Assembly: GCF_900188275.1 (NCBI RefSeq)
Contig: NZ_FZNY01000012.1
Coordinates: 1-64,000, forward strand
Direction of reading: 5' to 3'
Length of the DNA stretch: 64,000 nt
Origin: Dokdonia pacifica
GTDB lineage: Bacteria > Bacteroidota > Bacteroidia > Flavobacteriales > Flavobacteriaceae
Translations under genes and position numbers: made by a program
The notes under the pieces: generated by a model
What the model was told of the DNA's origin: nothing
Database searches by the model: none
What the model saw: only the letters and a program-made list of their open reading frames with translations
In this document: positions 1-64,000 of the stretch, piece after piece
Layout: each line of letters starts with the position of its first letter
Numbering within the stretch: the first letter of the stretch is position 1

Positions 1-2348
1 CCTCCTGTTACGGTTGCAGTCGCTTCTCCATTTAAACATCCTTGAGCAGTTGTTGCATCAACTCTTGTAATGTTTACACTTAATGCATTATCTGGTTCCG
101 TGATTGTTATTGTTATATCCTCTGTTCTTCCAAGAGCATCAGTAACTGTAACTGTATATACACCAGCTAATAAGTTATTAAATATACCACTTGATTGATT
201 TGAACCTCCATTAATGCTAAATTGATATGGCGCCACACCTCCTGTAGCAGAAACCTCTAAAGAACCTGTTGCCTCTCCATTACAAAGAACATCTGTTTGT
301 CCTTCTGCAGAAATAATAAGTTCAAATCCGTCTACAAAATCATTATCACAACTAGATTGAACATTAATTGTTCTACTTATTAAATTATCATTTGCACCAT
401 CTGCATCAGAAATTGAGATGTAACCCGTTAAGTCAGTTTCTCTTATCTCATAGTCTACAACAGCATTGATATCGTCTATTTCAGTTAACGCTCTATAATT
501 TCCATCTGCATCAGTAATAACCGTTGTTGATGTACCGTCATCTCCGTCTACTACAACCTGCACATTTGCTAAAGGATTTCCTTCTTCATCACTTACATTA
601 CCACAAATTACTGGTGTAGTGATAAATATAGATACTGGATCTACATACGTTGCATTTGTTAAATTGAAAGAATAGAAACGATCAGAATCATCATCTAATT
701 TTCCTACTCTATATTTTAAATTTGAATAATTTTCATAATAATTACTAAAGGTATATCTAGGATCTGTAGATATCCCGTTTCCATCATCTGGAGCATTACT
801 ATCTGATTGTGCTTCTCCACGTACAAATGCAGCATCATTGCTAACATCTAAGAGCGTTGTACTTGATACATAATATGCATCAGGAAGTGATAACTCAGCA
901 TATTCTCTGGCATTTTCATCATTTCCATCTATATCCAATGGTGTACCAAAAAATGAAAGTAATATTTGATCAGCAGCAGTTCCTCCAGAAGTTACAAACT
1001 TAATATCAAAGAGTACACTCTGATCACCATTATTAGTACTGTTTATTTGTGGTTGGAAAGCACTACCTATTCCAAAACCAGCAACATCTATTTGTAATAA
1101 AGACGCACCGTTTGTAAACTCTTCTACCTCAACTAATGCATCTATATTAGGAAAGACATTTGAGAAACGATACACCGCCCCTACTTGTAAATCTGAACCA
1201 GATTCTAATGTTGGATTACTAAAATTCCCATTTTCTACAAATGGGCTACAGGTACAATCTCTCGCAGATGCTACTGCATTTATAACATCTACTGTCACTA
1301 CAGCTTGATCACAAGCTCCTGTGCCATCACAAATTTCATATATAAATTGGTATTTTCCTGTCGGAGTATCGGGAGCTACATCTACAGTACCATCAGAATT
1401 CAATGTTATAAACCCATTAGGTTCTGGCTGTACAAGTGTTAATGTAACATCATTAGGATTTAGAAATTCTCCGTTAAGTTGGTCATTATCTAAAACATTA
1501 ATCACATTATTTTGTCCTGTATTCCCATCAATAATACCTGCATTATCAGGTCCTGCAGAAATAGAGCTTACAAAGAATAATAATTTTCCATCTGGCTCAT
1601 TAACACTAATAACTCTAAAACCAAAAATTTGCTGACTCGTATTGAATAGAGCAGCACTGAAAGCAACTAAAGATTGTGTTTGATTAGGTATATTCGTTTG
1701 ATGATTGACGCCTGTATCCCAGTCAAAACCTCTTACTTGAACTTGGGTTGCACCAGAGATGACATTTCCATTAACATCAAGAGGTACAAAATCAATTCCT
1801 GAATTTCCATTCCGTTCACTCACCAATAAATAGCCATTCCTTGGAATTTGATTTGTATAAACCATATCAACAAATCGCTCACCAGTAGGTATTGAACCTG
1901 ACTCTATAGTCCAATAAGATCGTAAATCTGTATTCCCTACAACACTCTCTAATTCAGATAAATAATTAGCATTCGTATGTGGTATAGGCTGTGTTTGATT
2001 TGCTCGAACAACACCTACACTATTAGAAGGAATTGAATTAGATCCAATTAAAGGATTGGGATTAGAAATAGCAGGCATTGTATTTGTAACAAAAATCTGG
2101 TCCCCGTTTTCTAATCTAATGTTATCTATAGTAACAGATGCATTATTAGGAGTAGGATTACTATTACCAAAAGAATTATTTTGGACAATAGTACTTCCAT
2201 TCACTTCTAATGTCACCTGATCTATAGCAGCATTATTTTGTGTTCCAGTCACGGTGATTGTTTGGGCATTCGCTGAAGCCACAAACAGGATCATAACACT
2301 TAGTGCTAAAATTTGCGATTTTAAGACTTTTAAGTAGTTATAATTCAT
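1..2348 (-). CDS. SprB-repeat surface/secreted protein, N-terminal part (cut by window edge)
   Basis: Reads from an ATG at 2348 to the window edge, about 782 codons with no stop. The N-terminus is a classical signal peptide (MNYNYLKVLKSQ, a hydrophobic core, then ASANAQ). A non-repetitive region of several hundred residues follows. Next come a cadherin/Ig-like module around residues 250-350 (VLDNDQLNG, GKYQFIYEICDGTGACD), a CarboxypepD_reg-like stretch (GNVSDEEGNPLANVQVVV), and a SprB-type repeat (CNGEATGSLEVSATGG, GVYTVTVTDALGRTE) with a second starting at the edge. SprB repeats are typical of flavobacterial gliding adhesins and other T9SS cargo, so I infer a cell-surface protein whose sorting domain lies beyond position 1. 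No neighbour clarifies its role. Confidence 0.85.
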   Translation of the reverse strand, partial: MNYNYLKVLKSQILALSVMILFVASANAQTITVTGTQNNAAIDQVTLEVNGSTIVQNNSFGNSNPTPNNASVTIDNIRLENGDQIFVTNTMPAISNPNPLIGSNSIPSNSVGVVRANQTQPIPHTNANYLSELESVVGNTDLRSYWTIESGSIPTGERFVDMVYTNQIPRNGYLLVSERNGNSGIDFVPLDVNGNVISGATQVQVRGFDWDTGVNHQTNIPNQTQSLVAFSAALFNTSQQIFGFRVISVNEPDGKLLFFVSSISAGPDNAGIIDGNTGQNNVINVLDNDQLNGEFLNPNDVTLTLVQPEPNGFITLNSDGTVDVAPDTPTGKYQFIYEICDGTGACDQAVVTVDVINAVASARDCTCSPFVENGNFSNPTLESGSDLQVGAVYRFSNVFPNIDALVEVEEFTNGASLLQIDVAGFGIGSAFQPQINSTNNGDQSVLFDIKFVTSGGTAADQILLSFFGTPLDIDGNDENAREYAELSLPDAYYVSSTTLLDVSNDAAFVRGEAQSDSNAPDDGNGISTDPRYTFSNYYENYSNLKYRVGKLDDDSDRFYSFNLTNATYVDPVSIFITTPVICGNVSDEEGNPLANVQVVVDGDDGTSTTVITDADGNYRALTEIDDINAVVDYEIRETDLTGYISISDADGANDNLISRTINVQSSCDNDFVDGFELIISAEGQTDVLCNGEATGSLEVSATGGVAPYQFSINGGSNQSSGIFNNLLAGVYTVTVTDALGRTEDITITITEPDNALSVNITRVDATTAQGCLNGEATATVTG

Positions 2349-2851
2349 ATTACTTATATTTTTCATTAATGAGTGTAATCAAAAATTACGACACAGTTCT
2401 CTATTATAGATACCTGCATCAATATTGTTGCAATTTTATGTTAATTTGTTCAGAGGGTCTTTTATTCTTATCTAATCGTTAGATTTAAGAATAATACTTG
2501 CATCTTTTAGATATGCAGTAATAATTGAAGTTTCCCCATGAGCAAATAGATGAATATGTCTATTTCTATACGCTACCATAATAATTACATTTATACTTAT
2601 ATAAATTGTTTTTTTCTATTAATACTCAAGTTGGGTGACCCAAATATATCTGATTAATATCAACTTAAAATGTATTATTTTAGTTTTTAGACCTTTGTGT
2701 ACAAATCATCGATGAACTACACAAATTATGGTATTCCCGTAGGTATTATTACGGAATTCAGACACACGTATAAGTACCCCCCAAAAATAATGTTTGAGAA
2801 TTTTGCGATATTGCTTAAATACTAGTAAATTCAATAGTTTCAGTAGTTTTT

Positions 2852-2875
2852 TATACGCTTTCGCGAAAGCGTATA
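2852..2875. repeat. CTTTCGCGAAAG palindrome, perfect 24-bp copy
   Basis: Perfect inverted repeat with no spacer, extending the core TACGCTTTCGCGAAAGCGTA by two bases on each side. It is one of about 16 copies in the window and lies in non-coding DNA. Confidence 0.9.
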
Positions 2876-3376
2876 CCCAAAAAAAAGAAAATTTCAAAAA
2901 ATTACGACATTTATCCATAATAGATAGTTATTCAGTCACTTAAAGTTATTATGGTTAATAAATCACTTGATAGAATTTATAGATAAAAAGTTTCTAAATG
3001 ATCTATATCTTTTTACTTAACAGACTCCTTTTTATTTAAATACCTGTAAGGAATACTCTAGAGAAATAAATACTGTTGTTAATGCTACTTTTTTAGAAGT
3101 TTGTATACTCATAATTGTATGATTTGGGTTTATAAAATAGGGTTGTGGTACTATTAATGGTCACAAATCAACACCAAAATTTTTGAGATAAACATTAAAA
3201 AGGAATAGAAGCCTTTTTTTTATGCATGAAACTCTAAAAAACAAGAATTAATACAGAATATAGTATTTCTTTACTCATATATAGTATATGATTTTAAGTT
3301 GGTCATAAAATCAATTCATACATTAATTATTAATTTTAAGCAACTCCTCTTACCTTAATATAGTGGTTTGTTTAAT

Positions 3377-3384
3377 TATATTTG
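3377..3384 (+). promoter_or_regulatory. Bacteroidota-type -7 box (TATATTTG) upstream of prfC
   Basis: Exact match to the TAnnTTTG -7 consensus of the Bacteroidota housekeeping sigma factor, 24 nt before the ATG. I see no clear TTG -33 element at the expected distance, so this is tentative. Confidence 0.4.
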
Positions 3385-3408
3385 CATCTTTAAAATTATC
3401 TATCATTC

Positions 3409-5004
3409 ATGAGTGTAAAAGAAGAGATTGCAAGAAGAAGAACCTTCGGTATTGTATCGCATCCAGATGCAGGTAAAACTACATTGACAGAAAAATTATT
3501 ACTGTTTGGAGGGGCAATCCAAGAAGCAGGTGCTGTAAAATCTAATAAGATAAAAAAAGGAGCTACGAGTGACTTTATGGAGATAGAGCGTCAACGTGGT
3601 ATTTCTGTTGCCACATCAGTGTTAGCATTTGAATATCAAGGAACTAAAATTAACATCTTAGATACTCCTGGACATAAGGATTTTGCAGAAGATACTTTTA
3701 GAACGCTTACCGCAGTAGATAGTGTAATTGTTGTAATTGATGTAGCTAAAGGGGTTGAGGAACAAACAGAAAAACTTGTGGAAGTATGCCGTATGCGTAA
3801 TATTCCTATGATTGTGTTTGTAAATAAATTAGATCGTGAAGGAAAAGATGCATTCGAACTATTGGATGAAATAGAACAAAAATTACATCTATCTGTAACA
3901 CCTCTAAGTTTTCCTATAGGAATGGGATATGACTTTAAAGGGATTTATAATATCTGGGAAAAGAATGTAAATCTCTTTAGTGGTGATAGCAGAAAAAACA
4001 TAGAAGAAACCGTAGAAGTATCAGATATTCAAGACAATATACTTGACAAACTTGTAGGAAGTGATGCTGCAGACAACTTAAGAGAAGAGCTAGAATTAGT
4101 ACAAGGGGTATATCCTGCTTTTGATAAAGAAGCCTATTTAGATGGACATCAACAACCCGTATTCTTTGGATCGGCATTAAACAGTTTTGGAGTTCGCGAA
4201 CTCCTAGATTGTTTTGTAGAAATTGCTCCTACCCCACGTCCTAAGCAAAGTGAAGAACGCCTAGTACTTCCGGATGAAAAAGATTTTTCTGGATTTGTAT
4301 TTAAAATTCATGCCAATATGGATCCAAAACATAGAGATCGCTTGGCCTTTATAAAAATTGTATCTGGTGTATTTGAACGTAATACTCCTTATTTACATGT
4401 ACGTAATAAGAAGAAATTAAAATTCTCTAGTCCAAATGCATTTTTTGCTGAGCGAAAACAAATCGTAGATATATCCTATCCTGGAGATATTGTGGGATTA
4501 CATGACACTGGTAATTTTAAAATTGGAGATACGCTTACTTCTGGTGAAGAAATTCATTACAAAGGAATTCCATCATTTTCACCAGAACATTTTAGATACA
4601 TCAACAATGCTGACCCAATGAAATCCAAGCAGTTAGCTAAAGGGATTGATCAACTAATGGATGAAGGTGTGGCACAATTATTCACCTTAGAACTCAATGG
4701 TCGTAAAGTCATAGGAACTGTAGGAGCCTTACAATATGAGGTAATTCAGTATCGATTGGAGCATGAATATGGCGCAAAATGTACCTACGAACCGCTTAAT
4801 GTTCATAAAGCGTGTTGGGTAGATCCTGAAGATCCTAAAAGTGAAGAGTTCAAAGAGTTTTTACGTGTAAAACAACGTTTTATGGCAAAAGACAAAAGAG
4901 ACCAACTTGTTTTTTTAGCAGATTCAGCGTTTAGTCTTCAAATGACACAACAAAAATACCCATCTGTCAAGATGCATTTTGTAAGTGAATTTGATGTAGC
5001 CTAA
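3409..5004 (+). CDS. prfC: Peptide chain release factor 3 (RF3)
   Basis: A 531-residue translational GTPase of the length expected for RF3, which recycles RF1/RF2 from the ribosome after peptide release. The P-loop is HPDAGKTT at residues 18-25. The family switch sequence RGISV is at about 63-67, the G3 motif DTPGH at 85-89 and the G4 motif NKLD at 139-142. Domain II (about 290-390) and the C-terminal domain III, ending in MHFVSEFDVA, are complete. The start is the first ATG after a TAnnTTTG box. It appears monocistronic, with a strong hairpin terminator about 145 nt downstream. Nothing is missing or unusual. Confidence 0.97.
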   Translation: MSVKEEIARRRTFGIVSHPDAGKTTLTEKLLLFGGAIQEAGAVKSNKIKKGATSDFMEIERQRGISVATSVLAFEYQGTKINILDTPGHKDFAEDTFRTLTAVDSVIVVIDVAKGVEEQTEKLVEVCRMRNIPMIVFVNKLDREGKDAFELLDEIEQKLHLSVTPLSFPIGMGYDFKGIYNIWEKNVNLFSGDSRKNIEETVEVSDIQDNILDKLVGSDAADNLREELELVQGVYPAFDKEAYLDGHQQPVFFGSALNSFGVRELLDCFVEIAPTPRPKQSEERLVLPDEKDFSGFVFKIHANMDPKHRDRLAFIKIVSGVFERNTPYLHVRNKKKLKFSSPNAFFAERKQIVDISYPGDIVGLHDTGNFKIGDTLTSGEEIHYKGIPSFSPEHFRYINNADPMKSKQLAKGIDQLMDEGVAQLFTLELNGRKVIGTVGALQYEVIQYRLEHEYGAKCTYEPLNVHKACWVDPEDPKSEEFKEFLRVKQRFMAKDKRDQLVFLADSAFSLQMTQQKYPSVKMHFVSEFDVA

Positions 5005-5148
5005 AAAGTAAATTCTCATATAAAAGCTCAATATTGATTTAAAATACAAAAGTCGTCTTCTTGTATTCTTTATTTTTAAAAGTTGCTTAAAACAGTTTTA
5101 AAGAAGCGTAAATTTCAACGTAAATAAGAATTAATTATCAAATATTAC

Positions 5149-5187
5149 AGCCACTATAATTTTTTATTATAGTGGCTCTTTTTTTAG
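5149..5187 (+). terminator. Rho-independent terminator downstream of prfC
   Basis: Perfect stem AGCCACTATAA / TTATAGTGGCT with a T-rich loop followed by a run of T. It lies about 145 nt after the prfC stop, so it may close a long 3' UTR. Confidence 0.8.
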
Positions 5188-5214
5188 TGTTATTAAAAAA
5201 TAGATGAAGTATGT

Positions 5215-5278
5215 ATACGCTTTACTATTTTCATTCTCCCTATGGTCGTAAATCTCGCAGGCTCGATTTCGCGAAAGC
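5215..5278 (-). repeat. Long form of the palindrome element (copy a)
   Basis: On the minus strand this reads GCTTTCGCGAAATCGAGC, then a conserved middle (GCGAGATTTACGACCATAG), then TAAAGCGTA. It matches the longer elements at 10057, 11785, 23937 and 25281. The ends are inverted copies of TACGCTTT. Confidence 0.8.
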
Positions 5279-5383
5279 AAAAAAATAGAGATTCCCATTT
5301 TGTATAGATGTAATACTCCATATACGATATACAAAAATCTACAGTTATCTTTATGAATAGAGTCATTCATACAAACGTTTGTC

Positions 5384-6250
5384 ATGAAAATATATATTGT
5401 AAGTTGTTATCTGTTGTTTTTAAACCTATCGCTCTTAGCACAAGACACTATCCCAATAACGATAAGAAACGATAATAGAATCTACTTAAATGCTACCGTA
5501 AATGGGTCTCAAGAATTAGATGTTATATTTGACACGGGTGCTTCGGCAATGGTTGCAAACACTACACAAACAGACCATAAGCTTAACTTAAAGTTTAATG
5601 GATCTACTGAGAATACAGGCGCTAATGGCGTAAGTACTCAAAGGGTAAGCTCAGGAAATACCATACAAATTGGCACTTTTAAACGAGAAAATGAAGAGCT
5701 TATAGGAATTGCATACCCCGAAGAGCACTATTCTTTTGATGGTGTGATAGGGTATCCATTCTTTGAAGATTTTATTATGGAAATAGATTACCAATCTAAA
5801 ATTATTGTCTTACACCGTTCAAAAAATACAATTCCAAATCGTAAGACTTATGAAAAGGTATCCTTAGATTTTATGAATAATCTCTTTTATATGGATATGA
5901 CCATATTCAAAAAAGAAACTCCAGTACTATTCCCAGTAATGATTGATACAGGTTTTAATGGAGATCTCATTGTATACCATAAAATGGTTTCTGAAAAAGG
6001 GCTTGCAAATCAGTTTGAAAAAATAAGAAACTCGCGATCTGAAGGGACCGATGGTACTGTTATGAAATCTGATTTGGTCATCATTCCAAAAGTAATGTTG
6101 GCAAAAACAATCCTACAAGACATGGAAGCTAGTTTGAATCTGACGCCTGTTTCTACCGATTTCACAGCCATACTAGGCGGAAATATTATGAAACAGTTTC
6201 ATTGGATTTTTGATTTTAAACGGCGAGTGCTTTACATAAAAGTAAATTGA
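5384..6250 (+). CDS. Secreted retropepsin-like aspartyl protease with two DTG motifs
   Basis: 288 residues beginning with a short signal peptide (MKIYIVSCYLLFLNLSLLAQ). Two catalytic-type motifs are visible: FDTGAS at 49-54 and IDTGFN at 187-192. Each is followed by hydrophobic strands, and the second half repeats the fold (AILGGNIMKQFHWIFDF near the C-terminus). Bacterial retropepsin-like proteins usually carry one DTG and dimerise. Two DTGs in one chain suggest a self-contained two-lobed enzyme of the Asp_protease_2 type. The substrate is unknown. It stands alone, with no partner genes in the same orientation close by, and the ATG directly precedes the signal peptide. Confidence 0.8.
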   Translation: MKIYIVSCYLLFLNLSLLAQDTIPITIRNDNRIYLNATVNGSQELDVIFDTGASAMVANTTQTDHKLNLKFNGSTENTGANGVSTQRVSSGNTIQIGTFKRENEELIGIAYPEEHYSFDGVIGYPFFEDFIMEIDYQSKIIVLHRSKNTIPNRKTYEKVSLDFMNNLFYMDMTIFKKETPVLFPVMIDTGFNGDLIVYHKMVSEKGLANQFEKIRNSRSEGTDGTVMKSDLVIIPKVMLAKTILQDMEASLNLTPVSTDFTAILGGNIMKQFHWIFDFKRRVLYIKVN

Positions 6251-6642
6251 TTCGCATTTTATATCCAACATTAAGAAGTTCATATCTATGTTTGCCTGTA
6301 ATATAAAGATTCAGGCAAATATCAAGTTATACTATCTAACTCTCTTTTAAAGGTTAAAAAAATTGTACACCAAATGGTTATGTAGTTTAGAATGGAAAGC
6401 AACTTTTATTTCTATAAATAATAACTTAAGGTAAACTGACTATTATTACCACAATTAAAATTTTATTTTAATTATAATGAAAGCCCTTATGAAATTAATT
6501 CACACATTTTATAATTTATACTGTATTAGTAAAGAGAGCTTTTATATATTCAATTTTTAACTATAAAAGTTAAAATATCTAAAGTTTTTAGGGTATAAAT
6601 GATGATGATGATTTATTAAGAGATATCAAAAAAGTATAGTAA
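6251..6642. other. Intergenic region, no gene seen
   Basis: About 390 bp of AT-rich DNA between convergent genes. I see no strong hairpin, repeat or RNA gene in it. Confidence 0.5.
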
Positions 6643-6993
6643 CTAGTCAAAATCTAAATCAATAATTCCTAAGATAAAATTATATGGAGATAATAAAAGA
6701 CCTCCAAGACTTCCTATAAGAATACAAGCATAAAAAATAGGTAAAATGATTTTGAATAATAAGAAAAATAAGATCATTCCAATAATACTAGTAATGTCTT
6801 TTGACAGAGAATCTGTAAAAGCGTCATAAATTTTTATGTTCTCTGCTGTGTCTGGGAAAAAATAAAAGTTAACAGAAAATGGTATTCCGATAATTAAAAA
6901 AAAAACTGCTTTAGTAAAATATTCTTTATCTTTAATTGAGCGGTAAATTTTTAATAATATCGTGATAATCTTATATCCAGTTAAAAACCCCAT
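6643..6993 (-). CDS. Small multi-pass membrane protein, unknown function
   Basis: 116 residues with about three hydrophobic segments (FFLIIGIPFSVNFYFF, IIGMILFFLLFKIILPIFYA and IGSLGGLLLSPYNFILGII) and an acidic C-terminus (DLDFD). I do not recognise the family and no motif suggests an activity. The hydrophobic composition and intact frame argue for a real inner-membrane protein. It could also be a short lineage-specific gene of no broad distribution. The neighbouring AraC regulator is on the same strand upstream, but the 75-nt gap gives no firm operon link. Confidence 0.55.
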   Translation of the reverse strand: MGFLTGYKIITILLKIYRSIKDKEYFTKAVFFLIIGIPFSVNFYFFPDTAENIKIYDAFTDSLSKDITSIIGMILFFLLFKIILPIFYACILIGSLGGLLLSPYNFILGIIDLDFD

Positions 6994-7068
6994 ATTTATA
7001 TAATATGTTTTAAATCAAATATATAAAATCATTTTAAAGTAACTAAATTAAAATTGCAGTATAAAACA

Positions 7069-8199
7069 TTAGGCTTTTTTTATATGTAATTCTTTAAATT
7101 CTTTGGGAGATTGTTGGGTCATTTTTTTAAAAACTCGCTGAAAAGTGGCTTGGGAGTTAAATCCGCAATCATATGCAATACCCGTGATGGTTAAATTTGC
7201 TGTAGCAGGGTCCAGAATACGTTTTTTAAATTCGGTAACACGATAGGTATTTACATACTCATTAAAACTTTTACCTAGATGCTGATTCAATACACTAGAA
7301 ATAGTTTTTTGTGGAATACCCGTGTGTTGCACTATATCTTGTAACTTGAGTATTGGATTGAGGTACCATTGTTTCTTATCCATAAGCTCCTCCAAAGCGG
7401 TAACCGTTTTTGTTATCTCTTCTGGAGAGATTACAGTTGAGACAGATGATTTAGAGATGGTTTTATACCCAATAATATAACCATTGACCCCCAACCAATA
7501 CACCAAAATTACTAACGGAATATACACAGGATACCAACCCACATAGGACAACAAATAGGCTGACACACTTGGGATTGTATACGGAATCAAATGTAATGCC
7601 CATATACCTGCGAATATGGTAAATCCCATCAGAAAACGTTTTATCCAGTTTCCATGTGAGCTTTCTTGTTGTTGCTTGGGTTGCTCTTGCCATAATTGGT
7701 ATGAAAACCATAAATATACTACCAATGATACCCATCGCGGAATATCAACATAGGTATTATAATCATCTACCCAATAACTAAAAGTATCTAAAACACTACC
7801 TGGTATCAATCCAAAAAAACCACCCACAATAAGTACAAGGAATACCATATGTGGCATCACATCAAATATCACTGTGTAAAAATGGCGTTTATCTTTCTTA
7901 GACAAAATATCCTCCGGATACAATAACGCACGGATATAAAAATAAATCAACGGACCTACCGGCATAATCACGACCAAAGGCACAATAGCTTGTATCAGAT
8001 CTAACAAAAGACTCGATGCCGTAACCGCATTCAACAAATACAAATTAAGACACGCCAAAGAGATCAAAAGGATAATCCATGCCAGTCGTCTATTAGCATT
8101 CCTATTCACTCGCAATCGATACAATACCACCACAGTGATGACTCCTTGCAAGGTACCTAGCAATAATAAAATAGTTAATAAAGTGCTACTATTTGGCAT
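7069..8199 (-). CDS. 7TM-HTH AraC-family transcriptional regulator
   Basis: 376 residues. The first 240 or so form seven hydrophobic helices (LLTILLLLGTLQGVITVVVLY and others), typical of the membrane-bound AraC regulators of Bacteroidota. The C-terminal ~100 residues are the AraC/XylS DNA-binding domain with two HTHs: LQDIVQHTGIPQKTISSVLN, then ITGIAYDCGFNSQATFQRVF and the closing QSPKEF. Such proteins are thought to sense a membrane or extracellular signal and control nearby genes. The divergent gene at 8398 (DUF4157 protein) is a candidate target by position only. Two similar regulators occur at 20459 and 50328. Confidence 0.88.
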   Translation of the reverse strand: MPNSSTLLTILLLLGTLQGVITVVVLYRLRVNRNANRRLAWIILLISLACLNLYLLNAVTASSLLLDLIQAIVPLVVIMPVGPLIYFYIRALLYPEDILSKKDKRHFYTVIFDVMPHMVFLVLIVGGFFGLIPGSVLDTFSYWVDDYNTYVDIPRWVSLVVYLWFSYQLWQEQPKQQQESSHGNWIKRFLMGFTIFAGIWALHLIPYTIPSVSAYLLSYVGWYPVYIPLVILVYWLGVNGYIIGYKTISKSSVSTVISPEEITKTVTALEELMDKKQWYLNPILKLQDIVQHTGIPQKTISSVLNQHLGKSFNEYVNTYRVTEFKKRILDPATANLTITGIAYDCGFNSQATFQRVFKKMTQQSPKEFKELHIKKA

Positions 8200-8222
8200 A
8201 AAAGCAAAGGTATCTTTTTATA

Positions 8223-8238
8223 CGCTTTCGCGAAAGCG
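8223..8238. repeat. CTTTCGCGAAAG palindrome copy
   Basis: Sixteen-base perfect copy CGCTTTCGCGAAAGCG in the divergent promoter region between the AraC regulator and the DUF4157 gene. Confidence 0.85.
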
Positions 8239-8397
8239 AACTCAGAATCAAAAGCATCATCATGCATTCATCAGAAATCCAATTCTAAGTTCATTGTACT
8301 ATTAAAAAATAACAGATTCGTAGACAATTCGTAGACAACAACAATTTATACACTACAGAAAGTATTATATCTTCCTAATTATAAGTAATTTGAAGGT

Positions 8398-10011
8398 ATG
8401 AATACCTATTCAGATAAAACACAAATATCCGAACGGCAATCCGTAGCTAATGCCATTGTTCAGAAAAAAGACAATAGCTCTTCTGGAATGTATCTAGAAG
8501 ATAACCGTCCTGAAACCCTAGCACAACGAAAATTGCAGAAGGCAACAGATACGTATACGTCACAAGAATCCATTCAGAAAAAAGAAAACAACACAGGCTT
8601 ACCAGATAACTTAAAAACAGGAATAGAAAACCTCTCTGGTATTGCTATGGATGATGTGAAGGTGCATCGAAATTCTGATAAACCAGCACAATTACAAGCA
8701 CACGCCTACGCACAAGGCACTGATATTCATTTAGGACCAGGACAAGAAAAACATCTTCCTCATGAGGTCTGGCATGTAGTACAACAAAAACAAGGACTTG
8801 TCAAACCTACTGTGCAAATGAAGGGAAAAGTAAACATCAACGATGATGATGGCTTGGAGAAAGAAGCAGATGTAATGGGAGCAAAAGCATTGCAATTAGT
8901 TAGTATTTCACCAAAAACAGAGTACAGCCATCAAGGAAATAGCACAAGCACAGTCACTAAAACAGTACAAAGAATGGCTGTTCACCCTGAAGGTGATTAT
9001 AGAGAAAAATTAGGAAACCAAGAAACCGTTATTAATAAATTGGACCTACTCATTGCAATTATGCAAAGAGCCCTAGCTGGAGTTTTCCCAGAAGATTCTA
9101 TGATAATAGAAATTACGAATAAAGGAGAAATGACACCTGCTTGGAACCACCCAAAAGGTACAACAAATAATCCCGGAAAACTTGGAGATATTGGGGTACA
9201 GTTTAATAAATGGTATTTAGAAAGAGTTTCTTTGGGAGATTTAATAGGGATGTTTATACATGAGGTTGGGGTACATACGTTTGCTGATAAACTTATGGGG
9301 AAAGAAGTACAACCAAATGGAAGTTGGACCGCTGATGGCGATTCTAATGCTGCTGCCGAATACCATGATCAAAGCAATCCTCATGATAATCAACTCGGAG
9401 GTACCATTGAAGGATATCCAAATGCCGCTGAAGCTCCTGGCAGTAGAAGCTGGAGAAGGTCAAGACAACGTGATCATGTGAATCTAGCTAAAAGCCTTTC
9501 TGGAGGGAAAAGTTCCAGGGCCAGTATATATACAGAACTATACCTTAATACTGGAGATGCAGTAAATGAAGAATTAGAAGAAGGAATAGCAAAAGATACA
9601 GTTCTAAAAGATTTAACTCGATCTTTTCTATTTGATTTAGGGCGATTGGCCGCTACAGATGATGGTGGTGCTGTATCTATATTTTGGAATACAGAAACTA
9701 TTGGACAGCTCATGGATTACTATCTAGTAAATATTCTAAAACCAGAGGAAGATAGCCATAAATGGTTAAAAAGGGCTTCACTCAATATTAGATCTGGGAA
9801 ATGGCAAATACGTGGCTATTTACTAGGCGTACTGGGTTCTTTAATGATTTCTTCTAACCCCGGTTCTCAAATAGCTCGCTCTGCTGTTGCAGGAACAATA
9901 GCTGGCGGAGTTATGTTAGCTACAGGAGCTACAGCCGCTGTTCCTGCAATTGCGACAGCTGCTGTTGTAGGTGGTGGATTATATCTCTTACAAAAACTTT
10001 TTGGTTATTAA
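8398..10011 (+). CDS. DUF4157 (eCIS-core) protein with a second HExxxH domain and hydrophobic tail
   Basis: 537 residues, no signal peptide. Residues about 66-165 match the DUF4157/eCIS-core domain: DDVKVHRNSDKPAQLQAHAY, then HEVWH at 122-126 (a zincin-like HExxH) and a possible third ligand in LEKEAD at about 153-158. This domain is known from proteins associated with extracellular contractile injection systems and from polymorphic-toxin-like proteins. A second region (about 200-470) contains FIHEVGVHTF, an HExxxH motif at 288-293 rather than HExxH, and a later RQRDH. The C-terminus (about 485-537) is a Gly/Ala-rich hydrophobic pair of helices (GTIAGGVMLATGATAAVPAI). No injection-system structural gene or obvious immunity gene is in the window. 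I infer an exported effector or toxin-like protein. Confidence 0.8.
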   Translation: MNTYSDKTQISERQSVANAIVQKKDNSSSGMYLEDNRPETLAQRKLQKATDTYTSQESIQKKENNTGLPDNLKTGIENLSGIAMDDVKVHRNSDKPAQLQAHAYAQGTDIHLGPGQEKHLPHEVWHVVQQKQGLVKPTVQMKGKVNINDDDGLEKEADVMGAKALQLVSISPKTEYSHQGNSTSTVTKTVQRMAVHPEGDYREKLGNQETVINKLDLLIAIMQRALAGVFPEDSMIIEITNKGEMTPAWNHPKGTTNNPGKLGDIGVQFNKWYLERVSLGDLIGMFIHEVGVHTFADKLMGKEVQPNGSWTADGDSNAAAEYHDQSNPHDNQLGGTIEGYPNAAEAPGSRSWRRSRQRDHVNLAKSLSGGKSSRASIYTELYLNTGDAVNEELEEGIAKDTVLKDLTRSFLFDLGRLAATDDGGAVSIFWNTETIGQLMDYYLVNILKPEEDSHKWLKRASLNIRSGKWQIRGYLLGVLGSLMISSNPGSQIARSAVAGTIAGGVMLATGATAAVPAIATAAVVGGGLYLLQKLFGY

Positions 10012-10056
10012 CAAAAGAATGAGATTTAAAATTGTAGCAATACGTTTTGATTTTTT

Positions 10057-10115
10057 GCTTTCGCGAAAGCGAACCTGTGAGATTCACAACCAAAGGGAGA
10101 ATGAAACGGTAAAGC
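10057..10115 (+). repeat. Long form of the palindrome element (copy b)
   Basis: Starts GCTTTCGCGAAAGCGAACC and ends GAAACGGTAAAGC, with the conserved GTGAGATTCA and CCAAAGGGAGA middle. It is homologous to the copies at 5215, 11785, 23937 and 25281. Confidence 0.8.
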
Positions 10116-10135
10116 AAAAAAATATAATAAATAAT

Positions 10136-10219
10136 CGTCAACCTGAACTCGTTTCAGGTTCTCATCCAGTTGCACTGCTATTTGCATTGTGAGCTTCCAA
10201 AATAAATTCGGAATGACGC
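10136..10219. repeat. 84-bp dispersed repeat, copy 1
   Basis: Begins CGTCAACCTGAACTCGTTTC and ends ATTCGGAATGACGC. The same ends, the same hairpin (ACCTGAA / TTTCAGGT) and exactly the same length recur at 35117-35200, with a divergent middle. The ends are short inverted repeats (CGTCA / TGACG). Confidence 0.75.
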
Positions 10220-10297
10220 CTTATCACACAAAAACTCAAAAATGAAATTCCAAATCTCTATTTTCTATTTTCTCTTCTCTATTTTCTAAACAACAAC

Positions 10298-10990
10298 CTA
10301 CTTCCCATCAAAAGGACAAGTCGCAAAATACTCTTGAATACTAAACTTACGATCTTCAAAGGTGTCTTGAAGGATTTTATAATGTTGGATCCGGTCTATA
10401 CGGAACGCACGCATATCTTGACGTAAGTGACACCATGCAATCAAGATCCATTTGTGATACGCAGAATACATCGCACAAGGTTCTATTTTTCGAAAAGTGA
10501 TATTGGGGTCATCCGCTTTTTGATAATTGATTTCCATATACTTAAAATGCGTAATTGCCAACTGAATTTCAGACAAGGCATTACTAGAAAATTCCTCTCG
10601 CTCCCAATTAAACACCAAGATTTTGTCATTTAGTAATTCGCTTTTTTCTTGAATGGAGGTACGAAAAACTGATTTTATCTTCGTCAATGCCTCATTAAAT
10701 TCATTGACAAAAGAAGCATCTTTCGATTGACTTACGAGGTGTTGTGCTGTAATTAAAGCATTGGCTTGTTGTTCTGTAAACTGTACTGGAGCAACCGTAT
10801 AAGTATCTACTAGACTATACCCCCTACCTTCAATCGTATAGACAGGAATTCCCGCTTCTTCGAGTTTACGAATATCTCTATAGATAGTACGAACACTCAC
10901 ACCGTATTTATCGGCGAGTTCTGTTGCTGTTAGCAATCGTTTGGAGCGCAACAGGGTTAATATCGATATGAGTCTAGATAGTTGTGACAT
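10298..10990 (-). CDS. YafY-type HTH/WYL-domain transcriptional regulator
   Basis: 230 residues. The N-terminal HTH_11 winged helix (about 1-58) contains TATELADKYGVSVRTIYRDI and EEAGIPVYTIEGRGY, the classic start of YafY/DeoR-like WYL proteins. The C-terminal half (about 135-230) is a WYL domain (YSAYHKWILIAWCHLRQDMR and FRIDRIQHYKIL), which binds nucleic-acid-type or small ligands in characterised relatives. The length is slightly short for the family, which often has a C-terminal extension. The VOC-family gene further upstream on the same strand is separated by 326 bp, so shared transcription is doubtful. The target is unknown. Confidence 0.88.
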   Translation of the reverse strand: MSQLSRLISILTLLRSKRLLTATELADKYGVSVRTIYRDIRKLEEAGIPVYTIEGRGYSLVDTYTVAPVQFTEQQANALITAQHLVSQSKDASFVNEFNEALTKIKSVFRTSIQEKSELLNDKILVFNWEREEFSSNALSEIQLAITHFKYMEINYQKADDPNITFRKIEPCAMYSAYHKWILIAWCHLRQDMRAFRIDRIQHYKILQDTFEDRKFSIQEYFATCPFDGK

Positions 10991-11316
10991 AACATTACAA
11001 AGATAGCAAACGCTTGATCAGGGCGTTTGCTATATTAATATAAGTCCAATATAAATTATTCCGTTTTTATCTCTTTTTCTTCAGTATAACCTGAGGCTTT
11101 CGTTAAAAATTTTCGAAACCTTGGAGAAAATTTAGGAAGTCTCAGGTGGTTTTTCGCTTTAAGCGAAAAAATACCTTAGAAAAAGTGTCTTTTCTTTTGG
11201 TTCGTTTTCTTTGGACAAGCAAAGAAAATGAACGAAGAATATAATTGCTATTACTAAGATGATAGTATTATATAGTTAAAACAGTTATTTATATCAAGCC
11301 TACAAAAAATCACTCA
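10991..11316. other. Intergenic region with two inverted repeats
   Basis: No gene seen. It holds a perfect 21-base inverted repeat around CGCTTTAAGCG at 11150-11170, related to one at 37853. A second interrupted inverted repeat lies at 11201-11237 (TTCGTTTTCTTTG ... CAAAGAAAATGAACGAA). Both look like dispersed structural repeats rather than terminators. Confidence 0.6.
11150..11170. repeat. Second palindrome type, TTTTCGCTT-N-AAGCGAAAA
   Basis: Ten-base arms around a single central base. The same nine-base arms recur at 37853-37871. It is distinct from the CTTTCGCGAAAG palindrome although both contain the CGCTT/AAGCG pair. Confidence 0.75.
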
Positions 11317-11694
11317 TTACCCCATAGAATGGAGGGCGACGCGGTTTCCCTCTGTATCGGTAAACTGAGCAATAAATCCATTTTCTTGAATATCGGTTTT
11401 AGGCATCAAAATTTTTCCACCAGCACCTTCTACTCTACTTAGTGGTACACTTAAATCTTCACCTCCATTCAAATAAATGGTAGACCCATCGGTAGATGGA
11501 TTCATACCTTCCATTTGCAAAATAGCACCGCCTACTTTGTTATTTTCCATGTCATACGGGAAAATACCATACTTCATATGCTTATCTTCCATATGGTGGT
11601 CAATAATTTCGGCTCCTATTACTTCTGAATAGAATTTTTTTGCTCTTTCGTAATTGCTTACTGGTATTTCAAACCAATTCACTGCGTTTCTCAT
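11317..11694 (-). CDS. VOC-family (glyoxalase/bleomycin-resistance fold) protein
   Basis: 125 residues, the size of a single vicinal-oxygen-chelate unit pair. It opens with NAVNWFEIPVSNYERAKKFY, the typical first strand and helix. The closing strands are FIAQFTDTEGNRVALHS, where TDTEGNRVALHS resembles the metal-site end of the family. GGAILQMEGMNPSTDGSTIY forms the middle strands. Small VOC proteins of this type are common in Bacteroidota and mostly uncharacterised, so I give no substrate. The start is the only ATG giving a full first strand. No operon partner. Confidence 0.85.
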   Translation of the reverse strand: MRNAVNWFEIPVSNYERAKKFYSEVIGAEIIDHHMEDKHMKYGIFPYDMENNKVGGAILQMEGMNPSTDGSTIYLNGGEDLSVPLSRVEGAGGKILMPKTDIQENGFIAQFTDTEGNRVALHSMG

Positions 11695-11784
11695 GATGTA
11701 GTTGTTTTTAAAATTTTACTACTGCAAAAATATTTGAGTCATTGACAGAAGATGTCAGGGGTGGTTTTTAAATTCTATTTTTTT

Positions 11785-11845
11785 ACGCTTTCGCGAAATC
11801 GAGCTTGCGAGATTCATGACCAGAGGGAGAGTGAAACGATAAAGC
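11785..11845 (+). repeat. Long form of the palindrome element (copy c)
   Basis: Starts ACGCTTTCGCGAAATCGAGC and ends GAAACGATAAAGC. The middle matches copies a, b, d and e closely (GCGAGATTCATGACCAGAGG). Confidence 0.8.
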
Positions 11846-11916
11846 TGACTCAGAATTAAAAGAATCAAGAATCTATCTAAGATCTCTTCTCTATTTTCCA
11901 CACCCTATGTTCTCAA

Positions 11917-12026
11917 AGCTTGAAACCTGAAACCTGAAACTTAAAACCTGAAACTTAAAACCTGAAACTTAAAACCTGAAACCTGAAACCTGAAACCTGA
12001 AACCTGAAACCTAAAGCTTGAAACAC
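11917..12026. repeat. Heptamer tandem repeat (AACCTGA and variants)
   Basis: About 110 bp made of units such as GAAACCT, interspersed with GAAACTTAAAACCT variants. The units are contiguous, with no spacers. Such tracts are prone to slippage. It lies about 95 nt upstream of the LodA-like start. Confidence 0.85.
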
Positions 12027-12121
12027 AAAATCAGCTAACAATCAGGAAACCAGTATAAATACGCATATAGAATTGAGAACACAGCAGTATTTTTAGAAAC
12101 TCAAATTTTAAAAACAAAAAC

Positions 12122-14215
12122 ATGAGCCAACCTAAGTTTAGAATTTATCCCTCCATTGGAATCGCTCGAATGGGAAATGGTCCTGCTACAAAAGACCAAG
12201 TCATTTTTAGTCCAGAAGTTCCTTGGGAAAATTTATACGACACCCAACAAAACTATATTACCGAAGATGGTGCTTTAAAGAAACAAGCACAGCGTTTTTA
12301 TATTTATGAATGTGATGATGATGGGAAACCTATATGTGCGATTAGCGAAGAAGATTATGATATTCATTGGTCTGTAGAAGTTGCTAATAAAAAACCATTT
12401 TGGTATGACTTCAATAATAGTTTAGATCTTTCGGTTGTGGCAGATAATCAAAACTTATCTCCCAACTTTGTCGAAAAAAACATTGCCCCCGGTGTAGGAG
12501 CAAAACGTAGAAATCCAAATGTATTAGATCAAGGTATACGTCAAGAAGGAGGTTATGACTATCGTAAAGAACTAGTCAATAGCCCAGATGCTGTAGCGGT
12601 AAATGCATCACACAAGCGACAAGAGATTCGAGGCAAGTTTCCTTTTACGAAAGGGAAGGCCTTAAGCTTGCTTGCAAAAAGTCTACATACCAATGCAAAG
12701 CAAGTAAACCTAGGAACTGCCGAATATGATGACGGCACGCTTATTTTTTACCCAGCAGATGGAATCTCTGCTTCTTTAAATCCATCAGACTTAAATACTG
12801 ATTTTGCAGATAATTCAAATTGGTATGACGATATCTGTGATGGTCGTATTACAGCAACTATCAAATCTAAAGATGGCAAAACAGAATACCAACTCACAGA
12901 TTCAGAAAGTGCTGCTTGGGTTGCCTCTGCCCCACCAGATTATGCACCTCAAATCCAGCCTATCTCTACAATGTTTGATTTAGTATGTGGTGCTGCAAAT
13001 GATACGTATGAGCCAGAATTAAGCTTGGTATTTCCTATGATGTATCGCTTGTATAGAATGCAATGGGTAAATCTTGGAGATTTCCTTTCGCCTTCTTTTA
13101 AAGAAACGATGGATAAGCTAGCCAAAGAAAAGAAATTTAAATACATCTACGATAAAGGAAATACGCCTGAAGAACGCAAAGAAGCAACCGAAATACGTGA
13201 AATGATCTTTCACCTCTTCAGAAATCCTATTTATAATTATGATAATGAACCGATCATTCCGAGTAAGGATATGACCAATATTAATAATAGAGGGAGCGGT
13301 ACTGAGGAATTAAAACTTCCGTACTACCCTGGAGATGGAATTGATTACCCAGGAAGTCCGGCGCAATGGTTTGCCATCCCTCCTATGATTTATGAGGAAC
13401 TCCGTAAATGGAAAGACGGAGAATTTGAAACTCCAGATAGTTTTGATTTTAAGAACATCAACCAGATGGGGAGATTCTATCGTAAACGCTTTAAGCAAGC
13501 AGCAAAAGATGAGGCTAGAAAACCCTTATTGATGACACGTGCCGTTCTAGAAACCTTATACGGTGGAGGGTTTCACCCTGGCGTAGAGCTTACATGGCCA
13601 ATGCGTCATAATCTGATGTATGCAGAAAATAAGATGATTTATCCTTGGGTATCAGAGCACAAAAATTATACCTATGGTTTTTATGGCTTACGCGAAATAC
13701 GTCTCAATACGGCTTCACCTGAAGAACAAAAAGAAATCTTCTATAATGACTTTGGATTTCAAATGGATTCAGATAATATAAAAGCATCTATGAAAAAAGG
13801 AGCCGATCATTGGTTATGGAAAACAACACCTGGTGATTTAACCAAATGGATGGGAATCCCATGGCAATCGGATGCAGGAAGCTGTCAGGCCGTATTTGTT
13901 GAAAAACAATATCCTATTCCTTCTTGGTGGGCAGCAAATTTACCTGTTCAGGTATTACCAGAAGATGCGTATCACAAACTTCTTGACCCGACTATTTTAC
14001 TTGAAACCAAGCATAACATTTATGCATCACGCTTGGCATGGTTGCATACTACAGATACAGGTTTTATAGGATATCATGCAGAAGGAGGTTATATGAACGG
14101 ACTTATTAATATGGTCTATAAATGGAAAGATATAGGCGTCGTTACAGGGAGAAGACTTCATGTAAAAGGACTTCCAAAAATTGTATATGTAGCCTTCAAT
14201 GGAAAACAATCATAA
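12122..14215 (+). CDS. LodA/GoxA-like CTQ-dependent amino-acid oxidase
   Basis: 697 residues, close to the ~700 of LodA-family enzymes, which oxidise an amino acid such as lysine (epsilon) or glycine, releasing H2O2 through a cysteine tryptophylquinone (CTQ) cofactor. The N-terminus KFRIYPSIGIARMGNGP is the family hallmark. GGGFHPGVELTWPMRHN (about 479-495) and MGIPWQSDAGSCQ follow. In the latter, Asp584 and Cys588 have the Asp-x3-Cys spacing reported for LodA Asp512/Cys516. The partner Trp is probably Trp640 in RLAWL, with Trp602/603 as alternatives. There is no signal peptide, although LodA-type enzymes can be released. The LodB-like gene starts 9 nt downstream. The substrate cannot be read from the sequence. 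Confidence 0.88.
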   Translation: MSQPKFRIYPSIGIARMGNGPATKDQVIFSPEVPWENLYDTQQNYITEDGALKKQAQRFYIYECDDDGKPICAISEEDYDIHWSVEVANKKPFWYDFNNSLDLSVVADNQNLSPNFVEKNIAPGVGAKRRNPNVLDQGIRQEGGYDYRKELVNSPDAVAVNASHKRQEIRGKFPFTKGKALSLLAKSLHTNAKQVNLGTAEYDDGTLIFYPADGISASLNPSDLNTDFADNSNWYDDICDGRITATIKSKDGKTEYQLTDSESAAWVASAPPDYAPQIQPISTMFDLVCGAANDTYEPELSLVFPMMYRLYRMQWVNLGDFLSPSFKETMDKLAKEKKFKYIYDKGNTPEERKEATEIREMIFHLFRNPIYNYDNEPIIPSKDMTNINNRGSGTEELKLPYYPGDGIDYPGSPAQWFAIPPMIYEELRKWKDGEFETPDSFDFKNINQMGRFYRKRFKQAAKDEARKPLLMTRAVLETLYGGGFHPGVELTWPMRHNLMYAENKMIYPWVSEHKNYTYGFYGLREIRLNTASPEEQKEIFYNDFGFQMDSDNIKASMKKGADHWLWKTTPGDLTKWMGIPWQSDAGSCQAVFVEKQYPIPSWWAANLPVQVLPEDAYHKLLDPTILLETKHNIYASRLAWLHTTDTGFIGYHAEGGYMNGLINMVYKWKDIGVVTGRRLHVKGLPKIVYVAFNGKQS

Positions 14216-14224
14216 GTAGGACAT

Positions 14225-15349
14225 ATGATTAAAACCGATGTGATTATTATAGGTAGCGGGATTTCTGGTCTCACCCTCTCGCTACTCTTACAGAGAAAGC
14301 AAATACCACATATTGTTTTAGATCGTGTACAGAAACAAAAAGTCATGGCTTTGGGAGAAACACTTCCCCCATCGGCCATGGCTTTATTGGAAGAACTGGA
14401 GTTACTTTCATTCTTTCAAGAAAATGCACTACGTAAAACGTATGGATATCATTCGGTATGGGGAAGCAAAACTTTACAGACTACAAACTTCTTTACAAGC
14501 AATCCCTTTAAGTACGGACTTAAAATAGATAAGCAGGGTATTCAAACAGCATTAAAAGAAAAAGTAGCAAGTCATATCTTACCATTCGACCAATTAGATA
14601 CGATAAACCATACAACAAGCAAGGTAACTGTTACCCTCTCTCATAAAAAAAAAAAACAACACATTGAAGGAAACTATATCGTAGATGCTACTGGACGAAA
14701 TCGAATAGTACTAAACGTATTACAAATTCCTATCAATCTATATGATGAATTATTAGCTTTTAGTTGTCATCTTCCCAAAAAGAAGCATAAACATATGATT
14801 CATGAGGTACTTACAGAATCTTTTGCTGGCGGATGGGGTATTGTCTCTGGCTTAAATAAAGAGACGCAAGTAATGACCTTGTATACTACTAAAAATACAG
14901 GCTTACATTCACAACTTACCAACTATTCCCATTGGAAAACGATTCTTGCAGACACAAAATATCTACGGAAATACCTAGCAAAAGAAGCACCAAGTAGTAT
15001 ACATGGAGGAAAAGCAAATTCATCTGCACCTCAACAGATGGCTGGAGAAAACTGGATCGCTATTGGCGATGCTGCGATGGCATTTGACCCATTATCCTCT
15101 CATGGCATTACCAATGCTATCTATACAGCACATCGTGCAAGTGAAGTATTCACAAAGACATCATCCTATACCTTGAAAAACTACCATCAAGATATGCAAG
15201 CCATTCTTACTACCTCTCTAGAGACAAAAAACACCTTATATCTGCGAGAACAACGCTGGCCAGAAGAGGTGTTTTGGGAAACGTATCATTCATTTCTCTC
15301 CCCTCCATCTGTATCTCGTTCTCTCCATACAGCCACCTCCTCTAGCTGA
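14225..15349 (+). CDS. LodB-like FAD-dependent maturation enzyme
   Basis: 374-residue flavoprotein with an N-terminal FAD-binding motif (DVIIIGSGISGLTLSLLL, residues 4-21) and the second FAD motif GDAAMAFDPLSSHG near 277-290, typical of tryptophan-halogenase/PHBH-like monooxygenases. In Marinomonas the flavoprotein LodB is required to form the CTQ cofactor of LodA. The position here, 9 nt after the LodA-like gene and in the same direction, supports the same role. The short intergenic gap implies one transcript, closed by the hairpin at 15430. No residue essential to the FAD fold appears missing. Confidence 0.87.
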   Translation: MIKTDVIIIGSGISGLTLSLLLQRKQIPHIVLDRVQKQKVMALGETLPPSAMALLEELELLSFFQENALRKTYGYHSVWGSKTLQTTNFFTSNPFKYGLKIDKQGIQTALKEKVASHILPFDQLDTINHTTSKVTVTLSHKKKKQHIEGNYIVDATGRNRIVLNVLQIPINLYDELLAFSCHLPKKKHKHMIHEVLTESFAGGWGIVSGLNKETQVMTLYTTKNTGLHSQLTNYSHWKTILADTKYLRKYLAKEAPSSIHGGKANSSAPQQMAGENWIAIGDAAMAFDPLSSHGITNAIYTAHRASEVFTKTSSYTLKNYHQDMQAILTTSLETKNTLYLREQRWPEEVFWETYHSFLSPPSVSRSLHTATSSS

Positions 15350-15429
15350 GGTAAGAAGCTTTTTGTTTTTCATTTTAGAATAAGACTTAGAATTAAAAGA
15401 AACAGGATTTATGGAATATAATAATAAAT

Positions 15430-15473
15430 AACACCTCCCTCAATCCCTCCTTTTTAGGAGGGAAGTGTTTTAA
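15430..15473 (+). terminator. Hairpin terminator after the lodAB-like pair
   Basis: Nested stems AACAC...GTGTT and TCCCTCC...GGAGGGA followed by TTTTAATTTT. It lies between convergent genes. Confidence 0.7.
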
Positions 15474-15527
15474 TTTTCGTTTTAAATTAAGTTTTAGTGA
15501 AGTTCCTCTTTTGAGGGTTAAGAGGCT

Positions 15528-17921
15528 CTACCCTCCTATTCTTCCTTTTTCATCTTCTAGGCTTCCGTTGCGTTTGCGTGCTTTTTTGACATCATTGTTT
15601 CCAAAAGCATACTGTAAATAGAAATTGACATTTCGGCTGTCACTTCCTCCACGACCATCGATAAATAAATCACCAAACTGTGTCGTACCATTCCAAGGAA
15701 TCGTATATAACACATCATTTATAGTGATTTTACCTGTCCATTGTTTCCATGTTTTCTGTACGGCAAGATTTAAAGAGCCTATACTTTCGGTTTCATAAGT
15801 ACCTCCCCATATAGACGGACTGCTATACCATCCGCTTACTTCTAATTTAAAGTCTTTAGGTAATCTAATGGTATTCTGTGCATAAAACCCAAAGGTTTCT
15901 TGTGAAGTAGAAATAAAGGCATCATTGGTGGCGGTAAATACGTTATAAGACCCGTATACATTTGCATAGACACTCCACCAAGAATTCACTTTAAAAGGAT
16001 ACGACACACTGATGTTATACACTTCTTGATCGGCTACATTTCTGGTACTCAAAAAGTTTCTAGAGTCTCCAATAGCTTCGGTTACCTGTGCAAAAAAGTC
16101 ACTTACGTATGAATAACTAAAACTTGTAGTTAGCGTATACTTATAGGTATGCGATAGCTTGACATTATTGGTGTACTGGGGTTGTAAAAACGGATTTCCA
16201 CGTCTAAAGCTTAATTCATCTATCTGATATTCAAACGGGTTCAAATCTTGGTAATTCGGACGTTGAATTCTTCTACTATAATTCAATGCAAAAGAATTAT
16301 TCCTATTGGCTGCATAGGTTAGTCCGGCTGATGGAAATAGATCGGTATACGTACGATTTACAGACTCGTTATTGGTTTCGGTAGCAGCAATGAGATCTCC
16401 TTGAGAATCGGTATGCTCTACGCGGAGACCTCCTTGAAATTTCCATTTCCCGGTGCCTGCGTTATATTTCGCGTAAGCGGCATAAATCTTTTCATCATAA
16501 ATAAACTCATTACTTCTCTCTACATTGAGAATGTTTGTACCATTAATGATATTAAAGAAATCAAAGATATTATCGGTACGAACTTTAGAAGCCTTTACAC
16601 CCGTTTCAAAAACGCCTTTGCCTAGTTTTTGCTCATAATCTGCTTTGGCAGCATAAATATCAATAGTGATAGGCGTGTCTTGCAGGGTAATATTCTCATT
16701 AAGTATCTCTCCAGAAGGAGTAACATAAAAGTTAGGTTGATTATTCAATCTGTCACGCGTATAACGGCCATAGTCAACATCTGCACTAAAAGTTGTTCCT
16801 GTAGTATCTTGATAACGATAGTTCAAATTAACTCCTACATTTACTGTGGTATTTTCAGAACTATTAGGAGCGCGTAAAATACTATCGATAACTCCTGTAT
16901 TTCTATCAATGATAGGCGTTTGACTATTGGAGAAGCTTTCGGTATCATTAAAATTGGCTGTAATGACGCCTCCTATAGTACTACGTTTTGTCAAGTAATG
17001 ATCTGCGCCAAAACGGATGTTATTTGAAAATCCGTCCAATTCTGAATCGGTTTGAGAATCAAAAATTTTATCTCCTTGAATTCTAAACAGATCAATAAAA
17101 CTGGTAGAGCGTCCTAAGTAATTAGAATAAGTTCCATAGAGGTTCCATTTTTTGAGTCGGCTAGTTAGGGATACCGAGTTATTAGTTCGCAAATAATCTC
17201 CTACAGTGACCGTACTAGAAATGCTTCCACGGGTTCCTAATCCTTTTTCTCTCTTCAAACGGATATTGATAATTCCCGCATTACCTGCTGCATCATAACG
17301 TGCGGAGGGCTGTGTGATGATTTCAATACTTTCTATAGTATCTGCTTGCAAAGCCTGTAAATAGGCCGTAAGATCGTCTCCTTGCAAGAAACTCTGTCTT
17401 CCGTCTATATAGATAAGTACGCCAGTTTTACCTTCTACAATCACATTATTGTTATTGTCCAGACGTACGCCAGGAGCTTTCCGTAATAATTCAATGCCAT
17501 TATTACCCGCACTACTCACCGTTCCTGCGACGTTAAACACTGTTTTGTCTGGCTCTACCTGAATGATAGGTTTTTGTGCAACTACGGTAACTTCTTCTAA
17601 AGATTCGGTAGCAAGTGGTAATTGAATAGCGGGTAGTATACGTGGTGTTGAGGTGATGGTAATTGTTTGTTCTACGGTTGTATACCCTACAAAAGAGAGT
17701 ACAAGTGTATAGGTATCTGGCGCTAAGTCTGCAATCCTAAAAACACCTTGTTCATTGGTGATCGCGGCTTTAACTAGCGTCCCATCTACGGCATTGATAA
17801 TCACATTTACATACGGTAAAGGTTCTTGTGATTCTGCCACTACAGTGCCTTGTAAGGTTTGCGCTTTCGCGAAAGCGGATACTATAAAAAATAATACTAA
17901 AAATAGGGTTCGAGTGTTCAT
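15528..17921 (-). CDS. TonB-dependent receptor, outer-membrane beta-barrel family with CarboxypepD-like N-terminus
   Basis: About 797 residues from the chosen ATG at 17921. An in-frame ATG seven codons earlier would put polar residues before the signal peptide. The protein begins MNTRTLFLVLFFIVSAFAKAQ, then a CarboxypepD_reg-like domain (about 22-105, LQGTVVAESQEPLPYVNVII, VLSFVGYTTVEQTI). A plug domain follows (TVSSAGNNGIELLRKAPGV, about 130-225), then a large barrel of alternating aromatic strands ending YLQYAFGN. This architecture matches the Bacteroidota OMP_b-brl_3 receptors whose substrates are mostly unknown. There is no SusD partner next to it. The SAFAKAQ cleavage region is encoded by a copy of the CTTTCGCGAAAG palindrome at 17862-17877. 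The LytS/LytTR pair is divergent. Confidence 0.9.
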   Translation of the reverse strand: MNTRTLFLVLFFIVSAFAKAQTLQGTVVAESQEPLPYVNVIINAVDGTLVKAAITNEQGVFRIADLAPDTYTLVLSFVGYTTVEQTITITSTPRILPAIQLPLATESLEEVTVVAQKPIIQVEPDKTVFNVAGTVSSAGNNGIELLRKAPGVRLDNNNNVIVEGKTGVLIYIDGRQSFLQGDDLTAYLQALQADTIESIEIITQPSARYDAAGNAGIINIRLKREKGLGTRGSISSTVTVGDYLRTNNSVSLTSRLKKWNLYGTYSNYLGRSTSFIDLFRIQGDKIFDSQTDSELDGFSNNIRFGADHYLTKRSTIGGVITANFNDTESFSNSQTPIIDRNTGVIDSILRAPNSSENTTVNVGVNLNYRYQDTTGTTFSADVDYGRYTRDRLNNQPNFYVTPSGEILNENITLQDTPITIDIYAAKADYEQKLGKGVFETGVKASKVRTDNIFDFFNIINGTNILNVERSNEFIYDEKIYAAYAKYNAGTGKWKFQGGLRVEHTDSQGDLIAATETNNESVNRTYTDLFPSAGLTYAANRNNSFALNYSRRIQRPNYQDLNPFEYQIDELSFRRGNPFLQPQYTNNVKLSHTYKYTLTTSFSYSYVSDFFAQVTEAIGDSRNFLSTRNVADQEVYNISVSYPFKVNSWWSVYANVYGSYNVFTATNDAFISTSQETFGFYAQNTIRLPKDFKLEVSGWYSSPSIWGGTYETESIGSLNLAVQKTWKQWTGKITINDVLYTIPWNGTTQFGDLFIDGRGGSDSRNVNFYLQYAFGNNDVKKARKRNGSLEDEKGRIGG
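17862..17877. repeat. CTTTCGCGAAAG palindrome inside a signal-peptide coding sequence
   Basis: Perfect CGCTTTCGCGAAAGCG within the TonB receptor gene, translated as AFAKA at the signal-peptidase site. Confidence 0.9.
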
Positions 17922-18076
17922 ATCTGTGTTTGTTTGGCACAAATATGAAGTACTATGATCCCACTCTAAATAAAGAACCGACAGAGCGTCTCATAACTCG
18001 ATGAGTTGGCAAAAGTCCATTGAACGGTCTATAGGGCAACTCGTCGAAAGTTATTTTATAAACCTATAATTCATCG

Positions 18077-18084
18077 TAGTTTTG
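18077..18084 (+). promoter_or_regulatory. Possible -7 box (TAGTTTTG) upstream of the LytS-type kinase
   Basis: Matches TAnnTTTG 50 nt before the ATG. No clear -33 TTG, so tentative. Confidence 0.3.
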
Positions 18085-18134
18085 AGTATCTTCTTATCCA
18101 TATGGGTTCTTGAAGAAATTATCGTACATATTTT

Positions 18135-19190
18135 ATGAAAAAAGGCTTAATTAATATACGGATTCCAGAAGTAATCGCTGTTGTAAGTGTTTATCTTGTA
18201 CTATCCTTTTGCTATCATATGACGCTTTATTTTAATAGAGGTGGGCAAAATGATCCAGCTGATACACTATGGGATATAGGAGATTGGTATTTTACAAAAG
18301 GGTTACAATATACTTTTATGTTTGTAGCAACTGCCATTGTGTGGTTTGTGATTTTTAGAATATGTAGATCATGGCCTCTTAAATACCGACTACTTCTCCA
18401 TTTTTTAGGGCTTCCATTTTTTATTCTATTTGCTAAAACGCTGTTTTATAGGATTTGCGAGTATTTAGGATATTGGCACTTAGATGGAAATGCAGAGATT
18501 TGGGATGTATATATTCCAGGGCTTTTCTATTTGATACAGTTTGCCGTTTTTCATGCCTATGAGCATTATATTATTAATCAACGTAGGTTACAATATGAAA
18601 TAGAGCTTAAGAACTCAGCACTTAAGAGTGAATTAAGTGCCATCAAAGCACAGTTAAATCCGCATTTTTTATACAATGTATTTAATACTATTAATGCGAG
18701 TGTTCCTAAAGAAATGGAAGAAACTCGTGAAATGATTGCAGAGCTTTCTGATCTTTTTAGGTATCAATTAAAAGCGAGTCGTGAAGATTTTGTAACGCTT
18801 GCAGAAGAGTTAGAGTTTGTCAATAAATATTTAAAACTAGAGCAAAAGCGTTTTGAAGATCGTCTTTCCATACATATCAATGTGGATGATAGTTTGCTTT
18901 CGCGAAAAATCCCACCCATGATCTTACAGCCTTTGGTTGAAAATTCGGTAAAGCACGGTATTTCTCCGCTTGTAAAAGGAGGTCGTATTGATATTAGTAT
19001 ACACGAAAAAGAGAACAAATTGTGTTTTGAGATAAGTGATACAGGCATTGGTGTAGAAGACAAAGAAGCCATCTTTACGTTAGGTGTTGGTTTGAGTAAT
19101 ACTCAAAAGCGTCTTCAAAAAATGTATCAATCTACTTTAAAAGTAACCGATAATCTCCCTAGCGGACTCAAAGTGCAATTTGAGTTATAA
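18135..19190 (+). CDS. LytS-type sensor histidine kinase
   Basis: 351 residues with four membrane helices in the first ~145 residues and a coiled linker (RRLQYEIELKNSALKSEL). The His_kinase domain phospho-acceptor motif is LNPHFLYNVFNTINA with His177. An ATPase region has PPMILQPLVENSVKHGI and GVGLSNTQKRL. This is the standard Bacteroidota LytS/YehU architecture with no extracellular sensor domain, so it probably senses a membrane signal. The stop is 11 nt from the LytTR regulator, so the pair is co-transcribed. A partial palindrome copy at 18896-18907 is translated as LLSRKIP within the ATPase domain. Confidence 0.92.
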   Translation: MKKGLINIRIPEVIAVVSVYLVLSFCYHMTLYFNRGGQNDPADTLWDIGDWYFTKGLQYTFMFVATAIVWFVIFRICRSWPLKYRLLLHFLGLPFFILFAKTLFYRICEYLGYWHLDGNAEIWDVYIPGLFYLIQFAVFHAYEHYIINQRRLQYEIELKNSALKSELSAIKAQLNPHFLYNVFNTINASVPKEMEETREMIAELSDLFRYQLKASREDFVTLAEELEFVNKYLKLEQKRFEDRLSIHINVDDSLLSRKIPPMILQPLVENSVKHGISPLVKGGRIDISIHEKENKLCFEISDTGIGVEDKEAIFTLGVGLSNTQKRLQKMYQSTLKVTDNLPSGLKVQFEL

Positions 19191-19201
19191 AACTATAATG
19201 A

Positions 19202-19927
19202 ATGAAAAAAGTAGTCATAGTAGATGATGAAAAATCAGGCCGTGCGCTTATCAAAGAATATTTAGAAAATCACAAAGAACTTATTCTTGTAGGCGAAGCT
19301 AATAATGGCGTAGATGCTATAAAAATCATTAATGAATTTCAACCTGATTTGGTATTTATGGATATCCAAATGCCTGGATTGACAGGTTTTGATGTATTAG
19401 AACATCTACAAGAATTGCCTACCATTATTTTTAGTACAGCTTATGACAAATATGCCTTACAAGCTTTTGAAGTACATGCAGTAGACTACCTCTTAAAACC
19501 GTATACCAGAGAACGTTTTGATAAGGCAATCTCTAAACTAAAAGATAGTTCACCTCAACATATTGTTCCGCTAGCTGATCAACATATCATGTCTAAAACA
19601 GAATATCCTGATCGTATGATTGTGGAGAAAGGATCTAAATATGTAACCCTCGCTACAGAAGATATCTATCATATAGAAGCTTATGGTGACTACTCTAAAA
19701 TTTATGACACAAAAGATGTATATATAAGCAATCGTGGGATTAGCCAACTGGAAGAAAAGTTAAATCCAAAACAGTTTTTACGCATTCATCGTAGCAGTAT
19801 CGTGAGTTTGCCTGCCATAAAAGAGGTCTCTAAGTATGGAAAAAGCTATTTGCTAATTCTTAAAAATGATGAGAAAGTAAAAGTAAGCCGCAGTTATGCA
19901 GATAAGATTAAGGAGCTGATTTTATAG
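19202..19927 (+). CDS. LytTR-family response regulator
   Basis: 241 residues. The receiver domain (1-120) has the acidic pair DDE at 8-10, the phosphorylation site Asp54 in VFMDIQMPG, a conserved Ser/Thr in IIFSTAYDKYA and Lys in YLLKPY. The C-terminal LytTR DNA-binding domain (about 140-241) contains FLRIHRSSIVSLPAI and VKVSRSYADKIKELI. It is partner to the kinase immediately upstream. Possible targets include the divergent TonB receptor or the genes that follow, but the sequence does not decide this. Confidence 0.93.
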   Translation: MKKVVIVDDEKSGRALIKEYLENHKELILVGEANNGVDAIKIINEFQPDLVFMDIQMPGLTGFDVLEHLQELPTIIFSTAYDKYALQAFEVHAVDYLLKPYTRERFDKAISKLKDSSPQHIVPLADQHIMSKTEYPDRMIVEKGSKYVTLATEDIYHIEAYGDYSKIYDTKDVYISNRGISQLEEKLNPKQFLRIHRSSIVSLPAIKEVSKYGKSYLLILKNDEKVKVSRSYADKIKELIL

Positions 19928-20021
19928 CCATTCATCATAAATTACTGAATATGCATTATCATTTTGTGCTCCTTGAGATCGTGAACCTGCCAGTCGGCAG
20001 ACAGGAGCGTATAAAAAAACA

Positions 20022-20246
20022 TTATTTAAAATATTCATCAGATTTATTAAAATCTACATCTATAGATTTATAAAAAGGACAGAAACCAGAAAAACTAGCA
20101 ACTAAAAAAAGTCCAGAAAGTATAATTAAACAAAAACCTAAAAAATTCCAGAGAGGTCCAAAAATCACTACAGATAGAAGAGCAATCGCTACAATAAATC
20201 GAGCAACACGATCCATTGTATTCATATTTCTTTTTCGCTTAAACAT
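20022..20246 (-). CDS. DUF2892 (YgaP-like transmembrane) small protein
   Basis: 74 residues. After a basic start, MDRVARFIVAIALLSVVIFG and GFCLIILSGLFLVASFSGFC form two membrane helices, then CPFYKSIDVDF. This matches the DUF2892 pattern of two helices ending in G-[FL]-C-P-x-Y. The function is unknown; related segments occur fused to rhodanese domains in YgaP. The first ATG gives a basic leader, and internal ATGs at codons 8 or 11 are also possible starts. No operon partner. Confidence 0.75.
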   Translation of the reverse strand: MFKRKRNMNTMDRVARFIVAIALLSVVIFGPLWNFLGFCLIILSGLFLVASFSGFCPFYKSIDVDFNKSDEYFK

Positions 20247-20458
20247 AAGGGGCTGAATTCATTAACAGTACAAAAATACTGTTTTTACGTATAAAAAAAT
20301 AGAAATATCTTACAATTTGAATATTTGACATTTTTTTATGACATTTTATAAAAAATCACTTAATAAAACTATATTTAAGGAGAATTTAAATAGCAAATCA
20401 CGCTCATAGTATATGTCATTCGTGTATTTGCTTCATCAATCAATCCTAAGAATCACCT

Positions 20459-21622
20459 ATGTTATTTGGCTTTGGACTTAAGAGTTCTATTTTACTTATT
20501 TTCTTTTTTCATGGGATCGTATTCTCTTTTTTGTTATTTAAAAAAGGCATACAGAATGATATCAAGTCTAGTAAGTGGTTAAGCCTTTTTACATTCTTAT
20601 GTACCTTATATATTACCCCGTTTATGTTGGGGTATGCCAATTGGTACTCTGAATCACCTTATAGGGAGATCTTATTTTTCATACCATTTCAACAGCTATT
20701 TCTTATTGGACCTGTACTCTATTTTTATTCGCAAAGTCTATTAAATGCATCCTTTAAAATTTCAAAAAAAGATTATATCCATCTCGTTCCCGCTATAGTC
20801 TATATGGGGTATAGCCTTATTGTTTTTATCACAGATGTATTTATCGTAGACGAGCCTTATTTTTATGCAGATGGTAGAGATAAAGATTTTGACTTATGGT
20901 ATCAAATTGCAGGCTTAGTATCTATGGTGTTCTACTTAGTTTTAAGTTTACGTTTTTATTTAAACTATAAAAAAATAGCTTTTGAAACCGTAAGTTTTGC
21001 CGACTCTATTTTGTTTAAATGGCTACAACGTTTCTTTATTGCTTTTTTAGTTATTCTATTGTTAAGGCTATTGTACTTTATTATCAATCCTGAATGGGGT
21101 CAATTTGGACGTAAGTTCTGGTATTATCTCTGTTTTTCGGCATTATACTATTATATAGCATTGAGCGGGTATTCCAATACGGTAAAGGCAATGATTCCTA
21201 TAAATCCTTCTATAGATGAAGAGGTGCCAGAAATATCTATTCAAAATACAAAAAAGAAAAGAATAGAAATTACCATTCCAGATACTGAAACTTGGAAACA
21301 ACGACTACTAGACTTAATGTTGGTAGAAAAGCTTTATGAAAACCCTTCCTTAACCGTCTCAGATATAGCTTCACAATTAGAGACCAATACAAAATTTATC
21401 TCTTCTCTGGTGAATAGTGTGTTTCAAATGAATTTTAATGATTTTATAAATTATTACCGAGTAGAAGCCGTGAAAGAGCAACTAAAAAACGATGCTCAAA
21501 AAACAAAGACCTTATTAGGAATTGCGTTAGAATGCGGCTTTAATTCTAAAGCTACTTTTAATAGAGCATTCAAAAAACACACATCACTTTCTCCTAAAGA
21601 ATTTCTTGCAACTTTAGCATAA
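20459..21622 (+). CDS. 7TM-HTH AraC-family transcriptional regulator
   Basis: 387 residues. Seven hydrophobic helices cover roughly residues 1-245 (SILLIFFFHGIVFSFLLF onward). A charged linker (PEISIQNTKKKRIE) leads to the AraC domain: LTVSDIASQLETNTKFISSL, then LLGIALECGFNSKATFNRAF and SLSPKEF. The class is the same as the genes at 7069 and 50328. The serine hydrolase gene begins 79 nt downstream in the same direction and is a likely member of the same unit or a regulated neighbour. The signal sensed is unknown. Confidence 0.88.
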   Translation: MLFGFGLKSSILLIFFFHGIVFSFLLFKKGIQNDIKSSKWLSLFTFLCTLYITPFMLGYANWYSESPYREILFFIPFQQLFLIGPVLYFYSQSLLNASFKISKKDYIHLVPAIVYMGYSLIVFITDVFIVDEPYFYADGRDKDFDLWYQIAGLVSMVFYLVLSLRFYLNYKKIAFETVSFADSILFKWLQRFFIAFLVILLLRLLYFIINPEWGQFGRKFWYYLCFSALYYYIALSGYSNTVKAMIPINPSIDEEVPEISIQNTKKKRIEITIPDTETWKQRLLDLMLVEKLYENPSLTVSDIASQLETNTKFISSLVNSVFQMNFNDFINYYRVEAVKEQLKNDAQKTKTLLGIALECGFNSKATFNRAFKKHTSLSPKEFLATLA

Positions 21623-21701
21623 AAATAGGTCTCAAATCCAGATTTGAAGCGCGCATGACCTATAAACAAAGGATATTTGTGTATCAATTTAAAAACACGT
21701 C

Positions 21702-23867
21702 ATGAAAAAAATAATCACACCTATTCTTATTCTACTATCTTTTATAAGCATTGCACAAACCATTGCTACAGATAAAATAGACGCTATTGTTTCTTCAAAA
21801 ATAGAGGCAAATGATCCTAGTCTATTTGTAGGAGTTGTTAAAGATGGAGTTATTGTATATGAATATTATAATGGCCTTACCAGTTTACAACATCAAGTAA
21901 AAGCAACTAAAACTTCTCGTTCTAATATAGCATCGGTAGCTAAGCAATTTACCGCTTTATGTATTTTACAATTAAGCATAGAAGGTTCGCTCAGCCTAGA
22001 AGATGATATACGTACCTATCTTCCTAATTTATATAAAAATATAAAAGAACCTATTAAAATAAGGCATCTCATCAATCACACAAGTGGTATTAGAGACTAT
22101 CCCGATTTAATGGGGGTGCAAAGAAATCCTTGGTGGCGACGCGTAGGAATAGATAATGATGATGTAATTGAATTACTAGAAAAACAAGAAGATCTTAATT
22201 TTGCGCCTGGATCTGATTATACGTATAGTAATTCTAATTATACCCTATTGACAAAAATTGTAGAGAAAGTCTCTGGAATAAATTTCCATGACTATTCAAA
22301 ACAGTTATTTGAAAGGTTAGGAATGAAAAATACATCATTTTTGAAAAACTACATGGCGGTAATGCCAAATCAGGTACTTCCCTACTCTGATTGGGGAGAT
22401 GGTGTATGGCAACAGTTTCCTATGCTTACCAATTTATATGGTGATGGTTTTTTATATACAACATTAAAGGATCAATTAATCTATGAGCAAGCCGTTCAAA
22501 ATGCGCAGAAAACAAATAATCAATTATTAATACAAAGTCAGCTTCCTATACCTAATAGTGAGATTACCAGCTATGGTTTTGGATTAGAGCTCACCAATAG
22601 ACTTAACTATAAAGCAGTACATCATTCGGGAGGTACAGGTTCTTATAGTGCAGAGATGGTACGTTATCCTGAGGAGAGGCTTTCTATTTTTGTAATGAGT
22701 TCTAATAGTAACGTTTGGAGTGGCGGTATTGCAGATGAAGTAGCAAACGTCCTACTACCTAAAAAGGAAGTAGAAATCACTCAAACAGATTTTGAAAACC
22801 TAACTCTCGGTGATCCATTATCACTAGAAGCATTTACAGGAACCTATGCCACAGCCGATGAAAATATAATCATAACTATTTTTGAAGAAGATGGGAAAAT
22901 AAAATACCAAAGAGGTAACAACAATCCATTTATACTCATAAAAGAAAAAGAAAATCTATATACTTTTGAAGAGTCTTCTGATGCAAAAATTACATTTACT
23001 CGAACTACTGGACAGCCTATAGATCTTACGTTGTATCTGCCAGGAGCAGCACCCAGACATCATACAAAGTTGATCAATAAAAGTTTAAATAGTTATGAGT
23101 TAGATGCCTACACAGGTCATTATGAAAATACAGAGTTAGATGTTGCTTTTGAGATTTTCAGAAAAAATGACGCATTATTCATCAAACAAACAGGCAGAAA
23201 ACAAACGTCAGAAATTACCCAGTTAACACCTTCATTCTTTTTAGTATCTGGTTATAAATTAAAAGTACAAAAAGATGCTTTTAACCGAGTGCGTGAAATT
23301 TTACTTACCACAAATCGTGTGGCGAATATCAAATTTGTAAAGAAAACATCTTTAGAATTTCAACCTATCATTCCTACAGACAATGGCTCTATACAAGTAA
23401 CTACCATTGCTTCTAAAGGAAAAGGTTCTAATATTTTATTGACTAAAAATTATGAAAATGGTAATGAAATTTGGTTTAAACAATACGGAGGAAGTAGCTA
23501 CGATAAAGCCAACTCTATTATTGATACCAAAGACGGAGGCTATCTTCTAGTAGGATTTACAAGCTCGTATGGCAATGGAAACTATGATGTCTATGTGATT
23601 AAAGTAGATGCCAAAGGAAAAGAGCAATGGAGTGCTACCTATGGTGATTTTTATAATGAGTATGGGAATTTTGCTGAAGAAACTGAAACAGGATATATCA
23701 TTAAAGGAACCAAACAAGAATGCAAATCAAATAATCTAGCCTTAAAAAACAATTGTAAAACCAATGTATGGGAGATTACAATTGATAAAAAAGGAAATCA
23801 ACTTTCTGATTCGGTACAGGAGGAGATTATAGAAAAACCAGCTTATCAAAAAGAATGGCATAGATAG
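21702..23867 (+). CDS. Serine hydrolase (class C beta-lactamase fold) with DGGY-repeat tail
   Basis: 721 residues with a signal peptide (MKKIITPILILLSFISIAQT). The beta-lactamase/DD-peptidase domain covers about 25-350: SxxK at Ser78-Lys81 (SVAKQF), the tyrosine motif YSNSNY near 175 and the third motif HHSGGTGSY near 310. A DUF3471-like region follows (about 370-560). The last ~130 residues differ: FKQYGGSSYDKANSI, TKDGGYLLVGFTSSYGNGNY and DVYVIKVDAKGKEQW form a blade-like repeat usually found in beta-propeller surface proteins, here a single unit plus a partial one. No T9SS sorting domain is visible. I infer a periplasmic or exported peptidase/esterase; the substrate is unknown. Confidence 0.85.
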   Translation: MKKIITPILILLSFISIAQTIATDKIDAIVSSKIEANDPSLFVGVVKDGVIVYEYYNGLTSLQHQVKATKTSRSNIASVAKQFTALCILQLSIEGSLSLEDDIRTYLPNLYKNIKEPIKIRHLINHTSGIRDYPDLMGVQRNPWWRRVGIDNDDVIELLEKQEDLNFAPGSDYTYSNSNYTLLTKIVEKVSGINFHDYSKQLFERLGMKNTSFLKNYMAVMPNQVLPYSDWGDGVWQQFPMLTNLYGDGFLYTTLKDQLIYEQAVQNAQKTNNQLLIQSQLPIPNSEITSYGFGLELTNRLNYKAVHHSGGTGSYSAEMVRYPEERLSIFVMSSNSNVWSGGIADEVANVLLPKKEVEITQTDFENLTLGDPLSLEAFTGTYATADENIIITIFEEDGKIKYQRGNNNPFILIKEKENLYTFEESSDAKITFTRTTGQPIDLTLYLPGAAPRHHTKLINKSLNSYELDAYTGHYENTELDVAFEIFRKNDALFIKQTGRKQTSEITQLTPSFFLVSGYKLKVQKDAFNRVREILLTTNRVANIKFVKKTSLEFQPIIPTDNGSIQVTTIASKGKGSNILLTKNYENGNEIWFKQYGGSSYDKANSIIDTKDGGYLLVGFTSSYGNGNYDVYVIKVDAKGKEQWSATYGDFYNEYGNFAEETETGYIIKGTKQECKSNNLALKNNCKTNVWEITIDKKGNQLSDSVQEEIIEKPAYQKEWHR

Positions 23868-23936
23868 GTAAACTACCTCGGGGCAAGTCTAAGGGTATTA
23901 CCCTTTAGTAGCGTCAATAAAAGTATCGTGGAGGTA

Positions 23937-23998
23937 TACGCTTTCGCGAAATCGAGCTTGCGAGATTCACGACCAAAGGGAGAATGAAATGGTAAAGC
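23937..23998 (+). repeat. Long form of the palindrome element (copy d)
   Basis: Starts TACGCTTTCGCGAAATCGAG and ends GAAATGGTAAAGCG. The middle is GCGAGATTCACGACCAAAGG. Confidence 0.8.
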
Positions 23999-24057
23999 GA
24001 ACTCTGACACATATAAATTAGATAAGGATATAGTGTCTATCCAATACAATACACACC

Positions 24058-24089
24058 AAAGCCTGGTTTCTTGCTAGAAATCAGGCTTT
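24058..24089 (+). terminator. Hairpin terminator between the hydrolase and the DUF6268 gene
   Basis: AAAGCCTG-TTTCT / AGAAA-CAGGCTTT stem with a TGCT loop. The following T run is weak. Confidence 0.6.
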
Positions 24090-24231
24090 GATATTATAAA
24101 CCACTATAAAACCAATAGTTACCTCCCTATTTATAGATAGCATAATTATTTTTTATTGTAATAAATTATTAGGAATCATTTAATTTGTTTAATTTCCATA
24201 TCTAAAGAATAAACAAAACAACCAAATCATT

Positions 24232-25128
24232 ATGACAAAAAAAATAACCTTACTCGCTTTTTTAATTTTTGGAACCATGAGCTATGCTCAAGATTACTTA
24301 GATGTAGTAAAAGCGACCTACCATTCAGCTACATTAGGTAATGTAGATAATGACGAAGAGACTGATGTTGGGAATGCTAATGTCGAAGTGTATTTCCCAT
24401 TACCATTAACTAGTGATATTACGTTAATTTCTGGTTTTACCTATGAAAACACACGATTAAGTTTAAATAATTCTATAAGTAGAACCAACTTAATCATGAC
24501 CCGACTTAATTTAGGTGTCAAGCTTGATCATGGTAATAAATGGAGTGGTACCTATGTAGCGCTACCTAAATTTGCATCAGATTTTAATAACATAGGAGAT
24601 AATGATTTTCAAATGGGAGGTCTTGCATTATTAGAAAAAAGATATTCAAGTAAGTATAGTTTAAAATTTGGTACGTATGTCTCTTCAGAAAATTTTGGAA
24701 CAACGGTAACCCCACTCATTGGTTTATGGTATAAGTCAAAAAACAAGAAATTTTACATAAACGCTACATTACCTATACGAGCAGATGCAAATTATTCTGT
24801 AACTGATCACTTTAGTGTAGGAGGAAATCTTCTTACTTCTGTAAAATCATATAATATCGCATCACAACTAGGTGATGGATTTTATGTACAGGAAGAGTCT
24901 ATACGATTTTCTGCATTTGCAGCCTATGGGTTGCTAGATGACAGTCTTATTGTACGTGCGCGCGTTGGTTTTGACACCACAGATTATGGTTTATATGCAC
25001 AAGGAGATGATGTAGGAGTGCAAGTACTAACATTTCAAGTGGGAGGCGATGATAGAACGAGGCTTAATTCAGAATTTGAGGCGGCACCATTTGTTGGGTT
25101 AGACCTTATTTTTAGAACTGGGCTATAA
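24232..25128 (+). CDS. DUF6268-type outer-membrane beta-barrel protein
   Basis: 298 residues with a signal peptide (MTKKITLLAFLIFGTMSYAQ). The mature part alternates polar and hydrophobic residues as in an outer-membrane barrel (FPLPLTSDITLISGFTYENT, GTYVALPKFASDFNN, SLKFGTYVSSENFG), ending with APFVGLDLIFRTGL and a terminal hydrophobic residue. The pattern matches the uncharacterised DUF6268 barrels of Flavobacteriia. Transport or structural roles cannot be separated from sequence. It appears monocistronic with its own terminator at 25150. Confidence 0.72.
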   Translation: MTKKITLLAFLIFGTMSYAQDYLDVVKATYHSATLGNVDNDEETDVGNANVEVYFPLPLTSDITLISGFTYENTRLSLNNSISRTNLIMTRLNLGVKLDHGNKWSGTYVALPKFASDFNNIGDNDFQMGGLALLEKRYSSKYSLKFGTYVSSENFGTTVTPLIGLWYKSKNKKFYINATLPIRADANYSVTDHFSVGGNLLTSVKSYNIASQLGDGFYVQEESIRFSAFAAYGLLDDSLIVRARVGFDTTDYGLYAQGDDVGVQVLTFQVGGDDRTRLNSEFEAAPFVGLDLIFRTGL

Positions 25129-25149
25129 AATATTTGATACTTATGATAT

Positions 25150-25185
25150 AAAATCACCGCTATCGTATGGATAGCGGTGATTTTT
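25150..25185 (+). terminator. Rho-independent terminator after the DUF6268 gene
   Basis: AAAATCACCGCTATC / GATAGCGGTGATTTTT, fifteen paired bases with a GTATG loop and T tail. Confidence 0.9.
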
Positions 25186-25280
25186 ATTTTTAAACTGTAA
25201 TCATTTTTAATCTTTTTACACATAAGGTATCACCTTAAAAATAACATAATTCTAGCGAAATCTATACGATCCTTTATGTA

Positions 25281-25345
25281 TACGCTTTCGCGAAAGCGAA
25301 CTTGTGAGATTCATGACCAAAGGGAGAGTGAAACGGTAAAGCGTA
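25281..25345 (+). repeat. Long form of the palindrome element (copy e), with clear terminal inverted repeats
   Basis: Begins TACGCTTTCGCGAAAGCG and ends CGGTAAAGCGTA, so TACGCTTT and AAAGCGTA form 8-bp terminal inverted repeats around a ~49-bp interior. It is the best-preserved copy. Confidence 0.85.
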
Positions 25346-25588
25346 CTCATGAGACCTGCCTGCCGATAGTCAGGTTCACAAGCATAAGGATAGCAAAGCG
25401 ATAAAACGTATTCTAAGTGCACAAAAGTTCAATTAGCATTTGCATATATACGACCTACCTCAAAGGCTTTTGAAGCGTCTATATTGAATACATTTTACAC
25501 CACACATAAAACGATATTGATAAGAAAAACATCTAGATATACTGGTTTTTAAATTAATTTTTATAAATTCGAACCATAACAGAACAGA

Positions 25589-26590
25589 ATGGATGTAAAC
25601 GAATCAATATTACAGATAAATCATGACAGTGATGTCCCCAAATATCAACAAATTGTAACATCAATAGTTGATGCTGTTGCAGAAAGCTCTATTAAAAAAG
25701 GAAGTGTGTTACCATCGGTAAATGCCATTTGTAAAACACATAAGTTATCCAGAGATACAGTATTTAAGGCCTACTCTATTTTAAAAGATAATGGTGTTGT
25801 AGATGCGGTACCTAATAAGGGATACTTTGTCGCTCATGACACAAAAAAAGTATTATTAGTTCTAGATACTTTTAAAGCATATAAGGAAGTTCTATACCAT
25901 TCATTTATCAATAATTTACCTGAAAACATTATTTCTGATGTACAATTTCATCACTATAATATTGATAATTTTAAAACGATCATAAATAACAGTCTTGGTA
26001 AGTATTATAAATACATTGTCATGAATTTTGACCACAAAGAAGTGAAAGATGTGGTGTCAAAAATTAATAATGATAAGTTACTACAAATAGATTGGAACAT
26101 CTATACAGATGCTACTAACAACTATGTTTTTCAAGACTTTGGAGAATCTTTCTACACATCAATAACTAAAGCTGAAACAGCACTACGAAAGTACAAAAGG
26201 CTCGATTTCTTATATCCTTCTTTTACCTATCATCCAACAGAAACAGTAGTCTATTTTGAAAAATTTTGTAAAGATTTCAATTTCGATTATCAGATAATTA
26301 CAGATCCTAAGAATTTCAAGGTAGAGAAAGGAGTTGCTTATCTAAGTGTTAGTGACCGTATGCTAGGAAGATTTCTTGAACAGAGTAAAGACAATAATTT
26401 TGAACCTGGAACAGATGTTGGTTTCCTTTCATACAATGAAACCCCTATGAAAAAATTTATTTATAAAGGGATTTCTGTGATTTCAACAGATTTTAAGGAA
26501 TTAGGAACTAAAGCCGCCGAGTTTATTACATCAGATGATCCTATGCAGCACTATGTACCTACTACCCTAACACTTAGAGAGTCCTTATAA
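25589..26590 (+). CDS. GntR-family regulator with sugar-binding-type C-terminal domain (xylose operon)
   Basis: 333 residues. The N-terminal GntR winged helix (about 1-80) reads PKYQQIVTSIVDAVAESSIK, GSVLPSVNAICKTHKLSRDT, FKAYSILKDNGVVDAVPNKG. The rest (about 85-333) resembles a periplasmic-binding/LacI-like ligand domain (KKVLLVLDTF, LLQIDWNIY, DVGFLSYNETPMKKFIYKGI, VISTDFKELGTKAAEF). It is the first gene of the xylose operon, two bases before the kinase. I infer that it senses xylose or xylulose and controls its own operon. This differs from the LacI- or NrtR-type xylose regulators of some other bacteria. Confidence 0.85.
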   Translation: MDVNESILQINHDSDVPKYQQIVTSIVDAVAESSIKKGSVLPSVNAICKTHKLSRDTVFKAYSILKDNGVVDAVPNKGYFVAHDTKKVLLVLDTFKAYKEVLYHSFINNLPENIISDVQFHHYNIDNFKTIINNSLGKYYKYIVMNFDHKEVKDVVSKINNDKLLQIDWNIYTDATNNYVFQDFGESFYTSITKAETALRKYKRLDFLYPSFTYHPTETVVYFEKFCKDFNFDYQIITDPKNFKVEKGVAYLSVSDRMLGRFLEQSKDNNFEPGTDVGFLSYNETPMKKFIYKGISVISTDFKELGTKAAEFITSDDPMQHYVPTTLTLRESL

Positions 26591-26592
26591 AC

Positions 26593-28077
26593 ATGTATAG
26601 TATAGGATTAGATATAGGGAGCTCATCTATTAAAGTAGCTATCGTTAAGATTACTACAGGTGAATGTATGATTAGTTTACAGGAGCCTTCTATAGAGATG
26701 GAAATTCATGCACCCAAAAAGGGTTGGGCAGAACAAGATCCTGCAACATGGTGGGAATATACCTGTAAAGCCATTAAACGCGCTCTAAAAGAAACACAAA
26801 TACCTCCCAAAGACATTCAATCTATAGGGATTGCATATCAAATGCATGGATTAGTACTGGTAGATCATAAAGGAGCAGTTTTACGAAATTCCATTATATG
26901 GTGTGATAGCCGTGCCGTAACAATTGGTCATAAAGCTTATGAAGATTTAGGAACTCAAAAATGTATGAATCAACTTCTTAATGCTCCGGGTAATTTTACA
27001 GCATCCAAGTTAAAATGGGTAAAAGACAATGAGCCAGATGTTTATAATGCTATTCATAAATATATGTTACCTGGTGACTATATTGCTTATAAATTAAGTG
27101 GTACTATTCATACCACTAAAAATGGACTTTCAGAAGGTATTTTATGGGATTATAAAAATCATACCATTGCCGATGTGTTACTAGAACAGTATGGTATTGC
27201 TAAAGACCTCACTCCTACTATTACAGAAAATTTTACACTACAAAGTAAGGTGAACGCAGAAGCATCTGAAGCAACAGGATTACCCGTGGATACACCTATA
27301 ACATATAGAGCTGGTGATCAACCCAACAACGCACTTTCATTAGGAGTTTTTGAATCAGGACAAGCAGCACTCACAGGAGGAACTTCTGGTGTGATCTATG
27401 CAGTCACCGAGCAATCTACATTTAAAGAAATTCAACGTGTAAATCAATTTGCACATGCCAATTACTCGTTTGAAACTCCTACCATAGGAAGGTTGCTAAA
27501 TATAAATGGTGCTGGTATACAATACCGTTGGTTACTCAACAATACAAAAGCCTCATCATATGAAGAAATGAATACAAAAGCAGCTACGATCCCTATTGGA
27601 TCTGATGGCATTATCTTATTGCCTTTTGGTAATGGTGCAGAGCGAATGTTTCATAATCGTATCATAGGGACACACATCAAAAATCTTGATCTAAACCGTC
27701 ATCAAGATGCACATCTTTACAGAGCTGGGCTAGAAGGTATTGCCTTCTCCTTTGTATATGGTATGGAATTATTAAAAGAAGATCATACTCAGATACATAC
27801 ATTACGAGCGGGTAATGACAATTTATTTAGATCAGAAATTTTTGGAACAACGATCGCTACATTACTTGGAAAACCCATTGAAATTTATAATACAACTGGT
27901 GCTGTAGGCGCTGCCAGAGCTGCGAATCTTAAAGATTATGACTTTACATTCTTTAGCAAACAAATAGTTTCAAATGATCATATCATGACCTATCCCCCTT
28001 CCCAAGATATTTCTCCATATCAAAAAGCATATCAACACTGGAAAAAAGAATTAGAACATACATTAAATAACAATTAA
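26593..28077 (+). CDS. xylB: Xylulokinase
   Basis: 494-residue FGGY-family kinase that phosphorylates D-xylulose to xylulose 5-phosphate. The N-terminal ATPase fold begins YSIGLDIGSSSIKVAIV. The FGGY signature region MHGLVLVDHKGAVLRNSIIW and WCDSRA are present. The probable catalytic Asp is in YRAGDQPNNALSLG, and GGTSGVIYAV binds nucleotide. It is preceded by the regulator with a 2-bp gap and followed by xylose isomerase after 4 bp, so the three are translationally close. Length and motifs are normal. Confidence 0.93.
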   Translation: MYSIGLDIGSSSIKVAIVKITTGECMISLQEPSIEMEIHAPKKGWAEQDPATWWEYTCKAIKRALKETQIPPKDIQSIGIAYQMHGLVLVDHKGAVLRNSIIWCDSRAVTIGHKAYEDLGTQKCMNQLLNAPGNFTASKLKWVKDNEPDVYNAIHKYMLPGDYIAYKLSGTIHTTKNGLSEGILWDYKNHTIADVLLEQYGIAKDLTPTITENFTLQSKVNAEASEATGLPVDTPITYRAGDQPNNALSLGVFESGQAALTGGTSGVIYAVTEQSTFKEIQRVNQFAHANYSFETPTIGRLLNINGAGIQYRWLLNNTKASSYEEMNTKAATIPIGSDGIILLPFGNGAERMFHNRIIGTHIKNLDLNRHQDAHLYRAGLEGIAFSFVYGMELLKEDHTQIHTLRAGNDNLFRSEIFGTTIATLLGKPIEIYNTTGAVGAARAANLKDYDFTFFSKQIVSNDHIMTYPPSQDISPYQKAYQHWKKELEHTLNNN

Positions 28078-28081
28078 AATT

Positions 28082-29398
28082 ATGGCTAGCCAAGAGTATT
28101 TTAAAGGTATTCCAAAGATCGCTTATGAAGGACCACAATCAGATAATCCTTTGGCGTATAAATATTACGATCAAGATAAAGTAATTGCAGGAAAAACAAT
28201 GCGACAGCATTTTAAGTTTGCCATTGCCTATTGGCATACTTTCTGTGGTCAAGGATCTGATCCTTTTGGACCCGGCACGCAAAGTTTTGCTTGGGATAGC
28301 GCCTCAGACCCTATACAAGCCGCAAAAGATAAGGCAGATGCTGCTTTTGAATTTATTTCAAAATTAGGGTTTGATTATTTCTGTTTTCATGATTTTGACC
28401 TTGTACAAGAAGCAGCCACATTTACTGCATCTGAAAAACGTCTTCATACGATTGTAGATTATATCCAACAAAAGAAAAATGAAACAGATATTCAACTCCT
28501 TTGGGGAACTGCTAATTGCTTTTCTAATCCGCGATATATGAATGGTGCAGCTACCAATCCTCAGTTTGATGTAGTGGCTAGAGCAGGTGCACAAATAAAA
28601 CTAGCACTAGATGCAACTATTAAGTTAAACGGTGAAAACTATGTGTTTTGGGGTGGTCGTGAAGGCTATATGTCTTTACTAAATACAGATATGCATAGAG
28701 AGTTAGACCATATGGGACAGTTCTTAACAATGGCAAGAGATTATGCACGATCACAAGGTTTTAAAGGTACTTTCTTCATAGAGCCAAAACCTATGGAACC
28801 TATGAAACATCAATACGATTTTGATGCTGCTACGGCCATTGGATTCTTAAAAGAGTATGGACTTGACAAAGATTTTAAATTAAATATAGAAGTGAATCAC
28901 GCGACATTAGCACAACACACGTTCCAACACGAACTGGAAGTAGCAGCTAAAGCAAATATGCTAGGTAGTATAGATGCCAATAGAGGTGATTATCAAAATG
29001 GTTGGGATACAGATCAGTTTCCAAATAATATCCAAGAAACCACCGAAGCCATGTTGGTATTTTTAAAAGCTGGTGGTTTACAAGGAGGTGGTATTAATTT
29101 TGACGCTAAAATAAGGCGTAATTCTACCGATATGGAAGATGTTTTTTATGCACATATTGGAGGCGCAGATACATTTGCCAGAGCACTTATTACTGCAGAT
29201 AAGATTATGACATCATCATCCTATCTAAAACTAAGAGAAGAACGTTATAGTTCCTTTGATGCAGGAAAAGGAAAAGCATTTGAAACTGGTCAATTGAAAC
29301 TTCAAGACTTGTATGAGATCGCAAAAGAAAATGGCGAACTTCCTTTACAAAGTGGTAAGCAAGAGCTTTTTGAAAACATCATTAATCAATATATCTAA
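28082..29398 (+). CDS. xylA: Xylose isomerase
   Basis: 438 residues, the length of class II xylose isomerases, converting D-xylose to D-xylulose with two divalent metals. Recognisable sequence includes FGPGTQSFAWD, FCFHDFDLVQE (catalytic His/Asp), WGGREGYMSLLNTDM, FFIEPKPMEPMKHQYDFDAA (Glu/Lys at the metal site), NIEVNHATLAQHTFQHEL and GSIDANRGDYQNGWDTDQFP. All expected metal ligands appear present. It is co-transcribed between the kinase and the symporter. Confidence 0.97.
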   Translation: MASQEYFKGIPKIAYEGPQSDNPLAYKYYDQDKVIAGKTMRQHFKFAIAYWHTFCGQGSDPFGPGTQSFAWDSASDPIQAAKDKADAAFEFISKLGFDYFCFHDFDLVQEAATFTASEKRLHTIVDYIQQKKNETDIQLLWGTANCFSNPRYMNGAATNPQFDVVARAGAQIKLALDATIKLNGENYVFWGGREGYMSLLNTDMHRELDHMGQFLTMARDYARSQGFKGTFFIEPKPMEPMKHQYDFDAATAIGFLKEYGLDKDFKLNIEVNHATLAQHTFQHELEVAAKANMLGSIDANRGDYQNGWDTDQFPNNIQETTEAMLVFLKAGGLQGGGINFDAKIRRNSTDMEDVFYAHIGGADTFARALITADKIMTSSSYLKLREERYSSFDAGKGKAFETGQLKLQDLYEIAKENGELPLQSGKQELFENIINQYI

Positions 29399-29409
29399 AC
29401 ACCCATTTT

Positions 29410-30828
29410 ATGGCTTCTTCTAAGAATTCTTCATACCTAATTAAATTAGCCATGATCGCTACTTTAGGAGGGCTCCTTTTTGGTTATGATACGGGAGTTA
29501 TCTCAGGAACAGTGGGTTCTTTAGAAAGCTTTTTTGTGACACCAAAAAACCTTAGCGAAAATGCAGCAAGTGCTTTTAAAGGGTTTATTGTTTCCAGTGC
29601 TTTGATTGGATGTATTATAGGAGGCATACTGAGTGGTTTTATTAGTACTGCCGTAGGTAGGAAGAAAGGACTTGTTATAGCGGGTATTTTATTCCTCATT
29701 TCTGCATTAGGATCGGCGATGCCTGAACTATTACTAAAACCTATTGGAGAAGCAGATCATACATTTTCTACTATTTTCATCATTTACAGAGTGATCGGAG
29801 GTATTGGTGTAGGACTAGCGTCTATGCTATCTCCCTTATATATTGCAGAAATAGCGCCTGCAAAAAAAAGAGGTCAATTAGTATCGTATAATCAATTAGC
29901 AATCATTGCTGGGTTTATGGTGGTCTATTTTGTCAACTATTTTATCTCTAAGTTTGGCGGTTCTGACCAATGGCTCAATACTGTAGGCTGGCGATGGATG
30001 TTTGCTTCAGAAATCATACCCGCAGTATTATTCTTACTATTGCTATTTTTTGTGCCCGACACGCCACGATCGCTAATGCTTAAAAATAAACAAGAACAAG
30101 CATTAGAAGTATTGATCAACGTAAATGGTGAATCTGAGGCCCATAAGATACAGGAAGAGATAAAAACCTCTATTCATAAACCAGATTCAAAAAAACTACT
30201 TTCATTTGGTTGGGCGGTTATTATTATTGGAGTACTACTTTCTGTTTTTCAACAGTTTGTTGGGATTAATGTGGTTTTATATTATGCCCCAGAAATCTTT
30301 AAAAATATAAATCCAGATACCGATGGTGCTCTTTTACAAACCATCATTGTGGGTATTGTCAATTTCTTATTTACCATTATTGCTATCAAAACAGTAGATA
30401 GCTACGGAAGAAAGCCTTTAATGATGATAGGTGCCTTAGGAATGTCCTTAGCAATGCTTTCATTAGGTTTTGTTTTTTATGCCGAATCTACAGGCTATCT
30501 CGCTCTCGTATGCATGATAATTTATGTCGCTAGTTTTGCACTTAGCTGGGGACCTGTAACCTGGGTATTATTATCAGAGATATTTCCAAATAAAATTCGT
30601 GGACGAGCCATGGCAATTGCAGTGGCAGCACAATGGATCGCAAATTATGCAGTCTCTTTTACATTCCCTATGATGGATGATAACCGCTATCTTACTGAGC
30701 ATTTTCACAATGGATTTGCTTATTGGGTATATGGCATTATGGGCATTTTAGCTTTTCTATTTGTCAAGAGGTTTATTCCTGAAACCAAAGGAAAAACACT
30801 CGAAGAGATGGAAGAATTATGGAAATAA
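29410..30828 (+). CDS. xylE: Sugar-porter MFS transporter, probable D-xylose:H+ symporter
   Basis: 472 residues, 12 predicted membrane helices. Sugar-porter signatures are present: LLFGYDTGVISG in helix 1, GRKKGLVIAG after helix 2, PLYIAEIAPAKKRGQLVSYNQL after helix 4, GRKPLMMIG, SEIFPNKIRGRAMAIAVAAQ and PETKGKTLEEME at the C-terminus. The position after xylA/xylB makes xylose the obvious substrate, in the inner membrane. Eleven nt separate it from xylA and 30 nt from the xylosidase. Confidence 0.92.
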   Translation: MASSKNSSYLIKLAMIATLGGLLFGYDTGVISGTVGSLESFFVTPKNLSENAASAFKGFIVSSALIGCIIGGILSGFISTAVGRKKGLVIAGILFLISALGSAMPELLLKPIGEADHTFSTIFIIYRVIGGIGVGLASMLSPLYIAEIAPAKKRGQLVSYNQLAIIAGFMVVYFVNYFISKFGGSDQWLNTVGWRWMFASEIIPAVLFLLLLFFVPDTPRSLMLKNKQEQALEVLINVNGESEAHKIQEEIKTSIHKPDSKKLLSFGWAVIIIGVLLSVFQQFVGINVVLYYAPEIFKNINPDTDGALLQTIIVGIVNFLFTIIAIKTVDSYGRKPLMMIGALGMSLAMLSLGFVFYAESTGYLALVCMIIYVASFALSWGPVTWVLLSEIFPNKIRGRAMAIAVAAQWIANYAVSFTFPMMDDNRYLTEHFHNGFAYWVYGIMGILAFLFVKRFIPETKGKTLEEMEELWK

Positions 30829-30858
30829 TATATATAAGATACTATAAATAATCATCGT

Positions 30859-33528
30859 ATGAATACGCAATCAGATCGAATTATATTTACTTTAAAAACT
30901 GTCCACAAATTCTTAATAGGTGTTATTTTAATATCGCTATTTTGTGCCTGTACCGAGCATACTACAACTACCTATGAGTATACATTTCAAAACCCTAAGA
31001 TATCATTTGAGGAAAGAGCTACAGATTTGATCCATCAGATGACATTAGGTGAGAAAGTATCACAAATGCGATATGATGCTCCAGAAATAGAGCGATTAGG
31101 AGTCCCTGCCTACAATTGGTGGAACGAATGCCTTCATGGTGTTGCTCGTGCTGGAGAAGCCACTGTATTTCCACAAGGAATTGGTATGGGAGCAACATGG
31201 AATCCAACGTTAATCCATGATATGGGCGTTGCCGTTTCTGATGAGGCGCGTGCGAAACATCATAAATTCGCCAAGGAAGGAAAGAGAGGTATTTATCAAG
31301 GGTTGACCTTTTGGACACCTAACATTAATATCTTTAGAGACCCTAGATGGGGACGCGGTCAAGAAACCTATGGAGAAGATCCCTATTTAACCAGTAGAAT
31401 TGGCGTCAATTACATCAAAGGACTACAAGGAGACGATCCTAAATATTTAAAACTAGTCGCAACTGCCAAACATTTTGCGGTACATAGTGGTCCTGAGAAG
31501 TCTAGACATCAAGATAATTATCAGGTATCCAATAGAGATTTGTATGAAACCTATCTCCCTGCATTTGAAGCGGCTGTCAAAGAAGCTAAGGTACACTCCA
31601 TAATGTGTGCCTATAATAGATTTAGAGATGAAGCCTGCTGTGGCAGCAATTTATTACTTCAAAAAATCTTACGAGACGATTGGGACTTTCAAGGGTATGT
31701 GGTATCAGACTGTTGGGCGATAGCAGATTTTTGGGAACCTAACAGACATGGTCTTACTGAGACAGCTGCAGAAGCTGGTGCATTGGCTGTAACTAGTGGT
31801 ACCGATTTAAATTGTGGTAATGTATACGACCCTAATTTAAAAGAAGCTGTACTCAAAGAGCTCATAGATGAATCCAAATTAGACATTGCTTTGAAACGCT
31901 TATTTACGGCTCGTTTTAAACTCGGTATGTTTGATGCAGCTGAAGATGTAAAATGGGCACAAACCCCGTATGATGTGGTCGCAAGTGATAAACACTACCA
32001 ACTTTCTGAAAAAGTTGCAAGAGAATCTATGGTATTGCTTAAAAACGAGGACCAATTGTTACCGCTATCCAAAGACATTACCTCCATTGCAGTGATTGGT
32101 CCAAATGCAAATTCAAAACAAGCCTTACTAGGAAACTATCATGGAACACCTCATCAATTTATTACTCCTCTGAAAGCTATCAAAGACAAACTCCCCAATG
32201 CACAAATCAATTATGCATTAGGAAGTGATGTAGCAGAAGGATGGCCTATTTTAGAACCCATTCCCACTTCTGTACTTAAAAATGGAGATAAAAAAGGTTT
32301 AAAAGGAGCCTATTTCGCCAATAGATCTTGGGAAGGTGAACCCGCATTGGTAAGAAATGATACTGCCGTTCATTTTATCTGGATGCCAGAAAAACCTGTA
32401 AAAGATATTCAGAATGATGAATTTTCGGTTAGGTGGACAGGGCAAATTATTCCTAAAGAAACAGGTTCCTATCGAATAGGATTGAAAGCAAGTAGCGGTG
32501 GAAAAATCTATTTTAATGAACAATTACAATTTGAGTTTAGTGATGATCATGAACCAAAAACTAGATATTTTGATACTGAGCTTACCAAAGGAGTTGCCTA
32601 CGATATTAAAATAGACTACTTCAATTATCACACAGACCCTCAAGCTCATTTGGTATGGGCAAAAAAGGATCAAGACTTATTAAGCCCTGCTATTGAAGCA
32701 GCTAAAAAATCAGATGTGGTGGTGCTTTGTTTAGGCTTATCTCCTAATATAGAAGGAGAAGAAATGCCCGTCTTACTCGAAGGGTTTGATAAAGGAGATC
32801 GTTCTGAGATTACACTTCCTAAAACACAAATAAGATTACTCAAAGAGATTCATGCGCTAGGAAAACCTACCGTATTGGTACTTATGAATGGAAGTGCCCT
32901 AGCAGTCAATTGGGCAGATGAAAACATTCCTGCTATTCTTGAAGCATGGTATCCCGGAGAATTTGGTGGAAAGGCTATTGCCGATGTGTTATTTGGAGAT
33001 TACAATCCAGCGGGTAGATTGCCGGTTACTTTTTACAAATCTGTAGAGAACTTACCAGATTTTAAGTCTTACGATATGGGAAATAGAACCTACAAATATT
33101 TTAAAGGAGATCCCTTATATGCATTTGGCCACGGACTAAGTTATACTAATTTTATCTATACAAATTTAGAAGTATCTGATGTTGTAGAAGCCCAAAAAGA
33201 GATCGCTTTAAAGGTTGCAGTAACCAACGCTGGTAAGGTAGATGGCGACGAAGTCGTACAAGTGTATATCACCCATATCAATAGTACAAATGATGCTCCT
33301 ATACGATCGCTAGTAGGTTTTAAACGTATTCATTTAAAAGCAAATGAGACAAAAACAGTTGATTTTAGCATCACACCAAAACTGTATGCACAATTAGATG
33401 AAGCAGGTAACAAGATATATCTAGAAGGGAAAATGTCCATCAGTATTGGTGGTAGACAACCTACTGCCGATGAGCTCAACAATTCTGTGGCTACTAATTT
33501 AGTATCTAAGGTGGTTACTATAAAATAG
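30859..33528 (+). CDS. GH3 beta-xylosidase-type lipoprotein with PA14 insert
   Basis: 889 residues. The N-terminus has a lipoprotein signal (LIGVILISLFCAC then TEHTT). The GH3 N-domain reads FQNPKISFEERATDLIHQMT, YNWWNECLHGVARAG, FWTPNINIFRDPRWGRGQET and GYVVSDCWAI, where the Asp is the expected nucleophile. The C-domain follows with a PA14 module (about 470-620, LKGAYFANRSWEGEP, SGGKIYFNEQL). A fibronectin-III-like end reads VTNAGKVDGDEVVQVYI. NWWNECLHG is typical of xylosidase/arabinosidase GH3 members. As the last operon gene it probably releases xylose from xylo-oligosaccharides at the cell envelope to feed XylE. Confidence 0.9.
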   Translation: MNTQSDRIIFTLKTVHKFLIGVILISLFCACTEHTTTTYEYTFQNPKISFEERATDLIHQMTLGEKVSQMRYDAPEIERLGVPAYNWWNECLHGVARAGEATVFPQGIGMGATWNPTLIHDMGVAVSDEARAKHHKFAKEGKRGIYQGLTFWTPNINIFRDPRWGRGQETYGEDPYLTSRIGVNYIKGLQGDDPKYLKLVATAKHFAVHSGPEKSRHQDNYQVSNRDLYETYLPAFEAAVKEAKVHSIMCAYNRFRDEACCGSNLLLQKILRDDWDFQGYVVSDCWAIADFWEPNRHGLTETAAEAGALAVTSGTDLNCGNVYDPNLKEAVLKELIDESKLDIALKRLFTARFKLGMFDAAEDVKWAQTPYDVVASDKHYQLSEKVARESMVLLKNEDQLLPLSKDITSIAVIGPNANSKQALLGNYHGTPHQFITPLKAIKDKLPNAQINYALGSDVAEGWPILEPIPTSVLKNGDKKGLKGAYFANRSWEGEPALVRNDTAVHFIWMPEKPVKDIQNDEFSVRWTGQIIPKETGSYRIGLKASSGGKIYFNEQLQFEFSDDHEPKTRYFDTELTKGVAYDIKIDYFNYHTDPQAHLVWAKKDQDLLSPAIEAAKKSDVVVLCLGLSPNIEGEEMPVLLEGFDKGDRSEITLPKTQIRLLKEIHALGKPTVLVLMNGSALAVNWADENIPAILEAWYPGEFGGKAIADVLFGDYNPAGRLPVTFYKSVENLPDFKSYDMGNRTYKYFKGDPLYAFGHGLSYTNFIYTNLEVSDVVEAQKEIALKVAVTNAGKVDGDEVVQVYITHINSTNDAPIRSLVGFKRIHLKANETKTVDFSITPKLYAQLDEAGNKIYLEGKMSISIGGRQPTADELNNSVATNLVSKVVTIK

Positions 33529-33543
33529 GGAATTCAATAAGAA

Positions 33544-33642
33544 TGTCACCTCGAGCGCAGTCGAGAGCTCACTTAGTACTCATTATCTTTCAGAAAGGTT
33601 TCGACTGTGCTCGACCAGACAAGAAGTAAAACAGATGTTGTA
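33544..33642. repeat. 99-bp direct repeat, copy 1
   Basis: Begins TGTCACCTCGAGCGCAGTCG and ends AAACAGATGTTGTA. Nearly identical to 33796-33894, same length. It contains inverted pieces CGAGCGCAGTCGAG and TCGACTGTGCTCGA. Confidence 0.85.
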
Positions 33643-33686
33643 TTTTCATTCTTTTCCTCAAATCCTAAAGGATGGAATGAAAATTT
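33641..33686 (+). repeat. 45-bp dispersed repeat, inverted relative to 37944
   Basis: Runs from TATTTTCATTCTTTTCC to GGAATGAAAATT with internal ends ATTTTCATTC / GAATGAAAAT. The reverse complement is found at 37944-37989 with about two mismatches. Confidence 0.75.
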
Positions 33687-33795
33687 TTACTATTTCCCCT
33701 TTAGCATTGGAAAAATAGTAGAAATAGCATCAAATGCACAACGGATTCAATAGTACATATTATTAAATACTAGTAATTAAATAGTCGCACTATAC

Positions 33796-33894
33796 TGTCA
33801 TCTCGAGCGCAGTCGAGAGCTTAGTTAGTACTCATTGTAATTCAGAAAGGTTTCGACTGTGCTCGACCAGACAAGAAGTAAAACAGATGTTGTA
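33796..33894. repeat. 99-bp direct repeat, copy 2
   Basis: Second copy of the 33544 repeat, beginning TGTCATCTCGAGCGCAGTCG, 252 bp downstream. Differences are a handful of single bases. Confidence 0.85.
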
Positions 33895-33971
33895 GGTGCA
33901 AAAGCGACCACTACCCTATTTAGAATCATTAAGATAATGGAATACGATATATCTATGAAAATGTATCTAAG

Positions 33972-33991
33972 TACGCTTTCGCGAAAGCGTA
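33972..33991. repeat. CTTTCGCGAAAG palindrome copy (20 bp)
   Basis: Perfect TACGCTTTCGCGAAAGCGTA between convergent genes. Confidence 0.9.
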
Positions 33992-34050
33992 TAAAGTCAA
34001 ATCCTATGTATTTTAAAAAATTCGATACAACATAAACGATGTCTTATAAC

Positions 34051-34962
34051 TTATTCATTAGCAGAGGCAATAATAGACGTAGATAAACGTGTTCCTTTTT
34101 TCTTATTGAAATAATGACGTAAAGCTCCTCCTTTTACATTATTAACATCAAATTCAATGATAAAGGCAGTCTTATCTATTTTGGTTAATAATCGATACAA
34201 TTTCCGAATATCAATACGATTTACTACCGTATGAATAATACGTATCTCTTCTTGCTGCCCTGAACTACCATATCCTGAAGCGCCTTTATAAACAGTAACT
34301 CCTACCCCTATTTCGGCTAATAATGCACTTTCAATTTGGGTAGCTTTTTTAGAAATAATAGTAAAGCCTACAAAATCTTCAAATCCTTCTATGACTAGAT
34401 CAATTATTTTGGCGGTAACGATATACGTCAATATAGAATACATCGCCACTTCGGTAGAGATCACAAAAGCAGTAATCATAAAAAGGATACTATTAAATAT
34501 AAGAATGTTCTTTCCGATACTAATCCCAAATCGATCATAAATAAAAATTCCCAATATTTCTGATCCGTCCAATACAGAACCATTTCTAATGGCAAGACCA
34601 ATTCCTAAGCCTAAAAACAAACCTCCAAAAATGGCAATTAAGAGTTTATCATCGGTAATTACTGGAAAGGTTTCTAAATGAATAGAAATAGAAAGCAATA
34701 GGATAGAAATGATTGATTTAATTAAAATACGTTTGGATATCGTAAATATCCCGATAATTATAAAAGGAATACTTGCGCCTATCAGAATAAAAGAAATATC
34801 TATCTCAAGAATTTTACTCAATAAAATAGCAATTCCTGTAACACCACCGTCTAAAAAACCATTAGGCAGTAAAAAAGCTTTTAGCCCAATACTTGCAAGG
34901 ATAATCCCAAATAGAATCTGAATATATTCTTTTATAAAACCGATGAGTGTGCCTTTATTCAT
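34051..34962 (-). CDS. YitT/DUF2179 family membrane protein
   Basis: 303 residues. Five to six membrane helices (about 1-200) include FGIILASIGLKAFLLPNGFLDG, GVTGIAILLS and GLGIGLAIRNGSVLDGSEIL, the YitT pattern. The C-terminal soluble DUF2179 domain (about 215-295) reads GVGVTVYKGASGYGSSGQQE and IIHTVVNRIDIRKLYRLLTK. The family is widespread and mostly uncharacterised, so I state no activity. It stands alone, divergent from the tRNA region. Confidence 0.9.
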   Translation of the reverse strand: MNKGTLIGFIKEYIQILFGIILASIGLKAFLLPNGFLDGGVTGIAILLSKILEIDISFILIGASIPFIIIGIFTISKRILIKSIISILLLSISIHLETFPVITDDKLLIAIFGGLFLGLGIGLAIRNGSVLDGSEILGIFIYDRFGISIGKNILIFNSILFMITAFVISTEVAMYSILTYIVTAKIIDLVIEGFEDFVGFTIISKKATQIESALLAEIGVGVTVYKGASGYGSSGQQEEIRIIHTVVNRIDIRKLYRLLTKIDKTAFIIEFDVNNVKGGALRHYFNKKKGTRLSTSIIASANE

Positions 34963-35356
34963 TGTGTTTATTATCTCTAATTACGAGTGCAAATATCTAG
35001 TTAATTTTACATATATTATTATTTATAATTATCATATGAAGCATAAGATTTCCTTATAAATAAGAAATGTATTGCTACTATTTTTATCAATTCGATACTC
35101 TGTGATACTATATAAACGTCAACCTGAACTCGTTTCAGGTTCTCATTAAAATGATCTAATACAAACACTATGAGATTCCGAAATGAATTCGGAATGACGC
35201 TACTGCTACTAATGATGCGTTTACAAGACGAAAGGTTTCATTGTTTTGACAGGAATACTGTTTTTTTTAGAATATTTATTCTCAAAAGTTTTTTAAAAAG
35301 AAAAAGCGTCATATATTTGCACCCGCATTCAAGGAAATACCTTGATGAGGCACTCA
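34963..35356. other. Intergenic region upstream of tRNA-Ser
   Basis: Holds the second copy of the 84-bp repeat (35117-35200) and an AT-rich stretch. TATATTTGC at about 35310-35318 could be the tRNA promoter -7 box. No protein gene seen. Confidence 0.5.
35117..35200. repeat. 84-bp dispersed repeat, copy 2
   Basis: Same ends and length as 10136-10219. Here both arm hairpins are well preserved (ACCTGAA / TTTCAGGT and TTCCGAAATGAATTCGGAA). Confidence 0.75.
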
Positions 35357-35441
35357 GGAGAAATGGCAGAGTGGTCGAATGCGGCAGTCTTGAAAACTGT
35401 TGAGGGTCACACCTCCGGGGGTTCGAATCCCTCTTTCTCCG
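35357..35441 (+). tRNA. tRNA-Ser (anticodon TGA)
   Basis: Acceptor stem GGAGAAA pairs with TTTCTCC, discriminator G at 35441. The D arm contains GCAGAGTGGTCGAATGC. The anticodon loop is CTTGAAA with TGA at 35391-35393. The long variable arm (GTTGAGGGTCACACCTCCGG) is typical of tRNA-Ser, and the T arm is GGGGGTTCGAATCCC. The terminal CCA is not encoded. It is followed directly by a terminator-like hairpin. Confidence 0.95.
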
Positions 35442-35456
35442 CTTAGAGCAAAGCTC
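35427..35456 (+). repeat. 30-bp direct repeat at the tRNA-Ser 3' end (copy 1)
   Basis: ATCCCTCTTTCTCCGCTTAG plus AGCAAAGCTC. It is repeated without mismatch at 35691-35720, and the first 16-17 bases also occur at 35602-35618. Confidence 0.85.
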
Positions 35457-35489
35457 GATTTCTGAATAGAAATCGGGCTTTTTCTTTTT
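35451..35489 (+). terminator. Terminator after tRNA-Ser
   Basis: AAGCTCGATTTCT / AGAAATCGGGCTT stem with GAAT loop and T-rich tail. Confidence 0.8.
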
Positions 35490-35690
35490 ATGTGAACATT
35501 AAAAGCATCGCTTTTAAAAGAGAACAGGAAAAGAAAAAGCCCAGAGATCGCGATAGCGAGATTGAGCTTTATTGTCACCAGCGTGTGATGCAGGGATCTG
35601 TAATCCCTCTTTCTCCGCATCAAAAAGATGCAAGGCGTAGCCTGAAGCGTTTTGATGTATTGGATTTCCTATTTGGGATCAACATAGTTC

Positions 35691-35720
35691 ATCCCTCTTT
35701 CTCCGCTTAGAGCAAAGCTC
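35691..35720 (+). repeat. 30-bp direct repeat of the tRNA-Ser 3' end (copy 2)
   Basis: Exact copy of 35427-35456, 264 bp downstream. This is the arrangement expected of an attachment-site scar or a partial duplication of the tRNA locus. Confidence 0.85.
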
Positions 35721-35937
35721 AATTTTTACTTATGTAACTCAAAAAGTAAGTACTAAAGGTGGAAGTACAACACCTATAATTTCCTTTTTCCAGCAACATC
35801 CTAAAAATTATCTCGTATTTAGTATACTAACAACATATAGTGATAAAATGTAATTTATTGCGTTGAAAAGTCCTATTATAGAACAAATGACACCTACATG
35901 ACATCTAAATGTCGCTATAAAAACAAGGGGACACCCA

Positions 35938-35945
35938 TACCTTTG
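35938..35945 (+). promoter_or_regulatory. Possible -7 box (TACCTTTG) upstream of the HTH-hydrolase fusion
   Basis: TAnnTTTG match 21 nt before the ATG. A small inverted repeat GACATCTAAATGTC lies about 25 nt upstream and could be an operator. No clear -33. Confidence 0.4.
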
Positions 35946-35966
35946 TAATATCAAAAAACGAAACAT

Positions 35967-37733
35967 ATGGAAACTAGTTCAATCGGAAAAAATCTAATCT
36001 ATCAAAGAAAACGAAAAGGGTATACACAAGAACAATTATCGGAAGAAACTAAAGTAACAGTACGAACTATTCAGCGTATAGAAAAAGGAGATGTCACGCC
36101 ACATCTTAAAACCATCAAATTATTAGCAGATGCATTACAAATAGAGGTTGATGATCTGGTGGTTTTAGAAAACCCTAAGGAAGAAGACATTCAAAAGAAA
36201 TGGCTTATTCTATTACACAGTACGCCATTTTTAGGGTTTATCATTCCATTATCAAATATACTATTTCCGTTATTTCTGTGGATTCACAAGAGAGAGGATA
36301 ATAGCATCTATGATACACATGGTAGAAAAATCATCAACTTCCAGATTAGTATGAGTATTCTTTATCTTTTAAGCCTCATTACATTAGTGACTATTGAAAA
36401 ATGGGGGTTTTTCTTTTTTATAGCGGTGATTCCTTTTAGTATGCTCATCATGTTAATCAACATCGTAAAAGTAACCAATACACTCACCTGTTTTTATCCA
36501 TTGGCATTTCCTTTTATTAGGAAAAAGAAGAAAAGCAAGTCTTTTGCAGCTCCTAGTTTGATCATTATTGGATTATTACTTTTTACAAGTTGTAACCATA
36601 CAAGTGTAACATCCGTTGAACGTTTGGATGGGACTCATATCTCTAAAGATTCACTAACTCATAAGATCAATAACCTCATAAAAGATGCCGAAGTACATGG
36701 ATTGGCCGTTACGGTTTTTAATGATAAAAGTCCTGTGTACCAACAAACATTTGGCTATAAAAATGTTCCTAAACAATTGGTATTAACAGATTCTACAAAC
36801 ATCTATGGGGCATCTTTAAGTAAAGCTGTATTTGGTGTTCTTGTGATGAAATTGGTAGAAAACAATGTGATTGATCTAGACACACCACTTGAATCGTATT
36901 TACCCAAGAAAATTTATGAATATGAGCCACTCACTAGATGGCATGACAACTATACTGATCTAAAGACAGATAGTTTGTATCATAAGATAACAGCACGAAT
37001 GTGTCTAGCACATACTTCTGGATTTAATAACTGGCGATTTTTTGAATCGGACAGGAAATTAAGAGTGAATTTCGAACCAGGGTCTCAATATTTCTATAGT
37101 GGTGAAGGTCTAGTGTATCTTCAGGTGGTTTTAGAAAAACTTACAAATAAGTCACTTGAAGAACTGGCACAAGAATTTATCTTCAAACCCTTAGAGATGC
37201 ACAACACATCATATCAATGGCAACCGCAATTTGAAAAAGATTTCGCGCATGGACATAACATTAAAGGTGAAACCTATGGCAAGGATATCGATAACGAACC
37301 TAGATCTGCCAGTACGCTAGAAACAACAGCCAGTGATTATACCAAATTCTTAACTGCTGTCTTAAATGAGCAAATTCTAAGTACAACATCTTACGATGAA
37401 ATGTTTCGTTCTCAGATTAGAATTAACACCTTAGCGCATTTTGGTCCTAATTCTAAAACAATCACCGATAAATACGATGATATTCAATTAAGTTGCGGAT
37501 TAGCGTGGTTATATTTTGATACGCCCTATGGAAAGGCAGTTACAAAAGGCGGACATGGCGATGGATTTCAGCATTATTCTATCTTATTTCCTGAAGTAGG
37601 TAAAGGAATGTTAATCATGACCAATAGTGATAATGGAGAGCGTATTTATAAGGAATTACTAGAAGTTGCTTTAGCCGATGTGTATACGCCTTGGGAGTGG
37701 TCTAACTATATTCCTTATGATTTGAAAGAATAA
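35967..37733 (+). CDS. HTH - membrane (DUF4870-like) - serine hydrolase fusion protein
   Basis: 588 residues in one uninterrupted frame. Residues 5-62 are a Xre/HTH_3 domain (IGKNLIYQRKRKGYTQEQL, VTVRTIQRIEKGDVTP). Residues about 76-185 form a DUF4870-like membrane unit (FLGFIIPLSNILFPLFLW, YDTHGRKIINFQISMSI). Residues 185-209 look exactly like a lipoprotein signal: IRKKKKSKS, a hydrophobic stretch, then LLFTSC with Cys209. The rest is a class C beta-lactamase/DD-peptidase domain with SxxK at 283-286 (SLSK), YSG at 377-379 in place of YxN, and GGHGDG near the end. No ATG precedes the lipobox in frame. It is either a true one-piece membrane regulator with an extracytoplasmic hydrolase-type sensor or a recent gene fusion. 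Confidence 0.82.
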   Translation: METSSIGKNLIYQRKRKGYTQEQLSEETKVTVRTIQRIEKGDVTPHLKTIKLLADALQIEVDDLVVLENPKEEDIQKKWLILLHSTPFLGFIIPLSNILFPLFLWIHKREDNSIYDTHGRKIINFQISMSILYLLSLITLVTIEKWGFFFFIAVIPFSMLIMLINIVKVTNTLTCFYPLAFPFIRKKKKSKSFAAPSLIIIGLLLFTSCNHTSVTSVERLDGTHISKDSLTHKINNLIKDAEVHGLAVTVFNDKSPVYQQTFGYKNVPKQLVLTDSTNIYGASLSKAVFGVLVMKLVENNVIDLDTPLESYLPKKIYEYEPLTRWHDNYTDLKTDSLYHKITARMCLAHTSGFNNWRFFESDRKLRVNFEPGSQYFYSGEGLVYLQVVLEKLTNKSLEELAQEFIFKPLEMHNTSYQWQPQFEKDFAHGHNIKGETYGKDIDNEPRSASTLETTASDYTKFLTAVLNEQILSTTSYDEMFRSQIRINTLAHFGPNSKTITDKYDDIQLSCGLAWLYFDTPYGKAVTKGGHGDGFQHYSILFPEVGKGMLIMTNSDNGERIYKELLEVALADVYTPWEWSNYIPYDLKE

Positions 37734-37852
37734 TGCCGAATACAACGATCCATATGTGTATGTACTATTAGCATCAATCAAAGGAATGGTTTTTATGCAT
37801 ATGGTTTCTATTTTAAAATTTTGAACGTATGAATCTCTTATGTCTAAGGTTT

Positions 37853-37871
37853 TTTTCGCTTAAAGCGAAAA
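37853..37871. repeat. Second palindrome type, copy 2
   Basis: Nine-base arms TTTTCGCTT / AAGCGAAAA around one A, as at 11150-11170. Flanked on the left by TCTAAGGT and on the right by GGTATAC. Confidence 0.75.
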
Positions 37872-37943
37872 GGTATACAACTTGCCTGTTGTACATTTGA
37901 TATTATTTTTACTAATGTTCCTTAACGTAAAGTACCCTAGTAT

Positions 37944-37989
37944 GAATTTTCATTCCATTCTTTAGGGTTTGAGGAAAAGAATGAAAATA
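37944..37989 (-). repeat. 45-bp dispersed repeat, inverted copy of 33641
   Basis: AATTTTCATTCCATTCTTTA through AGAATGAAAATA is the reverse complement of 33641-33686 apart from about two positions. Confidence 0.75.
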
Positions 37990-38185
37990 CAGCATCCTAA
38001 TGCAATTTATTTTTCTACGACATAACAGGTAAAATGAATACAACTTCATATGTATGACGAATTCACTGAAATGGTAAAACATCATAAAAACTTTTATAAA
38101 AAATTGACCTAAACATATACTCAAATCTAGATTTGGATAGGTTGATGTCTTATAAATCAATTCATTTGCTTGAAAATAAACACAA

Positions 38186-39559
38186 ATGAAAAAATACCTT
38201 TTACCACTACTTCTAGTCATTATTTCGCATTCAAATTTCGCGCAAAGCGAAAAACAACACTTAAAAACTATAGAACAATTTTTAATTGAAGAATACCCAA
38301 AAAATGAACCTGGAGCTGCTGTTCTTATTGCTAAAAATGGCGAGATAATTTTTGAAAAAGCATATGGTTTGGCATCGTTAGACCCCAAACGAAAGCTAAA
38401 GAAAGACATGGTTTTTCAAATCGCTTCGATGACAAAGCAATTTGTTTCGGCGGCTATCCTGCAATTAGTGGAAGAAGGTAAAATGAGTTTATCAGATACG
38501 ATTCAAAAATACGTCTCCTACTACCCTACCAAAACACATCCTATCACCATTCATCATTTATTATCTCAAACTTCAGGAATCCCTAATTATTTTGATGTTG
38601 ATGATAATGAGTTTTACTTATTAGCTCAAGAACATACCCCACAGCAATTAATACACTATTATAAAGATGAATCGCTTACATTTAAACCAGGATCAAAGTG
38701 GAGCTATAGTAATTCTAACTACCCATTACTAGGCGCTGCTCTTGAGAAAGTAACAGGACAATCGTTAAAAGACTATCTCAGAATTCATATTTTTGAACCT
38801 TTAGGAATGACTTCTAGTGGTCTTTGGTATCCTGAAAACATCAAGAAGAATAGAATCCCTGTAGGATATAATGAAAAAAATGGAAAGGTATATCCAGGTC
38901 CTAAAATCGTAGGTTCGGCATTATATGCACCTGGTGGTATCGTATCTACTGTACAAGATTTATTGCTATGGAATAGAGCCCTCGTACAAAAAACAGTGAT
39001 TTCTGAGTTTGTTGTTGAGCAATTAACCACCGAAAAGACCATTGATTCTGGCGAAGGGACTGGGTATGGATATGGTTTTTTTATCAAAAACCTTAAGGGA
39101 AGTCCCACCATCCAGCATGGGGGAAACCTATTTGGGTATACTTCCAGCGGACTATACTTACCCAATGAAGATCTCTTTATTTGCATTTTAGCCAATAGAA
39201 AATTTGATAGAACCGAAGAACTCGCAAATTATCTAGCAAGTGTATTACTGAATAATCCTATCGAAATTTTCAGTAAAAAAGAAATCTCCAAAGAACAATT
39301 ACAAGACTATATAGGAATCTATGAGTTACAAAGTGAAGAATTATCAAGAACTTTTGAAATAAAACTATATGACAACCAATTACTCCTGAGTGATCCTAAA
39401 GCACCTGCAAATGATGCAATATTAACCCCGTCAGATAAAGATATTTTTATTCTAAAAGCTGTGAATGCCTCCTTCAAATTTCAACGGAATGAAAAAGGTC
39501 AAGTTACTGGTTATGAAGTAATCCAAGGAGAAACCTTTGTATTTAAAAAAGTGAAATAA
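38186..39559 (+). CDS. Exported serine hydrolase (class C beta-lactamase/DD-peptidase family)
   Basis: 457 residues with a signal peptide (MKKYLLPLLLVIISHSNFAQ). The catalytic domain (about 25-350) carries SxxK at Ser81-Lys84 (SMTKQF), the tyrosine motif YSNSNY near 174 and the third-box sequence QHGGNLFGY near 310. A lipocalin-like C-terminal part (about 365-457) begins KEQLQDYIGIYELQSEE. This combination is common in Flavobacteriia and usually annotated only as serine hydrolase, with peptidase, esterase or amidase activity all possible. It follows the fusion protein by 450 bp and has its own terminator. Confidence 0.88.
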   Translation: MKKYLLPLLLVIISHSNFAQSEKQHLKTIEQFLIEEYPKNEPGAAVLIAKNGEIIFEKAYGLASLDPKRKLKKDMVFQIASMTKQFVSAAILQLVEEGKMSLSDTIQKYVSYYPTKTHPITIHHLLSQTSGIPNYFDVDDNEFYLLAQEHTPQQLIHYYKDESLTFKPGSKWSYSNSNYPLLGAALEKVTGQSLKDYLRIHIFEPLGMTSSGLWYPENIKKNRIPVGYNEKNGKVYPGPKIVGSALYAPGGIVSTVQDLLLWNRALVQKTVISEFVVEQLTTEKTIDSGEGTGYGYGFFIKNLKGSPTIQHGGNLFGYTSSGLYLPNEDLFICILANRKFDRTEELANYLASVLLNNPIEIFSKKEISKEQLQDYIGIYELQSEELSRTFEIKLYDNQLLLSDPKAPANDAILTPSDKDIFILKAVNASFKFQRNEKGQVTGYEVIQGETFVFKKVK

Positions 39560-39611
39560 TCCTATACCCAATAAAAATATCACACTGATAAATTCAGTAA
39601 CATGAGTTGCA

Positions 39612-39646
39612 GGGAACTTGTTTTAAACAAGTTCCCTTCTTTTTTA
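39612..39646 (+). terminator. Rho-independent terminator after the serine hydrolase
   Basis: Perfect GGGAACTTGTTT / AAACAAGTTCCC stem followed by TTCTTTTTT. Confidence 0.9.
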
Positions 39647-39676
39647 CTACATTAGACATCCCAAATCAGTACAACT

Positions 39677-40603
39677 ATGATGAAAAATACTATTTTCTTC
39701 ACGTTTATTCTTACCTGCATTTTATGTTCTTGTGAAACTGACCAAGATGAAATGATTCTTCAAGAAGACACAACTACAGAAATAACACCTGTCACAGAAA
39801 TTGATCCTACTATTATTACTGAGTATCATATCATTTCTAATGATCAAACGACACGTGTGTATTACTTTGATACTCATGGCAACATCTTCAAATACCGCGA
39901 TGCAGCAAATGATTTTGAAACCCATTTTGAGTTAGACGATAACTTAAAAATAACAGCCATTGTAAAAAAAGATGTTTCAGGTAATACTATTGAAGTATTA
40001 CAGGATATTACATATGATTCTAATGGTAATATTTCTCAGATAAATGATAGAACCTTCTTCTATAATACAGAAGAAAACACCTATTATGAGGACAGTGAGC
40101 ATATGCAAGATGGTGTACTCTTAAATACACAAGAAGATGTGTTTTACAATACCTATTATTATGAAGAAGGTAATCCAATGCTTCAGTACTGTAATATGGA
40201 GACAATCGTAGAGCTAGATCCCTATTATTTTTATGAATCTTGTCATGAAGATTTTGGTTGGACAACAGGTTTTTACAATGCAAACCTCACCTCTATCTTC
40301 CCTCATTATTACACATATATGTTTGACAATCAAAGAAATCCTCTACATTCAAATACAAACCTTAAAGATATCATTGCTTTTATCCCTGAATTAAGACAAG
40401 AAATGAGTCAATTTTATATGTTCTTTTCTGAAAATAATAGAATTCGCGAGTATGAACCGGGAGGACCACCAGATGAATGGTTTAGTGACTATGAGTTTAA
40501 TGAATATAATTTACCTACACATAGAAATTCAAGTTATTTTTACGCAGGAGAACAGGTAGGAGAAACACAAGTAACTGCGATGTATTATTATCAGGAAGAG
40601 TGA
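39677..40603 (+). CDS. Lipoprotein of unknown function
   Basis: 308 residues beginning MMKNTIFFTFILTCILCSCE, a lipoprotein signal with lipobox LCSC. The mature protein opens with an acidic, Thr-rich linker. It then has Tyr/Asn/Asp-rich strands such as YYFDTHGNIFKYRD and ITYDSNGNISQIND, which resemble YD-type repeats, and ends FNEYNLPTHRN. I do not recognise a specific family. It is probably an outer-membrane or surface lipoprotein. The stop lies 3 bases from the stop of the convergent T9SS protein. Confidence 0.75.
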   Translation: MMKNTIFFTFILTCILCSCETDQDEMILQEDTTTEITPVTEIDPTIITEYHIISNDQTTRVYYFDTHGNIFKYRDAANDFETHFELDDNLKITAIVKKDVSGNTIEVLQDITYDSNGNISQINDRTFFYNTEENTYYEDSEHMQDGVLLNTQEDVFYNTYYYEEGNPMLQYCNMETIVELDPYYFYESCHEDFGWTTGFYNANLTSIFPHYYTYMFDNQRNPLHSNTNLKDIIAFIPELRQEMSQFYMFFSENNRIREYEPGGPPDEWFSDYEFNEYNLPTHRNSSYFYAGEQVGETQVTAMYYYQEE

Positions 40604-40606
40604 TTA

Positions 40607-42355
40607 CTACCTACGCAATGCAAAATGTCCTATCAACACATTATTACTTAAGGTAGAAGCTTTATACCAAAATCCAGCGTCTAACAAACGCCTTCCATTA
40701 AAGGTTCCATCCCATCCAATACTACGAGGGCTAAAACTTGTAATACGCTTGCCATAACGGTCATAAATTTCTATAAATGTAATCGTCTCTCCTTTGACTA
40801 CCGTACCACGTACTTGCCAATAATCATTGATCCCATCTCCATTAGGCGTAAAGTATTTAGGAAATCCTAAATCAATATCAAAATCAAGTCGCTCACTAGC
40901 AATACCACAACCATTTCTATCGCGTACAAACACCTCAACATCAGATGCTCCTAGATTGGTAAATATAGGGCTATCCTGATACGGTCCTTCTGCCGAAACA
41001 ACTGAATATTCATAATCGCCTATACCACTTGCTTCCACATTTATACTAATATTTAAATTCTGTAGCGTTGGATTTAAATCTACAATCACTGGGACTTCTG
41101 AGAATGTCACCGTAAATGTATGTGAACTATCACACATAATAATGCCTTCTTCTATAGGCACTTCTGAAATAACATCTAATCGATACGTACCACTCTCAGT
41201 AATCGTAACATCGCGTGTAGAAGAAATTTCTAATTCGGTATCATCTACAAATTGAATCCAAGAAAATTCTTGCCCTACGCCATTATAGTTTAAAGTAAGA
41301 GGTCCTTCATTGGTACAAAAGCTATAACTATCCTCTAAATCGATTTGTGGGTTTAAATCAACCGTTTCACCTGTAATGGGGTCAAAATAAGGTCCACAAC
41401 CCAAGGTGGTTGTAAAACACGTTTGCGTACAATCTATAGCATCACCGGCACTATTATAAGGAGTAATGGTAACATAATATTTGATCCCTTCTTCAAAATC
41501 TACCACAAATGTAGAAGTAACATTCCCAAAATCTATATCATCAACCACATCAGAATTTGTAGGACTACTGCCTATGGTGAGTCTATATCCATCTGCATTT
41601 GCAACAGGAAACCATGTAAGCAAGGGAGTTAATGCCACATTATCCTCTCCATTAGAGGGAGAACTAAGCATGGTACAATCTGGGACTTCAGAAGCATTAA
41701 TTAACGTTGTAAATGAGCTGTCATTAGCACAACCTACGGCTTCCCCTATAGCATTACGAGGTGTTACACTTACGTAATATAAGGTGCCTTCTGCTAGCGG
41801 AGTAACTACTTGAAAGGAAAGCCCTCCATTTGTAATAAGTTGATCTGCAATGACATCATTACCGCCTAAAGTAGTTCCTAAATTTAATAAATACTCAGTA
41901 GCTCTAGGTGCATAACTCCATGTAATCAAAGGAGTTAAAGACACATCTATGGTACCGTCTAGCGGACTCGTAATCATATTACAGCCAGGTAAGGTTGTGA
42001 TCATCCCTGTGCTAAATGTTTGTGAATTACAAATAGTCGTAGGATCTGGATCGGCAGGATCTTCCCTTAGAGCTATAACAATGGTGTAGGTTTCATTTTC
42101 TGGCCAACCTATTGCTGGTATATATGATGTTTGAGAAGGTGTTCTTTGAATCGTAGATGTGACTCCATCAGAATCTGTAATGGTAAGAATATATCCTCCA
42201 GCAACCCCTTCATCTGTCCACGTTACAGGATCTTCAACAGGCAAGACATTTGGACTTGTCAATATGGCACAATCTTGCGCTTTCGCGAAAGCGGAAACAA
42301 CGCATAATACAATACACCAACTGATTTGTTTTACTATGTAACCTGTTTTAAAAAT
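40607..42355 (-). CDS. T9SS type B sorting-domain protein with fibronectin-III-like modules; start codon uncertain
   Basis: The C-terminal ~90 residues are the gliding-motility-associated type B sorting domain (PKYFTPNGDGINDYWQV, IYDRYGKRITSFSP, GWDGTFNGRRLLDAGFWY). Upstream are at least three similar modules (TPLITWSYAPRATEYLLNLG; TPLLTWFPVANADGYRLTIG). Reading upstream of a TTG at 42262, the frame continues through DCAI and SAFAKAQ, a signal-peptide end encoded by the CTTTCGCGAAAG palindrome. It then runs through a hydrophobic segment (QISWCIVLCVV) to a stop near 42405 with no ATG, GTG or TTG. An ATT at 42353-42355 or ATA at 42335-42337 would give a good signal peptide. I infer an exported surface protein with a non-canonical start, or a start-codon mutation. 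Confidence 0.75.
   Translation of the reverse strand: MFKTGYIVKQISWCIVLCVVSAFAKAQDCAILTSPNVLPVEDPVTWTDEGVAGGYILTITDSDGVTSTIQRTPSQTSYIPAIGWPENETYTIVIALREDPADPDPTTICNSQTFSTGMITTLPGCNMITSPLDGTIDVSLTPLITWSYAPRATEYLLNLGTTLGGNDVIADQLITNGGLSFQVVTPLAEGTLYYVSVTPRNAIGEAVGCANDSSFTTLINASEVPDCTMLSSPSNGEDNVALTPLLTWFPVANADGYRLTIGSSPTNSDVVDDIDFGNVTSTFVVDFEEGIKYYVTITPYNSAGDAIDCTQTCFTTTLGCGPYFDPITGETVDLNPQIDLEDSYSFCTNEGPLTLNYNGVGQEFSWIQFVDDTELEISSTRDVTITESGTYRLDVISEVPIEEGIIMCDSSHTFTVTFSEVPVIVDLNPTLQNLNISINVEASGIGDYEYSVVSAEGPYQDSPIFTNLGASDVEVFVRDRNGCGIASERLDFDIDLGFPKYFTPNGDGINDYWQVRGTVVKGETITFIEIYDRYGKRITSFSPRSIGWDGTFNGRRLLDAGFWYKASTLSNNVLIGHFALRR
42278..42293. repeat. CTTTCGCGAAAG palindrome inside a signal-peptide coding sequence
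   Basis: Perfect CGCTTTCGCGAAAGCG, read as AFAKA on the minus strand just before QDC of the T9SS protein. Confidence 0.9.
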
Positions 42356-42485
42356 AGCTATAGTTTTAGTTAAATATAACGTATAACGACCAAAAAGACT
42401 ACAACTTTAACAGCCTACTGTTCAAACTTCATAAACGAAAATTAACGAAAACGTTGTAGTGTTGATTATGAAAAACTGTTATTTA

Positions 42486-45197
42486 TCAAAACAGTGTAAT
42501 TTGCCCTTCATCATCCAACTCTTCCCCATTCTCATTTTCGGAAGTGTTATTTTCTGAAGTTGAGGTATCTGTTTTTGGAACTGCCGTCGTTTCGGAAGCT
42601 ACCGAAGGTACGGTTTCTTCATCAATGACTTCCATCTCTTCTTTTGGAGTTTCTACAGGAGCTTCGTACGGTAATGATTCTAACCAGTTAAGTTGTTTCA
42701 GTTTTTGAGGATATAATTGATTTCCAAGAGCGCTTATTCCTTTTACAGCAATAAAATCTTCCATACTGACAGATTCATTCTCTTTCTGGTCTTTACCTCG
42801 TTCTTTGTAGAATACCAATTCTGCAACGGGTCTATGATCTGTAGAGACTAGTTCTAATTGGCTATTATCATGATCAGAAATAAATGTTTCTGTTTTTTCT
42901 GGATTTTCAATTAAAAAGCGTTTTCCATAATATCGTTCTTTATCTCCATCCCAATAGATAGCCGTAATTGGTTTTTGAGGTTCCCATTTTTCAAGAACAA
43001 TCATATCGTTATCAAAATGTGCTGTCACATCAGGAACAATGGTTCGTACATTTCCGTGTTGATTAATAATAAGCAATCTATCTTCAGATCTAAATTCGCC
43101 TAAAAGCTCCCCACGCTCATCTACATTGAGACGCTGTACTGTCTCATCAAACCATATTTTACGAGGTTTAAGTGTAGACAATCCTTTTTCTTTAAGTTCG
43201 ACAGATTTTACAGAATGTTTGGTCACAATATTACCCCTAGAAGCACGTCCTTTAATGAGAATATCTGCTAAATCAATTTCTAATCGAAGTTTTTTAACAC
43301 TGGCTACTGCTCTTAGGTACACGGTTAATAATTCGGCTTCTCCATTGGGGTTTGCTGTAAAATAATACATGATAGATCCTTTCTTACCATTGGTAAGATC
43401 GTACTCTTTATCACGTGTGATAGAAGTAACATTAAAACGTTTTACATAGGTAGCACCTCCAGTGCCATCTTTGTAAATCATATTATAGGTAGTACGCTTA
43501 TCTTTTTTCTTAAAAACAGCAACATGAATAATATCTTTTCCTATAAAAGTTTTAGTGCCTACACGGGTCACCATCATTTTACCTTCTTTAGTAAAAACAA
43601 TGATATCATCTATATCTGAGCAATCTGTTACATACTCATCTCGTTTAAGTGATGTTCCTATAAACCCTTCTGCTCTATTCACATAGAGTTTTGTATTACG
43701 AAGCACTACTTTTGTCGCTTGAATATCATCAAAGATTCTAATCTCTGTTTTACGTTCTTTTCCTTTTCCGTAGTCTTTCTTTAAACGCGTAAAGTAGTCT
43801 ATAGCATATTCAGTAAGATGCTCAAGGTGATGATTTACTTCGGCTATTTGTTCTTCTAAGGCATCAATTTTTTGCTGAGCTTTATCGATGTCAAATTTAG
43901 AAATACGCTTGATTCGTATCTCTGTAAGGCGTGTTATGTCTTCTTCAGTCACAGCACGTTTTAAATGACCTACATGTGGTTTTAACCCTTTGTCTATCGC
44001 TTTAATAACACCTTCCCAAGTTTCTTCTTCTTCGATATCTCGATAGATTCTATTTTCAATAAAAATACGCTCTAGAGAAGCATAATGCCATTGGTTTTCA
44101 AACTCGTTACGTTGTATTTCTAATTCTTGACGAAGTAACTCTTTAGTACGATCGGTACTTCGTTTCAACATTTCTGTGACGCCAACAAATAGAGGACTAT
44201 TATCTTCAATAACACATCCTAAAGGAGAGATAGAAGTCTCACAATTCGTAAATGCATATAAAGCATCTATCGTTTTATCTGGCGAAATACCAGAAGGGAG
44301 GTGTACTAAGATTTCTACATTTGCAGAGGTATTATCTTCTATCTTTTTGATTTTAATTTTCCCTTTGTCATTCGCTTTTAGAATAGAGTCTATCAAAGAT
44401 CCTGTAGTTTGCCCAAAAGGAACTTCTGTAATGACAAGTGTATTCTTATCTTGTTGAGACATACGTGCTCGAACACGTACTTTTCCTCCACGAAGACCAT
44501 CATTATAATTTGAAAAATCTGCAATTCCTGCTGTTGGAAAATCAGGTACTAGTGTAAATCGTTTTTCTTTAAGATGCTTTATAGAAGCATCTATAAGTTC
44601 AATAAAATTATGTGGTAATACTTTGGTACTTAACCCTACGGCAATTCCTTCTGCTCCTTGTGCAAGGAGTAATGGAAACATTACGGGTAAATTAATAGGC
44701 TCTTTTTTACGTCCGTCATAAGACGCTTGCCAGTCGGTAATTTTAGGATTATACACAACGTCAAGCGCAAACTTAGAAAGTCTAGCTTCTATATATCTGG
44801 AAGCTGCAGCACGATCTCCTGTTAATATATTTCCCCAGTTACCCTGAGTATCTATTAATAGATCTTTCTGACCTATCCCTACCATTGCATCTCCAATACT
44901 TGCATCTCCATGTGGATGATACTGCATGGTGTGTCCAACTACATTTGCCACCTTATTATAACGACCATCATCTAGCTCTTTAAGTGCATGCATGATACGT
45001 CGTTGTACAGGTTTAAAACCATCTTCTATAGCAGGAACTGCACGTTCTAGAATTACATAAGATGCATAATCCAGAAACCAATCTTGAAACATCCCAGATA
45101 CTCGGGTAATTGTTTCTCCTGTAGCTTCACCACCTTCCAGAGGCTCCATATCTTCGTTTAATTCTTCTTCGTTATGCTCGTTTATTTCTTCACTCAT
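42486..45197 (-). CDS. parC: DNA topoisomerase IV subunit A
   Basis: 903 residues. The breakage-reunion domain starts ITRVSGMFQDWFLDYASYVI, with the active-site tyrosine Tyr135 in AASRYIEARLSKF and YHPHGDASIGDAM nearby. A coiled-coil region (DIDKAQQKIDALEEQIAEVN) and a C-terminal propeller-like part follow. The protein ends with a long acidic, Ser/Thr-rich tail closing DDEGQITLF. ParC decatenates daughter chromosomes together with ParE, encoded 59 bp upstream. The GyrA-box sequence QRRGGKG is not visible, supporting ParC rather than GyrA. Confidence 0.92.
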   Translation of the reverse strand: MSEEINEHNEEELNEDMEPLEGGEATGETITRVSGMFQDWFLDYASYVILERAVPAIEDGFKPVQRRIMHALKELDDGRYNKVANVVGHTMQYHPHGDASIGDAMVGIGQKDLLIDTQGNWGNILTGDRAAASRYIEARLSKFALDVVYNPKITDWQASYDGRKKEPINLPVMFPLLLAQGAEGIAVGLSTKVLPHNFIELIDASIKHLKEKRFTLVPDFPTAGIADFSNYNDGLRGGKVRVRARMSQQDKNTLVITEVPFGQTTGSLIDSILKANDKGKIKIKKIEDNTSANVEILVHLPSGISPDKTIDALYAFTNCETSISPLGCVIEDNSPLFVGVTEMLKRSTDRTKELLRQELEIQRNEFENQWHYASLERIFIENRIYRDIEEEETWEGVIKAIDKGLKPHVGHLKRAVTEEDITRLTEIRIKRISKFDIDKAQQKIDALEEQIAEVNHHLEHLTEYAIDYFTRLKKDYGKGKERKTEIRIFDDIQATKVVLRNTKLYVNRAEGFIGTSLKRDEYVTDCSDIDDIIVFTKEGKMMVTRVGTKTFIGKDIIHVAVFKKKDKRTTYNMIYKDGTGGATYVKRFNVTSITRDKEYDLTNGKKGSIMYYFTANPNGEAELLTVYLRAVASVKKLRLEIDLADILIKGRASRGNIVTKHSVKSVELKEKGLSTLKPRKIWFDETVQRLNVDERGELLGEFRSEDRLLIINQHGNVRTIVPDVTAHFDNDMIVLEKWEPQKPITAIYWDGDKERYYGKRFLIENPEKTETFISDHDNSQLELVSTDHRPVAELVFYKERGKDQKENESVSMEDFIAVKGISALGNQLYPQKLKQLNWLESLPYEAPVETPKEEMEVIDEETVPSVASETTAVPKTDTSTSENNTSENENGEELDDEGQITLF

Positions 45198-45256
45198 TGG
45201 GCAATAAAGCGCGTTAGTTAGTTATAATATTAGGCAAATAAGTGTATCTATATTCG

Positions 45257-47113
45257 TTAGAGTTCATCCACTCTATCTAATTCTACTTTTAAATTTTCAA
45301 TAATAAATTTCTGACGATCAGGAGTATTTTTCCCCATATAGAAAGAAAGTAATTCTTCTATCATTAATGCTTTATCTAGCATTACAGGTGCTAGACGTAT
45401 ATCTTCTCCAATAAAATATTTAAACTCATCTGGAGAGATTTCACCAAGTCCTTTAAATCGAGTAATCTCTGGTTTTGCTCCCAATTTAGCCATGGCATCT
45501 TGACGTTCTTGCTCACTATAACAATAAATCGTTTCTTTCTTATTACGAACTCTAAATAATGGAGTCTCCAAAATGTATAAATGTCCTTCTTTAATAAGTT
45601 CTGGAAAAAACTGTAAGAAGAAGGTTATTAATAACAATCGAATGTGCATCCCATCTACATCGGCATCGGTAGCAATCACAATATTATTATACCGTAAATC
45701 TTCTATAGATTCTTCTATATTAAGTGCCGCTTGTAAAAGGTTAAATTCTTCATTTTCATACACAATTTTCTTGGTCAACCCATAACTATTGAGTGGTTTC
45801 CCTTTTAAGCTAAAAACTGCTTGTGTATTCACATCTCTTGACTTTGTAATAGATCCACTTGCAGAGTCTCCCTCTGTAATAAACAACGTGGTTTCTAGAT
45901 TACGTTCTTTTTTACTATCTGTAAGATGGATACGGCAATCTCGTAATTTCTTATTGTGCAAATTTGCTTTCTTAGCACGCTCTTTAGCTAGTTTACGTAT
46001 TCCAGAAAGATCCTTACGTTCACGTTCTGCTTGTAAAATTTTTCGCTGTAAAGCATCAGCAACCTCCGTATTTTTATGAAGAAAATTATCTAATGAACGT
46101 TTTAGGAAATCATTGATATAGGTACGTACTGTAGGTAAATCACCTCCCATATCTGTACTCCCTAACTTTGTTTTTGTTTGAGATTCAAATACAGGCTCCA
46201 TTACCTTGATACTTATGGCAGAGACAATAGACTTACGAATATCTGAAGCATCATAATTTTTGTTATAAAACTCACGTATGGTTCTAACGATGCTTTCGCG
46301 AAAAGCTGCCTGGTGTGTTCCTCCTTGTGTTGTATTCTGACCATTTACAAAAGAGTGATATTCTTCAGAATACTGTGTACGGCTATGTGTCATAGCTACT
46401 TCAATATCATCTCCTTTTAAGTGAATGATTGGATACAAACGATCTCCTTCTGCTATACTTTCTGAAAGAAGGTCTTTTAATCCGTTTTCTGAAAAATACT
46501 TTTCACCATTAAAGACAATGGTTAGTCCTGGATTAAGGTATACATAGTTTTTAATGAGACGCTCTACATACTCACTACGGAATTTATAATTTTTAAAAAT
46601 ACTCTCATCTGGAATAAAAGAAACTTTTGTTCCTCTTCTTCGTGAAGTTTCATCAAGATGTTCTTGATTGGTCAGTTCTCCTCGTTCAAATTCTGCTGAA
46701 GCCGACTTACCATCACGTGTAGATTCTACTCTAAAGTAATTTGATAACGCATTAACTGCCTTTGTACCTACACCATTAAGGCCGACAGATTTCTTAAATG
46801 CACGGGAATCATATTTACCACCCGTATTCATTTTCGAAACTACGTCTACTACTTTCCCAAGAGGAATACCTCGTCCATAATCACGTACGATGACTTTATC
46901 TCCTTGAATAGAAATTTCGATCGTTTTTCCGGCTCCCATCACAAACTCATCGATACAGTTATCTAGTACTTCTTTTACTAGAATATAGATACCGTCATCT
47001 GCACTAGAACCATCGCCTAATTTTCCAATATACATTCCTGGTCGCATACGAATATGCTCCTTCCAATCAAGCGATCGTATATTATCCTCGTTGTATTGTG
47101 TTTCTTTCGTCAT
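45257..47113 (-). CDS. parE: DNA topoisomerase IV subunit B
   Basis: 618 residues, a typical length for Bacteroidota ParE. The GHKL ATPase region has [38 protein letters not shown] and [14 protein letters not shown]. The TOPRIM domain has [19 protein letters not shown] and [19 protein letters not shown]. The C-terminus carries [13 protein letters not shown]. It is first gene of the parE-parC pair. A partial palindrome (46292-46303) falls in the transducer domain and is read as AFRES. Confidence 0.95.
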
Positions 47114-47627
47114 AATTGTAGGTAGAATGGCTAATATAAGACATCATAAGCGCTTATAAAACCTGACAAAAGAGAAGTAATCAACAATTTTATGCTCATA
47201 ACTGTTGATTGTTTTTAACACACTACAAACATTAGAATTATAGGTTTCATTTTAAAATAAAAATCCCGCTCTAAAGCGGGATCAATAAATCACATTTTGT
47301 ATGGTTAGCTATTACTACAACCATAACGTATAAATTCCCCAAGAAGTTAGTTATATACAAATCATTAACACACTTAAACCCCAAATTCAAGTGTTCCACT
47401 TCTTTATAAACTTCCCCAAATCTTTTTATGGTCCTACTTGTAATTAAACAACCATATGGTGATTATATAAGTTTATATGAATTCCTGGGGAATTATCATA
47501 CTACTGTAAACCCCTATAGTCATGATTGGTATAAATGTAATCATCCATTCATTATATACCTTAAAAAACATATATACAATGTATATACAAGAGAAAAAAA
47601 AGCACCTATACAATCTATATACAATTC
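47114..47627. other. Intergenic region upstream of parE
   Basis: AT-rich, 514 bp. It contains a minus-strand terminator (47263-47282). I see nothing else; a 67-codon plus-strand open frame at 47428 has no recognisable features. Confidence 0.5.
47263..47282 (-). terminator. Terminator separating the TPR-LuxR gene from parE
   Basis: ATCCCGCT-CTAA-AGCGGGAT stem. On the minus strand it is followed by TTTTTATTTT. It lies about 345 bp past the stop of the upstream gene. Confidence 0.75.
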
Positions 47628-49448
47628 TTAAAATGTACTAATGTACTTTGTCAAACTTTGCTCTTTAGAAAGCCCTAGTTTTTTACGTAGTCGTGATCTG
47701 GCAATCAGAATACTATGGGGTGTTTGATTTGTAATAGCTGATATATCTTTTGTAGATAATCCCAACCTTAAAAAAGCGCTTATCTTTTTTTCATTAGATG
47801 TAATTGTAGGGAACTTTTTTAATAAGTTATGGTAGAAATTTACATGAACTTTTTCAAAAACATGTTGAAACTCTTCCCAATTATAACTTGCTAATGAGGC
47901 TTTGGTTTCATTTATAATTGCTGTGATTTTAGAACTCGCATCTTTATCTTCACTTGTGTGACGAATATCATTCAACTTTTCTACAAGGGACTCGTAATGC
48001 TTTTTTTGTTGTAATAACGACATTGCATTTGTAGTGAGTTCTTTTTCTTTCAACTTCAATTCAAGTGCTATTATTTCTTTCTCCTGTTGTTGTTGTTTAG
48101 AAAATATTTTCTCATTCTTAAGACGTAACTCAATAAGAGCATTACGATCTTTTTCTGAAGTAATTTCTAATTCTTTCTGTTTTAATAAAAATGTATTCTT
48201 CTTCCTATTATAAAATCTATTGTAATAAAAAAACAAGATCACCAAAAGACTTACTAATATCCATATGATAGTATTCCTCCTATGGATACTATTTTGTGAT
48301 ATGAGCTGTTGAATCTCTTGTTCCTTTTGACTGGTTTGATATTTTGCATCTAGCTCTAGCATAATGCTATTCTTATCTTCATCAAAAATATTTTGAACAA
48401 TCGCTATATATTCATTTTTTAATCGAACGCTATTTTTAAAATCTCCAGAAAGTTCATATGCCTCTCCTAGATTACGAGTTGCGTCTTCAAGATGATACTG
48501 AAGTTCAAGCTGACATGCTAGGTCATAGGTTTGTTCTCCAAATTTCACAGCTTCATCATAATGATTTATTGCTGTATAAAGCGTTGTTAATTCTTTTAAA
48601 GATGCTAATTTTCGTCTAGGAATAGTAGACCAAGCATCTATATTTAGCGCCTTATTTAAATATGTTTCGGCAGCTTCATACTTCCCACTTATAATATAGG
48701 ACCTACCTAAATTATGATAGATAAGTGCCTCACTAAATGGCTTGTCTTTAATAGCTATAGGAATAGTAGCCTCAAGAAGCGCTACTGCTTCTTCTCGTTG
48801 ATCATTGACATCATAAGCTAGTGCTAGATTTAACGACATTGCAAATTTTGTATTCAGATAACTATCATCAAGTGTAGCTGCTGTTTGTGAAGCAAATTCC
48901 ATATACTCTACAGCTTTCTTACCATTACCTTGCAATCTATATACGTCTGCAATACCAGAAAATGCATATGCTTTTTTCTTAGCATCTTTTAGACTATCTG
49001 CTATAGGAATGTTTTTTATATGGAGTTCAATTGCTTCTGCAAATTTACCATCACCTTCCAGTACATATGCTTTAAGTGCATTAAGACTATACATACTGTT
49101 TTTAGATTGTAACTGTTCATTTATCTTGTTTCCTATTGACATATAATACCAAGTAGAGTCTTTATTTGATACTTCATGGTAATATTTTTTTGCTAAACTT
49201 ACAGAAGACACAAGACGGATAGAGTCTAACGTATTATGCGTTGCTATTTGATATGCTTTTCTGAGGTGAAAAAGTGAAGAATCTATCTGTTCTGATGAAA
49301 AAGAAGCACTAATAGCATAATGAGCATTAGCTAGTTCACTTGGATCTTTGCTTCTCGCAAGGACCTGTTGCAAACTATCATATGTTGATTCTTGCGCAAA
49401 ATTAGGCAGCACAAAAACACAACACAATAATGTGATGATTTTTGACAT
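47628..49448 (-). CDS. TPR - membrane - LuxR-type HTH regulator
   Basis: 606 residues. A signal peptide-like start (MSKIITLLCCVFVLPNFAQE) is followed by six or so TPR units (about 40-350; ALIYHNLGRSYIISGKYEAA is one). A transmembrane helix lies near 395 (IIWILVSLLVILFFYYNRFY) with a coiled-coil linker after it. The C-terminal HTH (about 540-606) reads LGLSTKDISAITNQTPHSIL and ARSRLRKKLGLS. The TPR part would face the periplasm and the HTH the cytoplasm, making a one-component transmembrane regulator. This architecture is common in Flavobacteriia and its signals are mostly unknown. Confidence 0.85.
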   Translation of the reverse strand: MSKIITLLCCVFVLPNFAQESTYDSLQQVLARSKDPSELANAHYAISASFSSEQIDSSLFHLRKAYQIATHNTLDSIRLVSSVSLAKKYYHEVSNKDSTWYYMSIGNKINEQLQSKNSMYSLNALKAYVLEGDGKFAEAIELHIKNIPIADSLKDAKKKAYAFSGIADVYRLQGNGKKAVEYMEFASQTAATLDDSYLNTKFAMSLNLALAYDVNDQREEAVALLEATIPIAIKDKPFSEALIYHNLGRSYIISGKYEAAETYLNKALNIDAWSTIPRRKLASLKELTTLYTAINHYDEAVKFGEQTYDLACQLELQYHLEDATRNLGEAYELSGDFKNSVRLKNEYIAIVQNIFDEDKNSIMLELDAKYQTSQKEQEIQQLISQNSIHRRNTIIWILVSLLVILFFYYNRFYNRKKNTFLLKQKELEITSEKDRNALIELRLKNEKIFSKQQQQEKEIIALELKLKEKELTTNAMSLLQQKKHYESLVEKLNDIRHTSEDKDASSKITAIINETKASLASYNWEEFQHVFEKVHVNFYHNLLKKFPTITSNEKKISAFLRLGLSTKDISAITNQTPHSILIARSRLRKKLGLSKEQSLTKYISTF

Positions 49449-49561
49449 TTTTAGTTGGGTATTATATAGCTATATTTAGACACCTTATAGCTTATATGCT
49501 ATACAATTTATAAAAAACAGACAGGAAAAGCAATTATAGTATATTTAACCAAAAATGAATC

Positions 49562-50320
49562 ATGGCAGAAAAAAACAAATCTGATGTATTTATTTATATC
49601 ATAGGAATCGCAATTATTGGTTTTATTCTCTTTAAGATTATCGGGTATATCTTACCTGATCAAGAACCTGAGTATACAGGAACATCTTTACTGCAAGCTG
49701 TTATGGATAAAAATGGAGGTAAAGATGCGTGGAACTCTATAGAAAAGATGTCCTATAAAAAATCTTTTCAACTATATCGTGAAGATGGATCGATAGAAAT
49801 AGACCGTAAAGAAAATCACATCTATGACTTTATAAACGGGATTAATCGTGAAGTAACTTGGATTGAAAGAGACACACTATATGAAATACATCGTTCGGAC
49901 AGCGCGATTTATCAAATTAAAAATGGGGTATCTGATACCTTAATAACATCAAATCAACTACAATCAAAACTAAATGCTGCAACTTTTGTAGTAGGACTTC
50001 CATATACCCTTGATAACCCTTCTGCCTCGCTTACTTATGAAGGAATTACAACATTTCAAGAAATGCCTTGTCATGTATTAAAAGTTACTTTTGAAGGCTC
50101 TAAAGATATATGGAGACATTATTATGATGAAGAGGATCTATCTTGGAAAGGATATTGGGTACAAACATCAGATCACTACAGTCTCATTATCAATGAAAAA
50201 ATGATAGAAGTAAATGGGTTTACGCTTTCGCGAAAGCGTAAAAGTTATAGAACAGATGCTTCACAAAACCCAACTTATCTAAGAGCCTCATATGAATATG
50301 AAGACTACCAAATAGAATAG
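49562..50320 (+). CDS. Membrane-anchored protein of unknown function (DUF6503-like)
   Basis: 252 residues. An N-terminal anchor (FIYIIGIAIIGFILFKIIGYI) precedes a beta-rich domain beginning LLQAVMDKNGGKDAWNSIEK. The pattern of a GG-x-W start followed by long strands (MSYKKSFQLYREDGSIEID, HVLKVTFEG, YYDEEDLSWKGYWV) resembles LolA-like or DUF6503 domains of Bacteroidota. I am not certain of the family. A full 20-bp palindrome copy (50221-50240) is read in frame as TLSRKRK near residue 221. The AraC gene is convergent, 8 bp away. Confidence 0.6.
   Translation: MAEKNKSDVFIYIIGIAIIGFILFKIIGYILPDQEPEYTGTSLLQAVMDKNGGKDAWNSIEKMSYKKSFQLYREDGSIEIDRKENHIYDFINGINREVTWIERDTLYEIHRSDSAIYQIKNGVSDTLITSNQLQSKLNAATFVVGLPYTLDNPSASLTYEGITTFQEMPCHVLKVTFEGSKDIWRHYYDEEDLSWKGYWVQTSDHYSLIINEKMIEVNGFTLSRKRKSYRTDASQNPTYLRASYEYEDYQIE
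50221..50240. repeat. CTTTCGCGAAAG palindrome inside a coding sequence
   Basis: Perfect TACGCTTTCGCGAAAGCGTA, translated as part of FTLSRKRK in the 49562 gene. Confidence 0.9.
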
Positions 50321-50327
50321 GCTTTTA

Positions 50328-51749
50328 TTACGCCCTTTCTAATTTCATAAATTGCGAAGGAGTCAAATTACTAAAACGCTTAAAAGATTTATTAAAAGTC
50401 ACTTTATTATTATAACCTACTTCATAAGCAATATCAATAATATTGAGGTTTTCACTATTAGACCTTAATAATTCCATAGCTTCTTCTACTCTATACTTAT
50501 TGATCAATTCGAAGAAGTTCAGTCCAAAATGCTCATTAATTACCTGTGAAGCATTGTGACGTGTTGTACCTAATCTTTCTGCTATCGTTTCAAGTTTAAT
50601 AGAGTTTTGACGATATACTTTCTCAACTTCAAGTAAACGCACTAATTCTTCTTTAAGCTCACTAGAGAAACTAGGTGTTAAACCAGAGTTTTTATACTTA
50701 ACAATCTTCTTTTTAACTGCCTGAACAGTTCCTACAAGTACTTGAGGGTTTGCATATGCAATATATCCAACATACAATACTAAGAATGACATTGCCACAA
50801 ATTGAATACTCGAAGCCGCATCTTTAAAGTTTTCATTTTGAATGAAAATATATGCATATAGAATATACGAAACTGCATATACTGTATGAATGATCATAAT
50901 CGTACGCTGAAGTCTTACTTTCTTAGGAGATGTCTTGGCTGCTTTCTTAGCATTTTTACGATACAATTTATAGGTAAAATAGCCATACACTAAAAGTGAA
51001 GCAATCTTTATTGATGTTATATATTCTATATAAGGATGTGTCTCATATTGTCCTACTCCTAACATTACTTTTAATTTCTCTTCGGCAGATAAGGTATAGA
51101 TTGGAATAAATACTATGATAAATCCAAGTGTTGGTAATAGGTGAACTAAATCAGACTTTTTAAATTTATAATTTTCTGTAATTCTCTTAAAATAGAAATA
51201 TAAAACTGGGCCATACATAAATGACAAGAATGTCGACATGTTTTGTGTATGAGGATAGTTTAAAGTAAAATTACTTATAAAGAGAGTCGTATGGATTAAA
51301 AAGAAAGAATGCATCAGTACAAATAGCCCAATAAGCCCGTTAGCTACTCTGTCTGTTCTTCTTCTAAGGTTCAATACAATTGCAATAAAAAATCCAATAA
51401 GTCCTACATACAAATAAAAGAATGAACTCATTCCTAATTTTACTTGATACTTTTCCTTTAATTCAATAAAACCAGCATCGGCATATATATACTCAAAAGC
51501 ACTATTATTTAATATCTCAAAGTCTCCTGTAGCAAGTATATAATTTCTAAGATTTTCTACCGCCGGTCCTGCTTCTCCAATTCTTGCACACTCTAATGAC
51601 TCGTTCTTATAAATAGCAGCTTGTGTTGTTTGAGAATCCGTTGAAACTTGAGTATCATTCAATACTATATCACTAGTAGTAAAACTAGAGATACTAAAGA
51701 AGAATAAGAGTAAAAAGACGGTTCTAAGAATATTTTTAAGGACTTGCAT
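50328..51749 (-). CDS. 7TM-HTH AraC-family transcriptional regulator with signal-type N-terminus
   Basis: About 473 residues from the ATG at 51749, which begins MQVLKNILRTVFLLLFFFSI, a signal-anchor. The frame is open for 46 more codons upstream but that part is not protein-like. A ~85-residue periplasmic segment resembling a degenerate TPR unit follows (ESLECARIGEAGPAVENLRN). Then come seven membrane helices (about 100-340) and the AraC domain: IKLETIAERLGTTRHNASQV, INIIDIAYEVGYNNKVTFNK-like sequence and LTPSQFMKLE. It is similar in class to the genes at 7069 and 20459 but longer at the N-terminus. Confidence 0.85.
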   Translation of the reverse strand: MQVLKNILRTVFLLLFFFSISSFTTSDIVLNDTQVSTDSQTTQAAIYKNESLECARIGEAGPAVENLRNYILATGDFEILNNSAFEYIYADAGFIELKEKYQVKLGMSSFFYLYVGLIGFFIAIVLNLRRRTDRVANGLIGLFVLMHSFFLIHTTLFISNFTLNYPHTQNMSTFLSFMYGPVLYFYFKRITENYKFKKSDLVHLLPTLGFIIVFIPIYTLSAEEKLKVMLGVGQYETHPYIEYITSIKIASLLVYGYFTYKLYRKNAKKAAKTSPKKVRLQRTIMIIHTVYAVSYILYAYIFIQNENFKDAASSIQFVAMSFLVLYVGYIAYANPQVLVGTVQAVKKKIVKYKNSGLTPSFSSELKEELVRLLEVEKVYRQNSIKLETIAERLGTTRHNASQVINEHFGLNFFELINKYRVEEAMELLRSNSENLNIIDIAYEVGYNNKVTFNKSFKRFSNLTPSQFMKLERA

Positions 51750-52049
51750 ATCGGATGGTATTATGTATATGAACAATCTAAAGGTACAAAATTGTCGTAC
51801 ATAACCAAGTAATACGGTATGCACCGATAAAAGTTTACATTGGTATTCATGAATTTTAAAAGTTACCTTAACAATCCGAAAAAACACAAATAATTCAAAA
51901 TCAACATTTTAAAAAGTAAACTTTTGTCGGATGCGAAAAATAAAGAAGTAAATTATAGTCGGTTTAAATAAGTGTTAAAATTGCAATAGTTTCAATTAAA
52001 CATGTCATATTTCTTCAAAATGTCAGTAAAATGACGTATTTCTAACTCT

Positions 52050-52304
52050 CTATTTAGCAACTTTTTGACTAATAATCTCTAAGGCACTTGCTACAGTATC
52101 CATTTTTTCAATCTCATCATCTTCTATAGTAATATCAAAATGATCTTCTACATCTAAGACTACATCTACTAAATTTGCAGAGTTAATATTCAACTCATTA
52201 ATTAAATGACTATTAGGTGTGATATCATCTACAGAAACATCTTCAGGTAAATAAATTTTAATAATCTTTTTTAATGCATCATAGTTATCTGTATTCATAG
52301 TCAT
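52050..52304 (-). CDS. Acyl carrier protein of the type III PKS operon
   Basis: 84 residues. The phosphopantetheine attachment site is Ser42 in LNINSANLVDVVLDVEDHF. The residue before Ser is Asn rather than the usual Asp of the DSL motif, a variation I associate with specialised ACPs. It is acidic overall, as expected. The ATG two codons in is an alternative start. It is the last gene of a seven-gene operon and lies 10 nt after the ketosynthase. It probably carries the acyl starter handed to the ketosynthases. Confidence 0.88.
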   Translation of the reverse strand: MTMNTDNYDALKKIIKIYLPEDVSVDDITPNSHLINELNINSANLVDVVLDVEDHFDITIEDDEIEKMDTVASALEIISQKVAK

Positions 52305-52314
52305 CTAGTTTTGT

Positions 52315-53592
52315 TTATGAGTTATATTTTTTAAATAACATACAGCAATTTACATCTCCAAATCCGAAACTTGCTTTTGCCGCTATATGTATTTCTTTAT
52401 GAATGGTTTTATTGGGTATTTTACTTTTTGCTATTATAGCTGTAATGTCTGGATGAATATCATTACAATTTATGTTTCCAAAAACCATTCCATGTTGTAA
52501 TTCTAAAATAGTAGCCACAGTTTCTATACTTCCAGCCGCAGCTAAACAATGACCTGTCATACTTTTAAGAGAGTTAATATATGGGAAGTTTTCACCAGAT
52601 CTTCCTAATGCGTCACTCCAATTTTTTATTTCGGTAGGACACATTCCTGTTGCAGTAAGATGTCCATTGATAGTATCTATATCCTGAGGATGTGTAGCCG
52701 TGTTTTTCATCGCATCTTTAATACAATGTTGTACGGCAATACTATTAGGAGCTGTCATACTCCCAGATTGTCGTTGTCCACCACTATTAACAGCACCACC
52801 TAATACTTCAGCATAAATAGTCGCATTTCTTGAAAGAGCGCTTTCTAAACTTTCCAATACTAAAGCTCCTGCCCCACTTCCTGGTACAAAACCACCAGCA
52901 TCACTTTGCATCGGTCTACTTCCTTGCTCTGGTTGATCATTATGTTTTTTATTAAGTACACGCATGGCATCAAATCCGCCCCATATATAGGGTCCTGCAT
53001 CATTACAACCACCTACAAGCATACGTTTTGCATATCCATTTGCAATTCGATCATATCCCATCAAGATACTTTCTGTTCCCGTAGTACATGCGCTAGAATT
53101 GGTGGTTACTTGATTCCCACACCCCAAATAACCTCCTAAGTAAGCACTTATACCACTTGCCATCGTTTGGATCACTGTAGTGCTTCCTAAACGTTTTACT
53201 TTTCCTTCATCTGTAAGATAAATAGCTTTCCTAAACTTTTCAACGCCAAGGAGAGAGGTTCCAAAAATGATCCCGCTATCATAATCTACAGTATCCTTAT
53301 CCGTAATCGCAAGTCCAGCGTCTTTCCATGCATCTACACCAGCAATCATACCATATGTAATTCCTGTAGCCTCTAAATCCCTTAGTTGTAAGGGGGTAAA
53401 ATATTCTTTTAATAAGTCATCTGGGATTTCTGGTTGTCCAGCAATTTGACACCCAAAATTTAAATCGGCAAGTTGTTGTTGAAATCGTATTCCAGAAATT
53501 CCATTTTTAATAGCTTCGGTAAACGCAGGAATTCCTACTCCATTTGGTGCACATACTCCCAATCCAGTAATCACTACTCTTTGTTTACTCAT
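52315..53592 (-). CDS. Beta-ketoacyl-ACP synthase (FabF-like)
   Basis: 425-residue condensing enzyme. The Cys-His-His triad is visible: Cys169 in TNSSACTTGTES, His311 in TINGHLTATGMCPTE and His348 in KSMTGHCLAAAGS. The C-terminal GFGDVNCCMLF is normal for KAS II. The spacing matches an elongating ketosynthase, not a chain-length factor. It overlaps the dehydratase gene by 4 bp and precedes the ACP by 10 nt. I infer that it extends a fatty-acyl chain on the dedicated ACP to make the starter for the type III PKS. Confidence 0.9.
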   Translation of the reverse strand: MSKQRVVITGLGVCAPNGVGIPAFTEAIKNGISGIRFQQQLADLNFGCQIAGQPEIPDDLLKEYFTPLQLRDLEATGITYGMIAGVDAWKDAGLAITDKDTVDYDSGIIFGTSLLGVEKFRKAIYLTDEGKVKRLGSTTVIQTMASGISAYLGGYLGCGNQVTTNSSACTTGTESILMGYDRIANGYAKRMLVGGCNDAGPYIWGGFDAMRVLNKKHNDQPEQGSRPMQSDAGGFVPGSGAGALVLESLESALSRNATIYAEVLGGAVNSGGQRQSGSMTAPNSIAVQHCIKDAMKNTATHPQDIDTINGHLTATGMCPTEIKNWSDALGRSGENFPYINSLKSMTGHCLAAAGSIETVATILELQHGMVFGNINCNDIHPDITAIIAKSKIPNKTIHKEIHIAAKASFGFGDVNCCMLFKKYNS

Positions 53593-54023
53593 ACTTTAAA
53601 AACTCCTGCTAACTTGCCTTGACAGACCAACTCATTAGCTTGATTATATAATTTTACATGGCACTTTAATTTATTAAACCGAAAGTAATCTACTTCTGAA
53701 ATAACAGTTACTTTTTCATTAGGGTATACCGGTTTTAAAAAAGAAACATCGGCATTTGTAAAAGCCACCTGCATGGTGTGCAAGGATGTTTTATCTCTTA
53801 GTAGGTATATGCCTAAACAGACGAGTCCTATTTGCGCCATGCATTCCGTTAAGATAACACCAGGGGTAACTGGAAAATCTTTAAAATGACCTTTATAAAA
53901 ATAAGATTCTTCTTTAAATATGTACGTTCCTTTAATATATTGTTCAGTAACCTCTTCTATCTCGTTTACAAATAAGAAAGGCTCCGTATAGGGCAATAAC
54001 GCTATGATCTCTTCCGTTTTCAT
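53589..54023 (-). CDS. FabZ-like 3-hydroxyacyl-ACP dehydratase
   Basis: 144-residue hot-dog protein. The active-site sequence is YKGHFKDFPVTPGVILTECM, with His46 and Glu60 matching the FabZ His/Glu pair. Length is normal. It overlaps both neighbours by 4 bp (ATGA-type junctions), so translation is coupled. It would remove water from 3-hydroxyacyl-ACP in the operon's acyl-building cycle. No ketoreductase other than the neighbouring SDR is in the cluster. Confidence 0.88.
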   Translation of the reverse strand: MKTEEIIALLPYTEPFLFVNEIEEVTEQYIKGTYIFKEESYFYKGHFKDFPVTPGVILTECMAQIGLVCLGIYLLRDKTSLHTMQVAFTNADVSFLKPVYPNEKVTVISEVDYFRFNKLKCHVKLYNQANELVCQGKLAGVFKV

Positions 54024-54814
54024 CGTATATGATCTCCTCCATCTACAGGCACAACAGCACCATTAATCCAAGACGCTTCATCTCTACACAACAAGTATAC
54101 TGCATTTGCTACATCTTCTGGAAGTGTAAGTCTACCGTATGGGTTTCGCTCTATTGATTTTTCTTTCATTACATCACTTCCTGGTATTAAACGCAAACTT
54201 TCTGTATCTGTCACTCCCGCTTGAATACAATTTGCTTTGATATGCACTGGTGCAAATTCTAAGGCAATACTCCGTGTAATACTCTCTAATGCTGCTTTAG
54301 CGACTGCCACAGCGCCGTATTGCTTCCAAGCTTTACGACTTCCTTCACTAGTAAATGCAATCACTCTCGCATCTGGTGAAAATAAGTTCGCTTTCGCGAA
54401 AGCGGATACCCAATCATATAAACTGATGGCCATCGCGTCTACCGTACGCATAAAATCGTCATTACTCAACACCGTTCCTTCCTCACTATATAAAGGTTTT
54501 AGGTTTCCTCTTGCCACACTATGAATAAGTGATTTTACTTGGGATGTTCCTACTATTTCTAAAAGCTCTGAAACTACCTGTGTTCGTTTTTCAGCATTTA
54601 AAGCATCGGTATTAAATGCAATTACTTGTACACCAGATAATTTCATCTCCTTCATTGCTTCTTCAAAAACTGCTAAAACACTTCTCCTACTACGATGTAC
54701 GATACAAATATGCATTCCTTCCTTTGCAAGCTTTTGTGCGGTAGCTAGTCCTAAACCGCTACTGCCCCCTAAAATGACTGCCCATTTACCAATATAATCC
54801 TGTTGTGTGGTCAT
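54020..54814 (-). CDS. SDR-family reductase, FabL-like enoyl-ACP reductase
   Basis: 264 residues. The Rossmann nucleotide motif is VILGGSSGLGLATAQKLA (residues 14-31). The catalytic pair is Tyr166 and Lys173 in YGAVAVAKAALESITR, spaced Tyr-x6-Lys as in FabI/FabL enoyl reductases rather than Tyr-x3-Lys of ordinary SDRs. The C-terminal INGAVVPVDGG is standard. I therefore prefer an enoyl-ACP reductase over a ketoreductase. A palindrome copy at 54389-54404 is read as AFAKA at about residues 138-142, next to the active-site helix. It overlaps the dehydratase by 4 bp and lies 7 bp after the type III PKS. Confidence 0.82.
   Translation of the reverse strand: MTTQQDYIGKWAVILGGSSGLGLATAQKLAKEGMHICIVHRSRRSVLAVFEEAMKEMKLSGVQVIAFNTDALNAEKRTQVVSELLEIVGTSQVKSLIHSVARGNLKPLYSEEGTVLSNDDFMRTVDAMAISLYDWVSAFAKANLFSPDARVIAFTSEGSRKAWKQYGAVAVAKAALESITRSIALEFAPVHIKANCIQAGVTDTESLRLIPGSDVMKEKSIERNPYGRLTLPEDVANAVYLLCRDEASWINGAVVPVDGGDHIR
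54389..54404. repeat. CTTTCGCGAAAG palindrome inside the SDR gene
   Basis: Perfect CGCTTTCGCGAAAGCG, translated as AFAKA inside the folded enzyme. Confidence 0.9.
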
Positions 54815-54821
54815 GTATTAT

Positions 54822-55874
54822 TTACCATTTTAATAAAACCCGTTGTGCTGAAAATCCAGGTCCAAAGCTTAACATAATCCCGATATCATTTTTAGGCAAC
54901 TTCTTATCTAAAAATCGTTCTAAAACATATAATACCGTAGCACTACTCATATTTCCATATAAACGTAGGACTTCCTTGGTATCCTCTATATTTTTACCCA
55001 ATTTACCAAAAAGATCTTCTACGGTCTCCACAATTTTTCGTCCACCAGGATGAAAAATCAAATGCGCTACATCTTGAATATTTAGTTTATTTTTTTCTAA
55101 AAAAGGATGTATAATATCTGGGAATTGTTGGGCTATTGTTTCTGGCACTTGTTGATCAAGTATCATTTGCAATCCTGTATTTACAAGCTTAAACCCCATC
55201 ATGTGTTGTGCATCATAAAAATGATACATTTCTGTATCTACTATTTCTGGCCCCGTATCTTCTTCTTTTGAAGATAATAAAACGCAGGCGGCTCCATCTC
55301 CAAAAATGGCTGCACTCACTACATTTACCATAGAAAAATCTGTATGTTGAAATGTAGCTGTAGGGCTTTCTATAGCAATTACAGCGGCTCTCTTTCCTGG
55401 ATTTGCCTTCAAAAACTCATTGGCATATACCACACCAGAAACACCTGCTGCACAGCCCATTTCTGTAACTGGCAAGCGTACAATATCTTGTCTTAATTGT
55501 AAGCTATTAATCAAATAAGCATCTAAAGATGGAATCATAATACCTGTACAACTTACTGTAATAATATAATCTAATGATTGTGACTCCCAATTTGCCTTTG
55601 TAAGTGCTTTTTTAAGTACTTGTTCCCCTAGTTTTACAACTTCGCGTGTGTAAATATCATTTTTTTCTTCAAAACTGGTTGCTGTAAATACTTCTTCTGG
55701 AGACATAATACTATACCGTTTATCTACCGCTGCATTTCCAAAAATCTTTTTTACTTTTCGTTTAAAACGATCGTCCTGTTCGTGTAACCAAACATCAAGA
55801 AAAGGAATAATTTCATCGGTAGTTCTGTGGTATTGCGGAAGTTGTTTTGCTACAGTCGTAATTTTTACATTCAT
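54822..55874 (-). CDS. Type III polyketide synthase (chalcone synthase-like)
   Basis: 350 residues, the usual length. The catalytic triad is Cys141 in VTEMGCAAGVSG, His275 in HLIFHPGGRKIVE and Asn308 in LRLYGNMSSATVLYVL. The C-terminal GFGPG-like loop appears as LSFGPGFSAQ. Such enzymes condense malonyl units onto an acyl starter to give alkylpyrones, alkylresorcinols or similar aromatics. The genes downstream (ACP, KS, DH, reductase) would supply a long acyl starter and the genes upstream (methyltransferase, flavoprotein) would tailor the product. The final compound cannot be told from sequence. Confidence 0.93.
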   Translation of the reverse strand: MNVKITTVAKQLPQYHRTTDEIIPFLDVWLHEQDDRFKRKVKKIFGNAAVDKRYSIMSPEEVFTATSFEEKNDIYTREVVKLGEQVLKKALTKANWESQSLDYIITVSCTGIMIPSLDAYLINSLQLRQDIVRLPVTEMGCAAGVSGVVYANEFLKANPGKRAAVIAIESPTATFQHTDFSMVNVVSAAIFGDGAACVLLSSKEEDTGPEIVDTEMYHFYDAQHMMGFKLVNTGLQMILDQQVPETIAQQFPDIIHPFLEKNKLNIQDVAHLIFHPGGRKIVETVEDLFGKLGKNIEDTKEVLRLYGNMSSATVLYVLERFLDKKLPKNDIGIMLSFGPGFSAQRVLLKW

Positions 55875-56581
55875 AGGGTCTTAATTAACCACAGGTATCG
55901 AAATGCCCACTTCCAAGTAATCTCAGAATGTTTTAATTTCAATTGTTGTGCAACTTTTTTTAGTTCATGTTTTTTAAATCCGCTTGCTATAGATACAAGT
56001 CCATCATTTTTAGCTACATGACTCTTGATAAAAATACGACTAAATAATCTAAATAACTGATAAGCGATTTTACTTCTTTGTAAGTCGTTTATAACAACAG
56101 CAACTTGCGCTAATGTTACAAATTGTTTCATAAAGGAGAGAATCTCCTGATCTTTAAAGTGATGTAATGTTAATGTGCATATGATAATATCACAATGAAA
56201 AGACGTATGATTTATTTTTAATATATCTTTTTTCAAAAAGCGTATATTTTTATAGGAATGAGACATTTCTTCACCCATTACGATGCTTTGCTCGCTTATC
56301 TCTATACCTATAAGTTCTATCTCTAAATTTTCAGATGTAAAATAATCTGCAATAAGACGTAACATCTCTCCATCTCCACATCCTACATCTACGATAGTCC
56401 ATTGCTTTTTTAATGGGTTTTCGTTAAAAATATTACTTAATGCTTTTAGTGTAATACGATTACCCCCTAGCATTCTATTGGTTTTAGAAATATCATAAAG
56501 CGCTTCTTTTAAATCTAATAGAGAAATATCTGGATCATCCATAAGTTCTCTTTCGGTAGCTCTATAGGTCAAGTTTCTCAT
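55871..56581 (-). CDS. SAM-dependent methyltransferase of the type III PKS operon
   Basis: 236 residues with a class I SAM-binding fold: TIVDVGCGDGEMLRLIADYF (motif I), acidic motif II in IELIGIEIS, and IIICTLTLHHFKDQ. The length and HHFKDQ segment resemble small-molecule C- or O-methyltransferases associated with type III PKS genes. It overlaps the genes on both sides by 4 bp, so it is translationally coupled. It probably methylates the aromatic product or a pyrone. Confidence 0.88.
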   Translation of the reverse strand: MRNLTYRATERELMDDPDISLLDLKEALYDISKTNRMLGGNRITLKALSNIFNENPLKKQWTIVDVGCGDGEMLRLIADYFTSENLEIELIGIEISEQSIVMGEEMSHSYKNIRFLKKDILKINHTSFHCDIIICTLTLHHFKDQEILSFMKQFVTLAQVAVVINDLQRSKIAYQLFRLFSRIFIKSHVAKNDGLVSIASGFKKHELKKVAQQLKLKHSEITWKWAFRYLWLIKTL

Positions 56582-57699
56582 AAAGGTGTACCGTGTGTAG
56601 ATTTAATAATTGTTTTAAGAAGGTATGGTGAAGTACTTACGATAGATACTCCCATACGCGTTATTTTTTTGTTTTGCAGTGCATTTTGTATCCAACGTCC
56701 TACTTTAAGTCTTTTTTGAAATGTATGACTCCACTGTTTGGTGTATTGTTGTTCTAATTCTAATCGGCTATATGTATTTACTTTCTGTGTTGTGAGTAAA
56801 CTAGAAATGATCTTTGCACTATGGATTGCCATTGCCATCCCATTACCACATAATGGATGTATTAAACCAGCACTATCACCTACCATAAATATATGGTTAA
56901 GAACGGGTTCTTTTTTGTCAAATGATATTTGACTTATAGCTACTGGTGCTTGAAATGTAATTTGACTATTCTCAAAAAAGGATTTAAGGGCTTTGTTTTT
57001 GTAGAGTACTTTTTGTTGATATTCCTCTATGTTTTTATATGCTTTGAATGACTTATAATCAGCCAGATAACATGCGTTTACATTGCCTGTCTCGACTTTT
57101 GATAATCCACAATATCCACCATTAAAATTGTGAAGTGCTACTAAATCATCAGGGAAATCTGATTTGTAATGTGCCTTTACCCCTAGCCATGCAGATTTTT
57201 TCTTTATAAACTTTCGCGAAAGCGTACTATCCAAATTACTCCGTTTTCCGTGGGCTCCAATTACATAATTTGCTATATATTCTTGATGGTCATTTGTAAT
57301 TACTTGAAAATGATTCTCTTTAAAAAGTATATGAGCAACTGTTGCTTGTATTACCTCAACACCTAAAGCTATAGCTCTTTTTACCATTATCTCATCTAAG
57401 GCATACCTACTGATACCAAATCCTCCTAAAGGAAGTGTAATATCTAATGTATTGCCAGATAGGCTTGAAAATTGAAATTTTTCAATCTTTTTTGCTTGAT
57501 GGTTATAGGGGTGAACACCCAGAGATTCTAAATAAGAAAAGACTTCATTAGATACATATTCTCCACAAACTTTATGTTTTGGGTAGGTGTTTTTTTCTAT
57601 GAGAACAACGTTAATGTTTTCTTTTGCGAGATGAATAGCACTTGTGAGTCCTGCAAGACCACCTCCAACAATTAAAACCTTGATTTGTTTTTGATTCAT
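56578..57699 (-). CDS. FAD-dependent oxidoreductase (geranylgeranyl-reductase-like)
   Basis: 373 residues, first gene of the type III PKS operon. The FAD-binding motif is VLIVGGGLAGLTSAIHLA (residues 8-25) and the second motif MVGDSAGLIHPLCGNGMAMA lies near 275-294. KVCGEYVSNEVFSYLESLG is typical of the group that includes geranylgeranyl reductases and aromatic hydroxylases. A hydroxylase or ring oxidase role on the polyketide is most likely. A palindrome copy at 57211-57224 is read as TLSRKFIKK. The start is the ATG at 57699, after a 314-bp non-coding region that probably holds the promoter. Confidence 0.85.
   Translation of the reverse strand: MNQKQIKVLIVGGGLAGLTSAIHLAKENINVVLIEKNTYPKHKVCGEYVSNEVFSYLESLGVHPYNHQAKKIEKFQFSSLSGNTLDITLPLGGFGISRYALDEIMVKRAIALGVEVIQATVAHILFKENHFQVITNDHQEYIANYVIGAHGKRSNLDSTLSRKFIKKKSAWLGVKAHYKSDFPDDLVALHNFNGGYCGLSKVETGNVNACYLADYKSFKAYKNIEEYQQKVLYKNKALKSFFENSQITFQAPVAISQISFDKKEPVLNHIFMVGDSAGLIHPLCGNGMAMAIHSAKIISSLLTTQKVNTYSRLELEQQYTKQWSHTFQKRLKVGRWIQNALQNKKITRMGVSIVSTSPYLLKTIIKSTHGTPL
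57211..57224. repeat. CTTTCGCGAAAG palindrome, shorter copy in the flavoprotein gene
   Basis: CTTTCGCGAAAGCG preceded by AAA, so one arm is truncated. Translated LSRK. Confidence 0.8.
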
Positions 57700-58013
57700 A
57701 TATAGTTACACATCATACAAAGTAGTCGTTAATATACTAATGAATTACACTAAAGATAACATAGTCATCCATCTTTTCTGAATCTATTGTTTAGAAAAAT
57801 ATGAGTGTATAAATCAACCAAAAAGCATAACTTTTTAGTAATCAACATTTAATATAAAATTCGCAATTTTTAGTCAATTTTGTTAATTATTTGATAAATA
57901 ACACTTTAAAACTAGCATATTTTAAACATAAAACAGAAAAATTGATTTTTTTTTACAAAATAAAATGTAAATTAGAGACTCAATATTAACACTATACATA
58001 CATCAAAATATAC
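57700..58013. other. Divergent regulatory region between the PKS operon and the cysteine-rich peptide locus
   Basis: About 314 bp, very AT-rich, with an A/T homopolymer run around 57945-57960. I see no strong hairpin, repeat or RNA gene. Confidence 0.5.
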
Positions 58014-59630
58014 ATGCAGGATCAATTATTTAATATTCTTGACAAATTATTAGTTACTAATAAGATTAGACTGAACAAAGAAGAATTAAAACTTCAATTA
58101 TTAAGTCACCCTTCTTATCCAAGTTTACACGCATTAACTGGAGTCTTAAAGCACTTTGGGGTTCCTAACCTTGCTTTACAAGTACCTACAGATCAAGATA
58201 CATTAGATCAATTGCCTCCAACTTTTATAGCGAATGTGAATGGTGATAAGGGAATGCACTTAGCATTTATTGAAAAAAAAGGGAGTTCTATTAATGTCTA
58301 TACAGATCACAAACAGATAAAAACGATATCTAATGATGCATTTTTTGAGGTATGGGATGGTATTATTGTTGCTGTAGAGAAAGATGAAACTATTCGGGAA
58401 GAAAAAGGATCTAATGCTTCTAAAATATGGCAGTGGGCATTTATAATTATAGCATTAGGTGTTGGAATTGCACTTTTAAATAAAGCGTTAGTATTTGAAG
58501 GCATTCACTACTTTTTAAGCGCTATTGGATTAATTTTAGGAGTACTTATTGTAGGACATTCGTTAGGATTAGAATCTAGTAGTACAGCCAGTATTTGTAA
58601 TCTCTCTGAAAAAACAAGTTGTGATGCTGTTTTAAATTCTAAAGGAGCAAAAATAGGAGGTTTATTAACGCTTAGTGATGCTAGTATTATAGCATTTGCA
58701 AGTTATACACTCGTATATTGTTTTTCATTACTAGGAGGTATTTCTATTAATGGGGTTATCGTTGCATTGTCATTTTTAGCAATCCCATTTGTTTTATACT
58801 CTATCTACTATCAAGGTAGTGTTTTGAAGAAATGGTGTCCATTATGCTTAGGTATCGCTTCTGTTCTTATACTTCAAGCAGTAGCTGCGCTTGTAACAGG
58901 AAATAGTACTGCTTTCTTGTCTATAGGTTTAGAAGAAATTGTGCTTTATGCACTAAGTATTGTTATTGTTGTGAGTTTATGGTTTATGATAAAACCATTA
59001 TTACATAAAAAGGTAGCATTAGATAAATTAAAAATAGAAAGTAATAAATTCAAGAGAAACTTCTCTATTTTCAATACGTTATTAAAAGAGAACGATAGCA
59101 TTACAAATGATCTTGAACTTCCGAAAGAGATTGTACTAGGTAATAGAGATGCTTCATTAGAAGTTGTACTAGTAACAAGTCCTTTATGCTATTACTGTAA
59201 ACAAGCACATACAGATATTGAAAACATATTAAAACAGACGAGTAATGATATCAAAGTTATTGTTCGATTTAATGTAAATGTAGAAGATACTGAAGGCGAA
59301 GGGTTCCAAGTAACTTCTCGTTTAATACATGCTTATAATACCGAAGGTGAACTTGCATGTATTAAAATGATGCATGAAGTATATGAAAGTGATGTTGATC
59401 TAAAACAATGGTTGAAAAAACAGCAAGCTTTAGATACTGATTATAGTGATGTTCTCAGTGCTCAAAAAGAGTGGTGTACACAAAACAATATTAACTTCAC
59501 TCCGGCTCTTTATATACAAGGAAATCAATTCCCAAGAGAGTACGATAGAAATGATTTACCATTATTTATAGAAGATCTCATTGAGCAACAACAAAGTCAA
59601 GAAATAGATAGTCCAATGATGACTTCCTAA
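58014..59630 (+). CDS. C39-like (Cys-less) - VKOR - thioredoxin fusion membrane protein
   Basis: 538 residues in three parts. Residues 1-125 resemble a C39 peptidase fold (LLSHPSYPSLHALTGVLKHF; GMHLAFIEKKGSSINVYTDH keeps a His), but there is no Cys at all before residue 195, so it cannot be a cysteine peptidase. Residues about 140-335 are a VKOR domain: membrane helices, loop cysteines Cys195 and Cys203 (SICNLSEKTSCDAV) and the active site WCPLC with Cys275/Cys278. Residues about 340-530 are a thioredoxin-fold domain with CYYC at 392-395. VKOR-Trx fusions oxidise thiols in exported proteins using quinone. The four cysteine-rich peptide genes directly downstream are the obvious substrates. The Cys-less C39 part may bind their leaders. 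Confidence 0.88.
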   Translation: MQDQLFNILDKLLVTNKIRLNKEELKLQLLSHPSYPSLHALTGVLKHFGVPNLALQVPTDQDTLDQLPPTFIANVNGDKGMHLAFIEKKGSSINVYTDHKQIKTISNDAFFEVWDGIIVAVEKDETIREEKGSNASKIWQWAFIIIALGVGIALLNKALVFEGIHYFLSAIGLILGVLIVGHSLGLESSSTASICNLSEKTSCDAVLNSKGAKIGGLLTLSDASIIAFASYTLVYCFSLLGGISINGVIVALSFLAIPFVLYSIYYQGSVLKKWCPLCLGIASVLILQAVAALVTGNSTAFLSIGLEEIVLYALSIVIVVSLWFMIKPLLHKKVALDKLKIESNKFKRNFSIFNTLLKENDSITNDLELPKEIVLGNRDASLEVVLVTSPLCYYCKQAHTDIENILKQTSNDIKVIVRFNVNVEDTEGEGFQVTSRLIHAYNTEGELACIKMMHEVYESDVDLKQWLKKQQALDTDYSDVLSAQKEWCTQNNINFTPALYIQGNQFPREYDRNDLPLFIEDLIEQQQSQEIDSPMMTS

Positions 59631-59725
59631 ACGTATATTATATTAAAGACATACGATTAAATGTCTATAAATGTTTAATCACTTATTAATTTTAAAACTT
59701 AATTACTTGATATTGAATAAAATAT

Positions 59726-59750
59726 ATTTTGTTAATCCCTATAATACAAA
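59726..59750 (+). promoter_or_regulatory. Promoter-like block, copy 1
   Basis: TTTTGTTAATCCCTATAATA plus CAAA, repeated exactly at 60018-60042. In both places the pseudoknot-type element begins about 5 bases later, so this is the likely promoter of the leader transcript. It does not match TAnnTTTG, so the assignment rests on duplication and position. Confidence 0.45.
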
Positions 59751-59755
59751 CGCAT

Positions 59756-59790
59756 AGACACATTCCTGAGTGTCTTTAAAATGTTCAGGA
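59756..59790 (+). promoter_or_regulatory. H-type pseudoknot leader element, copy 0 (before the relic gene)
   Basis: Stem 1 is AGACAC (59756-59761) with GTGTCT (59770-59775). The loop sequence TCCTGA (59764-59769) can pair with TCAGGA (59785-59790), and an A-rich strand lies between. The element ends 25-26 nt before the GTG of the relic. Confidence 0.65.
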
Positions 59791-59815
59791 TTATTAACTT
59801 AATATTTTTATTGTT

Positions 59816-59926
59816 GTGAAGAAGTTAAAAAACCATCATAGGGTACACTCTTTTAGTACTCTTAAAAAGAAAGAAAGAACACTTTTCAGACTCATCCTGA
59901 AGGAGAAACAGATGTATCATTTATAG
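59816..59926 (+). pseudogene. Decayed copy of the cysteine-rich peptide gene
   Basis: A GTG-started 36-codon frame reads VKKLKNHHRVHSF then unrelated Lys-rich sequence. The first six codons match the leader MKKLKN of the four intact genes. The upstream 90 bp (promoter-like block and pseudoknot-type element) matches too, but the rest of the leader, the VNGG end and all cysteines are missing. I infer a relic of a fifth precursor. A short leader peptide with its own role is less likely. Confidence 0.5.
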
Positions 59927-60017
59927 CTGCTCTAATAGTACGCTATATATTCTTTTTTCAAATACAACCTTATATATAATACATAAGAATGCAAATCTTG
60001 CATTCTCGCATAGACTA

Positions 60018-60042
60018 TTTTGTTAATCCCTATAATACAAAG
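60018..60042 (+). promoter_or_regulatory. Promoter-like block, copy 2
   Basis: Exact repeat of 59726-59750, placed just before pseudoknot-type element copy 1. Confidence 0.45.
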
Positions 60043-60046
60043 GAAT

Positions 60047-60079
60047 AGACAGTTATCTGAATGTCTATAAATACTCAGA
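60047..60079 (+). promoter_or_regulatory. H-type pseudoknot leader element, copy 1
   Basis: Stem 1 AGACA (60047-60051) / TGTCT (60062-60066). Stem 2 TCTGA (60056-60060) / TCAGA (60075-60079), with an A-T pair replacing the C-G pair of the other copies, a compensatory change. It ends 25 nt before the ATG at 60105. Confidence 0.65.
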
Positions 60080-60104
60080 ATTATTAACACAATATTCTAT
60101 TATC

Positions 60105-60308
60105 ATGAAAAAATTAAAAAATCTTAAAGGAGCTGTAGCTTTAGATAAAGCACAGCAGAAAGAAGTAAATGGAGGTGCAAAACTATGCAATGGTAACTGT
60201 GCTGGAAGACCTAATGGAGCTCGTTGCTATTACCAAGGACACTGTGGTTGTCCAGGAGAATGCTCTTCAAGTTCTCACGGCTTTGAAGGCGGATGTATTC
60301 CTTATTAA
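60105..60308 (+). CDS. Cysteine-rich peptide precursor 1 (GG-type leader)
   Basis: 67 residues. The leader MKKLKNLKGAVALDKAQQKE is followed by VNGG (residues 21-24), the double-glycine form typical of Bacteroidota ribosomal peptide precursors. The core carries seven cysteines spaced C-x3-C-x8-C-x5-C-x-C-x3-C-x10-C and ends IPY. The last spacing is longer here (SSSSHGFEGG) than in the other three copies. Core motifs GRPNGAR and GHCGCPGEC are shared. It is followed by a weak inverted repeat (60317-60356). I infer an exported disulfide-rich peptide; bacteriocin or signal function is not shown. Confidence 0.85.
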   Translation: MKKLKNLKGAVALDKAQQKEVNGGAKLCNGNCAGRPNGARCYYQGHCGCPGECSSSSHGFEGGCIPY

Positions 60309-60426
60309 AAGGTTTAGGGTAATGAATTAACAATCTATGACGGTTTAATTTATTACCCACTAGAAATCACTTAATCAATCATATTTTTTGATCTATTACT
60401 TCAATATACATTCATCTTGAAGATAC

Positions 60427-60465
60427 AGACATTGCGATTCCAGATGTCTTAAAATAATAGGGAAT
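60427..60465 (+). promoter_or_regulatory. H-type pseudoknot leader element, copy 2 (most diverged)
   Basis: Stem 1 AGACAT (60427-60432) / ATGTCT (60444-60449). Stem 2 ATTCC (60437-60441) / GGAAT (60461-60465). The stem 2 sequence differs completely from the other copies yet still pairs, and the element again ends 25 nt before its ATG. Confidence 0.62.
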
Positions 60466-60490
60466 AGTAACAAACAAAAAAATTAGAATT

Positions 60491-60676
60491 ATGAAAAGTT
60501 TAAAAAATCTAAAAGGAGTTCAAGAATTAAACAAAGCGCAACAAAAAGAAGTAAATGGAGCTAGAATAGGTTGCTCAAGTAATTGTAGCGGAAGACCACA
60601 AGGATCACGATGTTATGCCGGTGGTCATTGTTTATGCCCTGGCGTATGTTTAGGCGGAGGATGTCTTCCATTATAG
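60491..60676 (+). CDS. Cysteine-rich peptide precursor 2
   Basis: 61 residues. The leader MKSLKNLKGVQELNKAQQKE is followed by VNGAR, so the second glycine is replaced by Ala. This departs from the strict GG rule and could affect cleavage. The core keeps all seven cysteines (C-x3-C-x8-C-x5-C-x-C-x3-C-x4-C) with GRPQGSR and GGHCLCPGVC, and ends LPL in place of the aromatic end of the others. It has the most diverged leader and leader RNA of the set. A strong terminator follows (60688-60729), so it is likely its own transcript. Confidence 0.85.
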   Translation: MKSLKNLKGVQELNKAQQKEVNGARIGCSSNCSGRPQGSRCYAGGHCLCPGVCLGGGCLPL

Positions 60677-60687
60677 TATAAGATCTA

Positions 60688-60729
60688 AAAACATTCAGAA
60701 CTAAGTAATATAGTTCTGAATGTTTTTTT
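60688..60729 (+). terminator. Terminator of peptide gene 2
   Basis: AAACATTCAGAACTA / TAGTTCTGAATGTTT stem with a 7-base loop and a run of T. Confidence 0.9.
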
Positions 60730-60787
60730 CATGGCTATATAAGACTTTCAAACCATTTATATACAACCATCAAAAAACTATCGATAT

Positions 60788-60821
60788 AGACATGACCCTG
60801 AGTGTCTTTAAACTATTCAGG
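60788..60821 (+). promoter_or_regulatory. H-type pseudoknot leader element, copy 3
   Basis: Stem 1 AGACA(T) (60788-60793) / (G)TGTCT (60802-60807). Stem 2 CCTGA (60797-60801) / TCAGG (60817-60821). It ends 25 nt before the ATG at 60847. Confidence 0.65.
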
Positions 60822-60846
60822 ATTAACTAACATAAATTTTTATCTC

Positions 60847-61035
60847 ATGAAAAAATTAATGAATTTAAAAGGAGCTACGTCATTAGACAAAGCGCAACAA
60901 AAAGAAGTAAATGGAGGACTTCGCAAACTATGTAATGGTAATTGCTCTGGAAGACCAAATGGATCTCGTTGTTATATGGGTGGTCATTGTTCTTGTCCTG
61001 GAGATTGTATAAGTGGAGAATGTATCCCTTGGTAA
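60847..61035 (+). CDS. Cysteine-rich peptide precursor 3
   Basis: 62 residues from the ATG at 60847. A GTG at 60802 is in frame but lies inside the RNA leader element, and the ATG aligns with the other copies. The leader MKKLMNLKGATSLDKAQQKE is followed by VNGGLRK. The seven-cysteine core has GRPNGSR and GGHCSCPGDC and ends IPW. Spacing is C-x3-C-x8-C-x5-C-x-C-x3-C-x4-C. It is followed by a nested hairpin terminator. Confidence 0.87.
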   Translation: MKKLMNLKGATSLDKAQQKEVNGGLRKLCNGNCSGRPNGSRCYMGGHCSCPGDCISGECIPW

Positions 61036-61050
61036 GATAATGCAATCTAT

Positions 61051-61090
61051 AACATTCAAACTTAGGTAACGCTACCAAAGTTTGAATGTT
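61051..61090 (+). terminator. Terminator-like hairpin after peptide gene 3
   Basis: AACATTCAAACTT ... AAGTTTGAATGTT with an inner GGTA / TACC stem. The T tail is short. Confidence 0.75.
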
Positions 61091-61144
61091 AGTTTTCCTT
61101 ATAAGATACTTAAAGCAACATTCTTTTAAAATCTTATAAAAGAT

Positions 61145-61177
61145 AGACATGAACCTGAGTGTCTTTAATTATTCAGG
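61145..61177 (+). promoter_or_regulatory. H-type pseudoknot leader element, copy 4
   Basis: Stem 1 AGACA (61145-61149) / TGTCT (61160-61164). Stem 2 CCTGA (61154-61158) / TCAGG (61173-61177). It ends 24 nt before the ATG at 61202. Confidence 0.65.
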
Positions 61178-61201
61178 AATAACTAACTTAATTTTTATCT
61201 C

Positions 61202-61390
61202 ATGAAAAAACTAATGAATTTAAAAGGAGCAACGTCATTAAACAAAGCTCAACAAAAAGAAGTAAATGGAGGTGCAAAACTTTGTAATGGTAATTGTGCA
61301 GGTAGACCTAATGGAGCTCGTTGCTATTACCAAGGACATTGTTCTTGTCCTGGAGAATGTTCTAGTTCTTGGGGTTGTATACCTTACTAA
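61202..61390 (+). CDS. Cysteine-rich peptide precursor 4
   Basis: 62 residues. The leader MKKLMNLKGATSLNKAQQKE plus VNGG is nearly identical to gene 3, while the core (AKLCNGNCAGRPNGARCYY) is nearly identical to gene 1. It looks like a recombinant of those two. Seven cysteines, last spacing x5, ends IPY. It ends 11 nt before a hairpin shared with the convergent E1 gene. Confidence 0.87.
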   Translation: MKKLMNLKGATSLNKAQQKEVNGGAKLCNGNCAGRPNGARCYYQGHCSCPGECSSSWGCIPY

Positions 61391-61400
61391 GAATTAAATA

Positions 61401-61443
61401 TACTATTCAAATTTGGCATGTATGATGTCAAGTTTGAATAGTA
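61401..61443. terminator. Bidirectional terminator between peptide gene 4 and the E1 gene
   Basis: TACTATTCAAATTTG / AAGTTTGAATAGTA stem with T-rich flanks on both strands. The E1 stop codon lies at its edge. Confidence 0.8.
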
Positions 61444-61445
61444 TT

Positions 61446-63449
61446 TTAATACGCTATAAGTTCCTTTAGACTATCTTCTAAACGCTTTCTAGAAAGGTAT
61501 TGTTCTTCTAATTGCCCAGCAAAAGGTACTGGTGTATCTAAACTTGTCACACGACGTATAGGAGCATCTAAAAATTCAAAACAATCTTCAGAAATCATCG
61601 CAGAAATATCAGACATCACACTTCCAAAACCTGAATCTTCAGTAAGTAATAAAACTTTACCTGTTTTTTTAATCGATGTAAAAATTGTCTCTGTATCTAG
61701 TGGTTGTAAAGTTCTTAAATCAATGAGATCAGCAGAAACAGTTATTTCTTCCAGTGTTTCTAAAGCCCAATGCACTCCAGCTCCATACGTAACAATCGTA
61801 ACATCATTTCCTTCTTTTAATGTAACAGCTTTTCCTATAGGTAATGTATAATACTCTGTAGGTACATCTTGACGAATGCTTCTATACAAAGCCTTATGCT
61901 CAAAAAATAACACAGGGTTAGGATCTTCTATAGCAGTTGCTAATAATCCTTTTGCATCATATGGGAATGCTGGATATACCACTTTAAGTCCAGGGGTATG
62001 TGTAAACCAAGCCTCATTGGTTTGCGAATGATAAGGTCCTGCCCCCACACCTGCTCCACAAGGCATACGCACTACCACATCGGCTGCTTGTGACCAACGA
62101 TAATGTGATTTTGCTAAGTAATTTACAATAGGGTTAAAACCAGAAGTTGCAAAATCTGCAAATTGCATTTCCATAATGGCTTTCTTCCCATTTATAGCAA
62201 GTCCCATAGCTGCTTCTACAATAGCACTCTCACAAATAGGTGTATTACGTACTCGTTCTTTTCCAAATGCTTCTACAAAACCATCTGTAATTTTAAATAC
62301 CCCACCATACTCAGCAATATCTTGCCCCATAATGACCGTATCATCATTACGTTCCATAGATTGTTTAAGACCAAGAGAAATAGCATCTATTAAACGTAGT
62401 TCTTCTGTTGCTGTCCCAGCTTTTATTTCTGAATATGTAAAAGGCGCATATACATCCGTAAGTTCTGTTTCTAAATTTGGAATTATTGCCTCTTCACTAT
62501 ATGCTATATCTAGATTTTTAGTGATTTCTTCTTTTATTTGAGAAGCCATCTCATCGTGTATTGCCTCGGTAAGCACTTCTAATTCTAGCAAATACTGTTT
62601 GTAATTTTCTATTGGATCTTTTTTAGCCCAAGTCTCCATCAGTTCTTTAGGAACATACTTTGTTCCACTAGCTTCCTCATGACCTCGCATTCTGAAGGTT
62701 TTAAACTCCAATAATACGGGTCTTGGATTCTTACGAATATCTTCTGCAAGTTTTTGCACTGTGGTATACACCTCTAAAATATTATTTCCATCTATAATAT
62801 GGCTTTCCATACCGTATCCTAAAGCTCTATCTGCTAAGTTCTCACAATTATATTGTTCGCTAGTAGGTGTAGAAAGCCCATAGCCGTTATTCTCTATACA
62901 AAACAATACAGGTAATTGCCAAACAGAAGCGACGTTTAATGCTTCGTGAAAATCTCCTTCACTTGTACCTCCTTCTCCAGTAAAGACAGCAGTAACAGCT
63001 TTTTCATTACGCAATTTATGCGCGAGGGCTATCCCATCTGCTACTCCTAATTGAGGTCCTAAATGAGATATCATACCTACAATATTATATTCCTGTGTTC
63101 CGAAATGAAAACTACGGTCACGCCCTTTTGTAAAACCACTTGCCTTCCCTTGCCATTGCGCAAATAAGCGATACAAAGGAATCTCTCTTGTTGTAAAAAC
63201 TCCAAGATTACGATGCATCGGAAGGATGTATTCTTCTGGTCGCATTGCTGTGGTAACGCCCACAGAAATAGCTTCTTGACCAATACCCGCAAACCATTTA
63301 GAAATTTTACCTTGTCTCAATAAAATAAGCATCTTCTCCTCTATTAATCGAGGAGTAAGCATGGCTTTATATAATTGTAAAAGCATTTCATCCGTAAGCG
63401 ATGTACGGTCGTAATCAAAATGAACTTTAGCTGTAGTTTTTGTTGCCAT
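61446..63449 (-). CDS. 2-oxoacid dehydrogenase E1, alpha-beta fusion (branched-chain or pyruvate type)
   Basis: 667 residues. The alpha half (about 1-330) contains the thiamine diphosphate site GEGGTSEGDFHEALNVASVW and FCIENNGYGLSTPT. The beta half (about 340-667) contains MGQDIAEYGGVFKITDG, ICESAIVEAAMGLAINGKKA and MPCGAGVGAGPYHSQTNEAW. Bacteroidota often carry E1 alpha and beta of the branched-chain 2-oxoacid complex as one such fused chain. The lipoyl E2 and E3 genes are not in the window. The start MATKTTAKVHFDYDR is 91 bp from the palindrome at 63540. Confidence 0.92.
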   Translation of the reverse strand: MATKTTAKVHFDYDRTSLTDEMLLQLYKAMLTPRLIEEKMLILLRQGKISKWFAGIGQEAISVGVTTAMRPEEYILPMHRNLGVFTTREIPLYRLFAQWQGKASGFTKGRDRSFHFGTQEYNIVGMISHLGPQLGVADGIALAHKLRNEKAVTAVFTGEGGTSEGDFHEALNVASVWQLPVLFCIENNGYGLSTPTSEQYNCENLADRALGYGMESHIIDGNNILEVYTTVQKLAEDIRKNPRPVLLEFKTFRMRGHEEASGTKYVPKELMETWAKKDPIENYKQYLLELEVLTEAIHDEMASQIKEEITKNLDIAYSEEAIIPNLETELTDVYAPFTYSEIKAGTATEELRLIDAISLGLKQSMERNDDTVIMGQDIAEYGGVFKITDGFVEAFGKERVRNTPICESAIVEAAMGLAINGKKAIMEMQFADFATSGFNPIVNYLAKSHYRWSQAADVVVRMPCGAGVGAGPYHSQTNEAWFTHTPGLKVVYPAFPYDAKGLLATAIEDPNPVLFFEHKALYRSIRQDVPTEYYTLPIGKAVTLKEGNDVTIVTYGAGVHWALETLEEITVSADLIDLRTLQPLDTETIFTSIKKTGKVLLLTEDSGFGSVMSDISAMISEDCFEFLDAPIRRVTSLDTPVPFAGQLEEQYLSRKRLEDSLKELIAY

Positions 63450-63539
63450 TTTTAGATATGTAAGATCAAATCAAATGTAGAAAAATAAGTAACAATAGAA
63501 ACGATTTATTTAAAAATTAATCAATAGTGTTTTTTATGT

Positions 63540-63563
63540 TATACGCTTTCGCGAAAGCGTATA
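63540..63563. repeat. CTTTCGCGAAAG palindrome, perfect 24-bp copy
   Basis: Same 24-base form as at 2852, in the divergent promoter region between E1 and the oxygenase. Confidence 0.9.
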
Positions 63564-63581
63564 CAACCCTACTAAAATTTG

Positions 63582-63589
63582 TATCTTTG
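63582..63589 (+). promoter_or_regulatory. -7 box (TATCTTTG) upstream of the oxygenase
   Basis: Exact TAnnTTTG match 26 nt before the ATG. The -33 is unclear. Confidence 0.45.
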
Positions 63590-63615
63590 TCTAACACCTA
63601 TTTAAGACTATAAAA

Positions 63616-64000
63616 ATGAATAATATCCCAAGTGTAGATCTCGCAGATTTCTTAAGTGATGATCCCAATAGAAAACAAAAATTTGTTCAAGAAATAGGAA
63701 CAGCTTATGAAGAAATAGGCTTTGTTTCTTTAAAGAATCATTTTTTGGACGATGCGCTGGTAGATAGTTTATATACAGAAGTAAAAAACTTTTTTGCACT
63801 TCCAGTAGAAGAAAAATTAAAATATGAAATTGAAGGACTTGCTGGGCAAAGAGGATATATCTCTTTTGGAAAAGAACATGCAAAAGGAAAGAAAGAAGGA
63901 GATTTAAAAGAATTTTGGCATTTTGGACAAGAGCCATCTGCCGATGCAAATCTTGCTGAAGAATATCCAGATAATGTGCTTGTAAATGAGCTTCCAAATT
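63616..64000 (+). CDS. 2OG-Fe(II) oxygenase, isopenicillin N synthase-like (cut by window edge)
   Basis: The frame from ATG 63616 runs to the window end, about 128 codons: MNNIPSVDLADFLSDDPNRK, then GTAYEEIGFVSLKNHFLDDA, VKNFFALPVEEKLKYE, GQRGYISFGKEHAKG and KEFWHFGQEP. This is the N-terminal DIOX_N domain of the isopenicillin N synthase-like oxygenases. The iron-binding HxD...H motif would lie past the edge. Substrate unknown. A minus-strand open frame over the same bases is a shadow. Confidence 0.85.
   Translation, partial: MNNIPSVDLADFLSDDPNRKQKFVQEIGTAYEEIGFVSLKNHFLDDALVDSLYTEVKNFFALPVEEKLKYEIEGLAGQRGYISFGKEHAKGKKEGDLKEFWHFGQEPSADANLAEEYPDNVLVNELPN

Follow-up and report, generated by a model that had tools for sequence, protein, structure and literature searches.

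A C39-like/VKOR/thioredoxin fusion beside cysteine-rich GG-leader peptides in Dokdonia pacifica and its candidate role in leader-steered disulfide formation in Bacteroidota

Why should a membrane thiol oxidase carry a peptidase-like domain, and what does it do beside a row of short cysteine-rich genes? The question is raised by a window of 64,000 nt from Dokdonia pacifica (GCF_900188275.1, contig NZ_FZNY01000012.1, positions 1-64,000, forward strand), where one gene encodes a C39-like domain, a VKOR core and a thioredoxin domain and is followed by four peptide precursor genes.

The fusion protein and the peptides that follow it

The features of the locus, all on the forward strand, are:
58014..59630, forward strand: C39-like/VKOR/DsbA-type thioredoxin fusion, 538 aa
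58014..58388, forward strand: C39-like domain, residues 1-125; SHPxYPSL motif conserved, PCAT catalytic Cys/His/Asp not kept
58407..58478, forward strand: additional transmembrane helix TM0 (residues 132-155) preceding the VKOR core, from the AlphaFold helix and the mean hydropathy of 76 sequences
58491..59009, forward strand: VKOR core TM1-TM5, residues about 160-332, with Cys195/203 and Cys275/278
59121..59570, forward strand: thioredoxin/DsbA-type domain, residues 370-519; CYYC at 392-395, TP motif at 496-497
59816..59926, forward strand: degenerate ORF behind the pre0 element, leader-like (VKKLKN...) but with no GG and no cysteine core
60105..60308, forward strand: precursor 1, 67 aa, GG leader, 7-Cys core
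60491..60676, forward strand: precursor 2, 61 aa, GA leader, 7-Cys core
60850..61035, forward strand: precursor 3, 61 aa, GG leader, 7-Cys core
61202..61390, forward strand: precursor 4, 62 aa, GG leader, 7-Cys core

The fusion architecture and cysteine positions first proposed from the sequence are upheld by Pfam, which places Peptidase_C39 at residues 18-125 (26.2 bits, curated cut-off 22), VKOR at 167-292 (53.1 bits, cut-off 27.5) and Thioredoxin_4 at 370-519 (39.9 bits, cut-off 23.2), and the first cysteine is indeed Cys195. All 76 of 76 family members match the Pfam VKOR at E 0.01, the pairs Cys195/203, Cys275/278 (WCPLC) and Cys392/395 (CYYC) are invariant in alignments of 25 and of 76 sequences, and the TP motif of the thioredoxin part is invariant in the 76. 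A search of the Dokdonia genome gave three VKOR matches, all three being fusions, and DsbB was not found there.

Of the four short genes with GG leaders that had been expected, all four precursors are present and three end their leader in GG, whereas the second ends in GA. The seven-cysteine core claimed for each holds, since all seven cysteines are kept in precursors 2-4, which are 64-90% identical to precursor 1. The start of precursor 3 is set at ATG 60850 and not GTG 60802 because the ATG fits the leader. The precursors gave nothing above cut-off against Pfam and NCBIfam, none reached the NCBIfam lanthipeptide cut-offs, and searches of plasmid DNA and phage proteins gave zero matches. The predicted structure of the core is middling (pLDDT 74.0, pTM 0.42), its model has zero PDB fold matches at E 10, and against PDB sequences the core finds nothing credible (best E 0.16). 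Twenty cores were compared, chosen by the seven-cysteine pattern, so that their invariant cysteines are partly a matter of choice. Given the odd count, at least one of the seven cysteines should be free or should bridge two molecules. On sequence grounds it seems rather probable that the products of the locus are related small peptides, secreted and rich in disulfides, both disulfides and export being predicted features.

A partnership across Bacteroidota

The co-occurrence on which the original prediction was staked is found widely, 95/101 distinct Bacteroidota fusions having a cysteine-rich ORF of the GG type no more than 2 kb away, and because it recurs so often the arrangement of fusion and precursor is not chance. 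The great majority of such ORFs near fusions (214/240) lie downstream on the same strand, and the nearest same-strand GG-type ORF is within 200 nt of the fusion in 83/94. Behind one leader type the cores are very diverse, and 183/214 have 4, 6 or 8 cysteines; the peptide detector was broad, taking any GG-like motif with four or more Cys behind it, and a share of the 240 near and 116 far ORFs will therefore be false. The fusion is kept with GG-leader peptides in Flavobacteriaceae, in Bacteroidales and in other Bacteroidota, and the partnership of enzyme and peptide is thus strongly established as general in the phylum.

Roughly half of the related loci seem to carry an exporter of their own. 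A PCAT, that is a C39 domain joined to an ABC exporter, lies within 4 kb in 50/98, in 49 cases downstream and on the strand of the fusion, and HlyD is within 8 kb in 43; in the other 48/98, some of them cut by contig ends, no PCAT lies within 4 kb. That Dokdonia has no local exporter, as had been proposed, agrees with the absence of any other C39 match from the window's contig, the PCATs of this genome being on contigs C17 and C19. A class I lanthipeptide cluster, which would have a LanB-type dehydratase next to its precursors, is not supported: homologues of a LanB-like protein on C17 occur in 3/98 related loci.

Pediocin (PedC) and sublancin (BdbA/BdbB) are familiar cases in which the gene of a GG-leader peptide has its own thiol-disulfide enzyme next to it, and to our knowledge these enzymes are extracytoplasmic and have no leader-recognition domain. 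The closest known system is that of the bacteroidetocins, with a GG peptide, a thiol oxidoreductase and a PCAT. As far as their description in PMC6671954 extends (Coyne et al. 2019), these are Bacteroidota GG-leader peptides with cysteines and a C39-ABC exporter, their disulfides were inferred from gel mobility, and deletion of the thiol oxidoreductase gene lowers activity. The bacteroidetocin A/B region is described there as one 4-Cys bacteriocin, a five-TM protein and a separate thiol oxidoreductase. In both systems a thiol oxidoreductase is encoded next to a cysteine-containing GG-leader peptide; set against that same description (PMC6671954), Dokdonia has a single fusion, several diverse cores and a pseudoknot per gene, and the adjacent PCAT of the bacteroidetocins has no counterpart in the window. 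In the open-licence literature no paper joins VKOR with peptidase C39 in Bacteroidetes, none links VKOR to bacteriocins (Flavobacteriaceae included) or to RiPP leader-peptide disulfides, and none came up on cysteine-rich double-glycine C39 bacteriocins of Bacteroidetes under those terms. The word VKOR is absent from the main texts of PMC6671954, PMC8546649, PMC10352776 and PMC8939145.

Membrane orientation and the proposed route of oxidation

Where the fusion would act depends on which way its helices run. It shares with the Synechococcus VKOR (4nv2/4nv6) a core with two cysteine pairs, and that protein also has its thioredoxin domain behind the core, but the fusion adds TM0 and, at its N-terminus, the C39-like domain, and its thioredoxin part is of the ScsC/DsbA type. 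The structural match to the Synechococcus protein begins at residue 160, and the AlphaFold model of the fusion (pTM 0.62) has TM0 at 132-155 and TM1 at 160-183. Positive charge lies on the active-site side in 81/81 scored fusions (of 97), with a mean K+R of 15.3 there against 1.1 on the opposite side, whereas C39-less VKORs of the phylum, of which there are at least 21 among the matches listed (30 loci), have 2.8 on the active-site side and 10.4 on the other in 20/20 scored (of 21). An alignment-based charge count runs in the same direction in 76/76 fusions, and a per-residue comparison fails in 1/76; the low-charge loops are short, averaging about 4 to 10 residues, and the residues leading up to TM0 carry a net negative charge. 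Under the positive-inside rule, and with the AlphaFold model, this points to an inverted orientation in which TM0 would place C39-like domain, thioredoxin and VKOR cysteines together on the same membrane face, presumably the cytoplasmic one. The extra first helix would thus turn the VKOR round, so that leader binding, oxidation and thioredoxin would all be cytoplasmic. The VKOR of Aeropyrum pernix is said, by the title of a 2017 paper by Hibender et al., to have a topology that promotes disulfide formation in two compartments, and we know of no C39-like domain or dedicated peptide substrates for it.

What the C39-like domain might contribute is suggested by its fold. Profile comparison of residues 1-125 with C39, proposed at the outset, gives a match over 79 columns at a probability of 90%, and in structure comparison the domain has the PCAT peptidase fold, with matches that include the leader-bound 6mpz and HlyB. 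The fold is present and the catalytic Cys-His-Asp is not, PCAT His89 and Asp105 (L061 numbering) aligning with M81 and T97 of the fusion, and where a PCAT would continue into an ABC exporter there are the VKOR and thioredoxin parts instead. The claim that this part has no cysteine is right for the Dokdonia fusion but not for the family, since 30/76 have at least one cysteine in columns 1-130, at position 70 in 21 of these 30; the columns of residues 1-30 hold zero cysteines across the 76 fusions. The C39-like domains (CLD) of HlyB-type exporters have lost their catalytic cysteine and bind substrate; CLD and PCAT peptidase domains share the C39 fold, which in Dokdonia sits on an oxidase and not on an ABC transporter. 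We infer from sequence and model that the domain is a catalytically dead peptidase domain that binds leaders.

Leader-guided oxidative folding of disulfide-rich peptides, the core of the original prediction, gains support from the 95/101 linkage and from the dead, PCAT-like domain. The mechanism that we lean towards is an inverted oxidase that would act on precursors in the cytoplasm, oxidising them ahead of export. The GG-type leader of the precursor would dock on the C39-like domain, and then, to judge by the domains, the six invariant cysteines and the topology, the DsbA-type thioredoxin would oxidise the core cysteines and be re-oxidised by the VKOR part, with electrons passing to the membrane quinone. 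A catalytic PCAT would then cut after GG and export the core with its HlyD partner, a step suggested by the PCAT genes that lie close by in roughly half of the related loci and taken in trans in Dokdonia. Counting against this scheme, it requires that disulfides form in a normally reducing compartment.

In an alternative reading the same partnership has a normal VKOR orientation, with all domains periplasmic, folding after export, and the C39-like domain holding the core or a still-attached leader. The fold matches of the thioredoxin domain, mainly DsbA/ScsC/BdbD-type oxidoreductases, speak for such an arrangement, and characterised VKORs and DsbA-type proteins mostly act outside the cytoplasm. 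We nevertheless regard it as rather unlikely, the charge pattern being opposite to that of the 20 C39-less VKORs; moreover, since leader cleavage by PCATs takes place at the cytoplasmic face, no leader would be left for a binding domain in the periplasm. More doubtful still is that the C39-like domain is a structural remnant or a contact for the PCAT and that the oxidase acts on any nearby thiol peptide: what is conserved in the domain, the fold and the SHPxYPSL motif, would suit this, but the retention of the fusion with GG-leader peptides across Bacteroidota groups and the leader-bound 6mpz among the fold matches argue for leader binding.

The upstream pseudoknot and the wider class

Unexpectedly, a conserved structured element, a covarying H-type pseudoknot, stands ahead of each of the four precursor ORFs, and long hairpins follow three of them:
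59739..59804, forward strand: pre0 pseudoknot copy, found by model R1, with no intact peptide; a similar copy is at L063:10729-10793
60018..60094, forward strand: pseudoknot element 1, ahead of precursor 1
60420..60467, forward strand: pseudoknot element 2, ahead of precursor 2, divergent; part of the training alignment but missed by R1
60770..60836, forward strand: pseudoknot element 3, ahead of precursor 3, R1 match
61124..61192, forward strand: pseudoknot element 4, ahead of precursor 4, R1 match
60686..60730, forward strand: long hairpin and T tract after precursor 2, -19.7 kcal/mol, z -7.8
61044..61092, forward strand: long hairpin after precursor 3, -20.8 kcal/mol, z -9.4
61399..61446, forward strand: long hairpin after precursor 4, -24.3 kcal/mol, z -9.0

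The hairpin 3' of precursor 1 is weaker (z -3.8). Each peptide gene is a cassette: an upstream pseudoknot, the ORF and, for precursors 2-4, a strong 3' hairpin. Scanning the region for sequence patterns gave no excess over shuffled sequence, either for promoters (15 found, shuffle mean 22.5) or for terminators (1, on the other strand, shuffle mean 1.0).

Over 79 regions the two crossing helices covary, with 97.4% and 93.8% of cells paired and both-side changes in all 12 pairs, against 35-50% paired over the whole structure in slid controls. For this set, position decided which single region stood for a locus (89/101 fusions had one), and the sampling was not blind: 14 regions were dropped by eye (no element, a different element type, a misplaced start or a near-duplicate), six were shifted by 20 nt and four from the window were added. 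In the window model R1 makes four good matches, plus a poor one at 59614-59694 (E 0.043), and it has 212 overall, most training elements among them; in the whole Dokdonia genome 21/22 matches precede a small ORF with a GG-type leader. Where more than 40 genomes were scanned the filters were stricter, which makes the genome counts lower bounds, and because related genomes are not independent the hypergeometric values overstate the support. By such a count 4/13 element-bearing genomes have no fusion match, and the core of some peptides behind an element has two cysteines or none; the oxidase is therefore not required by every peptide. Rfam gave no gathering-score match for the element in 8 loci, and its 7 matches in the window stretch are all sub-threshold; no such element appears in the portion of the pseudoknot literature covered by PMC2864571, and the likeness to metabolite riboswitches with an H-type pseudoknot is one of architecture alone.

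The pseudoknot probably tunes expression of the cell's GG-leader peptides, regulation being a prediction. Its recurrence before each duplicated cassette, and the promoter-like string TTGTTAATCCCTATAATACAAA beside two of its copies, could instead mark a DNA site for recombination or cassette shuffling, or mere promoter or terminator parts, but covariation of crossing helices and the mostly narrow distance to the start codon make this very unlikely. That the peptides are cytosolic metallothionein-like metal-binding proteins beside an unrelated fusion, as cysteine richness and the odd number in the window family might suggest, can practically be dismissed in view of the GG-type leaders, the PCAT/HlyD linkage, the diverse cores and their mostly even cysteine counts.

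We consider it evenly balanced whether these parts make up one Bacteroidota-wide class of disulfide peptides, in which a leader-steered inverted VKOR-thioredoxin would oxidise precursors in the cytoplasm before export, together with a pseudoknot-controlled GG-leader regulon. Leader-guided modification is a hallmark of ribosomal peptide pathways, and a leader-recognition domain joined to an electron-transfer oxidase would, if true, extend that guidance to disulfides. An inverted VKOR, if true, would mean disulfides in the bacterial cytoplasm, which would be useful for making disulfide-rich mini-proteins in E. coli. The pseudoknot offers a sequence handle on GG-leader peptides too short for ordinary annotation, and the conserved leader with its very diverse cysteine cores amounts to a large uncharted set of mini-proteins.

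Fusion genes and their cysteine-rich precursors

In this genome of 5.52 Mb, window positions 58014-59630 encode a membrane protein of 538 residues in which a VKOR core is joined to a C39-like domain and to a DsbA-type thioredoxin domain, and 3' of this fusion gene lie four short precursors with seven-cysteine cores. The original prediction gave all four a double-glycine (GG) leader; the cores stand and the leaders are of the MKKLxNLKG...KAQQKEVNGG type, but leader 2 ends in GA and not GG. Core spacing is common to 20 seven-cysteine cores from Dokdonia and other genomes, themselves selected by a seven-cysteine pattern, and window core 4 reads C-x3-C-x8-C-x5-C-x-C-x3-C-x5-C. On the minus strand at 53589-57699 the neighbouring dehydratase-like, SDR, type III PKS-like, methyltransferase and FAD-dependent oxidoreductase genes suggest, by sequence, a cluster for a pigment or a polyketide and are seemingly unrelated.

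Two further fusions occur in the same genome, on contigs C9 and C19, each with its own adjoining GG-leader cysteine peptides. Across 99 related genomes, this one included, a fusion match at E ≤0.001 is found in 17, two of them weak (G016, G082), and a scan over named genomes yielded 80 fusion loci in Dokdonia, Tenacibaculum, Aquimarina, Psychroserpens, Labilibaculum, Saprospiraceae and others. Of the 110 loci examined, 105 contain fusion ORFs, which total 109 and of which 101 are distinct. Taking as a peptide ORF a GG-like motif followed by at least four cysteines, 95 of the 101 have one or more within 2 kb. Among the six misses, L099 and L077 adjoin contig ends, a further two are pieces (281 and 220 aa) of a split and apparently decaying fusion gene with no near peptide (L060), one has its peptide at 2.5 kb (L054) and one a GG peptide with two cysteines only (L117). 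These ORFs are mostly downstream and on the same strand (214/240), the nearest same-strand one being within 200 nt of the fusion in 83 of 94 cases, and they number 240 in 381.9 kb near fusions versus 116 over the 850.7 kb that lie more than 4 kb away. The cores are highly diverse though the leader type is one, the 214 downstream cores having four (90), five (9), six (76), seven (22) or eight (17) cysteines. The pairing of fusion and peptides is general, and enzyme and peptides very likely act together.

Two features of the fusions themselves may be recorded. Residue 70 of the C39-like domain (window numbering) is a cysteine in 21/76 relatives, far in sequence from the lost catalytic site, and 34/75 fusion ORFs (L063-L142) have TTG or GTG as their first start codon, in many cases exactly where other fusions have their ATG.

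Membrane orientation of the fusion

The predicted structure has six long helices (132-155, 160-183, 220-241, 246-271, 276-294 and 306-344), and the match to the Synechococcus VKOR begins at 160, leaving helix 132-155 as an extra. This first helix would put both VKOR cysteine pairs on the same side as the C39-like and thioredoxin domains. Lys plus Arg in the scored loops average 15.3 on that active side versus 1.1 on the other in all 81 scored fusions (of 97), and the bias is reversed in the C39-less VKORs of the phylum (2.8 versus 10.4, 20/20 scored, of 21); per residue the values are 0.166 versus 0.053 in fusions and 0.045 versus 0.210 in C39-less VKORs. With helix borders taken from the model, the same bias holds in 76/76 aligned sequences (14.6 versus 0.7), the per-residue comparison agreeing in 75. 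Under the positive-inside rule this makes a cytoplasmic active side probable. An archaeal VKOR is reported, in the title of Hibender et al. 2017, to work in two compartments. The only VKOR matches in the window's genome are the three fusions, and a search of it found no DsbB.

The pseudoknot upstream of the precursors

Each peptide gene of the window is preceded by a conserved H-type RNA pseudoknot, made of two crossing helices, S1 and S2.

H-type pseudoknot elements in the window
59739-59804, copy before a degenerate ORF
60018-60094, element before a peptide gene
60420-60467, element before a peptide gene
60770-60836, element before a peptide gene
61124-61192, element before a peptide gene

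A blunt detector found such crossing helices in 143/230 upstream regions versus 17.8 expected from shuffles. In a less selected covariation set (one region per locus by position, 75 of 89 kept and 14 dropped by eye, plus four window regions) S1 is paired in 97.4%, S2 in 93.8% and a preceding hairpin in 78.8% of cells. With all 17 pairs taken together, pairing holds in 90.7% of cells versus 77.0% in shuffles and both sides have changed in 177 cells versus 56.1, and pairing drops to 35-50% in slid structures. No Rfam family reached gathering score in eight loci or in the window stretch. As S2 mostly ends 24-30 nt ahead of the start codon, with one element per gene, control of translation or mRNA stability is suggested. 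An identical 22-base string with a TATAAT hexamer, TTGTTAATCCCTATAATACAAA, stands at 59729-59750 and 60020-60041, just 5' of two pseudoknots; it may be a promoter, in which case transcripts could begin directly with the pseudoknot.

A covariance model holding the hairpin and S1, with S2 not modelled as pairs, has 22 matches in the whole genome carrying the window. In 21 a small ORF whose leader is of this type follows, 44-57 nt from the element centre (18 leaders end in GG, and one each in GA (L178), AG (L186) and AS (L184)); the 22nd is the degenerate copy. By script, S2 forms at least five of six pairs in 33/35 matches outside the window, a few being read in the wrong orientation and one (L176) belonging to the training set, versus 37.7% of mispaired controls, a lenient comparison as the arms share a TGA/TCA core. 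GG-type small ORFs lie behind 198/212 matches (80 loci) versus 189/2,000 random positions; nine of the other 14 come down, by reading, to contig ends, broken frames, masked sequence and leader variants.

The element occurs in at least 7 of 296 Bacteroidota genomes, all among the 33 with a fusion (hypergeometric 1.2e-7, ignoring relatedness), and the same seven carry both among 18 congeneric genomes, the weak G016 match left out. Among the 99 relatives a strong fusion match is present in 9/13 element-bearing genomes (15 genomes having such a match) and missing from four; three of these four have a GG-type ORF behind the element, and in the fourth (L253) the script found none. Since the element thus occurs without the fusion, mostly before GG-type ORFs, it marks GG-leader peptides in general. 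Element-borne peptides with two and with no core cysteines are also found (L182, L189). In genomes without a fusion match (L242, L249, L253) the element adjoins genes whose products, judged by sequence, look like carboxypeptidase-regulatory-like repeat proteins. At L045, L046, L047, L048, L050, L052 and L056 the precursors have leaders of other kinds (among them MKISLKD... and MKNLTK...), and upstream of them stands a different element, with motifs like ACCGAAAAGCCT...AGAGTAGGT, which may also form a pseudoknot.

Export genes and proposed working

In 50/98 loci the fusion has a peptidase-containing ABC transporter (PCAT) of 700 aa or more within 4 kb, downstream on the same strand in 49. Of the 50, 43 have an HlyD homologue within 8 kb, and contig ends or masking account in part for the other seven. 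Scored against the PCAT on contig C17 of this genome (L061:7599-9791), these PCATs reach 929-1,269 bits; the C17 gene has beside it an HlyD of its own, a LanB-type gene and a GG-leader cysteine peptide. A C39 search of this genome matched, besides the window fusion, two PCATs, on C17 and C19; the C9 and C19 fusions score below the search threshold. With PCATs on C17 and C19, the window peptides could plausibly be cleaved and exported in trans, in keeping with the earlier claim of an exporter encoded elsewhere. The peptide of the C17 cluster (L061, G000:C17:72000-91000; LanB-type dehydratase, PCAT, HlyD) is also preceded by the pseudoknot (L193); the C19 PCAT (L062, G000:C19:557000-575000) adjoins the gene of a small membrane protein and that of a 58-aa peptide in which four cysteines come after an EGG motif.

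The computation shows that fusion and peptide genes go together, that the C39 fold is dead, that the redox relay is invariant and that the peptide genes carry the pseudoknot. In the working proposed, the precursor leader would dock on the C39-like domain, which we consider quite likely, and the fusion probably oxidises the cores; oxidation would be cytoplasmic, electrons passing from thioredoxin to VKOR and on to quinone, with export through the C17 PCAT and regulation by the pseudoknot.

The closest described system is that of the bacteroidetocins. In the account available, their four-gene regions comprise a five-TM protein, a GG-leader cysteine peptide, a thiol oxidoreductase and a PCAT, and deleting the peptide, TM or oxidoreductase gene lowers activity (PMC6671954). 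As far as that description goes the logic is common and the enzyme architecture differs. Searches of the open-licence literature on the enzyme or on the leader type found nothing. What is new is the proposed leader-steered inverted oxidase, and the RNA pseudoknot.
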